This document shows, piece after piece, positions 1 to 64,000 of a stretch of DNA of 64,000 nucleotides. The stretch comes from Halomarina oriensis. Lineage in GTDB: Archaea > Halobacteriota > Halobacteria > Halobacteriales > Haloarculaceae. The position numbers and the translations under genes were made by a program. The notes under the pieces were generated by a model. The model saw only the letters and a program-made list of their open reading frames with translations, was not told where the DNA came from and made no database searches. The stretch is from contig NZ_WSZK01000038.1 in the NCBI RefSeq assembly GCF_009791395.1, positions 1 to 64,000 of the forward strand, given 5' to 3'. Position 1 is the stretch's first letter; the number at the start of each line of letters is the position of its first letter.

Positions 1-1083
1 CGTATCACAGCGCCAGCAGACGCCGACGGCCTGCTCGGTCCGTTCGTGGTCGACGAGGTGGCCCGCGTCGTCCAGCGCGTCGGCGACGTTCTCCTTCGCG
101 TCGCGATAGTCTGGCCCTCGAACTCCCCGGCGAGGTCGTTGAGGTGGCCGTCCTCGGTGAGGACCGAGCGGAGGTCCAGGTCTGTGGCGACTCCACCAGT
201 CGACGTCCTGTTTGTCCCCGAACGTACAGATCATCACCGCGCCGGTGCCGAACTCGCCGTACGACGTCCTCGTCGGCCAGGAGTCGACCTCCTGGCCGAA
301 CAGCGGCACCTCGAAGGTGTCGCCCACGCGGCCCTCGTAGCGCTCGTCGTCGGGGTCGACGGCGACGGCGACACACGCCGCGAGCAGTTCGGGGCGGGTC
401 GTGGCGATCTCGATGGGGTCGTTCTCGACGCCGTCGAACGCGACCTGGTACAGCGTCCCCGTCCGGTCTTCCTTCTCGACTTCGGCGTCGGCGATGGCGG
501 TCTCACAGCGCGGACACCAGTTGACGGGGTGTTCGTCGCGGTAGACGTCGTCTTCCATCTCGACGAACGAGCGCTGGGTCTTCCCCCAGTACGACTCGTC
601 CATCGTTCGGAACTCCGCCGACCAGTCGACCGAGAGGCCGAGGGCGTCCATCGTCCCCTTCATCGAGTCGATGTTCTCGTCGGTCAACTCGACACAGAGG
701 TCGCGGAACTCCTCGCGGGAGACGTCGGTGCGGTGGATGCCCTCGTTCTCCTCGACCTTGACCTCCGTCGGCAGGCCGTGGCAGTCCCAGCCCTGCGGGA
801 ACAGCACGTCCTCGCCCTTCAGGCGGTGGTAGCGGGCGGCGAAGTCGATGTAGGTCCACTGGAGGCCGTGGCCGAGGTGGAAGTTCCCCGTCGGATACGG
901 TGGTGGGGTGTCGATGATGTAGTCCGGGCGGTCCTCGTCGTCGACGGCTTCGCCGTCTGCCCGAGACGTCTTCGACGTCTCGCCGTCGTCGTCCTGGTAC
1001 GTGTAGAGGTCGGTGTCTCGCCACTCCTCGCGCCACTTGCTCTCGATACGGTCCGGGTCGTAGTCGTCCGGTAGGTCTGTCAT
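1..1083 (-). CDS. valS: Valine--tRNA ligase, N-terminal part (runs off window)
   Basis: Class I aminoacyl-tRNA synthetase that charges tRNA-Val in the cytoplasm. The ATG lies at 1083-1081 and 361 codons are in the window, all in one open frame. The HLGH form of the HIGH ATP-binding motif follows PPPYPTGNF near residue 70, and the editing-domain stretch [19 protein letters not shown] is clear near residues 279-298. Two short stretches read out of frame. Around 262-282 the expected LADEDV is found only in another frame. Around 112-187 the expected [21 protein letters not shown] is also in another frame. Each pair of one-base indels cancels, so the reading frame survives with a scrambled interior. 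Gene identity is certain. Whether the indels are real or sequence errors is open. Confidence 0.93.
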
Positions 1084-1193
1084 GGTTCGTCGGGGTCGGT
1101 CGCTGTGCGGTGCGCTGTGAGAAGGAGGCTACACACGTACTACGGGCGACCGATACATACCCGATAGAAACGGGAGCGGTAGGATAAATCTTC

Positions 1194-1637
1194 GTGTGTG
1201 GCCGTGCGACGGGGGCACCGCGCGACGCCTGTCAGGCAGAGAGTCGAACACTCGTTCGGGGAACCGTCGAGTGCTCGCTGACCGACCTCCGGTCACGAGA
1301 CGGTAGCGTCTACACCAGCATTCCGCTCGACCCCGACCGTGTCGGCGACGCCCTCGCCATCGTGGACGAAGTCGCCGCGGCGTCGCGCGAGAACGCGGGC
1401 ACCGTCCGCTATCACGCGAGCAGGGACGTCCTCGACCCGAGCGCCGTCCGTCTCTTCGAGCAGGACGAGGCTGGGGCGGCCACACGCGCCCATCTGGAGA
1501 CCGATGACGACCGCCCGTTCGTCGAGCGCCTGCCCGACCTGGTCGACGGGACAATCGAGACGGTCCAGATGGCGCTCGACGAGCCGCCTGCGACGGCCCG
1601 GTTCGACGCCGAGGAGGCCGCCGAGTCGGTCGAGTGA
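1194..1637 (+). CDS. Antibiotic-biosynthesis-monooxygenase (ABM) fold protein, probably decaying
   Basis: The part from about 1309 (SIPLDPDRVGDALAIVDEV onward) resembles small haloarchaeal ABM/quinol-monooxygenase-fold proteins of about 100 residues: an alternating strand and helix, a GTVRYHASRDVLDPS stretch, and RLFEQ. The first ~38 residues after the GTG at 1194 do not look like haloarchaeal coding sequence, and no good start codon sits next to the fold. Residues usually aromatic or histidine after FEQ and ETD are aspartates here. I infer a gene losing function, or one whose start is damaged. It lies alone between valS and a carboxypeptidase gene. Confidence 0.45.
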   Translation: MCGRATGAPRDACQAESRTLVRGTVECSLTDLRSRDGSVYTSIPLDPDRVGDALAIVDEVAAASRENAGTVRYHASRDVLDPSAVRLFEQDEAGAATRAHLETDDDRPFVERLPDLVDGTIETVQMALDEPPATARFDAEEAAESVE

Positions 1638-1688
1638 CCGGCCGCGGACCCACCTGATTGAAGCACTCCGGGGGTGTCCGTGCTCGGT

Positions 1689-3185
1689 ATGGCAACCGAC
1701 CAGACGCGCTACGACGCGTTCGTCGAGCGAGTGGAGCGGCTCACCTACCTCCAGGGGGCCAGCGGCGTCCTCTCGTGGGACCAGCAGGTGATGATGCCGG
1801 AGGGTGGCACCCCCGCCCGGTCACGACAGCTCTCGACGCTCTCGACGATGGGTCACGAACTGCTGACGAACGACGAGATGGCCGCCGACCTCGACGCGCT
1901 GGAGGCCGACGACAGCCTCGTCGACCCACAGCAGGCCGTCGTTCGGGAGGTCCGCCGACAGCACGACCGTGCCGTTCGAGTCCCGAGCGACCTCGTGGAA
2001 CGCACCTCGCGGGCGACCAGCGAGGCACTGGGCGTCTGGGAGGAGGCGAAAGCCGAGGACGACTTCGACCTGTTCGCGCCCAAACTGGAGGAGCTCATCC
2101 AGCTGAAACGCGACTACGCGGAGCACGTCGACCCCGACGCCGACCCCTACGCGGTGCTGTTCGCCGACTACGAACCGTACCTCGACCTCGACACCGCAGA
2201 GCGCGTCCTCACACGGCTACGCGAGGAACTCGTCCCGCTCGTCGACCGCATCCGCGAGAGCGACGTCGAACTCGCCGTGGACGCCTTCTCGGGACAGTTC
2301 GACACGGAGAGACAGCAGGCCGCCTCCCGTGACGCCCTCGACACGCTCGGCTACGACTGGGACCGGGGCCGCCTCGACGTCTCCTCGCACCCCTTCACCT
2401 CGGGGAACCAGTTCGACGCTCGCGTGACGACCCGCTTCGACGAGTCCGACCCCCTCGGGGCGCTCACGGCGACCGTCCACGAGTTCGGCCACGCGCAGTA
2501 CATGCTCGGCCTGCCCGACGACCACTACGGGACGCCGCTGGGCGACGACCGCGACCTGACGGTCCACGAGTCCCAGTCCCGACTCTGGGAGAACCACGTC
2601 GGCCGCACCGAGGAGTGGTGGGGACTGTTCCTCCCCACGTTCACGGACCACTTCCCGGACGTCGAAGCCACGCCGCGTGACGCCTACGAGGCCGCCAACC
2701 AGGTCTACGAGGACAACCTGATTCGGGTGGAAGCGGACGAACTCACCTACCACATGCACATCGTGCTCCGCTTCGAAATCGAGCGCGACCTCATCGCGGG
2801 CGACCTGGACGTCAGCGAGGTCCCGCAGGTGTGGAACGACAAGATGGAAGAGTACCTCGGAGTTCGCCCGGAGACCGACGCCGAGGGCTGTCTCCAGGAC
2901 ATCCACTGGAGCCACGCCAACTTCGGGTACTTCCCGACGTACTCGCTCGGGAGCGTGCTCGCCGCCCAGCTCGACAGCGCCGTCCGCGAGGACCTCGACC
3001 TCTCGACGCAGATCCGGGCCGGCGAGTTCGAGCCGCTGCGGGAGTGGCTCTACGAGCACGTCCACCGACACGGTGCCCGGTACACCACGCCGGAACTCGT
3101 CGAGCAGGCGACCGGCGAGGAGTACACCGCCGACCACTTCCTTGACTACGTCACCGAGAAGTACGAACGGCTCTACGACCTGTAG
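1689..3185 (+). CDS. M32 family carboxypeptidase (carboxypeptidase Taq type), copy 1
   Basis: Zinc metallocarboxypeptidase of about the usual ~500 residues (498 aa), cytoplasmic, which trims C-terminal residues from peptides. The zinc motif HEFGH is at about residue 264, followed by the family signatures HESQSRLWENHVGR and, near the C-terminus, HWSHANFGYFPTYSLGS. The ATG at 1689 is chosen over the upstream GTG at 1674 because MATDQTRYDAF begins the helix shared with the second copy. A similar full-length paralogue lies 1.2 kb downstream on the same strand, so this is an old duplication with one gene between the copies. No signal peptide is seen. Confidence 0.95.
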   Translation: MATDQTRYDAFVERVERLTYLQGASGVLSWDQQVMMPEGGTPARSRQLSTLSTMGHELLTNDEMAADLDALEADDSLVDPQQAVVREVRRQHDRAVRVPSDLVERTSRATSEALGVWEEAKAEDDFDLFAPKLEELIQLKRDYAEHVDPDADPYAVLFADYEPYLDLDTAERVLTRLREELVPLVDRIRESDVELAVDAFSGQFDTERQQAASRDALDTLGYDWDRGRLDVSSHPFTSGNQFDARVTTRFDESDPLGALTATVHEFGHAQYMLGLPDDHYGTPLGDDRDLTVHESQSRLWENHVGRTEEWWGLFLPTFTDHFPDVEATPRDAYEAANQVYEDNLIRVEADELTYHMHIVLRFEIERDLIAGDLDVSEVPQVWNDKMEEYLGVRPETDAEGCLQDIHWSHANFGYFPTYSLGSVLAAQLDSAVREDLDLSTQIRAGEFEPLREWLYEHVHRHGARYTTPELVEQATGEEYTADHFLDYVTEKYERLYDL

Positions 3186-3345
3186 GTCGCCTCGACCGTC
3201 GAACACGAACCCCGGTCGACGGACGCTCTCTCCCCGAATTAAGCGACTGTTTCCACCGAGTGAAGCTCACGTTACAGTTTGATAATCGGATACTATAGCG
3301 GTCAGCATACCCATAACAAACAGTCCGTAGCGAGTGGTACCCACC

Positions 3346-4302
3346 ATGGTCCTCGACCGTGCACTGGCACACTACAGGAAGGGAGGGCTGTCTCGACTGG
3401 TCTCGAAAGCTCGGGATCAGTTCGCGTTCAGCCGCGAGTACGCGACGTTCGGCCTCGAACGCGCGCTCCTCACCGACCGTCAGTGGTACACGTACACCGT
3501 CTGGCGGAACCGCCGCGGCGTCGATGCGGCCGCCGACCCGCGGCAACTGCGCTACGTCGACCCCCGTGACATCGTCCACACGAGTCCCTTCGAGACGCTG
3601 TTCTGCTTCCGCAAGTTCGGCTCGGTCCGCGGTGGTGACTGGGACCGCGACTGCGAGCGCCTCGACGAACGGTTCGACTACATCTGGGAGGCGCTCGACG
3701 CCCGGTACGAGCAGGGCGCGGCCTGGGAGGACGTCGACCTCGTCCAGCAGGTACTCGACGGTGAGGAACGCTGGCGCTTCGCTACCGGTGAAGAGGTCTG
3801 GGAGTGGGTCGAGCGTCTCGACGCCGTCTACGCGAGCATCCGCCGCGACGGCTACCGTTCCGCACGCGAACTCCTCGACGTCCCGTTCGAGACGGCCGCC
3901 GCCCCGACTCACGACTCGCTCCGCGACCGGTTCCGACCGGTCACCAACGAGTCGATGCTCTTCGAGAGCACCGACGACGTGACCATCTTCGACTGGCTGG
4001 CCGACATCCAGGTCGACATCGGCCGGGACGGCGAGGTCATCCAACACAACGGCCGGCACCGCCTCTGGATGGCCCAGCACTTCGGTCTCCACGAGATTCC
4101 GGTCTGTGTCGTCGTCCGCCACGAGCAGTGGCAGGCACTCCGCGACGAGGTGAGCGCGGCGACGAGCGTCGCGGAGCTGAGCGACCGGGCACGTCGCCAC
4201 CTCGACCACCCCGACATGGTCGACGTGCGTGAGAACCTGGGTCGTCCCGACGAGACGACGAACGCCGGCGGTGAGACGCGAACCATCGCGGCCGACGACT
4301 GA
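3346..4302 (+). CDS. Conserved hypothetical protein with a ParB/sulfiredoxin-like C-terminal region
   Basis: 318 aa from the ATG at 3346. The in-frame GTG at 3334 is less likely. The N-terminal 200 residues are rich in Arg, Trp and acidic residues (for example RQWYTYTVWRNRRG) and match nothing I can name. Near residues 215-265 the sequence runs IFDWLADIQVDIGRDGEV followed by HNGRHRLWMAQHFG and a strand IPVCVVV. That is the pattern of the ParB-like nuclease/sulfiredoxin fold, where a G-R-H-R loop follows the strand. The function is unknown. It sits between the two carboxypeptidase copies on the same strand but has its own TATA-like sequence (around 3285-3300), so it need not be co-transcribed. 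Confidence 0.7.
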   Translation: MVLDRALAHYRKGGLSRLVSKARDQFAFSREYATFGLERALLTDRQWYTYTVWRNRRGVDAAADPRQLRYVDPRDIVHTSPFETLFCFRKFGSVRGGDWDRDCERLDERFDYIWEALDARYEQGAAWEDVDLVQQVLDGEERWRFATGEEVWEWVERLDAVYASIRRDGYRSARELLDVPFETAAAPTHDSLRDRFRPVTNESMLFESTDDVTIFDWLADIQVDIGRDGEVIQHNGRHRLWMAQHFGLHEIPVCVVVRHEQWQALRDEVSAATSVAELSDRARRHLDHPDMVDVRENLGRPDETTNAGGETRTIAADD

Positions 4303-4388
4303 CCGACCACGGCCGTCGCCGGTCGGTCGGGATGCGTCCCCGACGGACTTCCCCTACAGTTAACACACCCCGAGACTCGGTGACGAGT

Positions 4389-5897
4389 ATGGCAACGACG
4401 GACACGGACAGCGAGTCCGAGGCCCCCGACGCGTACGAGGACCTCCTCGACCACACGAGACAGCTCACCTATCTCGAAGACGGCTCCGGCGTCGTCTACT
4501 GGGACCTCCAGGTGATGATGCCCGAAGGTGGGATGCCCGCCCGCTCGAAACAGCTCTCGGCGCTCTCGTCGGTCACCCACGACCTCCAGACCGACTCCGA
4601 CGTCGGCGAGTACCTCGATGCCCTCGCCGACGCGGACCTGAGCGACGAGCAGGCCGCCGTCGTCCGCGAACTCCGACGGGACTACGAGCGTGCGGTCGAC
4701 GTCCCCGGCGACCTCGTCGGTGAACTCTCGGAGACGCAGGCCAACGCCCAGCAGACGTGGCAGAACGCGAAAGCCGAGAGCGACTTCGACGCGTTCGCGC
4801 CGACACTCGAACGGCTGCGTGACCTCCAGCGCGAACGCGCCGACCACATCGACGCCGCTCAGTCCCCGTACGTCACGATGTACGAGGACGGCGCGCCGTA
4901 CCTCCCACTGGACACCGTCGAGGACATCTTCGACACCCTCCGCGAGGAACTCGTCCCGCTCATCGCGGACATCCGCGAGCAGGGCGACGACCTACCCGAC
5001 CCGTTCGACGGGACGTACCCCGACGACGACCAGATGGCGCTGTGTGAGGCCGCACTGGACTTCCTCGGCTACGACCGGTCGCGTGGTCGCCTCGACACCG
5101 CGCCACACCCGTTCATGGTCGGGACGCAGTTCGACGCCCGCGTGACGACCCGGTTCGACGAGTCCGACCCACTCGGGGCGGTGATGTCGACGACCCACGA
5201 GTACGGCCACGCCTCCTACCAACTCGGCCTTCGACAGGACGCCTACGGCACCCCGCTCGGGAAGTCCCGCTCGTCGGGCGTCCACGAGTCCCAGAGCCGG
5301 TTCTGGGAGAACCACGTCGGCCGCACGAAGCCGTTCTGGGAGGCGTTCGCCCCGACCGCGAACGACCACCTCGGCACCGACGTCGACGCCGAGACGATGT
5401 ACGAGTCGGTCAACCGCATCTACCCGGACAACCTCATCCGGGTCGAAGCGGACGAACTCACCTACCACTTCCACATCATCCTCCGTTCGGAGATCGACCG
5501 CGCGTTCGTCGAGGGCGACATCGGCGTCGAGGAGATTCCCGCCCTGTGGAACGAGAAGATGGAGGAGTACCTCGGCGTGACGCCGCCGGACGACGCCCGT
5601 GGCTGTCTGCAGGACATCCACTGGTCGTCGGGCTTCGCGTCGTTCCAGAACTACACCGTCGGCTCCGTGTTAGCCGCCCAGTTGAACGCCGCCATCCGCG
5701 AGGACCTCGACGTCGACGCGCTGGTCCGCGACGGCGAGTTCGACCCCATCCGAGAGTGGATGAACGAACGCGTCCACGAACCGGGCTGTCGCTACGAGAC
5801 GCCCGAACTGATCGAACACGCGACGGGCGAACCGCTGACGGCCGACTACTTCGTCGAGTACGCGAAGTCGAAGTTCGGCGACCTCTACGGGCTGTAA
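4389..5897 (+). CDS. M32 family carboxypeptidase, copy 2
   Basis: 502 aa metallocarboxypeptidase, colinear with the copy ending at 3185 over its whole length. The zinc motif is HEYGH at about residue 270, followed by HESQSRFWENHVGR and a C-terminal HWSSGFASFQNYTVGS where copy 1 has HWSHANFGYFPTYSLGS. The ATG at 4389 gives an acidic extension (MATTDTDSESEAPDA) before the shared helix. The frame is open further upstream but that part is not protein-like. The stop is followed at once by a T-run and a hairpin element. Loss of the HANFGYF residues is the most visible difference from copy 1 and may mean altered substrate choice. Confidence 0.95.
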   Translation: MATTDTDSESEAPDAYEDLLDHTRQLTYLEDGSGVVYWDLQVMMPEGGMPARSKQLSALSSVTHDLQTDSDVGEYLDALADADLSDEQAAVVRELRRDYERAVDVPGDLVGELSETQANAQQTWQNAKAESDFDAFAPTLERLRDLQRERADHIDAAQSPYVTMYEDGAPYLPLDTVEDIFDTLREELVPLIADIREQGDDLPDPFDGTYPDDDQMALCEAALDFLGYDRSRGRLDTAPHPFMVGTQFDARVTTRFDESDPLGAVMSTTHEYGHASYQLGLRQDAYGTPLGKSRSSGVHESQSRFWENHVGRTKPFWEAFAPTANDHLGTDVDAETMYESVNRIYPDNLIRVEADELTYHFHIILRSEIDRAFVEGDIGVEEIPALWNEKMEEYLGVTPPDDARGCLQDIHWSSGFASFQNYTVGSVLAAQLNAAIREDLDVDALVRDGEFDPIREWMNERVHEPGCRYETPELIEHATGEPLTADYFVEYAKSKFGDLYGL

Positions 5898-5903
5898 ACC
5901 CAC

Positions 5904-6050
5904 TTTTTTTCTTCGTCGGGTGGCGCTTCGCGCCACCGCTCCTCGAAAAACCTGGACTAAAAAGGCCGAGTACTCGCTTCGTCGCCAGCGGCGGTGCCGC
6001 TGGCTTCCGGCGAGACGGCTTCGCCGTCTCGCGTGGCTCGTACTCGGTGA
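5904..6050 (+). repeat. Hairpin-bearing intergenic element, copy 1, with terminator-like T-run
   Basis: Just after the carboxypeptidase stop there is a run of seven T, then CTTCGTCGGG and a perfect 8-bp hairpin (5919-5926 with 5930-5937, TTC loop), then CTCCTCGAAAAACCTGGAC. Next comes a cloverleaf-like unit. Outer arms 5967-5974 and 6041-6048 enclose a 9-bp hairpin (5985-5993 with 5997-6005) and a 10-bp hairpin (6011-6020 with 6024-6033). The first part recurs at 34,160-34,246 in the opposite orientation, again right after a stop codon. It probably acts as a terminator or mRNA 3'-end structure. Confidence 0.7.
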
Positions 6051-6137
6051 ACCGCGCTCGTTTCACTCACGCGGACGCTTGAGTTGTTTGTTCCAGCAGT
6101 TTTCTGCTGAATCAACTGTTAGACAGAGAGCGTGAGT

Positions 6138-6560
6138 CTATCGGGACTGAGTAGTTGAGTGGGAACTGTCCGAAGAGTTGCTCAGGGGAAGCTCACGCTT
6201 CCGCTGTTCCGGTGTTGGGACCTTCTGAAACAGAATCGTCTTGTCATCCCGCTTCGCATACAACTCCACTTCCTGCTCGGGGCGTAATCCATCTATCTCC
6301 AACTGGCCGCCTTCAGTGGAGATTACGTGTTGTTCTGTCGTACCAGACGAATTGGGTACCTTTGCTATGAGTTGAGTAGCGTTGCCCATCTTGTCGACCG
6401 TCACCGACGCGATGCACGGGGGGTCCTGCAATTCGATGCAGGTGTATTCGGAACTCACCGTCATCCCCTCCTCCGAGTTATCCCCGAACGCTCCAGTCAC
6501 GCTTGAACAACCAGCAGTAGCGGCTGTCCCAATCACGGCGAGGAGAGCACGACGTTTCAT
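6138..6560 (-). CDS. Small secreted lipoprotein of unknown function
   Basis: 140 aa from the ATG at 6560. It begins MKRRALLAVIGTAATAGCSS: a twin-arginine-like N-terminus, a short hydrophobic stretch and a lipobox ending in Cys, as in Tat-exported haloarchaeal lipoproteins anchored outside the membrane. The mature part is a single beta-rich domain with two cysteines (YTCIELQDPPC) and a Ser/Thr-rich tail. Its base composition is visibly lower in GC than its neighbours, so it may have been acquired recently. A TATA-like ATATTTAC lies about 25-30 bases upstream, fitting a leaderless transcript. No family is recognised. Confidence 0.75.
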   Translation of the reverse strand: MKRRALLAVIGTAATAGCSSVTGAFGDNSEEGMTVSSEYTCIELQDPPCIASVTVDKMGNATQLIAKVPNSSGTTEQHVISTEGGQLEIDGLRPEQEVELYAKRDDKTILFQKVPTPEQRKRELPLSNSSDSSHSTTQSR

Positions 6561-6744
6561 ACGGTGCATCAATCAACAAGCGGTAAATATCTTCTGCGAA
6601 GAATGATACACACGCGGCACAACTCTAACAATACCGGCAAACTCGGCAAGCGCAGAGAAACACGAATCGAGACGTGCGAGGAACCGCCACGGCACGCCGC
6701 CGACAGTCAGAGCGTGACACCGACCCGGCGGTCCCCGGTTTCGC

Positions 6745-8928
<2,184 letters not shown>

Positions 8929-8929
8929 C

Positions 8930-8964
8930 TACTTGGGTAACGATGTTTCGGTCCAGCCCAAGTA
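8930..8964. promoter_or_regulatory. Operator-like inverted repeat upstream of katG
   Basis: Perfect 8-base arms TACTTGGG (8930-8937) and CCCAAGTA (8957-8964) are separated by 19 bases. The pair sits 38-72 bases upstream of the katG ATG, just beyond a TATA-like CTTAAC, which is where an archaeal activator or repressor would meet the transcription machinery. A peroxide- or metal-responsive regulator is plausible. No regulator gene lies next to it. Confidence 0.5.
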
Positions 8965-9082
8965 ATCTACCGGATGGATGAACTCACACTCTCTATTCGA
9001 CAGGATTTCTGGAGCAGCCACCGACCGAGCGCGTCGAGCGGACCGAACCGTCGCCCGCCGAACGACTCACGAGCGAGCGGAC

Positions 9083-9730
9083 TCACACGCGGTCGAGCAA
9101 CGCTCGTCGCAACTCTTCGGGACCGGTCGTCACCACGTCGGCCGCCGAGAGGTCCTGTGTGTGGTCGTCGTCCCACCGGAAGCCGACGCTGGACATCGCG
9201 GCGGCGTTGGCCGCGGCGACACCGTGGGTGGAGTCCTCGACGGCCACACAGGCGTCGGCCGGCACGTCGAGTTCGCTCGCGGCGTACTCGTAGACGAACG
9301 GGTCGGGTTTGCTCGGCCCCTCGACGTCGTCGGCGCTGACGACGGCGTCGAACGCGTCGAGGCCGAACCGGTCGGTGACGAACCGAATCCAGCGGTGTGA
9401 CGACGAGGAGACGAGCGCGAGCGACGCGTCACGTTCGCGCAGGGCCGAACAGAGCGCCTCGAACCCCGGCAGCAGGTCGGCACGCTCGGTGTACAGTTCC
9501 TCGGCCGCGTCGTCGTACAGTGTGAGGAACGCCTCCCGGTCCATCGTCGTGCCGTGTTCGGCGACGAGGAAGTCGTAGATGTCTCCGACGTGCATCCCGA
9601 TGACGTCGCTCGCCGTCACGTCGCCGTCGGGGGCGGCCTCGGGGAGGATGCGCTCGTTCTCGAGGGGGACCCAGTGGTGTTCAGAGTTCACGATGACCCC
9701 GTCCATGTCGAAACAGACCGCGTCGTGCAT
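9083..9730 (-). CDS. HAD-superfamily hydrolase (phosphoglycolate phosphatase / beta-phosphoglucomutase-like)
   Basis: 215 aa HAD phosphatase of subfamily IA type. Motif I is FDMDGVIVNSE at residues 7-17, with the nucleophile and acid/base aspartates. Motif II is LALVSSSS, motif III a Lys in GPSKPDPF, and motif IV AVEDSTHGV. The helical cap lies between residues 18 and 85. Substrate cannot be read from the sequence. Similar haloarchaeal proteins are annotated as phosphoglycolate phosphatase or sugar-phosphate mutase. It is a single gene, divergent from the regulator that starts at 9844. Confidence 0.9.
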   Translation of the reverse strand: MHDAVCFDMDGVIVNSEHHWVPLENERILPEAAPDGDVTASDVIGMHVGDIYDFLVAEHGTTMDREAFLTLYDDAAEELYTERADLLPGFEALCSALRERDASLALVSSSSHRWIRFVTDRFGLDAFDAVVSADDVEGPSKPDPFVYEYAASELDVPADACVAVEDSTHGVAAANAAAMSSVGFRWDDDHTQDLSAADVVTTGPEELRRALLDRV

Positions 9731-9843
9731 ACCCGAACTGTGACCAGCGGATCCAAAGCCGTTCTGCGAACTGTGTTTCTACTCGCCGTTCGACACGTCA
9801 GCGCGTCGAACTGCTTTTACCGGTCGGCACGGTTCGTCCGGCA

Positions 9844-10707
9844 ATGAGTTCGCTGCCCGACGGGACGGACGGTCGACTCGCGCCGGAGGCCGCGTTCTCG
9901 CTGCTCGGTCACGAGCTACGACTCGAAATCCTCTGGGCCATCTGGACGGCACCCGACGGCACGGCGACGTTCTCGGAGATACGTGACCGGGTCGGCGTCG
10001 AGGACAACGGCCGACTCAACTACCACCGTGGAGAACTCACCGACCACTTCATCCGGCGGGTCGGCGAGGAGGGGTACACGCTCAGACAGGCCGGACTCCA
10101 CGTCATCCAGGCGATTCACGCTGGGACGTTCACCGACCACGCGGAACGTGAACGGACCACCCTCGACGGTGCGTGTGGCGACTGCGGTGGTACCCTCGCC
10201 TTCCGCTACGTCGACGACATGGCGAACGTGTTCTGTGTGGACTGTGGGCGACTCTGGAACGAACACGCCTTCCCACCGGCGGGTGTCGACGGGCGGACCA
10301 ACGAGGAGTTGGCCGTGGCCCACGACCGGTGGGAGCGAGCACGACTTCGCCTCGCGGCCGACGGCATCTGTCCCGCCTGTGGCGGGCGGATGACCGCCGA
10401 CCTGATTCCAGTCGGCCACTACCACGACTACCCGACGCACGTGCGCTACGAGTGTCGCCACTGCACCTTCCACCCCCGAGAGACGCTCGGTGAACGGGTC
10501 CTTCGACACCCCGCGACGGTCACGCTGTTCTACGACCACGGCGTCGACCTGGCGGCGACACCGTGCTGGGAACTCCCCTTCTGCTTCGACGAAGACTACG
10601 TCGAAACCGAGACGGACCCGCTGTGTGCGCACATCCGGGTGCCGTGTGAGGGTGAGGAACTCGTCTTCGCGTTCGACGCCGACGGTCACCCGACGGTCGT
10701 CGAGTGA
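9844..10707 (+). CDS. ArsR-type winged-helix transcriptional regulator with zinc-binding C-terminal region
   Basis: 287 aa. Residues 10-95 form a winged helix (AFSLLGHELRLEILWAIW, then NGRLNYHRGEL as the recognition-helix region), typical of haloarchaeal ArsR-like regulators. The C-terminal two thirds carry four cysteine pairs: CGDCGG, FCVDCGR, CPACGG and CRHC. These suggest two zinc ribbons, followed by a beta-rich domain of unknown ligand. This architecture is common and multicopy in haloarchaea. Target genes are unknown. The start ATG lies just after an AT-richer stretch (CTTTTACC) that may be the promoter. Confidence 0.85.
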   Translation: MSSLPDGTDGRLAPEAAFSLLGHELRLEILWAIWTAPDGTATFSEIRDRVGVEDNGRLNYHRGELTDHFIRRVGEEGYTLRQAGLHVIQAIHAGTFTDHAERERTTLDGACGDCGGTLAFRYVDDMANVFCVDCGRLWNEHAFPPAGVDGRTNEELAVAHDRWERARLRLAADGICPACGGRMTADLIPVGHYHDYPTHVRYECRHCTFHPRETLGERVLRHPATVTLFYDHGVDLAATPCWELPFCFDEDYVETETDPLCAHIRVPCEGEELVFAFDADGHPTVVE

Positions 10708-10725
10708 GCGACCGCACGGTGTGTG

Positions 10726-11124
10726 CTACTCGTCTTCGGGGCCGTCGACCACGGCGTCCACCTCGATTTCGACACACATCGCCGGGTCGACGAGTCGTGA
10801 CACCTCGACCATCGTCGCGGCCGGCCGAACGTCGCCGAACGCCTCCTCGTGGGCCTTCCCGACCTGTTCCCAGTCGTCGGCGTCGGTGACGAACATCCGC
10901 GTTCGAACCACGTCGTCGAGGCTCGCGCCCGCCTCCGTCAGCGCGCGTTCGACGTTCCGGAGGACCCGTGCGGTCTGCTCGTAGGCGTCGCCGTCGAGGA
11001 CGGCTCCCGAGTCGTCGGTGGCCGTCGTGCCGGCGACGAACACCCGGCGGCCGACGCGGACCGCCCGCGAGTAGCCGACGCGTTTCTCCCACTCCGTTCC
11101 GCTCTGGACTCGCTGTCGTCGCAT
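10726..11124 (-). CDS. RidA/YER057c/UK114 family protein (reactive enamine/imine deaminase)
   Basis: 132 aa from the ATG at 11124. The RidA family hydrolyses reactive 2-aminoacrylate and related enamines to keto acids and ammonia. The active-site arginine is in VRPAATMVEV and the conserved glutamate in VEIEVDAVV. It is convergent with the regulator ending at 10707 and divergent from thrC. Threonine metabolism is a source of the enamines RidA removes, so the neighbourhood with threonine synthase fits, although the two genes are not co-transcribed. Confidence 0.9.
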   Translation of the reverse strand: MRRQRVQSGTEWEKRVGYSRAVRVGRRVFVAGTTATDDSGAVLDGDAYEQTARVLRNVERALTEAGASLDDVVRTRMFVTDADDWEQVGKAHEEAFGDVRPAATMVEVSRLVDPAMCVEIEVDAVVDGPEDE

Positions 11125-11208
11125 GGCCGGACGTCGTCGTCGAACGACAAGAACCCGTGCGCTCGCCGGTGGCACCACGCCTTTGCTCGCTCACCGAGAG
11201 TGTCGGGC

Positions 11209-12411
11209 ATGGCCACCACCGAACTGGAGACGACCGAGGCGTTCGTCGGCCTGACCTGCGTCGACTGTGGCGAGAGCTTCGACGCCGAGACGAGTCACCG
11301 CTGTCCCGACTGTGGGGGCATCCTCGACCCGACGTACGACTACGACCGACTGGACCTCACGCGCGAGACGTTCGAGTCCCGCCGGTTCGACACGATGTGG
11401 CGCTACGAGGAACTGTTACCGTTCGCCCGCGACACGGCGGTGACGATGGACGAGGGCGCGACGGCGCTCGTCGAGGCACCAGCGCTGGCCGACCGGATGG
11501 GCGTCGAACGCGTCGTCGTCAAAGACGAGGGGCGCAACCCGACGGGGACGTTCAAGGACCGGGGGCAGACGGTGGCGATGACCGCCGCGACCCTCCACGG
11601 TGCGACGGACATCGCGCTCAACTCCGCCGGGAACGCCGGGCAGTCCGCCTCGGCGTACGCCGCCGAAGCGGGACTGGACGCCCACGTCTTCCTCCCCGAC
11701 CGCGCCGGGTTCACCCAGAAGTCGATGACGCTCGTCCACGGCGCTGATTTGACGGTCGTCCCCGGCGAAATCGGTGACGCCGGCGCGGCCTACGCCGACG
11801 CGATGGCCGACCACGAAGACGACTGGTACTCGACGAAGACGTTCGTCACGCCGTATCGCCACGAGGGCAAGAAGACGATGCTGTACGAGACGGTCGAGCA
11901 GTTGGACTGGGAGGTGCCCGACGCCGTCGTCTACCCCACCGGCGGCGGGGTGGGTCTCGTCGGGATGCACAAGGCCGCCCGCGAGTTCCGTGACCTCGGT
12001 CTGACCGACGACCTGCCGCCGATGTACGCCGCACAGGCGAGCGGTTGTGCGCCCATCGTCGAGGCGTGGGAGTCGGGAGCAGAGCACCACGAGACGTGGG
12101 CGGACGTCGACACCGTCTTCGGCGGTATCGCCATCCCGAACCCCGGCGCGAGTCCGCTGATTCTCGACGCGCTCGAAGAGAGCGACGGCGGTGCGGTGGC
12201 CGCCAGCGACGACGCGATTCTGGACGCGGCTATCGCCGTCGCCCGCGAGACGGGCATCGAGATGGGGGCGACCTGTGCGGCCGCCGCTGCGGGCGCGTTC
12301 GAACTCGCGGAGCGTGGCGAGTTCGACGCCGACGACACGGTCGTCCTGCTCAACACCGGCGCGGGGAGCAAGGACGACGACGTGCTCCGCGGGCACCTCG
12401 GGACGGTCTGA
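11209..12411 (+). CDS. thrC: Threonine synthase
   Basis: 400 aa pyridoxal-phosphate enzyme that converts O-phosphohomoserine to threonine. An N-terminal zinc-ribbon-like segment, CVDCG to CPDCGG (residues 18-37), precedes the fold-type II PLP domain. The PLP lysine is in NPTGTFKDRG (about residue 116). The phosphate loop is seen in GGGVGLVG, and the C-terminal NTGAGSKD is typical. The ATG at 11209 is preferred over the long open extension upstream because the family starts just before the cysteine motif. Length is normal. Confidence 0.95.
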   Translation: MATTELETTEAFVGLTCVDCGESFDAETSHRCPDCGGILDPTYDYDRLDLTRETFESRRFDTMWRYEELLPFARDTAVTMDEGATALVEAPALADRMGVERVVVKDEGRNPTGTFKDRGQTVAMTAATLHGATDIALNSAGNAGQSASAYAAEAGLDAHVFLPDRAGFTQKSMTLVHGADLTVVPGEIGDAGAAYADAMADHEDDWYSTKTFVTPYRHEGKKTMLYETVEQLDWEVPDAVVYPTGGGVGLVGMHKAAREFRDLGLTDDLPPMYAAQASGCAPIVEAWESGAEHHETWADVDTVFGGIAIPNPGASPLILDALEESDGGAVAASDDAILDAAIAVARETGIEMGATCAAAAAGAFELAERGEFDADDTVVLLNTGAGSKDDDVLRGHLGTV

Positions 12412-12470
12412 ACGAGCGGGCGGCAGGCGACGGCCCAGCGCCTTTCCGGTCGGCCGGAGTAGAGAGCCGT

Positions 12471-12659
12471 ATGGCGTTTCCCGTCTCGTGGCGCGACCCG
12501 CGATACCTCCTCACCGTCGCGGGCGTTCTCGCCGTCGGCGTCCTCGCGGTGCTCCTCCGAGCCACCGGCCAGTTCTCGACGCTCTCGTTCGGCGTCGGCG
12601 TCCTCGGCGTGACGCTCGTCTCGGCGGGAGCGATGGCACTCTCGCGTCGGATCGGCTGA
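12471..12659 (+). CDS. Small two-helix membrane protein
   Basis: 62 aa, with two hydrophobic segments at residues 12-30 (LLTVAGVLAVGVLAVLL) and 37-55 (LSFGVGVLGVTLVSAGAMAL) and basic ends. Function unknown. It follows thrC by 59 bases on the same strand and may be read through from it. Codon use is typical of the genome, which supports a real gene despite the size. Confidence 0.6.
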   Translation: MAFPVSWRDPRYLLTVAGVLAVGVLAVLLRATGQFSTLSFGVGVLGVTLVSAGAMALSRRIG

Positions 12660-12671
12660 GTCGCGTCGGCC

Positions 12672-13580
12672 TCAGACGACGCGGTTGACCGGGTCGGCAC
12701 CTCGGCCGATGCGTCGGGCGTTCGTGACGACGAGGTCACCGACCGCCTCGTGGTAGTCGTTGGTCAGCGCCGCGCAGTGTGGGGTTATCAGGACCTCCTC
12801 GAACCCCCACAGCGGCGACTCGGCCGGGAGCGGTTCCGGGTCGAGAGCGTCGAGCGCCGCCCCGGCGATGGCTCCGGATTCGAGAGCCGTGACGAGCGCG
12901 TCCTGGTCGACCACCTCGCCGCGGGCCACGTTGACCAGGTAGGCGTCTTCGCGCATCGTGGCGAACACGCCGGCGTCGACGAGTCCCGTGGTCTCGTCGG
13001 TCAACGGGACGGTGAGCACGACGAACCGAGCGTCCGAGACGGCGTCGTGGAGGTCGTCCGGGGTGACCACCTCCGAGACGCCGGGGACGAGCGCCGGCGT
13101 GCGGCGGACACCGACCACGTCCATCCCCAGCGCGTCGAGGCGGACGGCGACCCCCTGTCCGAGCGTCCCGAGGCCGACGACACAGGCACGTTCACCGCTG
13201 AGCGTGAACGCCGCCTCGTAGGGCTCGTGTTCCCACTGCCGGTCGTGCTGGCGGTCACGGTAGCGGTGGAGTCGCCGCGCGAAGGTGAGACAGTGTCCGA
13301 CGACGCTCTCGCCGACGCTCGTCCCGTGGATGCCCGTCGAGTTCGTGAACGTCAGGCCCGCCTCGTGGTACTCCTCGACCGGGTAGTCGTCGTAGCCGGC
13401 GGTGATGGCGTGGACCCACGGCGCGTCCAACAGCGCGTCGTCGTGGGCGAACGCGACGACGCCGTCGGCGTCCGTCGGGTGGCAGTCGGTCGTCGCGTCG
13501 ACGCCCTCGCTCGTGAGGTAATCGACGAGCAGGGCCGGGGCGAAGACGGGCGAGACGGAGTCGTGGACGAGCAGTCGCAT
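12672..13580 (-). CDS. D-2-hydroxyacid dehydrogenase (NAD-binding)
   Basis: 302 aa from the ATG at 13580. The Rossmann motif GLGTLGQG is near residue 145. Catalytic residues are visible as Arg in VNVARGEVVD, Glu in DPEPLPAESPLW and His in ITPHCAAL, the Arg-Glu-His triad of the family. It reduces 2-keto acids to D-2-hydroxyacids or the reverse. The substrate is not predictable. It converges with the small membrane protein ending at 12659. Confidence 0.92.
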   Translation of the reverse strand: MRLLVHDSVSPVFAPALLVDYLTSEGVDATTDCHPTDADGVVAFAHDDALLDAPWVHAITAGYDDYPVEEYHEAGLTFTNSTGIHGTSVGESVVGHCLTFARRLHRYRDRQHDRQWEHEPYEAAFTLSGERACVVGLGTLGQGVAVRLDALGMDVVGVRRTPALVPGVSEVVTPDDLHDAVSDARFVVLTVPLTDETTGLVDAGVFATMREDAYLVNVARGEVVDQDALVTALESGAIAGAALDALDPEPLPAESPLWGFEEVLITPHCAALTNDYHEAVGDLVVTNARRIGRGADPVNRVV

Positions 13581-13844
13581 GGCAGTCGCTCCTCGGGGAC
13601 GGGTATTAACAGTCACACCGGTCTCGTCGGTCGGAAGCGGCCCGGTGAACCTCCGCCTCACAGAGGGCTCCGTGGGGTGCCACAGCGTCTGCCGAGTGCT
13701 TCACGGGGCAGCGCCCACCCAGAGAGAGGTGTAGCGGCTCAGGTGAAGTTCCTCGTCACAAGGGGCTCGGAGGGGGTAACCGTCATCATCGCCGTACGGA
13801 CCCGGTTCGTCACGGCTGCCCAAGAATCCACCGACCACGGAGAA

Positions 13845-14035
13845 TCACTCCCCCGCCAGTTCGTCGACGACGGCCACGACACGACGCTCGACGTCGTCAC
13901 GAATCTCGCGGACGCGCTCTACGTCTCTGCCCGTGTGGGTCGCCGGGGTCCCAGTCACGCACGTCGACGCCCGAGAGGGTGTCCAGCGAGAGCGTCGAAC
14001 AGCCATCGTGGCGACGACGGTGCAGCGTTCGAGGC
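13845..14035 (-). pseudogene. C-terminal remnant of a low-molecular-weight phosphatase / arsenate reductase-like gene
   Basis: Read on the minus strand, three frame segments join into the tail of an LMW-PTPase/arsenate-reductase-like protein: LERCTVVATM, then (after one missing base near 14003) GCSTLSLD, VDVRDWDPGDPHGQ, then (after one extra base near 13925) DVERVREIRDDVERRV and a stop at 13845. The catalytic N-terminal loop is absent because the permease gene ends at 14039. Two compensating one-base indels plus truncation mark it as a dead fragment. Identity rests on recall of the family's C-terminal pattern. Confidence 0.5.
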
Positions 14036-14038
14036 CGT

Positions 14039-14929
14039 TCAGAAGAGTCCGAGAACGAAGCCCATTCCCATGACGATGAGCACTGCGGCCGAGAACGCGG
14101 GGAGGTACGGCGTGTACTTCTCGACTTCCTCCTCGTAGTGCTGGTAGCCCGCGATGAGGAGCATCGTCAACCCGACGATACCGACGACGACGGTGATGGC
14201 GTACGCACTCATCAGTTCGAGGCAGTAGTTCGATCCCGCACACAGCGCGATAATCTCGAACTCCTCCTCGTGGGCGAAACCGAGCAGGAACGCGAACCAC
14301 GCGATACCGAGCAGTCCCCGGTCGGTCGCCTCCTCCATACTGCCGTGTGAGTGGCCACCGACGAACGGGAGTGCTCGCTTCAGTCGCGCCAGCCAGCCGC
14401 CGTCCGAGGCAGTCCGGCTTCCGTGTGAGTGGTCGCCCCCGTGGTCGTGCGACCGGTTCTCGGGCGGTGTGGCGTGGACGCTCGTCACGTACTCGCTCGC
14501 GTCGTGGTCGCTCTCGTGAGCGTGGCCGTGGTCGTGCGAATGACCCTCGTCGGGAGCGTAGTCGTGCCCGCCGTGACTGTGTGAGTGGCCGTGCGTGTAC
14601 TCACGGATACCCAGGACGACGAGGAGCACGCCGGCGACGAGACTCACGGGGCCACCGATATAGACACCGCTGAACAGTTCGAGAGGTTCGTTGACCTGTG
14701 TGAGATTGAAGTACGCCTTCGCGTAGAAGAACACCCCGACCATGGCGATGCTGCTGACGAGGTGGCCAAGCCCGAGGATGAAGCTGGCGGCGAACCCGTA
14801 GAGCCACTTGTTCGACTGGTCGAGCGCGTAGGAGGCGGCGACCGGCCAGCCGTGACCCGGTTCGATACCGTGAATCGCCCCGAGGATGATAGCTCCGGCA
14901 AACAGCCCGAGCGAGACGTCTTGTAGCAT
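14039..14929 (-). CDS. NicO/RcnA-like nickel-cobalt permease with histidine-rich loop
   Basis: 296 aa, polytopic membrane protein. It opens with a hydrophobic helix holding HGIEPGHG, the metal-site motif of the NicO/RcnA superfamily. A cytoplasm- or exterior-facing loop at about residues 113-198 is packed with His and Asp (HGHSHSHGGHDY, HSHDHGHAHESDHD, HDHGGDHSHG), a metal buffer typical of nickel or cobalt transporters. Further helices follow. It is divergent from nikR across 105 bases, so nickel control is very likely. Uptake or efflux cannot be decided from sequence. RcnA-like members export. Confidence 0.85.
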   Translation of the reverse strand: MLQDVSLGLFAGAIILGAIHGIEPGHGWPVAASYALDQSNKWLYGFAASFILGLGHLVSSIAMVGVFFYAKAYFNLTQVNEPLELFSGVYIGGPVSLVAGVLLVVLGIREYTHGHSHSHGGHDYAPDEGHSHDHGHAHESDHDASEYVTSVHATPPENRSHDHGGDHSHGSRTASDGGWLARLKRALPFVGGHSHGSMEEATDRGLLGIAWFAFLLGFAHEEEFEIIALCAGSNYCLELMSAYAITVVVGIVGLTMLLIAGYQHYEEEVEKYTPYLPAFSAAVLIVMGMGFVLGLF

Positions 14930-14963
14930 TCAGTACGAAATAGTCGGTCGAGACCAGGTTTAT

Positions 14964-14983
14964 CGGTTGTTACTACCGAACCG
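14964..14983. promoter_or_regulatory. Possible NikR operator in the nikR/permease intergenic region
   Basis: An imperfect dyad CGGTT (14964-14968) and AACCG (14979-14983) separated by 10 bases lies midway between the divergent starts at 14929 and 15035. The arms are short, so this is only a candidate. The context (a NikR gene next to a nickel permease) is what makes a site here expected. Confidence 0.25.
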
Positions 14984-15034
14984 GGGGGATCGTCATACGA
15001 CAGCCGTTTAGGACGCGTGGCGCAGTGACTTCGT

Positions 15035-15424
15035 ATGCGGACGAGTTTCAGTATCCCCGACGACGTCGTCGCCGAGTTCGACCGGGTCTGGCAGGAACAG
15101 GGGCTGGAGTCGCGCTCGCGGGCCGTACGCGAGGCGATGTTGGAGTACGTCGAAGCGCACACGCGACTGGAGGAGACGAGCGGTACCGTGGTCGCGCTCC
15201 TCGGGTTCGACTACCAGCACGACGAGGTCATCCACGAGCTACACGACGTCCAACACGAGTATCAGGACGTCATCCAGAGCACGAGCCACACCCACCAGGG
15301 CGAGTGGTGTCTGGAGTCGGTGTTCTGTCACGGCGACGTCGGCCGAATCCGGGAGTTGACCTACCGGCTTCGGGACTTCGACGGCGTGGGACGTGTCCGG
15401 GTGATGCTCATCCCGACCGAGTGA
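15035..15424 (+). CDS. nikR: Nickel-responsive transcriptional regulator NikR
   Basis: 129 aa. Residues 1-45 form a ribbon-helix-helix DNA-binding unit (MRTSFSIPDDVVAEFDRV, SRAVREAML). The C-terminal ACT-like metal domain keeps the high-affinity nickel ligands with the family spacing: His74, His85, His87 and Cys92 in the segment QHEYQDVIQSTSHTHQGEWC. It binds DNA when loaded with nickel and usually represses nickel uptake. The divergent permease gene is its most likely target. Confidence 0.93.
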   Translation: MRTSFSIPDDVVAEFDRVWQEQGLESRSRAVREAMLEYVEAHTRLEETSGTVVALLGFDYQHDEVIHELHDVQHEYQDVIQSTSHTHQGEWCLESVFCHGDVGRIRELTYRLRDFDGVGRVRVMLIPTE

Positions 15425-15578
15425 CGCCCCGAGAGCCCAGCGCTCTCCGTCGACCGATACGGGCCGACGACGGAGTCGGTCGGTTTCGAGTCGGTTCGGC
15501 GCGACTCCGTCGGTAGCTACCCCGTTCCGAATCCGCTCGGCGGGGAGCCGAGTCGCTCTCTCCGACCGTCGCGCTGCG

Positions 15579-15740
15579 CTATCCCGACCCGCCGGCGACC
15601 GCACCGACCAGTTCGTCGATTCGCACCAGTTCGTCGGTCGTGATGGCGTGGCCGAGGCCGTCGTAGAACCGGGTCTCGACGTCCGCGCCGAGGCCCTCGA
15701 AGACTCCAGCGGAGGCCCGGACGTAGAAGAACCCGACTCC
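15579..15740 (-). pseudogene. C-terminal remnant of an alpha/beta-hydrolase (carboxylesterase/phospholipase-like)
   Basis: About 53 codons that end at a TAG at 15579. VRASAGVFEGLGADVETRFY followed by DGLGHAI is the last strand-helix unit of the esterase/dienelactone-hydrolase-like fold, and the His of the catalytic triad is in GLGHAI. Nothing upstream supplies the nucleophile Ser, because a divergent gene starts at 15800. I infer a dead fragment left by deletion. Confidence 0.45.
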
Positions 15741-15799
15741 CGCCGGCCGACGTCCCGGTGGGGTCCGCACTTATACCATCACCCTGCGAGGGATGTGCC

Positions 15800-16345
15800 A
15801 TGCGCATCGCAGTCTGCGCCGACACACACGTTCCGTCCCGTGCCGACGGCATCCCCGAGTGGGTCAGAGAGGAGCTTCGGAGCGCCGACCACGTCGTCCA
15901 CGCGGGGGACTTCGACTCCCCGGAGGCGTACGACGAGGTGGCCGACCTCGCCCCCGAGTTGACCGCCGTTCGGGGGAACATGGACTCCGAGTTCGACGCC
16001 GACCTCCCCGAGACGGCGACCGTCGAACTCGACGGCGTCCTGTTCGTCGTCACCCACGGGACCGGTCCGGCCGAAGACTACCGCGAACGGGTCGCCGGCA
16101 TCGTCGAGGAGGCGGCCGGCGAGACCGAACTGTCGGTCGTCGGCGTCTCGGGGCACACCCACCAAGTGCTGGACGAGACGGTCCCGGCGACGGGGCCGGA
16201 CACCGAGCGCCAGACGCCGTTCGCCGACGGCGTCCGACTGCTCAACCCGGGGAGCGCGACGGGGGCCGACCCCGCGACGCGGACGACGATGCTGGTGCTG
16301 GACGTCGAGGACGGCGCGGTGGACGTGCGACTGGTCGAACGCTGA
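15800..16345 (+). CDS. YfcE/MJ0936-type metallophosphoesterase
   Basis: 181 aa calcineurin-like phosphodiesterase. The metal-binding motifs appear in order: CADTHVPSR (D-x-H), HAGDFDS, VRGNMDSE (GNxD), VVTHGTG and SGHTHQV, with LLNPGSAT completing the family signature. Members hydrolyse phosphodiesters with manganese or nickel. The physiological substrate is unknown. An ACTTATACC TATA box ends about 25 bases before the ATG, fitting leaderless transcription. Confidence 0.93.
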   Translation: MRIAVCADTHVPSRADGIPEWVREELRSADHVVHAGDFDSPEAYDEVADLAPELTAVRGNMDSEFDADLPETATVELDGVLFVVTHGTGPAEDYRERVAGIVEEAAGETELSVVGVSGHTHQVLDETVPATGPDTERQTPFADGVRLLNPGSATGADPATRTTMLVLDVEDGAVDVRLVER

Positions 16346-16372
16346 ACGGTCGCAGTCACCCTCTCGTCCGGT

Positions 16373-17011
16373 TCAGATACGGGACCGTTCGGCCGAAGAG
16401 CGCTCGCCACGCGGTGTCGACGGTTCGAGGACGTGGAGGCGACCGGCGACCAGGCCGAGCAAGAGGCCGGCGAAGTGGGCGACGAGTGCGACGCCCGGCG
16501 CACCCGTCAGGACGGTCACCGCGACGGCGAGGACGGCGAATATCAGGAACTGGACGCCGCGAGTGAGCCGAAGCCGCGAGAACGCCACCTCCGAGACGGG
16601 GTTGGCGGTGACGACGTAGCCGATGAGCGCGAAGATGGCCCCGCTGGTGCCGAGGACGAACCCCGACTGACCGAGCAGCGACCCGCCGAACACCTGTGCG
16701 AGGCCCGCGAGGATGCCCGTCACGAGGACGAAGAGGTGGAAGCGCGTGTTCGTCGTCGACCGTTCGAGCAGCAGGCCGACGAACAGGAGCGTGACGGCGT
16801 TGCCGAGGAGGTGGTACGGGTCCGCGTGGGCGTAGACACTGGTGACGAGCGTCCACGGCGTCGCGGTGAACGTCGGTCCGAGGGCGAACACCGCGGCGGG
16901 GTTGACGAGCGGGAACACCGCGAAGACGGCCTGTGCGCTCCAGTAGAGCAGGCTCACGACGAGCATGAGGGCGAGCGTCTGGACCGTCGGACTGCCTGAA
17001 ATCCGACCCAT
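16373..17011 (-). CDS. Rhomboid family intramembrane serine protease
   Basis: 212 aa with about six transmembrane helices. The rhomboid signatures are HLLGNAVTLLFVG in the second helix region, GTSGAIFALIG (catalytic Ser in G-x-S-G) in the fourth, and AHFAGLLLGLVAGR (catalytic His) in the sixth. It cleaves membrane proteins within the bilayer. Substrates are unknown. It converges with the phosphoesterase ending at 16345. A short basic tail follows the last helix. Confidence 0.93.
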   Translation of the reverse strand: MGRISGSPTVQTLALMLVVSLLYWSAQAVFAVFPLVNPAAVFALGPTFTATPWTLVTSVYAHADPYHLLGNAVTLLFVGLLLERSTTNTRFHLFVLVTGILAGLAQVFGGSLLGQSGFVLGTSGAIFALIGYVVTANPVSEVAFSRLRLTRGVQFLIFAVLAVAVTVLTGAPGVALVAHFAGLLLGLVAGRLHVLEPSTPRGERSSAERSRI

Positions 17012-17159
17012 ACGATAACTGGTCGCTCCTGTTACAAAAGCGTACGCACGGTGGGGTCCTCCTCGGCGGTCGGTCGTGCCTCGGCATCGAGGCCGCCGAG
17101 TGCCCCGAATCCTCTCCGGTATCGCGGTCGTTTAAGCCGGCCGCTCCCGACGCGGTGGT

Positions 17160-17912
17160 ATGGAACTGTTCGCGCCCCCCGACGTCCCCGAGATACGCGC
17201 GGGCGACGACCTCGCGGCCCTCGTCGACGAGCGCGTCGAGTTACGTGCCGACGACGTGCTCTGTGTCGCCAGCACGGTCGTCTCGAAGGCCGAGGGCCGA
17301 ACCGTGGACCTCGACGACGTGACCGCCGGCGACCGGGCGCGAGCCATCGCCGACCGACTCGAACGCGTCACCGGCGACGCGAAGGACCCCCGCTTCGCAC
17401 AGGTCGTCCTCGACGAGTCCGCCGACCTGGTGATGGAGGCCCCGTTCATCCTGAGCCAGACCCACTTCGGCCACGTCACCGTCAACGCGGGCATCGACCG
17501 CTCGAACGTCCCCGAAGCCGACCTCCTGCTCCTGCCGGAGGACCCCTCGGGGAGCGCCCGACGACTCCACGAGGAACTGGGCGTCCCCGTCGTCGTCACC
17601 GACACCTGCGGCCGGCCGTTCCGCCACGGCCAGCGTGGGGTCACCATCGGCTGGGCCGGGATGCCCGCCTCGCGGGACTGGCGCGGCGAGACGGACCGCG
17701 ACGGCCGTGAACTCGGGGTGACCGTCGAGTCCGTCGTCGACGAACTCGCCGCGGCCGCGAACCTCCTCACCGGCGAGGGTGACGGTGGGACGCCGTTCGT
17801 CGTCGTCCGCGGCTTCGAGTTCGGCGAGCACGGTGGCTCCGACAACCTGTTCCGCGAGTACGACGACGACCTGATTCGACAGGCCCTACAGGAGTGGGAG
17901 TTCCCCGGATGA
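17160..17912 (+). CDS. cofE: Coenzyme F420-0:L-glutamate ligase
   Basis: 250 aa. CofE adds glutamates to F420-0 with GTP, the last steps of coenzyme F420 synthesis. Family segments are seen in VLCVASTVVSKAEGR, the DESA and HFGHVTVNAGIDRSNV stretch, and VVVTDTCGRPFRHGQ near residue 145. The stop overlaps the ATG of the following reductase (ATGA), so the two are translationally coupled. This joins F420 supply with an F420-dependent enzyme. Confidence 0.95.
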   Translation: MELFAPPDVPEIRAGDDLAALVDERVELRADDVLCVASTVVSKAEGRTVDLDDVTAGDRARAIADRLERVTGDAKDPRFAQVVLDESADLVMEAPFILSQTHFGHVTVNAGIDRSNVPEADLLLLPEDPSGSARRLHEELGVPVVVTDTCGRPFRHGQRGVTIGWAGMPASRDWRGETDRDGRELGVTVESVVDELAAAANLLTGEGDGGTPFVVVRGFEFGEHGGSDNLFREYDDDLIRQALQEWEFPG

Positions 17913-18901
17913 ACGGCGTCGAACTCACCCCGGAACACCCGGTCGAGCGGGTCGCCGAACTCGCGGCGAGCGCCGAGGGCGCGGGCTTCGACACCGTGTT
18001 CACGAGCTGTCACTACAACAACCGCGACCCGGTCGCCGCGCTGACGCGGGTGGCGGATGCGACGGAGTCGGTCCGCCTCGGACCGGGCGTCGCCAACCCC
18101 TTCGAGACTCACCCGGTCAGGCTGGCGGGACAGATCGCAACGCTCGACGAATGCTCCGGTGGCCGCGCGGTGTTCGGCGTCGGACCGGGCGACCCCTCGA
18201 CGCTCCACAACCTGGGTGCGGCCGACGAACGGGGGCTACGGCCCGTCCTCGAAGCGTTCGAGGTGGCCCGTGACCTGTGGGCGGGCGAGCGCATCGACCA
18301 CGACGGCACCTTCGAGGCGACGTCGGCGGGACTGAACTTCGAACCACCACAGGGCGCGTCGATTCCGGTCTACGTCGGCGGCGAGGGGCCACACATGTGC
18401 CGGATGGCCGGCAAGCGCGCCGACGGTCTCCTGTTCAACGGCTCACACCCCGAGGACCTCGCGTGGGCACGCGAACGCGTGGAGGAAGGACTCGACCAGC
18501 GAGAGGAGGAGACAGGGGGCAGTGAGTTCGACCTCGCGGCGTTCGCCGCGGTGTCGGTGAGCGAGGACGCCGACGCCGCACGCGAGGCCGCCCGGCCGCC
18601 CGTCGCGTTCATCGCCTCGGGGGCGGCCTCCCCGGTGCTAGAGCGCCACGGTGTCGACGACGGGACTGCCGAGACCATCGGTGAGCACATCTCGGCCGGC
18701 GAGTTCACCGAGGCGTTCGAGCGCGTCACGCCCGCGATGCTCGACGCGTTCGCGGTGGCGGGCGACCCCGAGACGGTCACCGAGCGGTTCGCCGCCATCC
18801 TCGACCACGCCGACGGCGTCGTCGTCGGGTCGCCGCTCGGCCCGGACCTCGACCGTGCCGTCGAGTTGGCGGGACGGGCACTCATCGAGGCGGCCGACTG
18901 A
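17909..18901 (+). CDS. mer: F420-dependent 5,10-methylenetetrahydromethanopterin reductase-like (luciferase-like) enzyme
   Basis: 330 aa TIM-barrel protein of the luciferase-like/F420-dependent family. Recognisable segments are GFDTVFTSCHYNNRDPVAAL, the RLGPGVANPFETHPV stretch, FGVGPGDPSTL and IPVYVGGEGP near the phosphate site. Mer reduces methylene- to methyl-tetrahydropterin using reduced F420. In haloarchaea it probably serves C1 transfer with a folate-like carrier. The four-base overlap with cofE supports F420 as its cofactor. An alternative is another F420-dependent oxidoreductase of the same superfamily. Confidence 0.85.
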   Translation: MNGVELTPEHPVERVAELAASAEGAGFDTVFTSCHYNNRDPVAALTRVADATESVRLGPGVANPFETHPVRLAGQIATLDECSGGRAVFGVGPGDPSTLHNLGAADERGLRPVLEAFEVARDLWAGERIDHDGTFEATSAGLNFEPPQGASIPVYVGGEGPHMCRMAGKRADGLLFNGSHPEDLAWARERVEEGLDQREEETGGSEFDLAAFAAVSVSEDADAAREAARPPVAFIASGAASPVLERHGVDDGTAETIGEHISAGEFTEAFERVTPAMLDAFAVAGDPETVTERFAAILDHADGVVVGSPLGPDLDRAVELAGRALIEAAD

Positions 18902-19065
18902 ACGGGCCACCGGACACACCGCTCCGAACCGCCGACAGACAGCGTCTCCGACCGGATGGTCGTCGGGCGACGGTTCTCCCCGAACCCCACTCGAACCAAT
19001 GGAGTTACTGGCTGGAAGCCGAGAACTAGCTATTTGTCCTCAGACAGCCAACACATCAACTCGTT

Positions 19066-20457
19066 ATGGCAACACACGCTACACCGTTAGACGACGCAGT
19101 CGACGACCTGCGAGAGACGTTCCGCGGCACACTCATCGAGGTATCGGACGAGGGGTACGACGAGGCACGCGCCATCTACAACGCGATGATAGACAGACGG
19201 CCGGCGCTCATCGCGCAGTGTGTCGACGCGGGGGACGTAGTCGCGGCGGTGAACTTCGGTCGCGGGCAGGAACTCGAAATCGCCGTTCGGAGCGGCGGCC
19301 ACAACGGGCCGGGCCTCTCGCTCGTCGACGACGGTCTGGTCGTCGACCTCTCGCCGATGACGGGAGTCCACGTCGACCCCGAGGCGAAGACCGTCCGGGT
19401 CGAACCGGGGTGTACGTGGGGCGACGTCGACCACGCGACCCACGCGTTCGGGATGGCGACGGTCAGTGGCATCATCTCCACCACGGGCGTCGGTGGGTTG
19501 ACGCTGGGTGGTGGTCACGGCTATCTGACCCGTCAGTACGGCCTGACCATCGACAACCTGCTCGGTGTTGACGTGGTCCTGGCCGACGGCAGTCTCGTCC
19601 ACGCCGACGAGGACGAGCACTCGGAGCTGTTCTGGGCGGTTCGCGGCGGTGGGGGAAACTTCGGCGTCGTCACGTCCTTCGAGTTCCAGTGTCACGACGT
19701 CGACACCGTCGTCGCCGGGCCGCTGTTCTGGCCGCTCGACGACCTCGAGACGACGATGCGTTGGTACCGCGACTGGCTCGCCGAGGCTCCACGGGACGTC
19801 TACGCGTTCTACGCCGTCGGGGAGGTCCCGGGGGACCCGTTCCCGCCCGACATCCACGGCGAGAAGTTCTGTGGCCTGCTGTGGTGTGTCCCCAGCGGCG
19901 ACGAAGAGCTCGCGGAAGAACACCTCCGACAGGCACGCGCCGCCGCCGAGCCGATGTTCGAACACGTCGGCGCGATGCCGTACCCGGCACTCCAGTCGCT
20001 GTTCGACGACCTCTACCCGGCGGGCGACCAGTGGTACTGGAAGGGAGACTTCGTCTACGACCTCACCGACGAGGCCATCGCGGCCCACGGCCGCCACGCC
20101 GAGGTGCCGACGCCGAAGTCGACGATGCATCTCTACCCCATCGACGGCGCGGTCCACGACGTGGCCGACGACGCGACGGCCTGGAACTACCGCGACGCGA
20201 CGTGGTCGATGGTCATCGCGGGCGTCGACGCCGACCCGGCCAACGAGGGCGTCATCACCGACTGGGCGCGGAACTACTGGGAGGCGGTCCACCCCCACGA
20301 CGCCGAGGGGGCGTACGTCAACTTCATGATGGAAGAGGGCGACGAGCGGGTTCGCGCGACGTACGGCGACAACTACGAGCGACTCCAGCGGGTCAAAGCC
20401 CAGTACGACCCCGACAACCTGTTCCACGTCAACCACAACGTCGAACCGGCGGCGTAG
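19066..20457 (+). CDS. FAD-linked oxidoreductase (berberine-bridge-enzyme-like)
   Basis: 463 aa. An N-terminal FAD-binding domain of the PCMH fold spans residues 40-215, with RSGGHNGPG holding the His that can bond covalently to FAD and TTGVGGLTLGGGHGYL the dinucleotide loop. The C-terminal substrate domain ends with the BBE motif YDPDNLFHVNHNV. The second FAD-linking Cys of bicovalent members is not at the usual position (VSGIISTTG). It has no signal peptide, so it is cytoplasmic. Substrate unknown (sugars, alcohols or amines in the family). It is preceded by about 160 bases with no gene. Confidence 0.9.
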   Translation: MATHATPLDDAVDDLRETFRGTLIEVSDEGYDEARAIYNAMIDRRPALIAQCVDAGDVVAAVNFGRGQELEIAVRSGGHNGPGLSLVDDGLVVDLSPMTGVHVDPEAKTVRVEPGCTWGDVDHATHAFGMATVSGIISTTGVGGLTLGGGHGYLTRQYGLTIDNLLGVDVVLADGSLVHADEDEHSELFWAVRGGGGNFGVVTSFEFQCHDVDTVVAGPLFWPLDDLETTMRWYRDWLAEAPRDVYAFYAVGEVPGDPFPPDIHGEKFCGLLWCVPSGDEELAEEHLRQARAAAEPMFEHVGAMPYPALQSLFDDLYPAGDQWYWKGDFVYDLTDEAIAAHGRHAEVPTPKSTMHLYPIDGAVHDVADDATAWNYRDATWSMVIAGVDADPANEGVITDWARNYWEAVHPHDAEGAYVNFMMEEGDERVRATYGDNYERLQRVKAQYDPDNLFHVNHNVEPAA

Positions 20458-20513
20458 GCGGGTCGTCGGTTCTTTCGTGGCGAAGTGAGCGAGCGGAGTG
20501 CCCGAAGGCCGTG

Positions 20514-20585
20514 GAGCGAGTCAGTTCCCGCGAACGAAGCGAGTGGGAACGAAGAGCGAGTGAAACGAGCGAATCAGTTCCCGCG
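20514..20585. repeat. Direct repeat pair in an intergenic purine-rich stretch
   Basis: The 19-mer GAGCGAGTCAGTTCCCGCG (20514-20532) recurs nearly unchanged at 20567-20585 (GAGCGAATCAGTTCCCGCG). GTTCCC and GGGAAC between them can form a stem. This is the GAGCGAG/AACGAGCGA-type filler often found between haloarchaeal genes. The second copy overlaps the end of the small membrane-protein gene. Confidence 0.5.
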
Positions 20586-20828
20586 GAACTCGTCTTCGCG
20601 CCGGTCACGGTGGCCGCGGCCGGGCGTCGGGAAGCCTCCCAGCGGACGGAACAGCGCGCCGACGACGAGGTAGCCGAAGAAGACGACGGAGATGGTGACG
20701 AACACCGTGCCCGACAGCAGCATCGTGAACTGGAACGGGTCGAACCCGCCCGCACCGAGGGCGATGTCGGTGAACTGCCGAACCATCTCCGGGATGCTCT
20801 CGAACAACTCGACGAGTGCGTTCTGCAT
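20574..20828 (-). CDS. Small membrane protein of unknown function
   Basis: 84 aa from the ATG at 20828. An amphipathic N-terminal helix (NALVELFESIPEMVRQF) precedes one strong transmembrane segment (FTMLLSGTVFVTISVVFFGYLVVGAL) and a basic tail (GHRDRREDEF). Its closest relationship is to short uncharacterised haloarchaeal membrane proteins. It converges with the oxidoreductase gene. The intergenic repeat reaches into its last codons. Confidence 0.65.
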   Translation of the reverse strand: MQNALVELFESIPEMVRQFTDIALGAGGFDPFQFTMLLSGTVFVTISVVFFGYLVVGALFRPLGGFPTPGRGHRDRREDEFRGN

Positions 20829-20903
20829 ACGCGACCTACCGAGCGTGAGTACTTGTGTGTGTCCGTCCGCCACGGCTAAGCCGATGGGTCCGCGACCACG
20901 GGT

Positions 20904-21215
20904 ATGGACCGGTCGCTCGACGAGTTCGCCACGCCCGACACCGACGAGGGGACGACCGACGCGGAGACGGACGACGACGCACCAGCGGACGGCGGCCCGG
21001 CGGGAGGCGAGGAGACACCGGCGGACGCTGCCGCCGACGCGGGGGAGACGGACCCGACCGACGACGGTGAGGAGCCGTCGCTCACGGTCCGGGCGGCCGA
21101 GTCGACGATGGACTGGACGCCCGACGGGGCGGCCTGTGCGGCCTGCGAGGCGACTGTCGAACGCCGCTGGCGTGACGACGGACGACTCGTCTGTCTCGAC
21201 TGCAAACAGTGGTGA
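20904..21215 (+). CDS. Acidic protein with C-terminal zinc ribbon
   Basis: 103 aa. The first ~60 residues are low-complexity, Asp/Glu/Ala/Pro-rich and presumably disordered. The end is a compact zinc ribbon, CAACEATVERRWRDDG then LVCLDCKQW. The MDRSLDEFA start is typical of a short haloarchaeal family of unknown function. The gene is divergent from the membrane protein starting at 20828. Confidence 0.75.
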   Translation: MDRSLDEFATPDTDEGTTDAETDDDAPADGGPAGGEETPADAAADAGETDPTDDGEEPSLTVRAAESTMDWTPDGAACAACEATVERRWRDDGRLVCLDCKQW

Positions 21216-21363
21216 CCACACCCCCGAATGACTACTGTTCTCGTCTGTCGCACGAACCCAGCAGAGTTACCTGTCTTCGGTTCGATTCGGGTCTGTAAGA
21301 CATCCTCCCCCACGACATGAGCTACACAAGAGCCTTACTCCAGTTCCGAGACACTCGTCTACG

Positions 21364-22320
21364 ATGAGTGACAATCTCGCCGCCGACACGGCCGATGCGG
21401 CCGACATCGAGGCCGTCGGCGACCTCGCCAGACGGGTCACTGCGAACGTCGAGGAGGTCATCGTCGGGCACCACGACGTCGTCGAGCACCTCGTGACGGC
21501 GCTGTTCGCGCGGGGCCACGTCCTGCTCGAAGACGTACCGGGCGTCGGCAAGACGATGCTCGCACGCGCGGTCGCCCGGTCGGTCGACTGTTCGTTCAAG
21601 CGCGTGCAGTTCACCCCCGACCTGCTCCCGACGGACGTGACCGGCGTGAACGTCTTCAACGAGAAGACCCGCGAGTTCGAGTTCCACGCCGGCCCCATCT
21701 TCGCCAACGTCGTGCTGGGCGACGAGATCAACCGCGCCCCGCCGAAGACGCAGTCGGCACTGCTCGAAGCGATGGAGGAGAACCAGGTGACCGTCGACGG
21801 GACCACCCGTACCGTCCCCGACCCGTTCGTCGTCATCGCCACGCAGAACTCCGTCGAACGCGACCGGACCTACGAACTCCCGGCGGCGGAACTCGACCGG
21901 TTCATGAAGAAACTCCACCTCGGCTACCCCGACGAGAGCGACGAGTCGGAGGTGCTCGCCCGCGTCGTCGGCGAACACCCCATCGACACGCTCACGCCGG
22001 TCGCCACCGTCGAGGAGGTGGTCTCGGCCCGCCGGACGGTCGCCAACGTCACCGTCGAACAGGCCGTCCGCGAGTACGTCACCCGTCTCGCGCGGTTCAC
22101 CCGCGAGCACGCCACGCTCGGCGTCAGCCCACGCGCCTCTATCGCCCTCCTCCGGGCGGGGCAGGCACGAGCAGCACTCAACGACCGGGACTACGTCATC
22201 CCCGACGACGTCCAGCGCGAAGCCGTCGTCACGTTCGCCCACCGCATCCGGCCAGCGCCCGACAGCGACCGTACCGCCCGCGAGCTCGTCGAACAGGCGC
22301 TGGAACGCGTCGACGTATGA
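21364..22320 (+). CDS. MoxR-type AAA+ ATPase
   Basis: 318 aa. Walker A is in LLEDVPGVGKTMLARA (about residue 60), Walker B in VVLGDEINRAPPKTQSALLE and the sensor in VIATQNSVE, followed by the MoxR lid domain. MoxR ATPases act as chaperones that mature or activate partner complexes. It is the first gene of a three-gene operon. Its stop overlaps the start of the DUF58 gene by four bases, the standard MoxR-DUF58-transglutaminase arrangement. Confidence 0.95.
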   Translation: MSDNLAADTADAADIEAVGDLARRVTANVEEVIVGHHDVVEHLVTALFARGHVLLEDVPGVGKTMLARAVARSVDCSFKRVQFTPDLLPTDVTGVNVFNEKTREFEFHAGPIFANVVLGDEINRAPPKTQSALLEAMEENQVTVDGTTRTVPDPFVVIATQNSVERDRTYELPAAELDRFMKKLHLGYPDESDESEVLARVVGEHPIDTLTPVATVEEVVSARRTVANVTVEQAVREYVTRLARFTREHATLGVSPRASIALLRAGQARAALNDRDYVIPDDVQREAVVTFAHRIRPAPDSDRTARELVEQALERVDV

Positions 22321-23287
22321 GACCGACGCGGCGAGGCGTCGTCGCCGGGCTCGCGACGCTGGGGGCGTTCGTCGCCGGGGCGACCTTCGGTGCACGGGCG
22401 CTCAACGCCGTCGCCGCCCCCGCACTGGTCGCGCTGGGGTACGCGCTCGTCGCCGTCTGGCGGGCCGACCGACCGGGGGTCGAACGACTGGTCCCGCCGC
22501 CCGGCCACCCCGGCGAGACCCGACAGATGCGGTTCAACGTCGACGCCGGCGGCCGCGTCGAACTCGAAGACCGACTGCCGAACGGGCTCAGACCGCGGAC
22601 GTACGCCGCCGCCATCACGGGGGCCGGACACGTCGAGTACGAGATGGAGTACGCCCGCCGCGGCGCACACGACATCGGTCCCCTCTCCCTCCGAATCACC
22701 GACCCGCTGGGACTCATCGCCGAGACCTACCGCTACGAGAGCGACAAGCACGTCCTCGTCTACCCGACGGTGACGCCCATCACCGACGGGACGCCGCTGG
22801 CGAGACTCGTCGACCAGGCCGGGATGCCGGACCGACAGGCGTTCGACCGCCTGCGCGAGTACGCCCCCGGTGACTCACTGCGGGACGTCAACTGGAAGAC
22901 GACGGCGAAGTACGGCGACATGGTCGTCACGGAGTTCGCCGCCGAGGACCAGGGTGCGGTCAGCGTCGTCGGCGAGGCCACCGCCGACGGGACCGGCGAG
23001 AACGCCGACGCGATGGCGGGGGCCGTCGCCAGCCTCGTCGTCTTCCTCCTCGACATGGGTATCGAGGTGGAACTGGTCGTCCCCGGCGGCGAGTTGGAGG
23101 CGGGGCTGGGCGACACCCACCGACAGGCCGCCCTCGACCTGCTGGCGCGGACGCCGCCGGGTCGGGTGAGCGACGAGGCCGTCGCCCGCGCCGACGTCCA
23201 CGTCCTCGCCGACGGCGAGACGAACGTCGACGTCCGCGGTATCGGCGTCGAGTACACCGACCTCGTCGGCGGTCGGGAGGTGGCGGC

Positions 23288-23291
<4 letters not shown>
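22317..23291 (+). CDS. DUF58 domain protein
   Basis: 324 aa. The N-terminal two helices (VVAGLATLGAFVAGATFG and LVALGYALVAVWRA) anchor it in the membrane. The DUF58 signature FDRLREYAPGDSLRDVNWK is near residue 185, followed by a von Willebrand A-like fold. DUF58 proteins partner with MoxR. It overlaps the genes on both sides (ATGA and GTGA), so the three products should be made in step. Confidence 0.93.
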
Positions 23292-25483
<2,192 letters not shown>

Positions 25484-25604
25484 CGCGACCCGTCGCCACC
25501 GGTTTCCCCACGTCCGTACACTACTGTGCAGACCCGACGATTCGTGCCACTGGACCGGTGTTCCGCGTGGTTTCGACCGTTCGTTTCGTCGCGCCTCCCG
25601 ACAG

Positions 25605-25639
25605 TCTTTAATAGAGCCATCGAGTAGTCCCGACTCGTA
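25605..25639 (+). promoter_or_regulatory. Promoter of the aIF1 gene
   Basis: TTTAATA (25607-25613) is a good archaeal TATA box about 30 bases before the ATG at 25640. That places transcription start at or just before the start codon, so a leaderless mRNA is expected. Confidence 0.6.
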
Positions 25640-25933
25640 ATGTCGGAAGTCTGCTCGACGTGTGGGTTGCCCCAGGAACTCTGCGTCTGCGAGGACGTCG
25701 CCAAGGAGTCCCAGGAGATCAACATCCACATCGACGAGCGCCGATACGGAAAGGAGGTAACGGTCATCACGGGGTTCGACCCGCGTGACGTGGACATGGA
25801 CAGCCTGTCCTCCGACCTGAAGTCGAAGTTCGCCTGCGGTGGAACCGTCGAAGACGATTCCATCGAACTCCAGGGGAACCACACCGGCCGGGTCGAGGAC
25901 TTCCTGCGCGAGAAGGGCTTCAACGTGGCCTGA
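25640..25933 (+). CDS. Translation initiation factor 1 (aIF1/SUI1)
   Basis: 97 aa. An N-terminal Cys cluster, [14 protein letters not shown], precedes the SUI1 fold: [20 protein letters not shown], then [20 protein letters not shown], then [12 protein letters not shown]. aIF1 binds the small ribosomal subunit and keeps initiation accurate. Length and layout are those of archaeal SUI1 proteins. Confidence 0.97.
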
Positions 25934-26018
25934 CCGACCTTCCGACCACTCAACGCGGTTCTCAGTTCTTCACACACCACAGCGACGGCGTCGGTCCGAG
26001 CGGCCCTCGGCGACGGCG

Positions 26019-26396
26019 TCAGAACGGGGCTTCGGGACCTTCGTTCGCCGGCCCCTCGTCCGTGTCGTCGCTCCCGCCGTCGTCCGCCTCGAAGCCGTAC
26101 TCCCAGCCGTCGATGCCGCCCGCGAGGCTCTCGACGGTCGCGCCGTTCGCCCCCTCGTACGACCCGATGAGGCGGGCGGCCTGAATGGACGACTGGCCGA
26201 TAGGACAGACCGTCACGACCCGATTCGCCCCGTCGAGCGCCTCGACGCGCTGGGGAAGCTCCGCGAACGGGATGTTCTCGCTACCGGGGATGTGGCCCTG
26301 GGCGAACGCGCCCGGCGAGCGGATGTCCACGATACGAACGTCGGCGTCTGCGTCGATGAGGTCACGCAGCTCCTCGGCGTGAATCTCGCCGTCCAT
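26019..26396 (-). CDS. Single-domain rhodanese-like sulfurtransferase
   Basis: 125 aa. The rhodanese domain covers residues 5-105: RIVDIRSPGAFAQGHIPGS, then the active-site Cys loop TVCPIGQSS, then GGIDGWEYGF. It moves sulfane sulfur or acts as a redox protein. The acidic tail (DDGGSDDTDEGP) is haloarchaeal. It lies 43 bases downstream of a Nudix gene on the same strand and could be co-transcribed. Confidence 0.92.
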   Translation of the reverse strand: MDGEIHAEELRDLIDADADVRIVDIRSPGAFAQGHIPGSENIPFAELPQRVEALDGANRVVTVCPIGQSSIQAARLIGSYEGANGATVESLAGGIDGWEYGFEADDGGSDDTDEGPANEGPEAPF

Positions 26397-26439
26397 ACCC
26401 GTACACGGAGGGCCGACGGCTTAAGCTCCCGGAGAGCCA

Positions 26440-26991
26440 TCAGAGGTGACCCGCTTCGCGGGCGAGAAACAGCGGGAGCGACAGCCACGAGACGCTCTGC
26501 GTCGTCCGGACGTGGTCGAACGCCTCGGCGACGGTGCGACGGTGGACGGTGATGTCCGTCTCCCCGGAGTGGCGTTCCGGGTCGCCCGGTGTGAGGTCGG
26601 TGGCGAACACGACGTGCAGGCGGTTCCGTTGCCAGCCCGAGACGTACGTCGAGCCGACGTGTTCGAGGTGGCCGGCACGGTAGCCCGTCTCCTCCCGGAG
26701 TTCGGTGGCGGCCGCCGCCAGTGGCGTCTCGCCGTCGGTCCCGCCGGCCGGACACTCCAGTGTCGTCGCGCGGAGGCGGGGACGGTACTGCTCGACGAGG
26801 ACGAGTTCCTCGGACCCGTCGTCGGTCCGGTCGAGTGCCACGACTGCGACGTCGTCGGGCATGTCGAGGTGGTAGAACTCGCCCGTCGTCCCATCGTGCT
26901 GTTCGACCCGTTCGCGCCGGACGGCGAAGTACGGGGTCTCGTACTCGACACGGGAGTCGACGACGGGCCACGCCGGGGCGTCCTCGGCCAT
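26440..26991 (-). CDS. Nudix hydrolase (ADP-sugar pyrophosphatase-like)
   Basis: 183 aa. The Nudix box is GGTDGETPLAAAATELREETG (REUxEE core complete) near residue 85. The upstream LVLVEQYRPRLRATTLECPAG is the pattern of ADP-ribose/ADP-sugar pyrophosphatases. It is the first of two Nudix genes within 1.5 kb, but the two are clearly different in sequence. Confidence 0.9.
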   Translation of the reverse strand: MAEDAPAWPVVDSRVEYETPYFAVRRERVEQHDGTTGEFYHLDMPDDVAVVALDRTDDGSEELVLVEQYRPRLRATTLECPAGGTDGETPLAAAATELREETGYRAGHLEHVGSTYVSGWQRNRLHVVFATDLTPGDPERHSGETDITVHRRTVAEAFDHVRTTQSVSWLSLPLFLAREAGHL

Positions 26992-27031
26992 GCACGGAGT
27001 CCGACGACGAGCGCCGAGTAGCTTTCGTCGC

Positions 27032-28201
27032 TCAGAGCGCCTGTGAGCGTCTCGGCAAGAAGACGTAGACGACGGCCGCGAACCCGGTCAGCGCCGCGAG
27101 CAGGAGGAAGGCGGCGTCGAACAACTGGGCGTCGGCCATCGCCCCGACGACCACCGAGCCGAGCGACCCGACGACGAAGAACGTCGTCCGGAGCAGGCCC
27201 CACGCGGTGCCCTGGACCTCCTCGGCGAGCAGGCGGACGATGTAGCCGTTCGACACCGGCCCCGTAGCGAGTCGGACGCCGAGAGCGAGGGCGACGGCCG
27301 ACAGCGCGAGGAGGCCGTCGACGAACGGCAGAGCCACCAGCGGGAGGACGGAGACGGCCGAGACGACGAGCAACACGCGGTGGTGGCCGAACCGGTCGGC
27401 GGCGCTGCCGGCGAGCCACTGGGAGAGCCCGCCGCTGACGAACAACAGCGCGTAGACGGTGGCCGCCGTCCGTTCGCTCACTCCTTTCTGCTCGACGAGG
27501 TACGTCGGGAGGAACGCCGTCAGCCCCTGCAACGCGAACAGGAGGGCGGTGATAGCGACGACGGCGAGGACGACGGCCCGGTTGGCGACGGCGTCACGGA
27601 CCGCACCGACGGAGACGTCCACGGCCCCGCTCGCCCCGTCCTCGGGGAGCGTGAGCCACGAGACGACGCCGAGGACGAGAAACAGCGGGGCGACGAGACC
27701 GAACGCGCTCCGCCAGCCCCACGCCTCGGTGACCCACGTCGTGACGATGGGGAGGCCCGCCGCGCCGAGCGACCCGGCGGCGAGGACGACGCCGAACGCG
27801 ACGCCGTCGTTCTCGCGGAACGTCCGGGTGAGGATGGTCGCCCGTGGCGAGCCGAACAGCCCCGTCCCGAACCCGAACAGCGCACACGCCAGCACGAAGA
27901 CGCCGACGCTGGGAGCGACGTAGAAGACGAGCATGCTCACCCCGCCGAGCAGGAGGCTGCCGGCGATGAGCGGCCGCTCGCCGATTCGGTCGACCATCGC
28001 ACCGGCGGGGAACTGCATCAGCGCGTAGGTGAGCCAGACGACGCTGACGACGACGCCCGCGACGGTACCGCTGAACGTGAACTCCTCGCGGACGAACGGG
28101 AGGAGTGCGGGGACGACGAAGCGCATCCCGAGGACGACGAACCACCCGGCAGCGACGGTACCGAGGATGGTGCCCTTCCCGTCGTCGGTGAGTCGGGGCA
28201 C
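27032..28201 (-). CDS. Major facilitator superfamily transporter
   Basis: 389 aa with twelve predicted helices. The GTG start at 28201 follows the stop of the upstream Nudix gene after one base, so the two are coupled. MFS loop motifs are present: AGAMVDRIGERPLIAG between helices 2 and 3, and AADRFGHHRVLL in the second half. The WFVVLGMRFVVPALLPFVREEF start resembles oxalate/monocarboxylate or drug-type carriers. The substrate is not predictable. Confidence 0.9.
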   Translation of the reverse strand: MPRLTDDGKGTILGTVAAGWFVVLGMRFVVPALLPFVREEFTFSGTVAGVVVSVVWLTYALMQFPAGAMVDRIGERPLIAGSLLLGGVSMLVFYVAPSVGVFVLACALFGFGTGLFGSPRATILTRTFRENDGVAFGVVLAAGSLGAAGLPIVTTWVTEAWGWRSAFGLVAPLFLVLGVVSWLTLPEDGASGAVDVSVGAVRDAVANRAVVLAVVAITALLFALQGLTAFLPTYLVEQKGVSERTAATVYALLFVSGGLSQWLAGSAADRFGHHRVLLVVSAVSVLPLVALPFVDGLLALSAVALALGVRLATGPVSNGYIVRLLAEEVQGTAWGLLRTTFFVVGSLGSVVVGAMADAQLFDAAFLLLAALTGFAAVVYVFLPRRSQAL

Positions 28202-28202
28202 G

Positions 28203-28787
28203 TCAGAGCAGGCCGTCGGCGCGGGCGAGCAGGACGCCCTCGATGGTCGCGTCGTTCGCCGGGTCCTCACGGACGCGAGCGAGCAACCCGTCGAGAGGGA
28301 CCCGACGAACGGTGATGAACTCGTTCGTGTCGAGTGCGCGGTCGGTCTCGGTCAGGTCCGTGGCGAAGACGATACCCCGACGGTGGCGAAGGACGCCCGT
28401 CGAGGTCCAGAACGAGTCGAGGAACAGCGTCTCCTCGGGGTGGTAGCCGGTCTCCTCGGCGAGTTCACGGGCCGCCGCGGACTCGTAGGCCTCGGGCGCG
28501 ATGTCTTCACCGCCCGCGAGCGACCCGCTCGGCGAATCGACGTCCTCGACGATTCCCGCCGGTAGCTCCAGACAGTAGCGTTCGATGGCCGGTCGGAACT
28601 GCTCGACCATCACTACCTCCGCTCCCTCGCGGGCGACGACGACGACGGCCGGGGGCAACTCCGCCCAGTAGTAGTCCTTCTCGGTGCCGTCCGGCTGGCG
28701 ATACCGGTCGTAGCCGCCCGTGTACCAGCCGGTCTCGTACTCCGGGACGGACTCGACGAACGTCCAGTCGTCGGGAATCATCGCCAC
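28203..28787 (-). CDS. Nudix hydrolase
   Basis: 194 aa from a GTG at 28787. An ATG two codons later (28781) is equally possible. The Nudix region [15 protein letters not shown] gives the REUxEE core, with the leading LELPAGIVE at about residue 75 and a long insertion ([19 protein letters not shown]) between the glycine and the REUxEE. It overlaps the upstream membrane-anchored protein gene by 10 bases and the MFS gene follows directly, so the three probably form one operon. Confidence 0.88.
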
Positions 28788-29242
28788 ACCTCCGTGGCGG
28801 CGGGCGTCCCCGTCGCGTTCGGTGTCGGCACCGGCGGACCGTCCGCTCCACCGGGGCCGCGAACCAGGTCCAGCCGGTAGGTCTGGTTCCCGCGTGTGAC
28901 GAACGCCGTGCGGTTCTCGACGGCGTCGCGGTTGCGCGCCTCGAACTCGTCTATCTCGTCGAACGGCGAGTGGGTGAACGCCTCCTTGAACCCGAACGCC
29001 CCGTCGTAGTACGCCTCGCTGCGGCCCGAGTCGAGCGCGGCGGTGGTGTACGGGAACCGTTGCTCGGAGAGCCCCGTCGCGTTGACCGTCGCGTCGGGGT
29101 CGACGCTGTCGTTCGTGACCGGTTCGGCGACGAGGTAGTAGGGGTCCCCGGAGCCGAGGAGGCTCGGGAGCGCACCCAGTGCGAGCAGGAGGACGAGGAC
29201 AACGAGCAGACCGAGGACGAAGTTCCGCGTTATCGTCCTCAT
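28778..29242 (-). CDS. Membrane-anchored extracellular protein of unknown function
   Basis: 154 aa. One N-terminal hydrophobic segment ([22 protein letters not shown]) without a lipobox acts as signal anchor. The outside part has several N-x-S/T sequons (NDS, NAT, NRT, NQT) that could be glycosylated, and a Pro/Gly-rich tail. It overlaps the following Nudix gene and, by four bases, the preceding gene. No family is recognised. Confidence 0.75.
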
Positions 29243-29679
29243 TCGACCCTCGCGCCGGTCCGGGTCAGTTCCTCGCGGTAGACGCGGCCGAACGCGATCC
29301 GCCGGAGCGTCCCGACCGCGGCGTCCCGTTCGTGCTGGTAGGTCGCCGCGACGACCGTCTCCGCGAACGGGACGGGGTGCCAGACGACGTGGTCGACCGA
29401 GTCGCTCCCCTCGACGTGGCGCTCGTAGTCGGGGTGGTCGTCACACCACTGCTCGAACTCCTCGACCGTACCGACGTGGACGGCCAACAGCGAGGCGAAC
29501 AGCGCGTCGTGAGCCGTCGCGTAGACGTCCGGCGTCAGGCGCTCGTCGAACTCCGCGCGGTCGAACTCCATCCGTTTTGCCGCCTCCTTGACGACCGTCG
29601 ACGCCGTCCTCGCGAGGTCGGCGTACCGGTCGTGGGCCGCGTCGGCCGTCTCGGGGGCCAACAACCCCTCCGTATCCAT
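29239..29679 (-). CDS. Conserved haloarchaeal protein (DUF5809-like)
   Basis: 146 aa from the ATG at 29679. It is an all-helical soluble protein beginning [19 protein letters not shown], with HHP and [14 protein letters not shown] segments near the end. I associate it from memory with the haloarchaeal family DUF5809, which is often found beside a DUF5810 protein, as here. Its stop overlaps the next gene by four bases. Function unknown. Confidence 0.8.
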
Positions 29680-29737
29680 GGCCGGGACTACGAGAGCGCG
29701 ATAGTTAGGTGTCGTGAAAGCGAGACACCGGTCGAGG

Positions 29738-30238
29738 TCACTCCTCGTCGCCGGCGTCGGTCTCGGTGTCGTCCGTTTCGCTGTCGTCACCGTCGTCGGC
29801 CAGCATCGCCTCGGTCAACTCGCGGGCCTCCTCGTAGATGGCCTTCGTCTCCTCGTCGCGGGGGCGCTGTGGCGGCCGGTTCGTCTCGTAAGGGATGGCG
29901 TCGTCGTGCGCACTACCGTGTGCGTGGTCGTGGCCCGCGCCTTCGCGGCCGTGGCTCGCGCCCTCCTCGAACAGTCTCCCCGACCGCTCGTCGTCGTGCT
30001 GGTGTTCGCCGTCGGGGTGGACCGTATCCTCGAACAGCTGCGGGTAGTCTTCCTCCTCGGCGAACTCGACCACCCGCTCGGCGAGTTCGGCCTCGCCCGC
30101 CTCCCCCCACCCCGGCAGGTGCTCGTCCAGCCACTCCCCGTGGTCGCCGCCGCGGACCATCGCGGTGAACGCGAGGTGGTTGGCGAGGTGGCGTGCGTCG
30201 GCCTGTGGCGTCTCGCAGACCGGACAGGCGTATCCCAT
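29738..30238 (-). CDS. Zinc-finger protein with His-rich linker (DUF5810-like)
   Basis: 166 aa. It starts MGYACPVCETPQADARHLANHLAFTA, a C2H2-type zinc site followed by a helical domain. A charged linker rich in His, Asp and Glu (HPDGEHQHDDE, GHDHAHGSAHDD) leads to a short helix and an acidic tail. The pairing with the DUF5809-like gene 58 bases downstream is the usual haloarchaeal context. Function unknown. Confidence 0.82.
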   Translation of the reverse strand: MGYACPVCETPQADARHLANHLAFTAMVRGGDHGEWLDEHLPGWGEAGEAELAERVVEFAEEEDYPQLFEDTVHPDGEHQHDDERSGRLFEEGASHGREGAGHDHAHGSAHDDAIPYETNRPPQRPRDEETKAIYEEARELTEAMLADDGDDSETDDTETDAGDEE

Positions 30239-30341
30239 ACCACCGTTTGCGGGCCGAACGGGAAAGCCGTGGCGTCCGGCGAGCGCCGACCCGAATCCAT
30301 CACGTTCGTCCGTGACACGGCAACGGTGACCACGGAACTGT

Positions 30342-30396
30342 GTTAATATAGCATATATGGATTAATATTATATGTATCAACGAGATAGCGGAGTGC
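30342..30396 (+). promoter_or_regulatory. AT-rich promoter region of the glutamate dehydrogenase gene
   Basis: Overlapping TATA-like sequences fill a 35-base AT block that is unusual for this GC-rich stretch, among them TTAATATAG at 30342 and AATATTATATG at 30364. If the second is used, transcription would begin near the ATG at 30397, which opens a 30-codon upstream reading frame and not gdhB itself. Confidence 0.5.
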
Positions 30397-30489
30397 ATGA
30401 ACGATGGAAACACCGCCAACGCGGCGGTTGCCATCCGGACGCACGGGAGTCGACCTGCACGCACCACGCCACGACCGGAGGGGCGCTGA
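30397..30489 (+). CDS. Possible leader peptide (upstream ORF) of gdhB
   Basis: ATG at 30397 to TGA at 30487-30489, 30 codons ([20 protein letters not shown] onward), ending one base before the gdhB ATG at 30491. The first AUG of a transcript from the AT-rich promoter would be this one, so translation of gdhB might depend on termination here. The peptide itself is basic and not conserved-looking. It may be incidental. Confidence 0.3.
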
Positions 30490-30490
30490 G

Positions 30491-31777
30491 ATGGCGACGA
30501 CCGAAGAGGTCCCCGAGGAGGTCGAATCGGAGTCCGAATCGCCGCTGACGACCGCACGCCGCCAGTTGGAGGCGGCGGCGGCCCACCTCGACATCGACGC
30601 GAACGTCGTCGAGCGCCTGAAACACCCCCGAAAGGTCGAGCGTGTCGCCGTCCCCGTCGAACGCGACTCGGGCGACATCGAGGTGTTCACCGGCTACCGC
30701 GCGCAACACGACTGCGTCCGTGGCCCCTACAAGGGCGGCCTGCGCTACAACCCCCACGTCAGCGAGGAGGAGTGCATCGGCCTCGCCATGTGGATGACCT
30801 GGAAGTGCGCCGTGATGGACATCCCCTTCGGCGGCGCGAAAGGCGGCGTCGTCGTCGACGAACGCACCCTCTCGAAGGGCGAGAAGGAACGCCTCACCCG
30901 GCGGTTCGCACAGGAACTGCGCGACGTCGTCGGGCCGACGAAAGACATCCCCGCGCCCGACATGGGCACCGACCCCGAGACGATGGGCTGGTTCATGGAC
31001 GCCTACTCGATGCAGGAGGGCGAGACGGTCCCCGGCGTCGTCACCGGCAAGCCCCCCGTCATCGGCGGGAGCTACGGCCGCGAGGAGGCCCCCGGTCGCT
31101 CGGTGGCCATCATCACCCGCGAGGCGTGTGAGTACTACGACATGGAGATGGACGACACCACCGTCGCCGTCCAGGGGTTCGGCAGCGTCGGGGCGAACGC
31201 CGCCCGACTGCTCGACGACTGGGGCGCGGACGTGGTGGCCGTCAGCGACGTCAACGGAGCCATCTACGACCCCGACGGCCTCGACACGCGTGACGTGATG
31301 GGCCACGACGAACGGCCCGGCATGGTCGCGGGCTACGACGCCCCCGAGACCCGAACGAACGAGGACCTGCTCGAACTCGACGTGGACGTCCTCATCCCCG
31401 CTGCCATCGGGAACGTCCTCACCGCGGACAACGCCAACGACGTGAAAGCCGATATCGTCGTCGAGGGCGCGAACGGCCCGACGACCACCGGGGCCGACGC
31501 CATCTTCGAGCGCCGCGGCGTGCAGGTCATCCCCGACATCCTCGCCAACGCGGGCGGCGTCACCGTCTCGTACTTCGAGTGGTTGCAGGACATCAACCGC
31601 CGTGCGTGGTCGCTCGAACGCGTCAACGAGGAACTGGAGACGGAGATGCTCGACGCGTGGCACGACGTCCGCTCGACGTTCGACACGGACGAGGACCTCT
31701 CGTGGCGCGACGCCGCCTACGTCGTCGGCCTCCAGCGCGTCGTCGACGCGCACAACGCCCGCGGCCTCTGGCCGTAG
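30491..31777 (+). CDS. gdhB: Glutamate dehydrogenase
   Basis: 428 aa hexameric Glu/Leu/Phe/Val dehydrogenase linking 2-oxoglutarate and ammonia with glutamate. The substrate lysine lies in [13 protein letters not shown], after [14 protein letters not shown]. The dinucleotide loop is [15 protein letters not shown], and the C-terminal half holds [11 protein letters not shown] and [15 protein letters not shown]. The ATG at 30491 matches the normal family start. The in-frame ATG at 30404 would add 29 Arg/Pro-rich residues that look non-coding. Coenzyme preference is uncertain. Confidence 0.95.
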
Positions 31778-31866
31778 GTCGACGTTTCGCCACACTCGTC
31801 GGTTATCGGCGAGAAAGGGACGGAAACACTTACTTCTGGAGAGTACTCACGACCGTTCGACGAGCT

Positions 31867-32118
31867 ATGAGCGACGAGCTCACCGGAACAACGGAGAGAA
31901 CGTTCGCACGGTGTGTCGACTGCGGCAACGAAGTGGCGGCGATGAGGTCCGAGGGGGGACTGGTCACGCCCCACGAGTCGTGTCAGGAGTGTAGCAGCAC
32001 CGAGTTCGAGGAGGTCGACGCCGACGACCTGAACGACCTGTCCGACCACGCCGACTGGGCCGACGGCGAGACTGACGGACCCGAGGCCGAGTCGGCGGTC
32101 CCCGAAGCCAACGAGTGA
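31867..32118 (+). CDS. Small acidic zinc-ribbon protein
   Basis: 83 aa. The CVDCGNEVAAM pair and the ESCQECSS pair form one zinc ribbon, then an acidic tail. It belongs to a large set of uncharacterised small haloarchaeal zinc-finger proteins. It is transcribed with the same polarity as gdhB but 90 bases away and with its own TATA-like upstream sequence. Confidence 0.75.
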   Translation: MSDELTGTTERTFARCVDCGNEVAAMRSEGGLVTPHESCQECSSTEFEEVDADDLNDLSDHADWADGETDGPEAESAVPEANE

Positions 32119-32316
32119 GGGAAACCGACAGCCGGCGGTGAGATACTGCCCGGTCGAGGCCGCTCTCGTGGTGAGCCGCGTAACTTCCCTCACCGGCCCC
32201 CCACGTCGTACCGCTCCGTCGAGACCGGACGTCCGGTCGCCGCGGACGGTCACGGTTCGTGGGTCGGTACCGTGTTTCGTTACAGAGTTATTACAGTTGG
32301 TACACGCACTCACGGT

Positions 32317-33084
32317 ATGGAGTCCGCGGAGGACGCACTCGGGACGGCGATGCTCGACTTCCAGCGTGGTGGGTTGCGGGGCGGGGCCATCCACCGCGAC
32401 GGCGCGGAGACGTGGCCCGCGTTCGTCGAGGAGAACTACTTCGGGAACGAGGGTGCCGGTCTCGACCTCGACACCGTCGACGAGCGCTGGCGGTCGCTGT
32501 ACGACTCGTTCGAGGGGCCGCTGCTCGACGTCGGCTGTGGTGCTGGCCACCACGCGCTGGGGTTCCAGCGACGGTTCGAGACCGTCGCGTTCGACGTCTC
32601 GCCGAACGCGGTACGTGCGGCCCGCGAGCGTGGCGTCGAGGACGCCCGCGTGCAGGACATGTTCGACCTGACCGAGGCGTTCGAGACGAGTCGGTTCGCG
32701 TCGGTGCTCTGCAACGGGACGCAGCTCGGACTCGCGGGGTCGCTCGCCGGCGTCTCCTCGCTCCTCGCCGACTTCGGGCGGGTCACGACCGACGACGCCG
32801 TCGCGCTCCTCGACAGCTACGACCCGAGCCGAATCGACGAGGAGACCGCCGACGAGTTCGGCGGCTACCGGCCGGACCCTCGTGCGGGCGTCTGCGGCCG
32901 GACGTTCCACGTCGAGTACGACCGGGGAGTGGACGACGGGTACGAACGACTCGTCGGACCGACGCTCTCGTTCGTCCTGTTCTCCCCGGACCGACTCCGT
33001 GACGCCTGCGTCGGCACCCCGTGGCACGTCGCCGAGATCACTCACCGCGACGGCTACTACAAGGCACTGCTCGGCAAGACGTGA
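32317..33084 (+). CDS. Class I SAM-dependent methyltransferase
   Basis: 255 aa. Motif I is LLDVGCGAGHHALGF (about residue 70), with the acidic strand VAFDVSPNAV next and a motif IV-like SVLCNGTQLGL. The N-terminal ~60 residues form a haloarchaeal cap. Its substrate is unknown; small-molecule methylation is the default expectation. TTATTACAG and similar AT sequences lie 25-30 bases upstream. The 198 bases before it hold no gene. Confidence 0.88.
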   Translation: MESAEDALGTAMLDFQRGGLRGGAIHRDGAETWPAFVEENYFGNEGAGLDLDTVDERWRSLYDSFEGPLLDVGCGAGHHALGFQRRFETVAFDVSPNAVRAARERGVEDARVQDMFDLTEAFETSRFASVLCNGTQLGLAGSLAGVSSLLADFGRVTTDDAVALLDSYDPSRIDEETADEFGGYRPDPRAGVCGRTFHVEYDRGVDDGYERLVGPTLSFVLFSPDRLRDACVGTPWHVAEITHRDGYYKALLGKT

Positions 33085-33108
33085 GACGCGAGTCCGGGTC
33101 CGCCGGTC

Positions 33109-33606
33109 TCAACCCCGTTCACGGACCATCACGAGCGCGTTCTCCCCGTCGGCGTAGTACCGGGGCACCGTCCGGCGGTGCTGGAACCCGTGGTCGCGGT
33201 AGAGCGCGATGGCACCGTCGTTGCTCGCTCGGACTTCGAGTCGAGTCACCGTCGCACCTCGTGCCTCCAGCGAGGCGAGCGCGTGTCGGAGGAGGAGTCG
33301 CCCCAGTCCACGGCCGCGACACTCCTCGCGGACGGCGAGGTCCTTCACGTGGCCGATGTCCCGGCCGAAGTTCGGCGTGAGGTCCGCCACGACGTAGCCC
33401 GCGATGGTCGGGCCGTCCGCCGTCCGGAGTTCCGCGACCAAGAACCCCGGTTCGTCGCAGAACCGCTCGAACGCCTCGAACGGCCAGGGCTGGGGGAACA
33501 CCGACTGCTCGATGCGGTAGACGTCGAGGAGGTCCGCCCGCTCGACCTGCCGAACGGTCGGGTCCGCCTCCCTCTCGTCGGGCGGCGTGGTGGTCACACC
33601 CGACAC
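33109..33606 (-). CDS. rimI: Ribosomal-protein-alanine N-acetyltransferase-like GNAT enzyme
   Basis: 165 aa from a GTG. GNAT fold: VRQVERADLLDVYRIEQSVF and PWPFEAFERF at the start, the acetyl-CoA loop VREECRGRGLGRLLLRHAL (about residues 92-110), and the C-terminal RLEVRASNDGAIALYRDHGF typical of RimI/Ard1. It probably acetylates protein N-termini, which is common in haloarchaea. It converges with the methyltransferase gene. Confidence 0.9.
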   Translation of the reverse strand: MSGVTTTPPDEREADPTVRQVERADLLDVYRIEQSVFPQPWPFEAFERFCDEPGFLVAELRTADGPTIAGYVVADLTPNFGRDIGHVKDLAVREECRGRGLGRLLLRHALASLEARGATVTRLEVRASNDGAIALYRDHGFQHRRTVPRYYADGENALVMVRERG

Positions 33607-33639
33607 ACGGACCGGACGGGCTTGAGTTGTCGGGACGCC

Positions 33640-34059
33640 TCACTCGCCGCGAGCCAGTCGCTCGGCGGTCCTCCGGTCGGCGCGATACCGGGCGAACGCG
33701 ACGAACACCACGCCCACACCGACCAGTTTCACGAGCGTCACGGCGACCAGCGGCGTGCTCGTGACGAACGCGTCGGACCGACCGGCGACGACCTCCCAGA
33801 CGCGGAACCCGTGGACGACGACGGCGACGAGCAGGATGCTCCCGAGGGTGCTCGGCCACTCGCCCACCTCGCTTCGCCGCCCGAACCAGCACAGCACGGC
33901 GCCGACGAGCAGGTCCAGCGACAGCAGCAGGTCGTTCTTCGGCGAGACCCACGGGTTCGACGGGTCGGTCAGTCGAACCCCGACGGCGAGCGCCAGCCCC
34001 TCCAGCAGGAGGAGGACGCCGACGCCGACGGCGAATCTCCGGAGTCGCTGCTCGTTCAC
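33640..34059 (-). CDS. Four-helix membrane protein of unknown function
   Basis: 139 aa from a GTG at 34059 (VNEQRLRRF). Four transmembrane segments can be seen: FAVGVGVLLLLEGLALAVGV, LLLSLDLLVGAVLCWFG, TLGSILLVAVVVHGF and LVAVTLVKLVGVGVVFVAF. The open frame extends to 34230, but that part overlaps the intergenic hairpin element and is not protein-like. No family is recognised. Confidence 0.7.
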   Translation of the reverse strand: MNEQRLRRFAVGVGVLLLLEGLALAVGVRLTDPSNPWVSPKNDLLLSLDLLVGAVLCWFGRRSEVGEWPSTLGSILLVAVVVHGFRVWEVVAGRSDAFVTSTPLVAVTLVKLVGVGVVFVAFARYRADRRTAERLARGE

Positions 34060-34159
34060 GCTCGGTGTTTGGACGGTCGGTAGTTGGGTGGTTCGGTCGC
34101 GTGGCTCGCCGAGGGGAGAAAGATGAAAGAGAGTTCGCGGCGCCGTGTGCCGCGATTCG

Positions 34160-34246
34160 CCGGACGCGAGTGAAGCGAGCGTCCGGGCTTTCTCGTCCAG
34201 GTTTTTCGAGGAGGGGTGCGCTCCGCGCACCCGACGAAGAAAAACG
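34160..34246 (-). repeat. Hairpin-bearing intergenic element, copy 2, with terminator-like T-run
   Basis: On the minus strand, just after the aconitase stop: TTTTTCTTCGTCGGG, an 8-bp hairpin (34225-34232 with 34214-34221), then CCTCCTCGAAAAACCTGGAC and a second 8-bp hairpin (34179-34186 with 34160-34167). The order and the flanking words match copy 1 at 5,904-5,960, although the hairpin arms differ in sequence. Arms that change while pairing is kept point to selection on RNA structure. Confidence 0.7.
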
Positions 34247-34249
34247 TGG

Positions 34250-36226
34250 TTAGTCGTCGGCGGGCGTCGCGCCGGTTCCCTCGTCCTTGTACTGCTGACG
34301 GGTCAGCGACAGCTTGCCGCCTGCCGAGAGGATGCGGCGTTCGCGCTCGGAGGCGTCGAGGTGGCCCGTCGCCTCCCAGTCGTCGTTCACGCGGATGGTG
34401 AACTCCTCCTGACCGGAGTCGACGGCCTCGCTCACGTCGTCGACGATCTCGATGTCGTCGCCCTGCTCGATCTTCCCGTAGGTCTCCTCGTCGATGGTCA
34501 GCGGGAGCAGACCGAAGTTGAACAGGTTCGCCTTGTGGATGCGGGCGAAGCTCTGTGCGAGGACGCCCTCGATACCGAGGTACATCGGACAGAGCGCGGC
34601 GTGCTCACGCGAGGAGCCCTGGCCGTAGTTCTCGCCGGCGACGAGGAAGCCGCCGTCGCCCTCCAGTGCGCGCTCGGCGAACGTGTCGTCGACGCGCGAG
34701 AGCGTGAACTCCGAGAGCTTCGGGATGTTCGACCGGTACATCAGGATGTCCTGGGTCGCCGGGATGATGTGGTCGGTCGTGATGTTGTCGTCCATCTTGA
34801 GGTGGACCTCGCCCTCGAGGTGGGCGTCGAGCGGGTCCTTCAGTGGGACGTCGCCGATGTTCGGCCCCTTGATGAGCCCGTCGTCGACGGCCTCGTCGGG
34901 CGCGATGAGGTCGGCCTTCGAGCCGTCGTACTGGTCGGGCATCTCGAAGCCGGGGTCCTCCAGGTCACCGAGTTCGTCCGCGAGGTCACGCGGGTCGACG
35001 ATTTCGCCTTTGAGCGCCGCAGCGGCGGCGACCTCGGGCGAACAGAGGTAGACGTTGTCGTCCTCGATACCGGAGCGACCCTCGAAGTTGCGGTTGAAGG
35101 TACGCAGCGAGACGGAGTCGGAGGCGGGGACGTGGCCGATACCGATGCAGGCCCCACACGTCGCCTCGGAGAAGTTGACGCCGGCGGCCATCATCTCGGC
35201 CGTCCAGCCTTCGCGCGCGAGAATCTCCGAGGCCTGCTTCGAACCGGGCGCGACGATCATCTCGGTCTTCTTGTTGATCTCGCGGCCTTCGAGCATCTTC
35301 GCGGCCGGGAGGATGTCCTCGTAGCCGCCGTTCGTACAGGAGCCGACGATGACCTGTTCGACGGTCTCGCCAGCGACCTCGCCGACGGGCACGACGTTGT
35401 CGGGCATCGACGGACACGCGATGAGCGGTTCGAGGTCCGAGAGGTCGATGACGATCTCGTCGTCGTACGCCGCGTCGTCGTCGGGCGTGAGTTCGACGTA
35501 CTCGTCCTCACGGCCCTGTCGGGAGAGGTAGTCCTTGGTCTTCTCGTCCGTCCCGAACAGCGAGGAGGTCGCGCCGAGTTCCGTCCCCATGTTCGTGATG
35601 GTGGTGCGCTCGGGCACCGACAGCGAGTCCGCACCGGGACCGGTGTACTCGAAGATCTTGCCGACACCGCCCTTCACGGAGAGGCGTCGGAGCATCTCGA
35701 GGATGACGTCCTTCGCGGTGGACCACTCGGGGAGTTCGCCTTCGAGTCGCACGTTGACGACCTCGGGCATCTCGATGTAGTACGGGCCGCCACCCATGGC
35801 GACGGCGACGTCCAGACCGCCCGACCCGATGGCGAGTTCGCCGAGGCCGCCGGGCGTCGGGGTGTGGGAGTCCGAACCGAGGAGCGTCTTGCCGGGCGCG
35901 GCGAAGTTCTCCTTGTGGACGTTGTGGCAGATACCGTTGCCGGGGCGAGAGAAGTGAGCGCCGAAGGTGCCCGCGGCCGAACGGAGGAAGCGGTGGTCGT
36001 CCGTGTTCTTGAAGTCGAACTGGTAGGTCTGGTGGTCACAGTACTGGGCGGCCAGTTCCGTCTGGACCTCGTCCAGTCCGAGCGCCTCGAACTGGAGCCA
36101 GACGAGCGTCCCGGTCGTGTCCTGTGTGAGCACCTGGTCGATCTCGATACCGATCTCCTCACCGGTCTCGAGTTCGCCCTCGACGAGGTGGTCGTCGAGG
36201 ATTTTCTCGGTAAGCGTCTGTCCCAT
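34250..36226 (-). CDS. acn: Aconitate hydratase
   Basis: 658 aa TCA-cycle enzyme that isomerises citrate to isocitrate with a 4Fe-4S cluster. Cluster cysteines appear in VGSCTNGGYEDI and ATCGACIGIGH. The N-terminal LLGSDSHTPTPGGLGEL and GVAMGGGPYYIEMP-type segments and the C-terminal swivel domain (GENYGQGSSREHAALCP) are complete. The ATG at 36226 is preceded by a TATA-like AATATAAAT. It is of the archaeal, mitochondrial-like size class. The stop is followed by the hairpin element. Confidence 0.96.
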   Translation of the reverse strand: MGQTLTEKILDDHLVEGELETGEEIGIEIDQVLTQDTTGTLVWLQFEALGLDEVQTELAAQYCDHQTYQFDFKNTDDHRFLRSAAGTFGAHFSRPGNGICHNVHKENFAAPGKTLLGSDSHTPTPGGLGELAIGSGGLDVAVAMGGGPYYIEMPEVVNVRLEGELPEWSTAKDVILEMLRRLSVKGGVGKIFEYTGPGADSLSVPERTTITNMGTELGATSSLFGTDEKTKDYLSRQGREDEYVELTPDDDAAYDDEIVIDLSDLEPLIACPSMPDNVVPVGEVAGETVEQVIVGSCTNGGYEDILPAAKMLEGREINKKTEMIVAPGSKQASEILAREGWTAEMMAAGVNFSEATCGACIGIGHVPASDSVSLRTFNRNFEGRSGIEDDNVYLCSPEVAAAAALKGEIVDPRDLADELGDLEDPGFEMPDQYDGSKADLIAPDEAVDDGLIKGPNIGDVPLKDPLDAHLEGEVHLKMDDNITTDHIIPATQDILMYRSNIPKLSEFTLSRVDDTFAERALEGDGGFLVAGENYGQGSSREHAALCPMYLGIEGVLAQSFARIHKANLFNFGLLPLTIDEETYGKIEQGDDIEIVDDVSEAVDSGQEEFTIRVNDDWEATGHLDASERERRILSAGGKLSLTRQQYKDEGTGATPADD

Positions 36227-36299
36227 ATCACCCGAACGTCGCCCGGCCACGAATATAAATCACCCGTGTCCGGCCACGCTTGCGTTAGGACGGCCTAAA

Positions 36300-36317
36300 A
36301 CCACCGAATTCGTCGGT
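36300..36317. promoter_or_regulatory. Imperfect palindrome between aconitase and dUTPase genes
   Basis: ACCACCGAATTCGTCGGT has an 8-base perfect core CGAATTCG with ACC/GGT flanks. It lies between the divergent starts at 36226 and 36474, 74 bases upstream of the aconitase ATG. The arms are short, so the site is only a candidate. Confidence 0.25.
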
Positions 36318-36473
36318 TGCGCTCCGCCGAGAACGGCGATTCTCCACGAACGTTCCGGAGGTTGACCCGTGAACGCCATCGACGGACGGAGGCGCGATAG
36401 GGAGGGCCGTGTCCGGAGGTCGTCTCGGCGGGCGAACCAGCACCGTCTTGTGAGCGCCCTCGTCAGGTGGCGC

Positions 36474-36998
36474 ATGTTCCGAAGCGGCGCGTTCGTCGCC
36501 GAGCAGTGTGACCCCGTTCGTCCCTCCCAGATTCAGCCGAACGGCCTCGACCTGACCCTCGACGCCGTGTTCGAGCAGACCGAACCGGGCCGAATCGAAC
36601 GTGGCGGCAAGCGAATCGGCGACAGACGGCGCGTGGCGGCGCTGGACGGTCTCGACGAGGAAAGCGAGTCGGAACCGAGGAGCGACGGCGACCACGGCCC
36701 CGACGAGAGCCTCTACCGACTCTCGCCGGGCACGTACGTCGTCCGCTACGAGCAGACCATCCGTGTCCCGGAAGAGCACGTCGGGTTCGTCTACCCCCGG
36801 TCGTCGCTCCTGCGCAACTCGGCGATGCTCAACACCGCCGTCTGGGACGCCGGCTACGAGGGCCGCGGGGAGGGACTGCTCCAGGTCGGACACGAACTCG
36901 AACTGGAGGCCGGCGTACGTATCGCACAACTGGTGTTCGCACGTGCGGACCACGAGGGAACCTACGACGGCGACTACCAGGGCGAGAACGTCGAGTGA
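36474..36998 (+). CDS. dUTPase / dCTP deaminase superfamily nucleotidohydrolase
   Basis: 174 aa from the ATG at 36474. The trimeric dUTPase fold shows IQPNGLDLTLDAVF (motif 1), VYPRSSLLRNSAML (motif with the PRSS arginine-serine pair), NTAVWDAGYEGRGEGLL (motif 3) and IAQLVFARAD. Between residues 35 and 75 a charged insertion separates two beta strands. It removes dUTP to keep uracil out of DNA. Deamination of dCTP cannot be excluded without the full active-site alignment. Confidence 0.9.
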   Translation: MFRSGAFVAEQCDPVRPSQIQPNGLDLTLDAVFEQTEPGRIERGGKRIGDRRRVAALDGLDEESESEPRSDGDHGPDESLYRLSPGTYVVRYEQTIRVPEEHVGFVYPRSSLLRNSAMLNTAVWDAGYEGRGEGLLQVGHELELEAGVRIAQLVFARADHEGTYDGDYQGENVE

Positions 36999-37080
36999 GT
37001 GTCGGGGGGACGACGGGAGCGAGCACTGCGAGGAGCAGGCCGACACAGTCGCGTCGGTTCCGTCGGCGTGGCCGACCCCT

Positions 37081-37692
37081 CTACGAGAAGAGGGAGTCCA
37101 GGTCGTCGTCGGGCGCGGCGTCGTCGTCGGGCGTCGAGACCCGGTAGCTGTCGGCCTCGCCGGAGGACTCGAACAGGCCGTCCGCGCCGGCGGTCGTCCC
37201 GTCGTCGCCAGAACGCGGCGCGTTCTGGCTGCCTACCGCGGTTCCCTCGGTACCGTCGTCCTCCCAGTCGTCGAGGTCGGTCCCCTCCGAGAGGAGCGCT
37301 TCGGAGACGTCGAGGCCGTCGCCCTCCTCTCCGAGCGTGGTCGACTCGGCCCAGAGGTCGTCGAGACTCCCCGACTCACCCGGGTCGTCGGCCGTCGACG
37401 TGGTCGCCGACCGGCCGACCGGTTCCGAGAGCTGTTTCTCCACGTCGGCCGCGAGGCCGGTGGGACGCTCGTCCCGGTCGGACGGCCGGGTCGTCGGGGG
37501 TGCGTCCTCGTCGGCCGACGCCGTCGTCGGTTCGGGCGTCACGTTCGACTCGCGCGTCGATACCGCCGTGTCAGTTCGTGGTCTGCGTGCCGGCGCGGAC
37601 GCGCCGCTCGACCGCCGACGCCAGAGGAGGCCGGCGACGACCGCGACGAGTACCACCGCACCACCGAGCAGGGCGACTGTGGTCGTTTCCAT
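37081..37692 (-). CDS. Membrane-anchored acidic protein of unknown function
   Basis: 203 aa. A single N-terminal transmembrane segment (VALLGGAVVLVAVVAGLLW) is followed by a basic patch (RRRSS) and a long, low-complexity acidic and Ser/Thr-rich tail. It ends DDLDSLFS. The positive patch after the helix suggests that the tail is cytoplasmic. No domain is recognised. It is divergent from the SDR gene. Confidence 0.7.
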   Translation of the reverse strand: METTTVALLGGAVVLVAVVAGLLWRRRSSGASAPARRPRTDTAVSTRESNVTPEPTTASADEDAPPTTRPSDRDERPTGLAADVEKQLSEPVGRSATTSTADDPGESGSLDDLWAESTTLGEEGDGLDVSEALLSEGTDLDDWEDDGTEGTAVGSQNAPRSGDDGTTAGADGLFESSGEADSYRVSTPDDDAAPDDDLDSLFS

Positions 37693-37768
37693 CTCGTGAG
37701 ACTGTCACATTTTCGTGTACAAATAGTCGTCGGTGAAACTCATCATCCTGGCGCACACAGAAGACGGC

Positions 37769-38473
37769 ATGTCACGCACAGCAGTCGTCGCCGGCGTCGG
37801 CCCCGGCCTCGGTGCGGCGCTCGCTCGTCGGTTCGTCACGGAAGGCTGTCAGGTCGGCCTGTTCGCTCGCTCCGAGGGGTTCCTGACCGACCTCGCCGAC
37901 GAACTGGGCTCGGACGCGCTCGCGGTGCCGGCCGACATCACCGACCCCGAGCAGGTTCGGGAGGGGTTCGAGCGCGTCCGGGAGGCGTTCGGCCCCGTCG
38001 ACGTGCTCGTCAACCACGCCAGCGCGGCGAGCTGGGACGGCACCCTCGACGTCACACACGAGTCGTTCGAGCGAGCGCTCGACACCGGACCGAAGGCGGC
38101 GCTCTACTGTTCACAGGAGGCCGTCGCGGACATGCTCGACGACGAAGGGGGAGTGGGAGGCACCGTCGTCTTCACCGGCGCGACCACCTCGACGCGCGGT
38201 CGGAAGGGCGCAGTCGGCTTCTCGGCCGCGAAGTTCGCCTGTCGCGGGATGGCCGAGTCGATGGCGCGGGAGCTGGGACCGCAGGGAGTCCACGTCGCGC
38301 ACGTGGTCATCGACGGGGGAATCGGCACCCCGAGCGTCGGGGGCGAGGACACCGACGAGGAGGGGTATCTCGACCCGGACGCCATCGCCGAGAGCTACTG
38401 GCATCTCGTCGAACAGGACCGTTCGGCGTGGACGCTCGAACTCGACGTGCGACCACACGTCGAGGAGTTCTGA
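37769..38473 (+). CDS. Short-chain dehydrogenase/reductase (SDR) with Phe at the usual catalytic Tyr
   Basis: 234 aa Rossmann enzyme. The cofactor loop is VVAGVGPGLGAALARRF, where the usual TGxxxGxG is VGPGLG. The NAG-like motif is NHASAA. At the active site VVFTGATTSTRG supplies the serine/threonine region, but the YxxxK motif reads FSAAK, with Phe in place of Tyr. The KFACRGMAESMARELGPQGV and HVVIDGGI segments are typical of a subgroup in which this Phe is the norm, so it may be a true subgroup feature. Substrate unknown. Confidence 0.88.
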   Translation: MSRTAVVAGVGPGLGAALARRFVTEGCQVGLFARSEGFLTDLADELGSDALAVPADITDPEQVREGFERVREAFGPVDVLVNHASAASWDGTLDVTHESFERALDTGPKAALYCSQEAVADMLDDEGGVGGTVVFTGATTSTRGRKGAVGFSAAKFACRGMAESMARELGPQGVHVAHVVIDGGIGTPSVGGEDTDEEGYLDPDAIAESYWHLVEQDRSAWTLELDVRPHVEEF

Positions 38474-38499
38474 CCCGAAGCGCGCGCTCGGCCGGCGCG

Positions 38500-38937
38500 T
38501 CACCGGGAGTCGTCTCGGAGCGGGTTCGTCGTGAGGAACGGGACCTCCGTGTCGACGAACCGGAGCAGACCGACGACGAACATGACGAGCAGACACAGCC
38601 AGAGGAACCCGACCGGCATCGTGTCGGTTCCGGACTCGACGGTCGCGAGCGGGTCCAGCGGGACGTCCAGCAGTAGCATCTCGACGACCATCGCCAGCGT
38701 GAACAGTACGATGGTGATCCCACCGCCACGACCGGTGAGCGGGTCGTCGCCAGAACCGCCCCACCCCAGCGCCCGTCGAGCCACGAGACCTGCCGTCACA
38801 GAGAGACCGAATCCGAGCGGGAACCACCAGAGTACGACCGGTGTCTCGGCGACGAGGAGTGCGACACCCAGGAGTAACCCGACCGATGCTCCGATTCGCG
38901 GATTGTTCTTGCCCCAGCGTCCGAGACGGCGTCTCAT
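38500..38937 (-). CDS. Multi-helix membrane protein of unknown function
   Basis: 145 aa from the ATG at 38937. Hydrophobic segments include IGASVGLLLGVALLVAETPVV, LWWFPLGFGLSVTAGLVA, IVLFTLAMVVEMLLLDV and LWLCLLVMFVVGLLRF, so about four helices. The N-terminus is basic and lies inside. It converges with the SDR gene. No family is recognised. Confidence 0.7.
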   Translation of the reverse strand: MRRRLGRWGKNNPRIGASVGLLLGVALLVAETPVVLWWFPLGFGLSVTAGLVARRALGWGGSGDDPLTGRGGGITIVLFTLAMVVEMLLLDVPLDPLATVESGTDTMPVGFLWLCLLVMFVVGLLRFVDTEVPFLTTNPLRDDSR

Positions 38938-39044
38938 ACGGCACGTCACGTGGGTGACCGACGTAGTTGTTCGTGTTCCGGACGTTCACTGGCTGGCGGT
39001 TTACACACCCGAAAGTACTTACCAAACAGCAGGATCCGCTCGGT

Positions 39045-39600
39045 ATGAACCGCCGTGCCCTCCTCTCCGCGCTCGCCGTCGGCGGGTGTGGTCTCGCTGG
39101 CTGTCTCGGGATGCCCGACTCCCTGGGGACCGACGAGACGCCACCGTCGACCACCACCGACGAGACGTCGCTACCCACCCGGCGCACCGAACTGTCCGCC
39201 GACCGTGAACACGGGTGACGACCACGCGGTCCCGTACTGCGTTCTCACGCGGGACCCGAGCGGGTGGGGGAGACGACCCCCGCGAGAGGCACCGACGTTC
39301 GCTCGCTCTCGCGGGGAGTCGGAGTACCTCAGCGTCACGAGCAGGATACGGTACGGGTCGAGCACCTGCGACCGCATCGCGCTCGAAACGGTCGAACTGA
39401 CCGCCGAGAACGAGCTTCGGGTGGTCGTCGGCGCGACGTCGAAGGCGTCGGCCGGGCCGACGTGTACGGACGACATCGACGACAGGGAGTACGAACTCGT
39501 CGTGGGACTCGACGAGGTGCCCATCGAGGCGGTGCGCCTCACCGAGCGCCCGTTCGACGGTCCGGCGAACACGTGGACGAAGACGCTCCCCGACCGATAG
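39045..39600 (+). pseudogene. Lipoprotein gene split by a frameshift
   Basis: The ATG at 39045 opens a Tat/lipoprotein signal, MNRRALLSALAVGGCGLAG then CLGMPDS, and a Thr/Pro linker, but this frame stops at 39218. The +1 frame carries the rest without a start of its own: NCPPTVNTGDDHAVPYC, then RGESEYLSVTSRIRYGSSTC, LRVVVGATSKASAGPTCTDD, and a stop at 39598-39600. A single indel in the linker, between about 39,110 and 39,190, would rejoin them into a ~185-residue secreted beta-sandwich lipoprotein with paired cysteines. Either the gene is broken or the sequence has one error. Confidence 0.65.
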
Positions 39601-39604
39601 CGAA

Positions 39605-40810
39605 CTACAGCGCCGCCCGCTCGCCGTCGGTGTAGACCGTCTCGACGTCCCGGAGCGCGGCGATGTCGTCGAGCGGATTCCCGCCGAGTGCGACGAGATC
39701 CGCCCTCGCGCCCGCCTCGATTCGCCCGATATCGTCGTCCGGGACGGTCCGAGCGGCGACGCTCGTCCCCGCCTCGATGGCCTCCATCTCGCTCAGGCCG
39801 ATTTCGTCCACGAGCAACTCCGCTTCCAGCGCGTTCTCGCCGTGAGGGACGAGCGCGGGGCCGATGAAGTCCGTCCCGAGGGCGATGGGGACGTCGGCCT
39901 CGTAGGCACGCCGGACCGAGTCGACGTGCGCCTCGTAGGCCTCGCGGGCCTTCCGGAGGCCCCACTCGGGCATCTCGTGGTCCGCACCGTGTTCGACGAT
40001 GCGGTGCATGATGGCGAGCGTCGGGACGAACGTCGCGTCGTGGTCGTGAAAGAGGGTCAGCGCGTTGTCGTCGAGGTAGAAGCCGTGTTCGATGGTGTCG
40101 ACGCCGTTCTCCAGGGCGCTGACGACACCCGGCGTCCCCTGGGCGTGGGAGGCGACGGGGATGCCGACGCGACCCGCCTCCTCGGTGAACGCACGAATCT
40201 CGGCGTCCGTGAACTGGCTGTGGTCCGGGGCGTCCAGTTCCGAGAGGACGCCGCCCGTGGTCATGATCTTCAGGCAGTCGACACCCTGGCGGATGCGCTG
40301 GCGAGCGACCTTCCGGCACTCGTCCTCGCCGTCGGCGAGCGTCGCCAGCCCGGAGTTGTCGGCGACCCACTCCAGCGGGAGGGAGTGGGTGTCGCCGTGA
40401 CCGGCGGTCTGGGAGATGCTCTTGCCGCTGGTGTAGACTCGTGGGCCGGGAATCTCCCCCTCGGCGATGGCCTGCTTGAGACCGAGACCGGTGGCGCTCC
40501 CCACGTCGCGGACGCTCGTGAACCCCGCCGCGAGGAGTTTCCGGCAGTCGGCCGTCGCGCGGGCGGTCAGTGTCGCCACGTCCTCGGTGACCCACGCCAT
40601 CGGAGCTAGCGAGCGCAGGCCCGCGAGGTGGACGTGGGCGTCGATGAGTCCCGGAATCACCACGTCGTGGTCGTAGTGCTCGTCGTCGGCGTCGACGTCG
40701 TCGGGCGAACCGACGGCGTCGATGCGCCCGTCGGCGAGTCGGAGGCGAACGTCGTGTCGTGGCTCGTCGGCGATCCCGTCGACGAGCGTCCCGCAGTCGA
40801 TAGTTGTCAC
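39605..40810 (-). CDS. Metal-dependent amidohydrolase (imidazolonepropionase/prolidase-like)
   Basis: 401 aa amidohydrolase-superfamily TIM barrel. Metal ligands are visible in order: GLIDAHVHLAG (H-x-H, about residue 60), the carbamylated-type lysine in DCLKIMTTGG, His in VASHAQG, His in TIEHGFYL and Asp in ALGTDFIG. The C-terminal GARADLVALGGNPLDDI closes the small beta domain. Such proteins hydrolyse cyclic amides or Xaa-Pro dipeptides. The exact substrate is unknown. It converges with the lipoprotein gene. Confidence 0.92.
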   Translation of the reverse strand: MTTIDCGTLVDGIADEPRHDVRLRLADGRIDAVGSPDDVDADDEHYDHDVVIPGLIDAHVHLAGLRSLAPMAWVTEDVATLTARATADCRKLLAAGFTSVRDVGSATGLGLKQAIAEGEIPGPRVYTSGKSISQTAGHGDTHSLPLEWVADNSGLATLADGEDECRKVARQRIRQGVDCLKIMTTGGVLSELDAPDHSQFTDAEIRAFTEEAGRVGIPVASHAQGTPGVVSALENGVDTIEHGFYLDDNALTLFHDHDATFVPTLAIMHRIVEHGADHEMPEWGLRKAREAYEAHVDSVRRAYEADVPIALGTDFIGPALVPHGENALEAELLVDEIGLSEMEAIEAGTSVAARTVPDDDIGRIEAGARADLVALGGNPLDDIAALRDVETVYTDGERAAL

Positions 40811-40947
40811 GTGTTGTCACGGGCCGACCGGAGAGCGCATGAACCTACCGGAGTCGTCCGTTCCCGAGTCGGTTCGCTGGCCCGTCGCCGGCAATCCGCA
40901 GCGTCCGGCCACAGTCTTACACGGCGGCCGCGTGTAGCTTCTCCTCC

Positions 40948-41685
40948 ATGTCTCACGAGGCCGAAATCGTCGCGGCGCACCACCTGACGCCGACAGTCAA
41001 GCAGTTCCGCCTGCGGGTACCGGACCACGAGTTCGAGTTCGACCCCGGCCAGCACACCACCGTCCAGTTCGAGTTCGACGGCGAGGGCACCGAGGGGGCG
41101 GCCGACCCGGGCGACACCGTCGTCCGGCCCTACACCGCGACCAACACGCCCGGCGGCGACCAGGTGACGCTCGCCGTCAAGCGCTACGACGACGGCCTCG
41201 CCTCGGCGTACATGCACCAGCGCCGGGTCGGCGACACGGTCACCGTCGGCGAGTTCGAGGGGAACCTCTCCGTCGAGGACCCCGACGAGGACGTCGCGTT
41301 CGTCTCGACGGGGACGGGCATCACCCCCATGATGGCGATGCTCAAGCGGTACCTCGACGTCGGCGAGGGGCACGTTCAGTTCCTCTACGGTGAGAAAGAC
41401 GAGGAGCACGTCATCTACCGCGAGACGCTCGAACAGTTGGCGAGCGAGCACGCGAACCTCGACTACACGCTCGTGCTCTCCGACTCGGACTACGACTGGG
41501 ACGGCCGTATCGGTCACGTCCAGGACCACCTCGACGACGTGTTCGAGTCGGTCGACGGGCGTGACGTCTACGTCTGTGGCGTCCCGGAGATGGTCGTCGA
41601 GACCAAAGAGGAACTCGCGGACCTCGGCGCACCCGACGACCGGGTGTTCACCGAGGGCTGGGAGGACGGCGTCGTCGAGGAGTAG
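40948..41685 (+). CDS. Ferredoxin-NADP reductase-like FAD oxidoreductase
   Basis: 245 aa. The FAD domain holds the RPYT motif (here VVRPYTATN) near residue 58, and the NAD(P) domain the loop VSTGTGITPMMAML near residue 115, ending in VYVCGVPEMV and a short EGWEDG tail. It passes electrons between NAD(P)H and a small redox protein. The partner is not encoded nearby. It is a single gene, divergent from the amidohydrolase. Confidence 0.92.
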   Translation: MSHEAEIVAAHHLTPTVKQFRLRVPDHEFEFDPGQHTTVQFEFDGEGTEGAADPGDTVVRPYTATNTPGGDQVTLAVKRYDDGLASAYMHQRRVGDTVTVGEFEGNLSVEDPDEDVAFVSTGTGITPMMAMLKRYLDVGEGHVQFLYGEKDEEHVIYRETLEQLASEHANLDYTLVLSDSDYDWDGRIGHVQDHLDDVFESVDGRDVYVCGVPEMVVETKEELADLGAPDDRVFTEGWEDGVVEE

Positions 41686-41706
41686 CGAGGTCCGAGTCGG
41701 ACCCCC

Positions 41707-42465
41707 TCACCAGGGTGCGTAACCGCCGTCGTACGCCGCTATCCGTTCGCGTTCGCACTCCGCGAACGTGAGCATCAACCGCGGGTCGCGGCCGTCGGGG
41801 CGGACGAACTGACAGCCACAGGTGCCCCGGTCGGTGTCGAACTGCTCCTCGCGGACGTCCTTGGACTCCCAGGGGTAGCCGCTGACCATCGGACTGACGA
41901 CGAGATGCTCGCCCACCGGTTCCATGTAGCCGTCCTCGTGGTCGAGACCGAGCGCGTGCCCGCACTCGTGGAGGAGGACCTGCAGGGCGTACGCGGAGTT
42001 CGACCAGCCGGTCACCTCGGGACAGTCCTCGACGGGCGGGAGGTCCGCCAGCGCCTCGGCCCCGCCGACCGCGGCGACGTGGGGAATTCCCGCCCCGGTC
42101 GGGAACTCGTGCATCGACCGCGCGGTGACGAGGAGGTTGACGTCGTCGGCCGGGGCCGTCGGGCCGCCGACCGAACCCTGGGCGAGCATCGTGGGCCACT
42201 CGCCGCCCGTGACCAGTTCGTATGCGTTCTCGCTCGACGCGTCGACGGTGCCGCCGTGTTCGACGACGACGCCCTCACGGGCCGGGTCGAACGCTCGCTC
42301 GACGTGTCCGCGGAGCGTCTCCCAGACGTCGTAGTTCGCTGCCTGCTCGGTGAACCAGATCTTGACGTTCACCTCCGTCTCGGGTTCGCGGCGCGTCGTG
42401 CCGGTCACGCTCGCGGAACCCAGCGCTGCGACGGAGAGGAAAAACGAGCGACGGGTCAGCCCCAT
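41707..42465 (-). CDS. Tat-exported metzincin-type zinc metalloprotease
   Basis: 252 aa. The N-terminus MGLTRRSFFLSVAALGSASV is a twin-arginine signal. The complete metzincin zinc motif HECGHALGLDH (HExxHxxGxxH) is at residues 166-176, and a Met-turn follows in SPMVSGY (Met193). The preceding NSAYALQVLL helix fits the family, and paired cysteines (CPE, CGC, EC) may form disulfides outside. It probably degrades proteins at the cell surface or in the medium. The match resembles M10A or M57-like peptidases. Confidence 0.85.
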   Translation of the reverse strand: MGLTRRSFFLSVAALGSASVTGTTRREPETEVNVKIWFTEQAANYDVWETLRGHVERAFDPAREGVVVEHGGTVDASSENAYELVTGGEWPTMLAQGSVGGPTAPADDVNLLVTARSMHEFPTGAGIPHVAAVGGAEALADLPPVEDCPEVTGWSNSAYALQVLLHECGHALGLDHEDGYMEPVGEHLVVSPMVSGYPWESKDVREEQFDTDRGTCGCQFVRPDGRDPRLMLTFAECERERIAAYDGGYAPW

Positions 42466-42741
42466 CGCCGTCTCTCACCCGGTTCGCGTGCCAGTTCGTG
42501 TGCCATGATGTGTGTGCCAACGCCCGTTTCCGGGCTGGTCCGTTTCCGGACGTATCACAGACTCACGACCACGCCTCCATCGGCGTCACCGCTACATAGC
42601 GGAACTCAGAACTGTGAGTCGGGCTATGTATATTACCGAGGACAGTGCTCGGCGACGATAGGTCGCCGGCGAGAGATGTCACGGCGACAGTCCAGTCCGG
42701 AGAGGGGAGTTTTAACGTGAGACCCGCGCGAGATACGGGTC

Positions 42742-44619
42742 GTGAACGCGGCACCACTCACACAGTCGTCCGTAGCGATACCGCCGGTCACGACGGGCAT
42801 GCTCGTCGTGTTCGGCGTCGTGGTGCTCGCACTCGTCCTCTTCGCCACGGAACTGCTCCCCATCGACGTGACGGCGCTGCTCGTCGCGGTGGTGCTGATG
42901 GTCCTCGGGCCGCTGACGGACATCACCGTCCAGGAGGGGCTGTCGGGGTTCTCGAACCCCGCGACCATCACCGTCTTGGCGATGCTCATCCTCTCGGCGG
43001 GCGTCTCGAAGACGGGCGCGGTCCAGATACTCGGCCGCCGGATGGCACGGTTCGCGGGGACCGACCGCCGTCGCCAGTTGGCGGCGACCATCGGCGTGAC
43101 GAGCATCTCCTCGGGGTTCATCAACAACACGCCCGTCGTCGCCATCCTCGTCCCCGTCGTCTCCGACATCGCGCACAAGGGGAAGACCTCCCCGTCGAAA
43201 CTGCTGATGCCGCTGTCGTTCGCCTCCATGCTCGGCGGGATGCTGACGCTCATCGGCACCTCGACGAACATCCTCGCCAGTTCGACCGTCGCCTCGCTCG
43301 GCCAGCAGGAGGAGTACGCCGGCCTCGGCCTCCGAGCGTTCACGGTGTTCGAGTTCACCGACATCGGCCTGCTCGTCCTCGCCGTCGGGTCGGTCTACCT
43401 GATGACCATCGGCTACCGCCTGACACCCGAACGCGTCCCGCCCGAGGAGGGCTACGTCGAGGAGTACGAGATAGAGGGGTTCCTGACCGACGTGGTCGTC
43501 GACGCCGACTCGCCGCTGACGGGGATGCCCGTCTCGCGGGCCGTCGACGAACGTCTGTTCGACGCCGACATCCTGCAACTCGAACGCGGGGGCGAACGCT
43601 TCTCCGAACCACTCGGGAAAAAGGAGATCCAACCCGGCGACACCCTCCGGATCCGGGCCGACCGGAACACCCTCCGGCGGTTCATGCTCGCCGACGGCCT
43701 CAGTCTGCTCGGTGGACCCCGCACCGACGCCGAGTTGACCGAGACCGACGAGGGAATCGACCCGGCGCTCGTCGAGGTGGTCGTCCCCCGTGGCTCGTTC
43801 CTCGTCGGCGAGACACTCGCCAGTTCGACGTTCCGCCAGCGCTACGACGCGAACGTCCTCGCCTTCCGCTCGCGGGGGGAACTCATCCGCAACCGACTGG
43901 AGGACATCACCATCCAGGTCGGCGACACGCTCCTCGTCCAGACCACCCCCGACAGCCTCGACCGCCTCGCGGAGAACCGCGACTTCATCGTCGCCCGCGA
44001 ACCCGAACAGCCCAGCTACCGGACCGAGAAGATTCCGCTCGCCGTCGGCATCGTCCTCGCCGTCGTCGGCGTCGCCGCCCTCGGACTCCTCGACATCGTC
44101 GTCAGCGCGCTCGCGGGCGTCGTCGCCATGCTCGTCACGGGCGTCATCCGCCCCAACGAGGTCTACGAGTCCGTCGAGTGGAACGTCGTCTTCCTCCTCG
44201 CGGGCGTCATCCCCCTCGGTATCGCCCTCCAGAACACCGGCGGCGCACAACTGCTCGGCGCGCTCGTCGCGCTGACCGGGAACTACCTCCCCGCCATCGG
44301 CGTGCTGTGGGTGTTCTACGTGGCGACGAGCCTCATCACGAACGTCATCTCGAACAACGCCAGCGTCGTGTTGATGATACCGGTCGCCGTCGACGCCGCG
44401 GTCCGCGTCGGCGCGAGTCCGTTCGCGTTCGTCCTCGCGGTGACGTTCGCCGCCTCGACGGCCTTCCTCAGCCCCGTCGGCTACCAGACGAACCTGTTCA
44501 TCTACGGGCCGGGGGGCTACCGGTTCACCGACTACGCACGCGTCGGCGGCCTGCTCCAACTCGTTCTCTCGGTGGTCACCGTCGTCGGTATCGTCGTGTT
44601 CCGCGGCCTCACCGTCTGA
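42742..44619 (+). CDS. SLC13-family transporter with two TrkA-C domains
   Basis: 625 aa, GTG start. The N-terminal half has about five helices and SSGFINNTPVVAILVPVV, the signature of divalent anion:sodium symporters. Two TrkA-C-like regulatory domains fill residues ~230-400 (ERGGERFSEPLGKKEIQPGD, then LVVQT-type strands). The C-terminal half repeats the helix bundle with SNNASVVLMIPVAV and SPVGYQTNLFIYGPGGY. It likely imports sulfate or carboxylates. Regulation by a small ligand at TrkA-C is inferred. Confidence 0.9.
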   Translation: MNAAPLTQSSVAIPPVTTGMLVVFGVVVLALVLFATELLPIDVTALLVAVVLMVLGPLTDITVQEGLSGFSNPATITVLAMLILSAGVSKTGAVQILGRRMARFAGTDRRRQLAATIGVTSISSGFINNTPVVAILVPVVSDIAHKGKTSPSKLLMPLSFASMLGGMLTLIGTSTNILASSTVASLGQQEEYAGLGLRAFTVFEFTDIGLLVLAVGSVYLMTIGYRLTPERVPPEEGYVEEYEIEGFLTDVVVDADSPLTGMPVSRAVDERLFDADILQLERGGERFSEPLGKKEIQPGDTLRIRADRNTLRRFMLADGLSLLGGPRTDAELTETDEGIDPALVEVVVPRGSFLVGETLASSTFRQRYDANVLAFRSRGELIRNRLEDITIQVGDTLLVQTTPDSLDRLAENRDFIVAREPEQPSYRTEKIPLAVGIVLAVVGVAALGLLDIVVSALAGVVAMLVTGVIRPNEVYESVEWNVVFLLAGVIPLGIALQNTGGAQLLGALVALTGNYLPAIGVLWVFYVATSLITNVISNNASVVLMIPVAVDAAVRVGASPFAFVLAVTFAASTAFLSPVGYQTNLFIYGPGGYRFTDYARVGGLLQLVLSVVTVVGIVVFRGLTV

Positions 44620-44738
44620 CCGGGTCCGGAGGGTGGTGGAGTCGACCCCACGTTCGTCGTCAGAGACTGTCACCCCGCCGTGAACGGACGGCACAGGCTG
44701 CCATCAGGCTTTTGCGTACGTCGGTACTCCCTGCGGGT

Positions 44739-45215
44739 ATGTCCGACACGGTAGACATCGAAATCGAAAGCGAAGGCGACGAACAGGAACTGGACGACGA
44801 CGTCGACGCCGAATCGGTCGACCCCGGCGTCACCGCGGACGTCGAGGAGGACGTCGCCAGCGAGGACGAGAACGACGAACCGTTCGAGGGCGAGCGCGCC
44901 ATCTCGTTCGGCGACGCGACGGGCACGCTCGCCGAGTCGTTCGACATCGACGCACACAAAGGCGAGACCATCACCGACCTCTCGACGGTCGAGACGGAGG
45001 ACGGCCAGCAGTTGGTCGCAACCGTCGAACACCGCCGCCGAACGGCGCTGTCGGCCCGTCTCGCCGACGCCCGGCGTACCGGTCGCCGCGTCGGCACCGT
45101 CGCGCTCCTCGTCGGCATCGCCGCCGTCGCCATCTCGGCCGTCCGTCGCTCGCGTCGGGACGACGACGGTCTCGAGATCACCGACACCGAAGCCAGCGAC
45201 CTCGACGAGCGGTAG
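44739..45215 (+). CDS. Acidic protein with one membrane segment
   Basis: 158 aa. The first ~70 residues are very acidic (EIESEGDEQELDDDVDAE). The SFGDATGTLAESFDIDAH region looks folded. A basic stretch (EHRRRTALSARLADARR) precedes one transmembrane helix (VGTVALLVGIAAVAISAV) close to the C-terminus. A tail-anchored protein of unknown function. Confidence 0.65.
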   Translation: MSDTVDIEIESEGDEQELDDDVDAESVDPGVTADVEEDVASEDENDEPFEGERAISFGDATGTLAESFDIDAHKGETITDLSTVETEDGQQLVATVEHRRRTALSARLADARRTGRRVGTVALLVGIAAVAISAVRRSRRDDDGLEITDTEASDLDER

Positions 45216-45357
45216 ACTGCGAACCGCGAACACCGACCACGATCACCGCTTCTTTCGACACCACCGTCCGAGACGACCTCGCTCCACGAGCGGTCACGCC
45301 CGACAGACACCGTTCGCGGGGCGAGAGACTATCCGTCGGGCCGTCGTTGGCGATGCC

Positions 45358-45915
45358 ATGGTCGACGTACTCGGTCACCTCGGGATGGCGTTACTCTGGC
45401 TCTCACCTGCTTGGCTGTTCATCGACGACCAGCGAACCGGCCTGGCGTTCCTCGGGTCGGCGTTCTGGTTCGGGATGCTCCCCGACGTCGACCTGGTGTT
45501 ACAGGGGTTCGACGGCATCCACCACCACGGCGTCTTCCACACCCTCCTGTTCGCCGCCGCCGGCGCGGCGCTGGTCGGCCCACTGCTGGGACTGGCGATG
45601 CGCCGACTGTTCGGCGGCACCGACTGGTTCTCACAGCAGGCGACCGACCACGCCATCGGACTCGGCGTCGTCGGCGTCTTCGTGGCGAGCGTCGCCCACG
45701 TCTTCGCCGACATGCTCTCGGCACCGGACACCTCGACCCGTATCGAACCGCTCTGGCCGCTCGTCGAGGGACCGATCGTCTACATGGACGTCCTCTACTA
45801 CAAGTCGTTCTGGGCGACCATCGGCCTGTTCGTCGCCGGTATCGTCGGGAACCTCGCCTTCTGGTATCTCGCACACGGCCGGCCGAGTCGGCGGGCGATG
45901 ACCGACACCGCCTGA
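45358..45915 (+). CDS. Membrane-bound metal-dependent hydrolase (YdjM/DUF457-like)
   Basis: 185 aa with about four helices. The metal-site pattern is seen in MLPDVDLVLQGF and HHHGVFHTLLFA, and in VASVAHVFADML, as in the YdjM family of membrane-bound hydrolases. It is the last gene with ordinary haloarchaeal composition before the island. Function in the family is poorly known. Confidence 0.82.
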   Translation: MVDVLGHLGMALLWLSPAWLFIDDQRTGLAFLGSAFWFGMLPDVDLVLQGFDGIHHHGVFHTLLFAAAGAALVGPLLGLAMRRLFGGTDWFSQQATDHAIGLGVVGVFVASVAHVFADMLSAPDTSTRIEPLWPLVEGPIVYMDVLYYKSFWATIGLFVAGIVGNLAFWYLAHGRPSRRAMTDTA

Positions 45916-45984
45916 ACGCCACGGAGACCCCTCCGAAGGGGTTCGAACCGCGCTCACTCACCCGTTCGGTTCCGTCGTAGCCGC

Positions 45985-46042
45985 TTCGCTCCTCGCGTGA
46001 ACGCTCGGAGCAGAACAGCGAGGAACGGACGTGAGGAGCGAA
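45985..46042. repeat. Inverted repeat at the island edge
   Basis: TTCGCTCCTCGCGT (45985-45998) and ACGTGAGGAGCGAA (46029-46042) pair at 13 of 14 positions across a 30-base spacer, about 100 bases before the integrase start. It could be a recombinase site, or a terminator for the gene ending at 45915. No second copy is visible in the window. Confidence 0.4.
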
Positions 46043-46145
46043 CAACGAGCACGGAGGGGACTGGTTCGCGTCGATGGCGAAGCCGACGCACCCCGTCCGG
46101 CTCCATGACGAACTCCTCGTGCCGTCGTCGGTTCGTGGACCAGCC

Positions 46146-47168
46146 ATGACCACGACACTCGAACCGATCGAACCGTACCGCGCCGTCGAACTGTACCTCG
46201 GACAACGTGAGACCGAGGTCGCCGCCAGTACACTCCAGACCCATCGCTCCCGCCTGCGCGCGTTCCTGCGCTGGTGCGAACTGGAGGAAATCGGCAATAT
46301 GAACGATCTGACGGGGCGCAAGCTCCACGAGTTCCGCATCTGGCGGCGGAACGATGGCGATCTCAATCGCGTCAGTGAGAAGACGCAGATGCAGACCCTT
46401 CGCGTCTTCATCCGGTGGTGTGAGTCGATCGAGGCCGTTGATGCCGACCTCTCGACGAAGGTCCAGTCACCCAGCCTCGCTACATCTGACGACTCTCGTG
46501 ATGTGATGCTCAGCGCCGACCGAGCGACCGCGGTACTCTCATACCACGAGAAGTACCACTACGCGTCACTCGAACACGTTACCCTCGCACTCCTGTGGCA
46601 CACCATGATGCGCCGGGGGTCTGCTCGCGCGCTCGACGTCGAGGACTACCACACCGATGAGAGGTATCTCGAGGTTGTTCACCGGCCCGACACAGGCACG
46701 CCCCTGAAGAACAAGGCTGATGGCGAGCGTCTGGTCGCACTCTCTGAGCAGATGTGTACGCTACTGGACGACTGGGTCGCCGACCAGCGTCCCAGTGTTG
46801 AAGACGAGCACGGACGTCAACCGTTGTTGGCGACACTGCGTGGTCGTCTTGGCGCGAGTACAATCACTACATACGCGTATCGAGCCACTCGTCCTTGCAT
46901 CTACACTGACGGCTGCCCACATGACCGCGACATCGAGTCCTGTGACGGTACAGATGTTGATCTGGCATCGAAATGTCCCAGCAGTGTCTCTCCCCACGCC
47001 ATGCGGCGAGGGTCGATTACCCACTCGCTGGAAGAGGGTACCCCAGATAAGGTCATCAGTGACCGGGCCAACGTGAGTCAGGGCATCCTCGACAAGCACT
47101 ATGATCGACGAGACGAGCGCACGAAAATGGAACAACGGAGAGACTACCTTGACAGGACTCGAATGTAG
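46146..47168 (+). CDS. Tyrosine recombinase / phage-type integrase
   Basis: 340 aa from the ATG at 46146 (MTTTLEPIEPYRAV). A SAM-like N-terminal DNA-binding domain (residues 5-105: AASTLQTHRSRLRAFLRWCE) is followed by the catalytic domain. Arg I is in HTMMRRGSARALDVEDY, the H-x-x-R box is SPHAMRRGSITHSL and the nucleophile Tyr is in LDKHYDRRDE. A cysteine-bearing insertion (CIYTDGCPHDRDIESCDGTD) in the catalytic domain is common in haloarchaeal integrases. Its position at the composition change marks it as the mobility gene of the island that follows. Confidence 0.93.
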   Translation: MTTTLEPIEPYRAVELYLGQRETEVAASTLQTHRSRLRAFLRWCELEEIGNMNDLTGRKLHEFRIWRRNDGDLNRVSEKTQMQTLRVFIRWCESIEAVDADLSTKVQSPSLATSDDSRDVMLSADRATAVLSYHEKYHYASLEHVTLALLWHTMMRRGSARALDVEDYHTDERYLEVVHRPDTGTPLKNKADGERLVALSEQMCTLLDDWVADQRPSVEDEHGRQPLLATLRGRLGASTITTYAYRATRPCIYTDGCPHDRDIESCDGTDVDLASKCPSSVSPHAMRRGSITHSLEEGTPDKVISDRANVSQGILDKHYDRRDERTKMEQRRDYLDRTRM

Positions 47169-47275
47169 GGGCAGAGGCATGACTTCGACAAATAAGAATG
47201 TAACGAATTATCGGTATTTTTAGCGTACCACAGTTTTATTATGAGACGACATTGAACTACCACACCACAAGTAAG

Positions 47276-48319
47276 ATGTCCTTCTCCTATTTCGAATGTG
47301 CGAGCGAGCCTGGAATAAACACGGTGAGAGACATGCACGACGGGCTTGAGCTTGCATTGGGTGAGGAGGAAGTTTCATTCGAAGACACGGTCCAGGATGA
47401 TGATAGGGTCATTGGCGTGGACCCGGGGCTGCTCTGGGTGAACAAGGCAGTTTACCGAGCAACTAGGGAAATGCCCAACAACAGCGAACTCCCGGTATTG
47501 TATACCTGGTTTCGTTACGGGCCATCAGTACCCATTCCAGCATTCCTGACGAGTAATATTACTCCAAAAACACTCGGACGGTACGCTAGAGATGAGTATG
47601 AGAGCCGTGAGCATTCCATGTTCAGCCCATACGAGTTCATGCATTTCTTTAGAAATTTAATCAGGCAGGATTCATATTTCAGCAGCGAGATCTCTCTGAC
47701 TGAGTTTTTGCTGGACTTATATCATAGTGATGCGCCTACTGCGTTCCGATCGTTGTACGAATTGAACGTAAAAACTCAGCAGTTATTGGCAGATTTGAAG
47801 TCGATAACAGAGGCGACCCCGATGACAGACGAGCGGGTGAATCAATACTGGGAAAATTTTGAGGAGGTACACAACCGGTTCAGGTCAGCATTGTACAGAG
47901 CAGAACGTATCTCTGAGGCGGCTGCTGACCATGTTCTCAGCTTCATGCATCTTGTCAAGATGGTACTGGAGTGGCTGAAGGGCCAAGACTTCCTTGATCC
48001 CAGTAGCGTTGCTCCAATTAACCGACTCTGGTCTACGTATCAAGCAAATGTGTGGACTTGGCCTGCCCATTGGATGTCATATGAAACAAACGATGGGGAG
48101 AAGCCTGCTGGAGAAGCCTTCCGAACCTATACGAGAGACTCGATTGATGTGAAGAAAAACACTTGGGAGGAAGAACTCCGAAACTTTCGGGACCAGCTTC
48201 GGCAACAAGAGATCATAGGGGCTGAAGCCACCAATAATACGGTAGATCTCAACGGCGATGCAGTCACCCAAATTGATGCGGCGATTTTGGATACCACTGG
48301 ACAAATCTCGACTGAATGA
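47276..48319 (+). CDS. Unknown island protein, first of an overlapping pair
   Basis: 347 aa from the ATG at 47276. It is soluble, mostly helical, with many aromatic residues. Around residues 50-90 the pattern LLWVNKAVYRATREM followed by YTWFRYGPSVPIPAF faintly recalls the Panacea/SocA antitoxin fold (DUF4065), where a helix precedes a YGPV-type turn. I cannot confirm this. Codon use is markedly AT-richer than the chromosome, so it was acquired. Its stop overlaps the next ATG (ATGA), and a TTTTATT promoter-like sequence lies about 40 bases upstream. Confidence 0.75.
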   Translation: MSFSYFECASEPGINTVRDMHDGLELALGEEEVSFEDTVQDDDRVIGVDPGLLWVNKAVYRATREMPNNSELPVLYTWFRYGPSVPIPAFLTSNITPKTLGRYARDEYESREHSMFSPYEFMHFFRNLIRQDSYFSSEISLTEFLLDLYHSDAPTAFRSLYELNVKTQQLLADLKSITEATPMTDERVNQYWENFEEVHNRFRSALYRAERISEAAADHVLSFMHLVKMVLEWLKGQDFLDPSSVAPINRLWSTYQANVWTWPAHWMSYETNDGEKPAGEAFRTYTRDSIDVKKNTWEEELRNFRDQLRQQEIIGAEATNNTVDLNGDAVTQIDAAILDTTGQISTE

Positions 48320-48996
48320 CTGCATTTCTCTGTGCCTCGCTAGCCACAGACGCGGCTAAAGTAGAGGGTACGAGTTTGCAAGAAGCTGCACTTGAGTACC
48401 TACGTGACCGTGAAAATCAAAAAGTAACTTCCGATTCAGTCAAGCAAATCGCTGAGGATCTCCTCACCAAACGTGATGCAGCATACCGTTCACTATGCGA
48501 AGCACTATCTGAGGCAGAATATGATTCTAGCGACCCGGAAGATGTTTCAAGAGTCATTGAATCAACAATAACAATCGATGTGATAGAGGCAGGGTTAAGC
48601 GGGGAGGTTCCGGCGGGACTCGAGCATGGTGTTGAAACTCTCCAAGCGGAACTCATGGAAAATCATACGGATAAGGACCCATTTCGGGTCGTAGCGAATC
48701 TCAGGGACATGATTCAGGCCCGAAACACGACCGTCATGGATTACCTCAGAGATCGAGTCGACAATCCGAACACCGAGCGTGTCGAACAGATCTACGAGGA
48801 GCTTCTTGACAGAACTGGCTCGGAGATAATTGGTGCAGTCTGCGCGGATGCTGCTGGTTGGTGGAGCCCCCGCCCGCACGCTGTGCCGGTAGTTGTTGGT
48901 GCTCGGTCACCGATAAGAGAAAACGAAACATCGATAGATGATTATTTGAATGGACGGACTGAATCCCCCCGGAGCTTGGAACTACAGACCGTGTGA
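48316..48996 (+). CDS. Unknown island protein, second of an overlapping pair
   Basis: 226 aa, start overlapping the previous stop by four bases, so translation is coupled. It is helical and acidic, with no recognisable motif. SLQEAALEYLRDRENQKVTS and TTVMDYLRDRVDNPNTER look like two related helical units. Two tandem unknown genes made in fixed ratio next to a defence locus suggest a toxin-antitoxin or defence pair, but nothing in the sequence proves it. AT-rich like its partner. Confidence 0.72.
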   Translation: MTAFLCASLATDAAKVEGTSLQEAALEYLRDRENQKVTSDSVKQIAEDLLTKRDAAYRSLCEALSEAEYDSSDPEDVSRVIESTITIDVIEAGLSGEVPAGLEHGVETLQAELMENHTDKDPFRVVANLRDMIQARNTTVMDYLRDRVDNPNTERVEQIYEELLDRTGSEIIGAVCADAAGWWSPRPHAVPVVVGARSPIRENETSIDDYLNGRTESPRSLELQTV

Positions 48997-49037
48997 CCTC
49001 CATCAGGGTAGAATTTGATAATTAGCGGGGCGTTGAG

Positions 49038-49559
49038 TTAGTCTCTTTCCAATTGTGTGAGGCAGATCGATCGGAGATCTTCTAGTTCTTCACACCATTC
49101 ATTTACGACATCTCCGACAGTGGGGTCAAGAACAGCAGCATCAACCTCTATTTGTAAATATTTCGAAACGAAATCTCTGATGTCGTCAACAGGAGTGTTC
49201 TCCTGCTGGCCTATGTAAGCTGGTTGAATTTCGTGGGGAGCACTGCCTGCATGCCGGAAGAGTTCAAATACAAGCTGATCAACCAGTTGGAGTTCATGAG
49301 ATGTATCATCATCGTCTATATTGAGATCTGTGAACGATGTGTTACCCCGTCTAGAACTTATCTCAATCTCATTGTCAACCCGCATCAACTCCCACCCTAT
49401 CAGGGTACAAAGGGCAAGTGTTTGCCCGTACCAATCTTCCAGAATGTCTTCTCGTTCTTGGGACCGGGCCCTATTTGTTTTCCAGAGTGCAATCCCGAAC
49501 GAGAGTATGGCTGAGACGCCTGCTGATACAAGAACCGTGACTAGGTCAGGCCCTGCCAT
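49038..49559 (-). CDS. Island membrane-anchored protein of unknown function
   Basis: 173 aa from the ATG at 49559 (MAGPDLVTVLVSAGVSAILS). One N-terminal transmembrane helix (VTVLVSAGVSAILSFGIALW) is followed by a basic stop-transfer (KTNRARSQER) and a cytoplasmic helical domain. The open frame extends upstream to 49652 but without a signal. It converges with the unknown pair. A single-helix anchor plus helical domain is common among phage-defence effectors, but no effector motif is seen. Confidence 0.6.
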   Translation of the reverse strand: MAGPDLVTVLVSAGVSAILSFGIALWKTNRARSQEREDILEDWYGQTLALCTLIGWELMRVDNEIEISSRRGNTSFTDLNIDDDDTSHELQLVDQLVFELFRHAGSAPHEIQPAYIGQQENTPVDDIRDFVSKYLQIEVDAAVLDPTVGDVVNEWCEELEDLRSICLTQLERD

Positions 49560-50104
49560 TTCGTCATGGTTGTGCGGTCTGCGTAATAACATCACATCAT
49601 AGCCAATTTTCTTTCGGTTCACAATAGACCAATCAGTCTTCAATCGTGGCAACGCGACCGGAAAAGCAGATGCTTCACGAGCGAAGTCACCACCGAGGGG
49701 AAATCGTTGAACAGATGAACCATGGGGTGATGCAATCAGGGAATGACGCCTGTTCTATGGAAGGCCAACACACAGTCGGTGGCGAGTGGCAAATATCGAT
49801 TCCTCCTCGCTACAGAAAGTAACTGATTCAGTCTACCAGTCGCTTAAACGGGTTCGTTAATGAGGACCCATGTATGTTCAGGTTGTGGTGGGTATCACAT
49901 CACTTTAGCGACCTAGCCTATTGTAACCGCGAGAGGTGGACTACAACTTTTGAATTCCCAGATTGGCGAAACCTGCTCGGGCTTCAATCAACTGGCTACT
50001 GTGGCCCATCAGTATAGAGTACTCAGCTACTATGATCTCACCCCATTGTAGATGTGAGCAATCAATGCAAGAATCACCCATCAAGTCACAGACAATCACT
50101 CATA
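49560..50104. other. Gene-poor AT-rich stretch
   Basis: About 545 bases between the membrane protein start and the cytosine methylase stop. No open frame with haloarchaeal or island-like codon use, no tRNA and no repeat array is seen. Any small RNA here would not be visible to me. Confidence 0.4.
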
Positions 50105-52348
50105 TCAGTCATCTGATACGATGCCAGTAGCAGTCCGGTCCCTAGGCGCTAACTCCTGTGTTGCTGCGATGCCCATCACAGGAAGAAGCGCCTTCCCTAG
50201 AACCGTTCCGGCGAGCGGTGGGACGGCGTTCCCAATCTGGCGGAACCAGCTGGTGAATGGTCCGAGGAAGATGTAGTCATCAGGGAAGGATTGCAACCGT
50301 GCCGCCTCCCGTGGGGTAATTCCCCGGTTTCGCTCAGGGTCGGCTTGTTCAGGGGACGGACGGGCATGTTCGTAGAAGTCTGGCAGGATGTACCCGTTCG
50401 CGTCCTTGGCAAGGTGGGCCACAATCGTCGGCGAGGGCTCTGACCAGACGAGTTTGCGGTACTTGTCTCCGAACCGGGGGTTGTCCTCGGTACCAACATC
50501 GTACTCGACGTACTCCGCGTACTCTCCATCCGAGCCAAACACGACGTCCCAGCTCGTCTCACCTGGCTCGAGTGCCTCGTCGAAGAGAATCTGATCCTTC
50601 GCCATGGGATGTTCCCGGGCCTGATGGTTGTAGCAGAGGTCCGTTCCCTCGTGGAGTCCGTTTTCCGTCACAAACTGACTTTTCGAGCCGAGACCTCGTT
50701 CTGCCAGCACCCTCCCGCCCTCGCCCCGTCGCAGACGAGGGAGTCCAGCAAGGCCCTGCTGGAGCGAACGCACCGAGTCCGCCTGTGGCAGTCCATCTAG
50801 GAGCGTACTGACGTCATCCGGCGTGTCTACCAGATCATCTCGAATACCAACGAGCAGGACGCGACTGCGCTCTTGGGGAACACCGAATTCGGTCATGTCC
50901 TTGAGCCGGAAGTCAACTTGGTAGCCTGAGCCGTTCGCACCGAGAGCCTCGAGGTCGTTCATGACCCAGTCGATGACACGCTCGCCCGTGTCGCCTACCT
51001 CGTTGATCATCCCCTCGACGTTCTCCATCACGATCGCCTTCGGTCGAAGCGCATCGACCACCTCGACGTACTGCGTGTAGAGCGTCGTCCGCTCGTCATC
51101 GAGCACCGAGTAGTCGTCGTCTTTGGCTCGCCTGGATCGATATCCAGCCTTCGACAAAGATTGGCAGGGTGGCCCTCCTACAACCAGATCCGGGTCGGTG
51201 ACTGTATCTCGAATCTGGTTGACGAGGTCAATCTCGCGGACATCTCCCTGGACGATGTTGCTATGAGGAATTTCCGGGTGGTTCAGTCGGTACGTGGCGA
51301 CTGCATCAGGATCGATATCAATCGCCCAGCGGATGTCGTACCCAGCACGGGAGAGACCGGTTGATAGACCTCCTGCACCCGCAAACAGATCGACGACAGT
51401 CGGTCCAGTGTGTTCAGTCTCTTGCTGGCGCAGACGATAGCTCAGGAGGAACTTTCGCAGATCGCAGGTATCGCTACAGAGAACGTCCTCTGAGGAGACA
51501 GTGTGTGTGGAAAGAGCCCGAAACAGTGCTGGTACCTGACGGTCGATGAGCTTGTCTTCTAGGTCAGTTCGGCGACCGCTCTCGTCCTCCAGAGCGTCTG
51601 GAGTGAGCAGGCCAAGTTCGCAAAGCAGTCTATCGACATCGGGGTCCGTAGGCCAGACTGGTTTGTCGAATGCAGTCTGAACGAGCCACCAGGCGTCATC
51701 CGTATCGATACCCGGGATAGTGAGAAGGAACTTGACGTACGTCCCATACTGTACGTTGGAGAACCCGCAGAGAGTGACCCCATCCGTGTAGTGTGTCTCT
51801 TCGACCCGTTCGAGTAATTTGGTGATTCGGGAGATTCGCTCGTCACTCACCCCCTTTCGGGGGGTTGCCGCTTCCAGTGCGGTTCGCAGCGCGTCGTGCT
51901 CCATCACGGCAATCTCCTTCCAGGTGCCGACCTGGTCACGGAGTGAGGCAACTGTCTTGCGCGGGGGACGATCGAAGAACCGCTCGGCAGGCGTCAGCCC
52001 ATCGCTGCCCAGTACGACAGCAGCGACTGTATCGAGGGGGTCGTCGCTTCCAATCAGCGGGTCACCACAGTGGCACGCCTCTCCCGACGACTTCCCGGTA
52101 CGCCCGTGCACCGTGTCGTATCGGCAGGCATCACAGTCACCCGACCGGTTCCGTGCAAGTTGCGCAGGAGTTGCCAGGGGGCAGCCCCCTGGTGGCAAGC
52201 GCTGGCGACGAAGGTGTTCCGCAGTCAGGGTATCGATGAGAAATTCCGTGTTGTCGAGGAGGAGTTGCTCGTGCATCTCACGCTCGGCGGGGGGCACGGG
52301 TTCAACCCGCGCCAGAAGAGAACCGCACGACGTGACCGATTCAGGCAT
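50105..52348 (-). CDS. drmMII: C5-cytosine DNA methyltransferase (DrmMII type) with N-terminal Cys cluster and HhH-GPD-like domain
   Basis: 747 aa from the ATG at 52348, which has an unusually strong GGGGGG Shine-Dalgarno-like stretch just before it. The catalytic domain starts near residue 316 with VVDLFAGAGGLSTGLSRAGY. The PCQ nucleophile motif GGPPCQSLSK has Cys395, and IVMENVEGM and QERSRVLLVG follow. The closing motif is QIGNAVPPLAG. The N-terminus is unusual. CDACRYD and ACHCG (Cys72, 75, 92, 94) look zinc-binding. Residues ~170-305 read like an endonuclease III/HhH-GPD unit (FLLTIPGIDTDDAWWLVQTA, WPTDPDVDRLLCELGLL). The catalytic Asp is kept there but the Lys is absent and only two of four cluster cysteines remain. 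In DISARM this enzyme marks host DNA. Confidence 0.9.
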   Translation of the reverse strand: MPESVTSCGSLLARVEPVPPAEREMHEQLLLDNTEFLIDTLTAEHLRRQRLPPGGCPLATPAQLARNRSGDCDACRYDTVHGRTGKSSGEACHCGDPLIGSDDPLDTVAAVVLGSDGLTPAERFFDRPPRKTVASLRDQVGTWKEIAVMEHDALRTALEAATPRKGVSDERISRITKLLERVEETHYTDGVTLCGFSNVQYGTYVKFLLTIPGIDTDDAWWLVQTAFDKPVWPTDPDVDRLLCELGLLTPDALEDESGRRTDLEDKLIDRQVPALFRALSTHTVSSEDVLCSDTCDLRKFLLSYRLRQQETEHTGPTVVDLFAGAGGLSTGLSRAGYDIRWAIDIDPDAVATYRLNHPEIPHSNIVQGDVREIDLVNQIRDTVTDPDLVVGGPPCQSLSKAGYRSRRAKDDDYSVLDDERTTLYTQYVEVVDALRPKAIVMENVEGMINEVGDTGERVIDWVMNDLEALGANGSGYQVDFRLKDMTEFGVPQERSRVLLVGIRDDLVDTPDDVSTLLDGLPQADSVRSLQQGLAGLPRLRRGEGGRVLAERGLGSKSQFVTENGLHEGTDLCYNHQAREHPMAKDQILFDEALEPGETSWDVVFGSDGEYAEYVEYDVGTEDNPRFGDKYRKLVWSEPSPTIVAHLAKDANGYILPDFYEHARPSPEQADPERNRGITPREAARLQSFPDDYIFLGPFTSWFRQIGNAVPPLAGTVLGKALLPVMGIAATQELAPRDRTATGIVSDD

Positions 52349-52413
52349 GGTCCCCCCTTTAGCGGCTAGTAATTTAAACTCCCTGGTCACTCAGCCAATG
52401 AGAGTCATCGATT

Positions 52414-52430
52414 GCTAGACTACGGCTGCC
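52414..52430 (-). promoter_or_regulatory. 17-base motif upstream of the cytosine methylase gene, shared with the drmA upstream region
   Basis: GGCAGCCGTAGTCTAGC on the minus strand, 66-82 bases before the ATG at 52348. The near-identical GGTAGCCGTAATCTAGC (15 of 17) lies before drmA at 60079-60095. A shared sequence before two transcription units of one system suggests a common regulator site. Confidence 0.4.
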
Positions 52431-52436
52431 TGCCGG

Positions 52437-52468
52437 TGTTTCTAAGGTCGCTATTCGAGTTAGAAACA
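52437..52468. promoter_or_regulatory. Perfect inverted repeat between the methylase and glycosylase genes
   Basis: TGTTTCTAA (52437-52445) and TTAGAAACA (52460-52468) form perfect 9-base arms 14 bases apart, 58 bases upstream of the glycosylase ATG. An operator for a dimeric regulator is the simplest reading. A short RNA hairpin is possible. Confidence 0.5.
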
Positions 52469-52525
52469 GGGCAATCGCTTCCGCCGACCGGACTCGCAAG
52501 GATGAGCAGGTTGTGACTTGAATGT

Positions 52526-53305
52526 ATGACTTCGACGGATCACCCATTTGGCCGAACTACCACAACGCTCGACGAACTTCACGGGTGTGTCGATGTCACT
52601 GATGCAAAGCGAGTGCTCAATTCCATTGGCGTGGCGAAACCAGACAAGGCCGTAGAAGGATTTCTCGATCAGATGCCCACACTGCTCGCGTGGCTCGATG
52701 AGCACGGCCGGGACTACCCGTGGCGACGAGCGAGCGATCCATGGCAGATCTACGCCAGCGAGATCCTTCTCCAGCGGACACGGAGTGATGCCGTCGCAGA
52801 CATCTACCCGGAGTTCTTCGCACAGTTCCCCTCCGCCCGGTGTCTCCTCGAGGCCGATGAGGAAGACCTCCGCAGCATCGTTCACCCACTTGGATTCGTC
52901 AATCACCGGGTTCGGACACTACGAGAAGCGGCAGAACTCTGCGCAGAAGTTCAGGACGAGGTACCTGCTGATCTCGAAGCCCTTCAGCAACCCTGGCGAG
53001 TGGGTCCGTATACGGCCCGAGCCTGTCTGCTGTTCGCGTTCGACCAGCCGATGGCCCTTGTGGACACGAACACGGCTCGAATCGTGGGCAGAGTATTCGA
53101 TTACCCGCTACCCGAACAACCGCACAAGAGTACACGTGTCCAGCGACTGCTCGATGCGCTCGCACCTGACAACCCTGCGCTGGCGCGGGCTTTCAATCTA
53201 GCGCTGCTCGATCTGGGAGCACTGGTCTGTACCAGTGAGAATCCGAACTGCCCGGCGTGTCCGCTTGCAGAGGGATGTGAGTACGCACAAACGGGAGACG
53301 TCTAA
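52526..53305 (+). CDS. HhH-GPD DNA glycosylase with 4Fe-4S cluster, Mig.MthI-like (T:G mismatch) or MutY-like
   Basis: 259 aa. The order of motifs is that of the MutY/Mig branch: RDYPWRRASDPWQIYASEIL with Glu79, LLQRT, the hairpin WRVGPYTARACLLFAF with Tyr162 in place of the endonuclease III lysine, and MALVDTNTARIV with catalytic Asp180. The cluster cysteines are 235, 242, 245 and 251 (C-x6-C-x2-C-x5-C). It lacks the C-terminal Nudix-like domain by which MutY reads 8-oxoguanine. That, plus its place next to a cytosine methylase, favours the Mig.MthI role: removing T from T:G pairs left when 5-methylcytosine deaminates. Its last four bases overlap the convergent drmC. Confidence 0.85.
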   Translation: MTSTDHPFGRTTTTLDELHGCVDVTDAKRVLNSIGVAKPDKAVEGFLDQMPTLLAWLDEHGRDYPWRRASDPWQIYASEILLQRTRSDAVADIYPEFFAQFPSARCLLEADEEDLRSIVHPLGFVNHRVRTLREAAELCAEVQDEVPADLEALQQPWRVGPYTARACLLFAFDQPMALVDTNTARIVGRVFDYPLPEQPHKSTRVQRLLDALAPDNPALARAFNLALLDLGALVCTSENPNCPACPLAEGCEYAQTGDV

Positions 53306-54246
53306 TCCAGCAACGAGACAGAGGACGCTGCGTCCGATTCGAACAGGAACCACACTAGGTCACGGAAGCTATCGACAGGTGGCCCTTCCAGCAAAATCCC
53401 TGTCTCGAGGTAGTGTTCGAACCCGTAGTCGGTGACATTGGCACTCCCGACGTATGCCTTCGAGTTATCGAAGACGATTACTTTCGAATGGAGGGTGAAC
53501 GCGGGAGTTGCACCACTCTGACGACGTTGTTGCTGAGGGACGTCAGCGTCCCATTGCGTGTAATCTACAAACCTGAGGAGGGCTGGCTCGACATCTCGAT
53601 CCTCCGCTCGTTCGGCGAACGACTTCAGCACGGTACGATTGTAGGAGTCAGAATCCATCAGATACCGAGACACGAACGTCACCTCGACACCACGCTCCAG
53701 TGCAGCGAGGAGGACGTCTTCGAGATGGGAGAACCCATCCGCCTCGAAGAACGGGACAAGGAGCGTGATGGAGTTCTCAGCCTGTTTGATCTCCCGTGTG
53801 AGCGCGGGCATCAGCCACGACATCCCGAACGATGTAGGGTCAACATCACTGAAAGCGGGATCGGCAGGAAACGTCACGAGCGGTGTAGCCGTCGTTGCAG
53901 GGGGCTGGCGGTCCTGGAACGCTCTCACACTCTGGGCCGCGTACCGCGCCTGCTCGAGTGTCTGGCGACAGCGAGAGACATCGACTCGAAAGGTGCTGTC
54001 ATTGATGCCAGTATTGAACGTGTCTCGTTCGATTGCCCCCGCCTCCGTAAGCTGACGAAACAGGTCGCTCGCGGTCTCTACAGATAAATCGGTGTCACGA
54101 GCCACCCCCGCTGGTGTCACGAGGTCGTTACGACCCCCTGCCAGTACGAGCCGTCCCTCGAGTTGCGATAGCAGCTGCTCGTCACGGTCAACGTATTCGG
54201 CGATTGCGAGAGGCGGCCAGGATGGGTTAGATTCGTCGTGAGACAT
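53302..54246 (-). CDS. drmC: DISARM protein DrmC (phospholipase D fold)
   Basis: 314 aa. The N-terminal ~100 residues resemble a winged helix (LVTPAGVARDTDLSVETASD). The phospholipase D domain follows: SITLLVPFFEADGFSHLEDV, VTFVSRYLM, and the HKD motif LHSKVIVFDNSKAYVGSANV (H-x-K-x4-D, then GSAN) near residue 245. Only one HKD is clear. DrmC is the least essential DISARM part in known systems. The 48-base spacing from drmB and common strand put it in the drmABC operon. An alternative is a generic PLD nuclease, but the neighbours fix the call. Confidence 0.88.
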   Translation of the reverse strand: MSHDESNPSWPPLAIAEYVDRDEQLLSQLEGRLVLAGGRNDLVTPAGVARDTDLSVETASDLFRQLTEAGAIERDTFNTGINDSTFRVDVSRCRQTLEQARYAAQSVRAFQDRQPPATTATPLVTFPADPAFSDVDPTSFGMSWLMPALTREIKQAENSITLLVPFFEADGFSHLEDVLLAALERGVEVTFVSRYLMDSDSYNRTVLKSFAERAEDRDVEPALLRFVDYTQWDADVPQQQRRQSGATPAFTLHSKVIVFDNSKAYVGSANVTDYGFEHYLETGILLEGPPVDSFRDLVWFLFESDAASSVSLLD

Positions 54247-54294
54247 GGTTCGGAGAGCGTTATGGGGATTTTGGGAACGGAAGGTACTGACGCA

Positions 54295-56253
54295 CTATAG
54301 CGTCCAGTATCCGTCGATATCCTTGTCGGTGTTCGGACGACTTCCGAAGAGGTAGTCCCGGGACAGGACCTGGTTGAAGAACGAGCAACTGATCTCGCTC
54401 ACGTGGAGGCACGAGAGGCAGGCACCACCCCGCTGTGAGCACACCGGGTCGTAGACACACTCGTTCCCGTGCGACTCGGCCTGCCCGAGGAGGTTGTCGA
54501 GTTGCTGTTCGACCATCGTGTGCATCCCGCCGATGTTGAACTCCTCGCGGTTGTTCGCGTAGATGACGACCGAGAGCGCTCGCGGAAAGAGGAACTCACT
54601 GAGGTTCGTCCGGTCGAACCCGCTGATTGTGCTGGCCTGCTTCAGCAGGATGTGACTCAGAGTGTGGACGAGTTTGAATACGTACTCGGTCACCAGTTCT
54701 TCGACGGAGTCGTCGAGGTCCGTCTGGAAGCGCCCGTACCGTTCGACGGGCGCGAGGTGGTTGAGCAGGAATGCCCACTGTTCCTCGGTGGTGAGTGCGT
54801 CGATCTCGGAGCGTGCATAGTCGATTGCTGCATCGTCACGACCCGTAATCTCGGGCAACGTGATGTCACCGTTGACCGCGCCTAGATCGCTGGTCTCCGG
54901 AATGTTGAGTGCCAGCCAGAGGAGCACACGCGCCGGGTCGAGATCGAACTGCACAGCCTCGGTCTCGGAGGTATCGACGAAGATGGGTGTCCCGTCCCCA
55001 TCGCTGGCGCTCTGTGAGAACGCAGTGATCTGAGCCTCGTCCTCCTCCCGCCCACCACGCGTGTACCCATACACGAACGTCTGAACGGGGAAATCCTCGA
55101 TGACCCGGACATCGTCGAAACCGAGATGGTCGAGGTCGTCGCGGTAGCTGCTAATCCGGTCGGCCTTGTCGCTGAAGCCACGCCCACGCGCTGCCGATTC
55201 GAGTTCGGGAAGCGTCTCGGTGGTCAGGGACTCCCGGCTGAGGACGTACTGAAGAATCTCGTCACCGGCCTCTGTAAGCTCGGACCCCTCGCCATCCGCG
55301 TCGAGCACGAGCAGCTGACCGAGGCGCTCGTTCGCTGTCTGGCTTCCCAGGTTGCCCTGTTCACGGAGGTAATCTCGGGCGGCATCGAGCGTCGTGATGT
55401 CGTCGTGCGTTGAGTAGACCTCGACGACCTTCTCGTCGTCCATCTCGACCTCGCCGATTCGCTGATTCAGGTTGACGTCCTCGATGCGCTGGGCGTCGGT
55501 CAGTCCAAACAGCCTGGCGATGGCCTTCTTCGCGCCATCAGTGGAGTCACGGAGGTGACCGATCCCTGCCGTATGCAGGTTGACGGTGGAGATGTAGTGC
55601 GGGTAGTAGACACTCCCGGCACGGTGGACCGTCGTGTACATCCCGTCGTTCTCGTCACCCGCGGGTGGGATGTAGTCACAGCCGCAATTCTGGTAATTCC
55701 GAATCGGTGTCTCCCACGAGCAGCCACCAACACGGCAACTCCAGTGGAAGTTGCGCACGCGCTGGCTGTCGCGCCGGTCGAGAACGACGTGCTCGTCACC
55801 GTGAGTCGGACACTTCTGAGGGTACAGTCGCCGGAGTTCCCCGCAGGTGTGAACGCTGACGAACTGGTACTGCTCAAGGTTACCGTCGCAGCCACTTCGC
55901 CGACAGGTCAGACCCGGGTTCTTGTTCTGAACGTCGTCCGCGGTGTAGTACCCGTGGACCTTCTCACACTTGCTGCACTCGTAGGTTGTCGGAAACGGTT
56001 CTGCACGGACCCCTTCGGGGACACCGAAGTGGTAGTGGTCCGTGTTTCTCGAGACGAACCCGTTCTGGCCACCCTCCCAGTTACGAACCCGGGCGAGGAC
56101 GCGCTTCAGGATATACTCCTTGCTGACAGTGCCGCTGGCGTCGCTCGTCTCTAACCGCGTCGTCTTCCAGATACCACGCTGGCCGCTGTAGTCGAATGTG
56201 TTCTCGGGCAGGAACTGGTAGAGTACCTGCGACTTGCTTCGTTCCATTGACAT
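54295..56253 (-). CDS. drmB: DISARM protein DrmB (DUF1998)
   Basis: 652 aa from the ATG at 56253, two bases after the drmA stop, so coupled to it. N-terminal cysteine pairs (YECSKCEKVHGYY, LTCRRSGCDG, CGELRR, KCPTHG) make zinc modules near residues 90-160. The C-terminal DUF1998 domain shows HTMVEQQLDNLL, then the Cys pattern CVYDPVC, GGACLSCLHVSEISC and FFNQVLSRDYLFG. In DISARM, DrmB forms a complex with DrmA that loads on incoming DNA. The open frame upstream of 56253 overlaps drmA and is not used. Confidence 0.93.
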   Translation of the reverse strand: MSMERSKSQVLYQFLPENTFDYSGQRGIWKTTRLETSDASGTVSKEYILKRVLARVRNWEGGQNGFVSRNTDHYHFGVPEGVRAEPFPTTYECSKCEKVHGYYTADDVQNKNPGLTCRRSGCDGNLEQYQFVSVHTCGELRRLYPQKCPTHGDEHVVLDRRDSQRVRNFHWSCRVGGCSWETPIRNYQNCGCDYIPPAGDENDGMYTTVHRAGSVYYPHYISTVNLHTAGIGHLRDSTDGAKKAIARLFGLTDAQRIEDVNLNQRIGEVEMDDEKVVEVYSTHDDITTLDAARDYLREQGNLGSQTANERLGQLLVLDADGEGSELTEAGDEILQYVLSRESLTTETLPELESAARGRGFSDKADRISSYRDDLDHLGFDDVRVIEDFPVQTFVYGYTRGGREEDEAQITAFSQSASDGDGTPIFVDTSETEAVQFDLDPARVLLWLALNIPETSDLGAVNGDITLPEITGRDDAAIDYARSEIDALTTEEQWAFLLNHLAPVERYGRFQTDLDDSVEELVTEYVFKLVHTLSHILLKQASTISGFDRTNLSEFLFPRALSVVIYANNREEFNIGGMHTMVEQQLDNLLGQAESHGNECVYDPVCSQRGGACLSCLHVSEISCSFFNQVLSRDYLFGSRPNTDKDIDGYWTL

Positions 56254-56255
56254 TG

Positions 56256-59200
56256 TTATCGGTTGTTGTAGGTTTCGAGGATGTCGTTGTACTTCCACTC
56301 GGGCTGAATCGGGAGCTGTGCATCGACGTCGCGCAGGCTGCGCATCGCAGACTGTGGCAGGCGGTCGCTGGTCCACTGGCGATCGCTCAACTGAACCTCC
56401 GAGACCGACAGCTCCGTGAGTTCCATTGTGTCCACCCGGAACTCCTCGGGCAACTGGTCGCCTCCGTACATGTTGACGAGGATGTCTTCGATCTCGCTGT
56501 CGTCAACCGTCGCCAGGAAGTCCTCGGCCTGGTTTCCGAAGAACAGCCGACCGGCGTCCTCCGAGTACATGTAGTGGTTGAGCAACAGAGACATGAACAG
56601 TCCCGGATGGGTGCGCTTGACGCTGTTTTTCGCCCAGCGGTTCACCGACACCGGTTCGACCAGCCGGTCGAGGAACTGGTGGTACTTCTCGAAGAAGTGG
56701 TAGTGACTCAGGTCCCGTTCACGGATGGGGTGGAGGACGTTGAACACCAGGCCGGGGTGCGAGCGACCTGCCCGCGAACTGGACTGAATGTACTCCGCGG
56801 TTGCGCGTGGCATCCCGAAGAAGACCATCATGTTGAACCGGTCAACGTCCACGCCGTGGCTGATCATGCTGGTCGCAGTTACGGCGTTGGGTCGGTAGGC
56901 TAGCAGCCAGGCAAGCCCCTCACGGACCTCGGGGGAGGCTGCCCGCATCGCCACGCGGAACTCCTGTCTCGGCGAACGATCCGGGTCAAGTTCCGCGGCC
57001 AGCAGGTCACGGAGCTCGGTGACCTCCGGTATGATATCCTCGTCGAGGACGTCGTCATCGCCGAGTTCTCGGAGCAGCTGTTCGTCCGCGTCCTCCTGCC
57101 ACGGGTCGTCCAGTCGGTCGAGAATCGTCTGGACCTTCTCAAAGGGCGTCCCGCCCGTCATCCGCTCAGAGTTGAGCGGTGGGCGGCCCTCGCCGCGGAG
57201 GTAGGCGTTAAGCTGGCTGACGAACGACTGATCGAGACGGTCGCCGTCCTTCTTCGACAGCAGGTAGGTCAGACTCGTGCTGTAGAGCGTAAGGCTGTCG
57301 ATGACCTCGGCGATCGAGTCCGCCGCCAGCGGTTCGGTCGTGTCGGTCCCCTCGAGCGCGACACCTGTCAGAAGGTCCTCTGGCGATTCCATTGCCAGAT
57401 GCAGGAGGTCCTGTACCTCCTCGTGGAACGTGAACAGGATGTCGATGATCGAATTGATGTGGGTCTTCCCGTGTGGGATGAGCCCCAGGTAGTAGCGCTG
57501 GGTCTCTGGCTGTTCCTTCGCGTAGAAGTTCTCGCGCAGGTACGGCCCCGGAGACGGGAACCGTTCAGCCGGGCGCAGGAACAGGTGGTAGACCTGGTCC
57601 TCGTACGCGGTGATGGTTGCGGTTGGCGCGAGAATCTTCGTCTTCCCGGCGTCCACGAGTTCCTGAAGCGTCTGTACACCGGTCTCGTAGTGACCGTCGA
57701 AACTGCCAACGCTCTCCTCGAGCAGGTGCAGTTCGTCGGGGACCATCAGCGAGGGCGCGGGGTCGTAGACGTCGATTGGCGACGCCATGAGCTCGAACTC
57801 GTCCCGGTCGATGTCACAGCCGTACTTCTCGGTACACTCGCCGAGGCTGGCGAACCCGTGCCGTGGACACTCATACTCCATCTCGCCGGTGAGGATGTGG
57901 GCCATCTTCCGCTGGTAGCCAACGGCGGTGATCTTGTCGATGGTTCCGGCGAGGATGCTCGGTGCGTAGCGGTAGAGTTCGTTGTCGACGACGTGGATCG
58001 GGAGTTCGTCCTCCGCGTACACCTCGTTGATGTCGGTCTCGCGCTGTTGCCACGCGCACTCGAAGGGGTTCCCCTGGCAGGCATGAGCGAGACGATGGTT
58101 GTCGGTGACCTGCATCTCTACCCGGGACCCGCAGACCGGACAGCTCGGGACGACCTTCGCGTCCTCGCGGAGGCTTGCGTCCTGCTTGTAGCGACTGTAG
58201 TTGTCGTTGTTGTAGCCGGTGAGAGCGTTTGGTGTGTTCTTCTTGCCGACGAGGAAGCCGACGCTGAACGGACGGGACGGACGGCTCCCGATGTCGGGTT
58301 GTTCACGCCGGACGAGGTCCGCGTACATGATGGTCTCCGACATCCGCTGGAGTTGCTGGAGAGACAGCAACCGGAGCGGGAACCGCGTCCACGTGGTGAC
58401 GCCGAAGTGCTTCCCGCGGATGCGGTCGAAGAACATGTTCCAGATGGCGACCCCGAAGAACGCCTCCGATTTCCCACCACCAGTGGGGAACCAGAGGACA
58501 TCGACCACCTCGAGCGCTCCCTCTGCGTTCTCGAAGCGCTCGCCGAGTGACTCCTCGTCGCGCCAGCTGATCTCGTCCCACTCGTCATATTCCCGGCCCG
58601 CGATGTCGGGGACGAGCATAACGATGAACACCAGTTGGAACAGTCGCCACGTATCGAAGTCGTGCATCCGGTCCATCGACTCGTTCATCAACTCGAACGC
58701 GCGACCAACGTCGTCCGGGTGTTCGTGGAGGACTCGGATGCCGCGCCGGAAGCGCGCGATTTCCCGCTCAAACGCCTCGCGGTCTTCATCGAAGTCCTCA
58801 CGATCAGCCTCCGTCCAGTCCTCGCGCTTCTGGTATTCGCTAAGCGCTGCGGGGTAGGCCGTTTCGAGGTAGTCGTCCATCGCGTCGGCGACAGTATCGA
58901 GGACCTCGTACCCACCTCCCTGGAGGTCTGCGAGTTCACTGAACGCCGGATTCACACCACGGTCGGCTGACTCGTAGACGAGCTGGCGGTACTCGGGGAT
59001 GAACTCTGTGCGGAGGTGACTGGTGTGCGGGTTGGCACGAGGAGCCGAACGCCCCGGCGTTTTCCCCGCACCCGTCGTCTCCTCGTAGTCGGGAGCGTTG
59101 ATGGTGCAGTTCCGGCCGTGCCCCCACAGGTCCCGGTTGTACCGGAAGTCCTCGGGGAGGGGGTCGAAGGTGAACGGGACGAACTCGAGGGAGCCCTCTG

Positions 59201-60068
59201 TCTGGAACTCGAGTTCCACCTCGAACAGCGTCGGGTCGCGGATGGTGTAGACGTGGTCCCGCTTCGTCTGCTCGCCGGTGTTCGTCACCTCGATGTCCAG
59301 TAGCAGTTCGCCGTTCTGGCTCTCGCGGTCCTCGGTGGTCGTCACCTGAAGGTCCATGTCCCATTCGGGCAGTGCTGGCGTCCCCTCTCGATCATTGAGG
59401 TACTCGGTGTACGCTGTCTCGCTCTCGAGGGCGTGGGCGGGAACGTCGTCGTCAGGCTTCTCCTCACCGTTGTCGAGGTAGATGTCGCCCCGGGCTGCCG
59501 CCTGCTGACGCGCGTTTTCGACGGCGTCACTGATCGCCTCGGTGGCACGGTCACGGATGGCCTGTGGCGTGTTGCGGGTCGCCTCGGCGATCTCCTCGAA
59601 CGGGATCTCGATGGAGGGGACGTCGAGTTCGAGACGCTCGAAGACGGGAAGGAGGTTCGTCTTGGCAGTCTCAGCATCCTCCCGGTCGGCGAGTGAGATG
59701 TAGTCGTCGCGCTGGTCCATCTCCTCGAAGGTTGGGTTGACCCGCACCCAGACGCTCGCCGAGATGTCGATGGTCAGCACATCACTTTCCGAACCGTTCC
59801 GGACGCGGGTCATGGTCCCGAGCGCGTACGGCTCCATCTTCGACTGGAGGTCGTCGTCGTCACTGCCCTCGACCCTGTCCGCGTCGTGGGCTGCGAGCGC
59901 ACCAGCGAAGAACCGGTCGCTTGGGAAGTCGCGCTTCACCCGATGGGGTTCGTCGTCGGTGTCGAGATTCCCGCTGACGCGGTCTGTGATTCGCTTTCGC
60001 AGGTGGCGAGCGATGCGTTCTTCGTCGCCGGGAGGGTCGGCCCCCGAGCCAGATAGTTCACCTGACAT
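56256..60068 (-). CDS. drmA: DISARM protein DrmA (large SF2 helicase)
   Basis: 1270 aa. Helicase motifs in order: Walker A VLWFPTGGGKSEAFFG (about residue 530), Walker B in MVPDELHLLEE (about 770), motif III-like ILAPTATITAYEDQ, and motif VI in SSSRAGRSHPG (about 1,095), preceded by SHGVDVDRFNMMVFFGMPRA. Cysteine pairs (VPSCPVCGSRV and others) sit inside the helicase core, as is usual for the family. The first ~500 residues are the DrmA-specific region. It is first in the drmABC operon and divergent from the adenine methylase gene. Confidence 0.94.
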   Translation of the reverse strand: MSGELSGSGADPPGDEERIARHLRKRITDRVSGNLDTDDEPHRVKRDFPSDRFFAGALAAHDADRVEGSDDDDLQSKMEPYALGTMTRVRNGSESDVLTIDISASVWVRVNPTFEEMDQRDDYISLADREDAETAKTNLLPVFERLELDVPSIEIPFEEIAEATRNTPQAIRDRATEAISDAVENARQQAAARGDIYLDNGEEKPDDDVPAHALESETAYTEYLNDREGTPALPEWDMDLQVTTTEDRESQNGELLLDIEVTNTGEQTKRDHVYTIRDPTLFEVELEFQTEGSLEFVPFTFDPLPEDFRYNRDLWGHGRNCTINAPDYEETTGAGKTPGRSAPRANPHTSHLRTEFIPEYRQLVYESADRGVNPAFSELADLQGGGYEVLDTVADAMDDYLETAYPAALSEYQKREDWTEADREDFDEDREAFEREIARFRRGIRVLHEHPDDVGRAFELMNESMDRMHDFDTWRLFQLVFIVMLVPDIAGREYDEWDEISWRDEESLGERFENAEGALEVVDVLWFPTGGGKSEAFFGVAIWNMFFDRIRGKHFGVTTWTRFPLRLLSLQQLQRMSETIMYADLVRREQPDIGSRPSRPFSVGFLVGKKNTPNALTGYNNDNYSRYKQDASLREDAKVVPSCPVCGSRVEMQVTDNHRLAHACQGNPFECAWQQRETDINEVYAEDELPIHVVDNELYRYAPSILAGTIDKITAVGYQRKMAHILTGEMEYECPRHGFASLGECTEKYGCDIDRDEFELMASPIDVYDPAPSLMVPDELHLLEESVGSFDGHYETGVQTLQELVDAGKTKILAPTATITAYEDQVYHLFLRPAERFPSPGPYLRENFYAKEQPETQRYYLGLIPHGKTHINSIIDILFTFHEEVQDLLHLAMESPEDLLTGVALEGTDTTEPLAADSIAEVIDSLTLYSTSLTYLLSKKDGDRLDQSFVSQLNAYLRGEGRPPLNSERMTGGTPFEKVQTILDRLDDPWQEDADEQLLRELGDDDVLDEDIIPEVTELRDLLAAELDPDRSPRQEFRVAMRAASPEVREGLAWLLAYRPNAVTATSMISHGVDVDRFNMMVFFGMPRATAEYIQSSSRAGRSHPGLVFNVLHPIRERDLSHYHFFEKYHQFLDRLVEPVSVNRWAKNSVKRTHPGLFMSLLLNHYMYSEDAGRLFFGNQAEDFLATVDDSEIEDILVNMYGGDQLPEEFRVDTMELTELSVSEVQLSDRQWTSDRLPQSAMRSLRDVDAQLPIQPEWKYNDILETYNNR

Positions 60069-60078
60069 CTTGCGTTTC

Positions 60079-60108
60079 GCTAGATTACGGCTACCCTACA
60101 TATAGCTT
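60079..60108 (-). promoter_or_regulatory. drmA promoter with the shared 17-base motif
   Basis: On the minus strand GCTATATGTAGG provides a TATA box about 30-40 bases before the drmA ATG at 60068. The 17-mer GGTAGCCGTAATCTAGC follows it directly (60095-60079). A protein bound there would cover the expected transcription start. Confidence 0.5.
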
Positions 60109-60112
60109 CGGG

Positions 60113-60155
60113 TCAGATTGGCGTCTATTAGTGCATTAGCACGACGCCAATCTGA
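60113..60155. promoter_or_regulatory. Perfect 12-base inverted repeat between drmA and the adenine methylase gene
   Basis: TCAGATTGGCGT (60113-60124) and ACGCCAATCTGA (60144-60155) flank a 19-base spacer. The site lies just beyond the drmA TATA box and about 160 bases from the divergent start at 60314, well placed to control both. Confidence 0.6.
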
Positions 60156-60163
60156 ACGACAGT

Positions 60164-60227
60164 GGCCGCGCGGGTGAGCACGCGCAGCGCTCACCCGCGT
60201 GCGCGAGCGCTCACGCGCGAAGCGGCC
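60164..60227. repeat. GC-rich nested hairpin upstream of the adenine methylase gene
   Basis: GCGGGTGAGC (60170-60179) pairs with GCTCACCCGC (60189-60198). GAGCGCTCACGCGC words continue the symmetry, and GGCCGC/GCGGCC form outer arms. The block contrasts with the AT-rich bases on both sides and could form a cruciform or an RNA structure, or act as a terminator. A TATA-like ACTATTATATG follows at about 60,239-60,249, before the ATG at 60314. Confidence 0.45.
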
Positions 60228-60313
60228 GTACATCTCAACTATTATATGTCAGTGGTGTCGCTGGTTGAATATCCACCAGGGGCGCTGCTCCGGTGTCTCC
60301 TGATCCACCACAC

Positions 60314-63300
60314 ATGTCGGAACAATCTCGTCCATACCGCACGAACCGCGATCTCTTCTCCAACCACTACCTCACGAACCACCTGCGCCAGACCGAGCCC
60401 TGGCAGAGTGTTGACGATGAGGAAGTCCGAGAGGCCTACGACGAGATTCGAACGCTCTGGGAGGACAGAGAGGGCCGTGTTGACGACTACAACGAGGCAC
60501 AGCTGGAGCGGAACTTCATCCGACTCATATTCGACCTTCTCAACATCCCGTTCGAGATTGAGGAGACGGTCATGCGGAACGCTCGCCGTCCGGACTACGG
60601 GTTCTTCCCGAGTGCTGACGCAGCGGACGCGGCCTTCGACCGTGACGACTTCTACGAGGAAGCGATTGCTGTCGCCGACGCCAAGCGCTGGGGACGCAAG
60701 CTCGACACTCGTGGTGAGGAGAAGCGCGACTTCGAGAACCCGAGCTACCAGATTCACGCCTACCTCCAAGAGACCCCCGTGCAGTGGGCCGTCCTGACCA
60801 ACGGTGAACACTGGCGACTCTACTACGGGCCGACCAGCCACCGACTGGACTCCTACTACGAGATCGATCTCCCCGAAATCCTCCGATACGTCGAGGAAGA
60901 GGGCAATCTGAAGGACTTCAAGGACTTCTACCTGTTCTTCCAGCAGGAGGCGTTTCTTCCTGACCAGTCGGGAGACTGCTTCCTCGACGACGTCTACGAC
61001 GAGTCGAGCGTCTTCGCGGAGGCAATCGGTGAGGACCTCCAAGAGAACATCTACGAGGCCATCCGTGTTCTGGCCGAAGGGTTCCTCGACACGAACGACG
61101 ACCTCGACGAGGACGACCTGCCGTTAATCCACGACAGTTCGCTCATCTACCTGTACCGTCTCATTTTCGTCCTCTACGCGGAGAGTGAAGGACGTGACCT
61201 CCTGCCCACAGAGAACGAGATCTACAGTGCAAGCTACAGTCTGAATGACCTGAAACAGACGGTCACTGACAAGCGTAAAGCAACACAGCAGCACTACCAG
61301 ACCTGGCAGACCAACCTGTGGGACCGCCTCGAGGAACTGTTCGTCCTCATCGACCAAGGGAGCCAGGGAATGGACATTCCGAAGGACCAACTCTACGTTC
61401 CCGCGTACAATGGTGGGCTCTTCCGAACCAATCCCGGCCCGGACGATAGTCAAGAGGCCCTGTTCCTCGCGTCCCACGAGGCTGACGACGCCCACCTCGC
61501 AGAAGTCATCGAACTCCTCACCCGCCGAGATGCAGACGAGGGCGATGGTCAGGTCTTCGTGGATTACTCCTCGCTCGACGAACGCCACCTCGGGTCGATT
61601 TACGAGGGGCTGCTCGAGTACAGAATTGACGTTGCCGATGAACCACTGACAGTTGAGGACGGCGAGTACTCACCCGCCGTAGACGATGACGAAGTTGTTG
61701 TTCCGGAAGGCGACGTATTCCTCCGTACGGACGATGGTGAGCGGAAGACCACAGGGTCGTACTACACACCCGAGTACGTTGTCGAGTACATCGTCGATGA
61801 AACGCTCGGCCCACTCGTTGACGATATTCGGTCGGACCTCGTCTCCGAAAGTGCCGACACGACCCACGAGCGCGAGGGCTTTGCCGGGGAGTTCGCGGAC
61901 CGTGTGTTCGACCTGAAGGTTCTCGACCCTGCGATGGGGAGTGGACACTTCCTCGTGAACGCAGTAGACTATCTCGCCCGGGAGATCATCGACGCCCAAG
62001 AGAGGCAGGATTACCAGGCCGTCGAGTCCGGAGATGAGGACGCAATTAGCGACCCGACCACCGAAGATGGCGAGTTACGGGACATCAACTGGGCACGCCG
62101 AAAAGTTGCCCAACAGTGTCTTTACGGAGTGGACGTGAATCCGCTTGCTACGGAGCTGGCAAAGGTGTCGTTGTGGCTGCGGACACTTGCTGCCGAGCAA
62201 CCACTGGCGTTCCTTGATCACCACCTCAAGACGGGCAACTCTCTCATCGGCAGTGACATTGAGGACGTTCTGAGCGCCGAGAACCAAGGGACTGGTCAGA
62301 CCCAGCTCACCGACTGGATGGAGCAAGCTCGCCAACGTGCGCTTGAACACGTTATGGAGCGCTTCACCGATCTTCTCTCCATCGACAACGAGACGCTGGA
62401 AGATATCAAAGAGATGGAAGAAGTCTACGAGGAAGTACGTAGTGACGCACTCTACCAGCACCTCCTTGCTATGGCAAATGTATACACCGCCGCTGAGTTC
62501 GGTCTCTTGGTCCCCGACGACGCTGAAAAGCAGATGGCAGAGGCCCTCCGTGACGATTCTTGGTCTGATATTGAGAATAAGAGTTGGTTCCAAGAAGCAC
62601 AAACGATGGCTGAAAAGAATTCCTTCTTCCACTGGGAACTGGAGTTCCCTGTTGCGTTCTATGGAGAAGGAGGGGAGCGGGTAACAGACGCTGGGTTTGA
62701 TGCGGTTATCGGGAACCCACCATACGTCCGAATGGAGGAATTCAAATCTGCAAAGACCTACTTAGAGATAGAGTACACAACACATGCTGCGCGAACTGAT
62801 TTGTACGTGTACTTTATTGAGCAGTCACTAGATGTTCTTCGTAGCCAAGGAGAGTATGGGTCAATAGTTTCAAATAAATTTATAAGGGCCAATTATGGAC
62901 GCACTATACGAAAAATCCTTGGTGAGTCAACAAATGTCCGAGAGATCGTTGATTTTGGGGGATTGCCTGTTTTCCCCGACGCGACGGTCCGATCATCGAT
63001 ACTGTTGACCCAAAAGACGAGCCCAACTCCTCACCCCCTCCGATACACTGCAATCGAATCCCTCTCATTCAGTTCGTTACCAGAGGCGGTTGAAGAGTTT
63101 GGTGTGGATGTCGATGCAACCAATATTCAGGACGATGAATGGAGGCTTGTCAGTAAGTCCATATCGAACTTGATGGAGAAGATAGAGACAGATGGTATCC
63201 AATTAGCTCGGTTTGAAGGTGGTACGCAGGTATGCCGTGGCATTGTGACTGGTCGGAACGAAGCATTCTTTATTGATGAATCGGAGCGACAGTCGCTCAT

Positions 63301-64000
63301 TGAGTCTGACTCAAAGAGTGAAGAAGTCATTCACCCACTTGTGCGAGGTGAGGACATTCGGCCATATCACATTGGGTCCACTGAGTCCCACATCATATAT
63401 CTAACAGAAGAGACAAACATCGACCGGTATCCTGCCGTCGAGGAACACCTCGAAGAGTACAGAAAAGGTCTAGAAAGTCGCGCCACTGAGCAGAGGTGGT
63501 TCGAGTTACAGCAACCACAAGAGGCGTACATTGAATTTTTCGAGGGGAGCAAAATCCTCTATCCAGAGATTGCTCCTGAGACGCGATTCGCCTACGACAA
63601 GGGTCCGCTTTATCCAAACAACAAGTGTTTCTTCATTCCGACAGACGACCAATATCTTGTAGCTGTGCTGAACAGTTCTCTGTCCCTCTTCTACCTCCAG
63701 CAAGTCGTCGCCAAGCTGGAAGGGTCGTCGTCGGACAGCCTCTACTACGAATTCAGATCACAGTATATGGAAAAATTCCCAGTGCCCAACACAGAAAAGG
63801 ACGATGGCGAACTCGCAGCCTTGGCTGATGAAATGAGCCAACTTTCGGACAGGCGAGCGTCTCTCAATCTCAACCTGCTCGATTATCTTGGCAACTACTC
63901 TGAGGGCGCAAATCTGCCGAATATTGGGATATTCCAGCCAGCGTCAGTAAATATTCTTGAAGAGACCACAGAGGAGTACGAGAAGCTCCAAGTGGGGAAC
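60314..64000 (+). CDS. drmMI: N6-adenine DNA methylase of DrmMI / type IIG (Eco57I-like) kind, C-terminus outside window
   Basis: 1,229 codons are present and the frame is still open at the window end. Residues 60-130 carry a nuclease-like pattern: RRPDYGFF (Pro93-Asp94) then VADAKRW (Asp122-x-Lys124), a PD-(D/E)xK arrangement. The methylase core has motif I VLDPAMGSGHFLVNAV (about residue 538), QCLYGVDVNPLATELAKVSL, and motif IV VIGNPPYVRMEEF (about residue 800). A target-recognition region follows, visibly AT-richer from about 62,550 to 63,650. Divergent from drmA, it fits DrmMI, the adenine methylase of class 1 DISARM. Similar proteins are also type IIG restriction-modification enzymes, so cutting cannot be ruled out. 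Confidence 0.88.
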   Translation, partial: MSEQSRPYRTNRDLFSNHYLTNHLRQTEPWQSVDDEEVREAYDEIRTLWEDREGRVDDYNEAQLERNFIRLIFDLLNIPFEIEETVMRNARRPDYGFFPSADAADAAFDRDDFYEEAIAVADAKRWGRKLDTRGEEKRDFENPSYQIHAYLQETPVQWAVLTNGEHWRLYYGPTSHRLDSYYEIDLPEILRYVEEEGNLKDFKDFYLFFQQEAFLPDQSGDCFLDDVYDESSVFAEAIGEDLQENIYEAIRVLAEGFLDTNDDLDEDDLPLIHDSSLIYLYRLIFVLYAESEGRDLLPTENEIYSASYSLNDLKQTVTDKRKATQQHYQTWQTNLWDRLEELFVLIDQGSQGMDIPKDQLYVPAYNGGLFRTNPGPDDSQEALFLASHEADDAHLAEVIELLTRRDADEGDGQVFVDYSSLDERHLGSIYEGLLEYRIDVADEPLTVEDGEYSPAVDDDEVVVPEGDVFLRTDDGERKTTGSYYTPEYVVEYIVDETLGPLVDDIRSDLVSESADTTHEREGFAGEFADRVFDLKVLDPAMGSGHFLVNAVDYLAREIIDAQERQDYQAVESGDEDAISDPTTEDGELRDINWARRKVAQQCLYGVDVNPLATELAKVSLWLRTLAAEQPLAFLDHHLKTGNSLIGSDIEDVLSAENQGTGQTQLTDWMEQARQRALEHVMERFTDLLSIDNETLEDIKEMEEVYEEVRSDALYQHLLAMANVYTAAEFGLLVPDDAEKQMAEALRDDSWSDIENKSWFQEAQTMAEKNSFFHWELEFPVAFYGEGGERVTDAGFDAVIGNPPYVRMEEFKSAKTYLEIEYTTHAARTDLYVYFIEQSLDVLRSQGEYGSIVSNKFIRANYGRTIRKILGESTNVREIVDFGGLPVFPDATVRSSILLTQKTSPTPHPLRYTAIESLSFSSLPEAVEEFGVDVDATNIQDDEWRLVSKSISNLMEKIETDGIQLARFEGGTQVCRGIVTGRNEAFFIDESERQSLIESDSKSEEVIHPLVRGEDIRPYHIGSTESHIIYLTEETNIDRYPAVEEHLEEYRKGLESRATEQRWFELQQPQEAYIEFFEGSKILYPEIAPETRFAYDKGPLYPNNKCFFIPTDDQYLVAVLNSSLSLFYLQQVVAKLEGSSSDSLYYEFRSQYMEKFPVPNTEKDDGELAALADEMSQLSDRRASLNLNLLDYLGNYSEGANLPNIGIFQPASVNILEETTEEYEKLQVGN

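What the first reader, a model, noticed from the sequence alone, without database searches (positions are those of the whole stretch)
50105..64000. DISARM locus with both an adenine and a cytosine methylase
drmA-drmB-drmC are contiguous on the minus strand. Published DISARM class 1 uses an N6-adenine methylase (drmMI, with the helicase drmD) and class 2 a C5-cytosine methylase (drmMII, with drmE). Here both kinds flank one drmABC core, an adenine enzyme divergent from drmA and a cytosine enzyme downstream of drmC. This is either a hybrid class with double marking of host DNA or a class 1 system that captured a neighbouring cytosine methylase. The rest of the locus beyond 64,000 (drmD or not) decides the class.
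Basis: partly seen in the sequence, partly recalled or inferred. Interest (0 to 1): 0.85.

Follow-up and report, generated by a model that had tools for sequence, protein, structure and literature searches.

The report
Haloarchaeal DISARM with three DNA methylases
A salt-loving archaeon carries a divergent DISARM antivirus system in which one DNA-adenine and two DNA-cytosine methylases, plus a mismatch-repair glycosylase, surround the core genes; the methylase set recurs in at least 15 haloarchaeal species, so the cytosine enzymes are a built-in part and not a stray neighbour.

Summary
In detail: drmA, drmB and drmC lie together on the minus strand, with an adenine methylase divergent from drmA and a cytosine methylase beyond drmC. 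The locus continues past the window: the adenine methylase ends at 64450, an SNF2 helicase follows (64443-67391), then a second cytosine methylase (67433-68788).

The cytosine enzymes are not passengers. All 15 haloarchaeal genomes with a close DrmA (of 391 searched) carry both, usually at the two ends of the locus, and 19 of 20 full-length relatives of the first enzyme lie near a DrmA. Trees split the locus into two histories, {DrmA, DrmB, DrmC} and {SNF2 helicase, both cytosine methylases}; the adenine methylase is exchanged separately.

"Both methylases in one DISARM" is not new: the studied Serratia system has both. The SNF2 helicase resembles BREX BrxHII more than canonical DrmD, and the DISARM proteins fall below NCBIfam cut-offs, so this is a divergent variant, not a clean class 1 member. 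Function is inferred; methylation sites and antiviral activity are untested.

The parts
50105..52348 (-). M5C1: C5-cytosine methylase (C-terminal half, PF00145) fused to an endonuclease-III-fold N-terminal half; ORF extends to a GTG at 52390, the conserved start is the ATG at 52348
52526..53305 (+). HhH-GPD glycosylase of the Mig.MthI thymine-DNA-glycosylase type, divergent from M5C1
53302..54246 (-). drmC, PLD-family nuclease (HxKxxxxD motif)
54295..56253 (-). drmB, DUF1998-type protein with conserved cysteines (ORF opens at 56376; relatives start at the ATG at 56253)
56256..60068 (-). drmA, SF2 helicase (FPTGGGK, DELH)
60293..64000 (+). drmMI-like N6-adenine methylase (DPAMGSG, NPPY) with a conserved N-terminal PD...DAK motif; leaves the window and ends at contig position 64450. 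Beyond the window on the same contig scale follow the SNF2 helicase in the drmD position (64443-67391, +) and the second C5-cytosine methylase M5C2 (67433-68788, +)
   Evidence: adenine methylase; SNF2 helicase; M5C2:

Best explanation
A divergent haloarchaeal branch of DISARM with class-1 layout and a fixed double cytosine-methylation arm. The three methylases mark the host genome at different sites: one exchangeable m6A specificity and two m5C specificities. Following the published Serratia model, DrmAB loads on unmarked invading DNA (single-stranded or with a 5' overhang), uses ATP to move along it and blocks or exposes it. DrmC, and perhaps the nuclease-like N terminus of the adenine methylase, cut it. 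The SNF2 helicase shares its history with the two cytosine methylases, so it is the part most likely to read or depend on the cytosine mark. The thymine-glycosylase-like enzyme beside M5C1 removes T from the T:G mismatches left when 5-methylcytosine deaminates, which protects the marked sites from mutation. Shown: gene content, motifs, folds, conservation, linkage and separate histories. Inferred: enzymatic activities, marking, antiviral function, the helicase-cytosine link and the repair role.
For: DrmA, B and C are the top PADLOC families for the core, and the only solved structures DrmA and DrmB match are Serratia DrmA (7s9v, E 5e-68) and DrmB (E 1e-4). All 15 close-DrmA genomes carry drmA, drmB, the adenine methylase, the SNF2 helicase, M5C1 and M5C2; drmC was found in 14, the 15th being cut by a contig end. 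Annotated plasmids show a compact unit: in Halarchaeum CBA1220, M5C1-GHKL-drmA-drmB-drmC-drmMI-x-HNH-SNF2-M5C2 (DL31 similar). Distance matrices: drmA-drmB r 0.98; SNF2-M5C1 0.95; M5C1-M5C2 0.94; across the two blocks 0.59-0.81. Trees: drmA and drmB support one clade and reject the other (p-AU 2e-60, 4e-7); SNF2, M5C1 and M5C2 do the reverse (p-AU 1e-4, 6e-6, 1e-4). In the window M5C1 is separated from the SNF2-M5C2 pair by drmCBA and drmMI, so adjacency alone does not explain their shared history. Glycosylase: best PDB match is Mig.MthI (1kea, E 4e-55), with the Tyr and Asp conserved; 16 of its 18 closest homologues lie divergently next to a C5 methylase, half of them at C5 methylases other than M5C1.
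Against: No protein reaches the NCBIfam DISARM cut-offs (DrmA 393/950 bits, DrmB 65/240, DrmC 55/133, DrmD 425/610). The SNF2 helicase fits BrxHII better than DrmD. M5C1+M5C2 also occur once without DISARM, beside a GHKL ATPase (G091). One replacement of a central drmCBA cassette could give the two-block pattern; independent events were not counted. The glycosylase is intact in only 6 of the 15 core loci. No methylome or phenotype data.
Confidence: 0.62

Rival explanations
1. Two nested systems: a divergent DISARM and a separate cytosine restriction-modification module (two C5 methylases, glycosylase, GHKL ATPase, HNH or other nuclease) that only share an address and a mobile island.
For: The M5C1/M5C2 pair stands without DISARM in G091 next to a GHKL ATPase and a possible nuclease ORF. 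MORC-type RM operons with cytosine methylases, SNF2 helicases, VSR and HNH nucleases are known (PMC2292703). Separate histories for {SNF2, M5C1, M5C2} and {DrmABC}.
Against: All 15 close-DrmA genomes keep both cytosine methylases, usually at opposite ends with the DISARM genes between. M5C1 alone is also kept beside three distant class-2-like DISARM loci. No dedicated nuclease accompanies the pair in every locus; the AspBHI_N-HNH protein is in about 10 of the loci and mostly occurs outside DISARM.
Confidence: 0.25
2. Ordinary class 1 DISARM that captured one neighbouring cytosine methylase as a passenger.
For: Two bacterial class 1 loci inspected (Nocardia, Oscillatoria) have no annotated C5 methylase beside them.
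Against: 19 of 20 full-length M5C1 homologues in 391 genomes lie within about 15 kb of a DrmA, and 15 of 15 close-DrmA loci have two cytosine methylases; congruent trees with the SNF2 helicase.
Confidence: 0.05
3. Not DISARM but another YprA-helicase system (ARMADA or BRIGADE) or a BREX/Hma relative.
For: BrxHII-like helicase plus PglX-like methylase are shared with ARMADA (PMC12458937); the SNF2 protein scores best with BrxHII and HmaA.
Against: Separate DrmB and PLD-type DrmC genes are present and DrmA matches only DrmA models in PADLOC and only Serratia DrmA in the PDB; no 7-deazaguanine genes (BRIGADE) were identified among the locus proteins scanned.
Confidence: 0.08

Closest known systems
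Class 1 DISARM of Serratia sp. SCBI (PMC9142583)
   Same: drmA, drmB, drmC core, adenine methylase, and in addition a C5 methylase in the same operon
   Different: Here two C5 methylases, one fused to an endonuclease-III-fold domain, a thymine-glycosylase-like gene, a BrxHII-like SNF2 helicase instead of canonical DrmD, and strong sequence divergence
Class 2 DISARM (drmMII, drmE)
   Same: A cytosine methylase; haloarchaeal loci with a weak DrmE_C match use the same M5C1 family
   Different: No drmE in the window locus; adenine methylase and SNF2 helicase present
ARMADA (PMC12458937)
   Same: YprA-family helicase, BrxHII-like helicase, PglX-like methylase
   Different: Separate drmB and drmC, and cytosine methylases
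Mig.MthI T:G mismatch glycosylase (1kea)
   Same: Fold, FeS cysteines, catalytic Tyr/Asp; gene next to a C5 methylase (for Mig.MthI this neighbourhood is from my own knowledge)
   Different: Part of a DISARM locus; activity untested
MORC-type restriction-modification operons (PMC2292703)
   Same: GHKL ATPase, SNF2 helicase, cytosine methylase, repair enzyme and HNH nuclease occur in several of the related loci
   Different: DrmABC core; the window's own locus has no GHKL gene

Membership tests
DISARM core | SF2 helicase DrmA | tested here: met
   PADLOC DrmA 5e-149, only DrmA models hit; PDB 7s9v DrmA 5e-68; but below the NCBIfam cut-off, 393 of 950 bits
DISARM core | DUF1998 protein DrmB | tested here: met
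   PADLOC DrmB 4e-50; 7s9v_B E 1e-4; below the NCBIfam cut-off
DISARM core | PLD nuclease DrmC | tested here: met
   PADLOC DrmC 7e-14, PF13091; below the NCBIfam cut-off
DISARM class 1 | adenine methylase DrmMI | tested here: met
   Best PADLOC model DrmMI 385 bits against 225 for type IIG; two bacterial controls score 1562 and 1872, so divergent
DISARM class 1 | SNF2 helicase DrmD | tested here: inconclusive
   Present at the right place, but BrxHII 559 > HmaA 414 > DrmD 375 bits in PADLOC; NCBIfam ranks DrmD first at 425 of 610 bits
DISARM class 2 | C5 methylase DrmMII | tested here: inconclusive
   Two C5 methylases; both match general type II C5 models slightly better than DrmMII
DISARM class 2 | DrmE | tested here: not met
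   No DrmE among the locus proteins scanned
ARMADA | YprA helicase of the ARMADA clade | not tested
   No ARMADA models in the libraries at hand; no YprA-family tree was built
BRIGADE | 7-deazaguanine modification genes | tested here: not met
   None found by Pfam/PADLOC among the locus proteins scanned
Mig/TDG-type glycosylase | HhH-GPD fold with catalytic Tyr and Asp and FeS cysteines | tested here: met
   1kea best match; Y162, D180, C235, C242, C245, C251 conserved. T:G activity itself not testable here
Active EndoIII-type glycosylase (M5C1 N-terminal half) | Catalytic Lys and Asp | tested here: not met
   Fold matches EndoIII (E 3e-5), but the catalytic Lys position is not Lys/Tyr and the Asp is not invariant in 20 sequences (read by eye)
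Antiviral defence | Protection against viruses | not testable with these tools
   Needs a laboratory assay

The most novel reading that the evidence does not exclude
The SNF2 helicase and the two cytosine methylases form a self-recognition unit of their own, in which a 5-methylcytosine mark laid by two enzymes gates a DISARM effector. The fused endonuclease-III-like domain and the adjacent thymine glycosylase keep that mark stable. DISARM would then be a modular system that exchanges its effector core, its adenine specificity and its cytosine unit separately.
Probability: 0.35. Interest if true: 0.68.

Novelty: new variant of a known kind. Interest (0 to 1): 0.52.

Why it matters
It is still unclear why DISARM carries methylases when it can restrict phages that lack the methylation sites (PMC9142583). 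A widespread archaeal branch with three methylases, a repair partner for the cytosine mark and separable module histories makes that testable by deleting each mark in turn. It also shows a sizeable archaeal DISARM group that lies below the present NCBIfam cut-offs and is annotated as 'hypothetical' or 'helicase-related' in public records.

Tried and rejected
Passenger hypothesis: rejected by linkage and trees. The AspBHI_N-HNH protein (a predicted methyl-directed nuclease, 75993-77054 on the contig) as a core part: rejected, about 35 genomes have a close homologue and most are outside DISARM loci. N-terminal half of M5C1 as an active glycosylase: not supported by the catalytic positions. A scan of genome contigs for M5C1 outside haloarchaea found only haloarchaea, but the seed patterns were strict; a search of 393 genomes of the phylum gave, besides known carriers, only weak hits to short ORFs that were not followed up. 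The full-length structure model of M5C1 was poor in the target-recognition region and was not used. The original DISARM paper is not held.
Full report
What is there. The window is the first 64,000 bases of a 92,143-base contig of a 4.07 Mb haloarchaeal genome. The locus, in coordinates that run on past the window, is: M5C1 cytosine methylase 50105-52348(-); glycosylase 52526-53305(+); drmC 53302-54246(-); drmB 54295-56253(-); drmA 56256-60068(-); adenine methylase 60293-64450(+); SNF2 helicase 64443-67391(+); M5C2 cytosine methylase 67433-68788(+). Family searches give C5 methylase for M5C1 and M5C2 (PF00145, 6e-57 and 2e-58), PLD for drmC, Eco57I/N6 methylase for the adenine enzyme, HhH-GPD for the glycosylase, and DrmA, DrmB, DrmC and DrmMI as best PADLOC families of the respective proteins. 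GC falls from about 68% to 49-63% at 46 kb, where an integrase gene (46074-47168) lies, so the locus probably sits in an acquired island.

Conservation. DrmA was searched in 391 genomes of the class. 52 have a match and 15 of these are close (about 58-82% identity). M5C1 was searched in the same genomes: 20 have a full-length homologue including the N-terminal half, 19 of them within about 15 kb of a DrmA; the exception is G091. Reading the regions around all 20 shows that each of the 15 close-DrmA genomes has drmA, drmB, the adenine methylase, the SNF2 helicase, M5C1 and M5C2. drmC was seen in 14; in G092 the contig ends there. In G284 and G092 the locus is split over two contig ends. M5C1 and M5C2 lie at opposite ends of the locus in 10 loci (and by inference in the two split ones) and side by side in three (G145, G102, G015). 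Named examples are Natrinema pallidum, Natrinema gari, Halorubrum ezzemoulense, Halarchaeum rubridurum, Halorhabdus salina, Salinarchaeum laminariae and Halorubrum cibi, Natronobeatus ordinarius, and the plasmids of Halarchaeum CBA1220 and archaeon DL31.

Histories. Pairwise distances over the 15 loci give two blocks: drmA with drmB (r 0.98), and the SNF2 helicase with M5C1 (0.95) and M5C2 (0.88), M5C1 with M5C2 (0.94); correlations across blocks are 0.59-0.81, and the adenine methylase correlates poorly with all (0.37-0.52). Maximum-likelihood trees agree. drmA and drmB join G145 to the window's group (support 96/97, 97/95) and reject the alternative (p-AU 2e-60, 4e-7); drmC sides with them (93/93; alternative rejected, p-AU 8e-4). 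The SNF2 helicase, M5C1 and M5C2 join the G034 group to the window's group (100/100, 100/100, 100/99) and reject the first clade (p-AU 1e-4, 6e-6, 1e-4). The two clades were chosen after looking at the distances, so the p values are generous, and one exchange of a central drmCBA cassette could account for the pattern. The adenine methylases of G034 and G260 are nearly identical although the rest of their loci are not, which points to exchange of this gene on its own.

M5C1 and the glycosylase. A profile of 20 M5C1 sequences matches endonuclease III in the PDB over profile positions 137-255 (E 5e-5). A structure model of the N-terminal half (mean pLDDT 84) matches endonuclease III by fold (E 3e-5, probability 1.0). 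The alignment shows four invariant cysteines and no conserved catalytic lysine, so I read it as a DNA-binding or mismatch-sensing remnant rather than an active glycosylase (inference). The separate glycosylase is best matched by the thymine-DNA glycosylase 1kea (E 4e-55) and keeps the Tyr, Asp and FeS cysteines. Of its 18 closest homologues in 391 genomes, 16 lie divergently next to a C5 methylase gene, eight at M5C1 (one of these, G114, with an in-frame stop) and eight at other C5 methylases. This is the signature of a T:G repair partner for 5-methylcytosine. It is intact in 6 of the 15 core loci and interrupted in G034, so it is optional.

Membership. The core is DISARM: drmA and drmB match only Serratia DrmA and DrmB among solved structures. 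Yet no component reaches the NCBIfam cut-off. The SNF2 helicase scores BrxHII 559, HmaA 414, DrmD 375 bits, while the two bacterial control proteins annotated drmD score DrmD 1242 and 1434 and BrxHII about 250-275. The adenine methylase is nearest DrmMI, but with 385 bits against 1562 and 1872 in the controls. The locus therefore has the class 1 layout without a canonical DrmD and with a doubled cytosine arm. Three other haloarchaeal loci (G257, G352, G114) combine a distant DrmA/DrmB with M5C1 and a large protein in place of drmMI and SNF2; that protein has a weak DrmE_C match in G114 (3e-5) and no PADLOC match. G138 is similar and also has M5C2.

Known or new. Having both an adenine and a cytosine methylase is known: the Serratia DISARM operon has both, with ACACAG and YMTCGAKR as reported targets, and DrmAB ATPase activity is lower on DNA with 5-methylcytosine (PMC9142583). 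I found no held paper that describes two cytosine methylases, the endonuclease-III fusion or the glycosylase in DISARM; the original DISARM paper and its supplement are not held, so this is not proof of absence.

How it likely works. Established elsewhere: DrmAB binds single-stranded DNA or 5' overhangs and is less active on methylated DNA (PMC9142583). Inferred here: the three methylases protect the host DNA, DrmAB acts on unmarked viral DNA with DrmC, and possibly the conserved PD...DAK motif of the adenine enzyme (14 of 14 sequences), as nucleases. The SNF2 helicase is tied to the cytosine marks by shared history, and the glycosylase keeps the marked sites from mutating. None of these activities was tested.

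Noticed in passing
contig 75993-77054 (L005:15993-17054, minus): Protein with an AspBHI N-terminal domain (PF18062, methyl-directed nucleases) fused to HNH; relatives lie in about 10 of the related DISARM loci, in most of them between the adenine methylase and the SNF2 helicase, but most close homologues are elsewhere.
   Followed up: partly
G034, G092, G102, G212, G221, G255 loci (e.g. L082:11710-14427) and G091 (L102:13971-16703): A ~905-aa GHKL (MORC-like) ATPase directly upstream of drmA in six related loci and beside M5C2/M5C1 in G091.
   Followed up: partly
G091 (L102:10146-16703): M5C1+M5C2+GHKL ATPase without DISARM: a possible stand-alone cytosine RM-like system.
   Followed up: partly
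60293-64000 (N-terminal part of the adenine methylase): Invariant RRPDYGF...AVADAK motif (PD-(D/E)xK type), suggesting a nuclease domain as in type IIG enzymes.
   Followed up: partly
46074-47168 and the GC drop at 46 kb: Integrase-family gene at the edge of a low-GC island that contains the DISARM locus.
   Followed up: partly
G034 and G260 loci: Nearly identical adenine methylase in otherwise diverged loci: recent exchange of specificity.
   Followed up: no
G207 L073:13853-16906, G034 L081:13846-16932, G212 L091:14263-17349, G102 L078: Extra SNF2 helicase paralogues (about 48-56% identity) near the DISARM loci.
   Followed up: no
G000 contig C24:152866-153807: Second place in the same genome with DNA similarity to the adenine methylase gene (64-70%).
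   Followed up: no

Follow-up and report, generated by a model that had tools for sequence, protein, structure and literature searches.

The 64,000-nucleotide window of Halomarina oriensis DNA analysed here encodes a C5-cytosine DNA methylase whose catalytic core begins only at residue 317, and the question it raises is what the preceding residues are and what they could do for an enzyme that writes 5mC. The enzymes that write 5mC are as a rule distinct from the glycosylases that remove or repair 5mC or its deamination product, and companion repair enzymes of the MIG and Vsr types are known for C5 methylases, beside which they travel. In the methylase clade described here, a glycosylase fold has apparently been absorbed, disarmed and kept under selection, often with a separate working mismatch glycosylase in the adjoining gene. 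The methylase gene has the following features.

50105 to 52348, minus strand: C5-cytosine DNA methylase with a predicted N-terminal degenerate HhH-GPD domain, 747 aa, read from an ATG at 52348 to a stop at 50105
51419 to 52348, minus strand: N-terminal region, residues 1–310, modelled alone with AlphaFold2; HhH-GPD fold aligned over residues 21–302
52049 to 52207, minus strand: insert, residues 48–100, after the first helices and ahead of the helix that starts with DDPLDTVAAVVL
51671 to 51727, minus strand: helix-hairpin-helix segment, residues 208–226 (LLTIPGIDTDDAWWLVQTA), from EndoIII alignments
51644 to 51646, minus strand: D235, aligned to the EndoIII catalytic Asp (VDTH) by profile alignment
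51464 to 51478, minus strand: C291-x3-C295, at the place of the EndoIII C-x6-C-x2-C-x5-C cluster loop
50186 to 51400, minus strand: C5-methylase catalytic core, residues 317–721 (PF00145, E = 5.3e-57)

Predicted fold of the N-terminal region

The C-terminal part of the protein is a C5-cytosine DNA methylase, as judged by its PF00145 core and the PPCQ, ENV, QxRxR and SAM motifs. We observed DLFAGAGG, PPCQ, ENVEG, QERSR and GNAV, and the catalytic residues and motifs are invariant in all 20 relatives. Pfam gives no match within the first 310 residues, and its HhH-GPD entry, PF00730, leaves this protein unmatched and matches a single relative of the 20 weakly (E = 0.004). The NCBIfam entry NF053634 (monofunctional DNA glycosylase DR2438), on the other hand, matches 20 of 20 relatives, at best with E = 6e-8, and this protein with E = 2.4e-4.

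As a fold search with the full-length model gave mainly matches to the C-terminal methylase part, residues 1–310 were modelled alone, yielding an AlphaFold2 model with a mean pLDDT of 82.8 and a pTM of 0.84. The top Foldseek match for this model is endonuclease III (E = 2.9e-5), the best query-normalised TM-scores being moderate, at 0.42–0.44. VIA placed Deinococcus EndoIII-3 first, with a Z of 14.0 and an rmsd of 4.3 over 212 residues (model residues 21–302), and gave a Z of 13.2 for ROS1 bound to 5mC DNA and of 11.5 for MIG. All of the 50 matches listed in each of the two fold searches are HhH-GPD proteins, among them endonuclease III, ROS1, MIG, MutY, OGG1, MagIII, AlkA, Mag1 and Mag2. Profile comparisons point the same way: the N-terminal profile finds Deinococcus radiodurans endonuclease III in the PDB (E = 1.8e-5) and Nth-like ORFs in haloarchaeal genomes (down to E = 3.6e-11 per genome), and in hhalign it aligns with haloarchaeal Nth-like proteins at 97.7% (E = 2.4e-12), compared with a maximum of 3.8% for 60 column-shuffled controls. 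With a helical fold, a hairpin and an Asp loop, the region belongs to the HhH-GPD superfamily, and the model and profiles together predict that residues about 20–302 adopt the endonuclease III-type fold.

A first-pass annotation of this DNA had proposed an HhH-GPD-like domain ahead of the methylase core, and the fold searches, profiles and shuffle control bear this out. The motifs it singled out lie where it put them (PGIDTDDAWW at residues 212–221, WPTDPDVD at 232–239 and CSDTC at 291–295). Its span of about residues 170–305 falls in the right region and is too short, the domain being larger. Endonuclease III, MutY and MIG, the relatives it had anticipated, are among the matches listed for the predicted structure, which contains the HhH barrel and did not draw matches confined to unrelated helical domains.

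Loss of catalytic features and the cysteine insert

The six-helix HhH-GPD fold over residues 21–302 resembles that of the endonuclease III/Nth proteins (D. radiodurans EndoIII-1, EndoIII-3 and the DR2438 family), and the HhH and Asp loop are collinear with those of these enzymes. The N-terminal domain differs from them in that it has no lyase Lys and no C-x6-C-x2-C-x5-C motif, its Asp is not invariant, and it carries a Cys4 insert and is fused to a methylase. The position of the EndoIII lyase Lys corresponds to residue 217, which is D in this protein, varies among D, Q, G, N, A, S, E, R, T and H, and is Lys in none of the 20 relatives. The position of the catalytic Asp is occupied by D235 here and by Asp in 17 of 20 relatives; the other three have G, N or S, with the remainder of the domain conserved. 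The canonical C-x6-C-x2-C-x5-C 4Fe-4S motif is absent from the N-terminal domain of all 20 relatives. Of the residual pair, C291 and C295, both members are lost in two relatives (loci L017 and L020) and one in a third (L019). The missing Lys and the reduced Cys set, both noted in the first-pass annotation for this protein, are thus features of the whole family, the C-x3-C pair being all that is left of the cluster motif and not universal.

That annotation overlooked four further conserved cysteines, which lie in the insert at residues 48–100. C56, C75 and C94 are present in 20 of 20 relatives and C92 in 19 of 20, and this pattern suggests that the four residues may form a metal site. Elsewhere in the domain, conservation is high around the HhH and the Asp loop (Y201, P212, W220, W221, K229, P230, W232 and P233).

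Distribution of the fusion and its genomic setting

The genomes that contain the N-terminal domain are the same 20, of 391 Halobacteria genomes, as those that contain this methylase clade, and we found the domain on no other methylase in these 391 genomes. Beyond the clade, the score of the next-best methylases falls from 460 to 141 bits, and their ORFs are about 400–500 aa long. Since the domain is present in all 20 clade members, the fusion looks ancestral to this haloarchaeal clade and was never lost within it in our sample. The domain is under purifying selection, with a dN/dS over residues 101–305 of 0.08–0.15 in six closer pairs, compared with 0.05–0.14 for the methylase core. Outside the Halobacteria, no such fusion was found in 392 genomes of the phylum, in phages or in viral contigs; a plasmid collection yielded three records with the fusion, all haloarchaeal. 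A scan of contigs with a pattern in which the methylase motif VDLFAGAGG carried most of the weight returned four loci only. A remnant of the methylase clade with two in-frame stops lies at G334:C2:55033-55332 (L092). In one plasmid, CP002989.1 of the halophilic archaeon DL31 (L108, 14001–14942), the methylase start given in the public annotation (14445) falls within the domain, and a hypothetical gene is placed on the opposite strand across the N-terminal part of the methylase, a likely mis-annotation by which the domain is hidden.

The genes beyond the methylase are listed below.

52526 to 53305, plus strand: free-standing monofunctional HhH-GPD glycosylase of the MIG/MutY type, head-to-head with the methylase
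53302 to 54246, minus strand: DrmC-like PLD nuclease
54295 to 56376, minus strand: DrmB
56256 to 60068, minus strand: DrmA helicase
60293 to 64000, plus strand, continuing beyond the end of the window: DrmMI-like adenine methylase, whole gene read in locus L070

Bravo et al. 2022 (PMC9142583) describe DISARM as having the methylases DrmMI and DrmMII and a methylation-sensitive DrmAB. The fused methylase has the gene neighbours expected of DrmMII, DrmC, DrmB and DrmA being the next genes on its strand. Of 19 other loci, 16 have a DrmA match no more than about 10 kb away, and 2 of the 20 loci have no drmA, drmB or drmC match within that distance; most fused-methylase loci are antiviral DISARM islands. 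PADLOC scores the protein at 234 bits with DrmMII and at 267 bits with a generic Type II methylase model, so the DISARM label rests on gene context. Like DrmMII, the protein has a C5 methylase core beside drmA, drmB and drmC; unlike it, it carries an additional 310-residue domain and shares its locus with a second, plain C5 methylase. Past the window, the contig continues (L070) with a BrxHII/DrmD-like helicase and, directly downstream of it, this second methylase (L070 7434–8789; contig C32 about 67433–68788). Similar second C5 methylases stand beside the fused one at L055, L056, L058, L059 and L060. The defence island is possibly bracketed by an integrase-like gene at 46074–47168 of the window, which matches Pfam Phage_integrase, and an ORF of similar appearance that lies about 31 kb beyond it (L070 17711–18895).

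The free-standing glycosylase has MIG (1kea, T:G mismatch glycosylase) as its best solved relative (E = 2.5e-47), an intact FeS motif (C235-x6-C242-x2-C245-x5-C251), a Tyr at the lyase-Lys position and the Asp, and with these features it is a member of the MIG type. MIG, the T:G glycosylase of a methanogen, belongs to the same superfamily as the fused domain and shares its setting beside a C5 methylase; it differs in being intact and free-standing, and alignment of the fused domain to the MIG-like neighbour is poor (hhalign 1.6%). This poor alignment and the separate grouping of the two in the tree led us to reject a derivation of the fused domain from its neighbour; the exact parent lineage is not fixed by the tree, which has a very long branch.

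In 391 genomes, the clade of the neighbouring glycosylase comprises 18 full-length proteins. Of these, 17 adjoin a C5 methylase, which is fused in eight cases and in nine is of a plain kind without the N-terminal domain. Counted by genome, nine of 18 co-occur with a fused methylase (Fisher p = 1.2e-8, an optimistic value given that the genomes are related). Beside the fused methylase, the free glycosylase has decayed to a remnant at two loci, L047 and L057, and is split at a third, L046; the fused domain is intact in all three. The free enzyme thus looks like a guard of C5 methylases in general, whether or not they carry the fused domain. Because its clade adjoins plain and fused methylases alike, it does not explain the fused domain, and this equal pairing also led us to reject the idea that it exists to serve that domain.

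Role of the N-terminal domain

With its catalytic features lost and its hairpin and Asp-loop region kept, the simplest role for the domain is that of a DNA-binding or scanning module. We therefore consider it probable that it is a pseudo-glycosylase kept as a non-catalytic DNA-binding module of a DISARM-associated C5 methylase and fused to it once, ancestrally. An endonuclease III-type domain would have joined a C5 methylase a single time, in the ancestor of the haloarchaeal clade, and then have lost the features of base excision and strand incision, namely the lyase Lys and the canonical 4Fe-4S motif, with the catalytic Asp becoming losable. The fold and its inserted Cys4 element would hold, bend or scan DNA beside the active site of the methylase, so as to raise its affinity or processivity or to help it select context, and the repair of deaminated 5mC (T:G) would be left to the head-to-head MIG-type glycosylase. 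It counts against this role that the methylase retains a target-recognition region of its own (residues about 505–675), so that the domain should be dispensable for basic site choice.

DNA binding by an HhH-GPD protein without excision has a precedent in Schizosaccharomyces pombe Mag2, a glycosylase homologue that is reported to bind and sculpt abasic DNA. Mag2 has the same fold (Z about 10), and differs in being AlkA-type, free-standing and eukaryotic. The plant 5mC glycosylases ROS1 and DME also share the fold (Z = 13.2 for 5mC-bound ROS1); ROS1 erases 5mC, whereas the present fold, without the Lys, is attached to a 5mC writer. We think it unlikely that the domain still flips and inspects bases and so gates the methylase, as a reader fused to a 5mC writer; DISARM marking would then respond to mismatches, damage or existing modification in the DNA.

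The first-pass annotation knew of no DISARM methylase with this layout, and the literature searched, whose coverage is incomplete, agrees: it contains no description of an Nth-type pseudo-glycosylase joined to a C5 methylase, the DISARM label itself coming from gene context. Searches by term in Bravo et al. 2022 (PMC9142583), a 2025 survey of the YprA family (PMC12458937) and a 2026 BREX survey (PMC12839542) gave no glycosylase. With the fusion, DISARM methylation gains a domain; how such methylation contributes to self-recognition is understood only in part. Because the domain forms a discrete unit and sister methylases of the plain kind are available for comparison, its role is directly testable.

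Instead of DNA, the domain may face a protein partner, serving as a docking platform through which the methylase is tied to DISARM proteins or to the glycosylase next to it. The DISARM setting of most loci would suit such a platform, as would the many invariant residues that are non-catalytic, including E22, R130, E264, R270, R277 and R305. We regard this as improbable, given that the free glycosylase is not an obligate partner, being often missing beside the fusion, that two loci are without nearby drm matches, and that few parts of the domain are as well conserved as the HhH and the Asp loop.

Less likely still is an active monofunctional glycosylase, acting at methylated sites, for instance on T:G or on a damaged base, and giving the writer built-in proofreading. 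An Asp at the catalytic position here and in most relatives, the family-wide match to an entry named for a monofunctional DNA glycosylase and the presence of ROS1, a 5mC glycosylase, among the best structural matches are consistent with activity, and MIG and MutY likewise do without the lyase Lys. The replacement of the Asp in three relatives whose domain is otherwise conserved, the loss of the FeS motif and a dedicated MIG-type enzyme in the adjoining gene argue against it.

A chance arrangement of helices with HhH-like motifs and no glycosylase ancestry, as the near-silence of Pfam and the moderate TM-scores might suggest, is refuted by the fold searches with HhH-GPD proteins throughout, by independent profiles that align the same motifs (E = 1e-5 to 1e-12) and by the failure of the shuffles, and we consider it extremely improbable.
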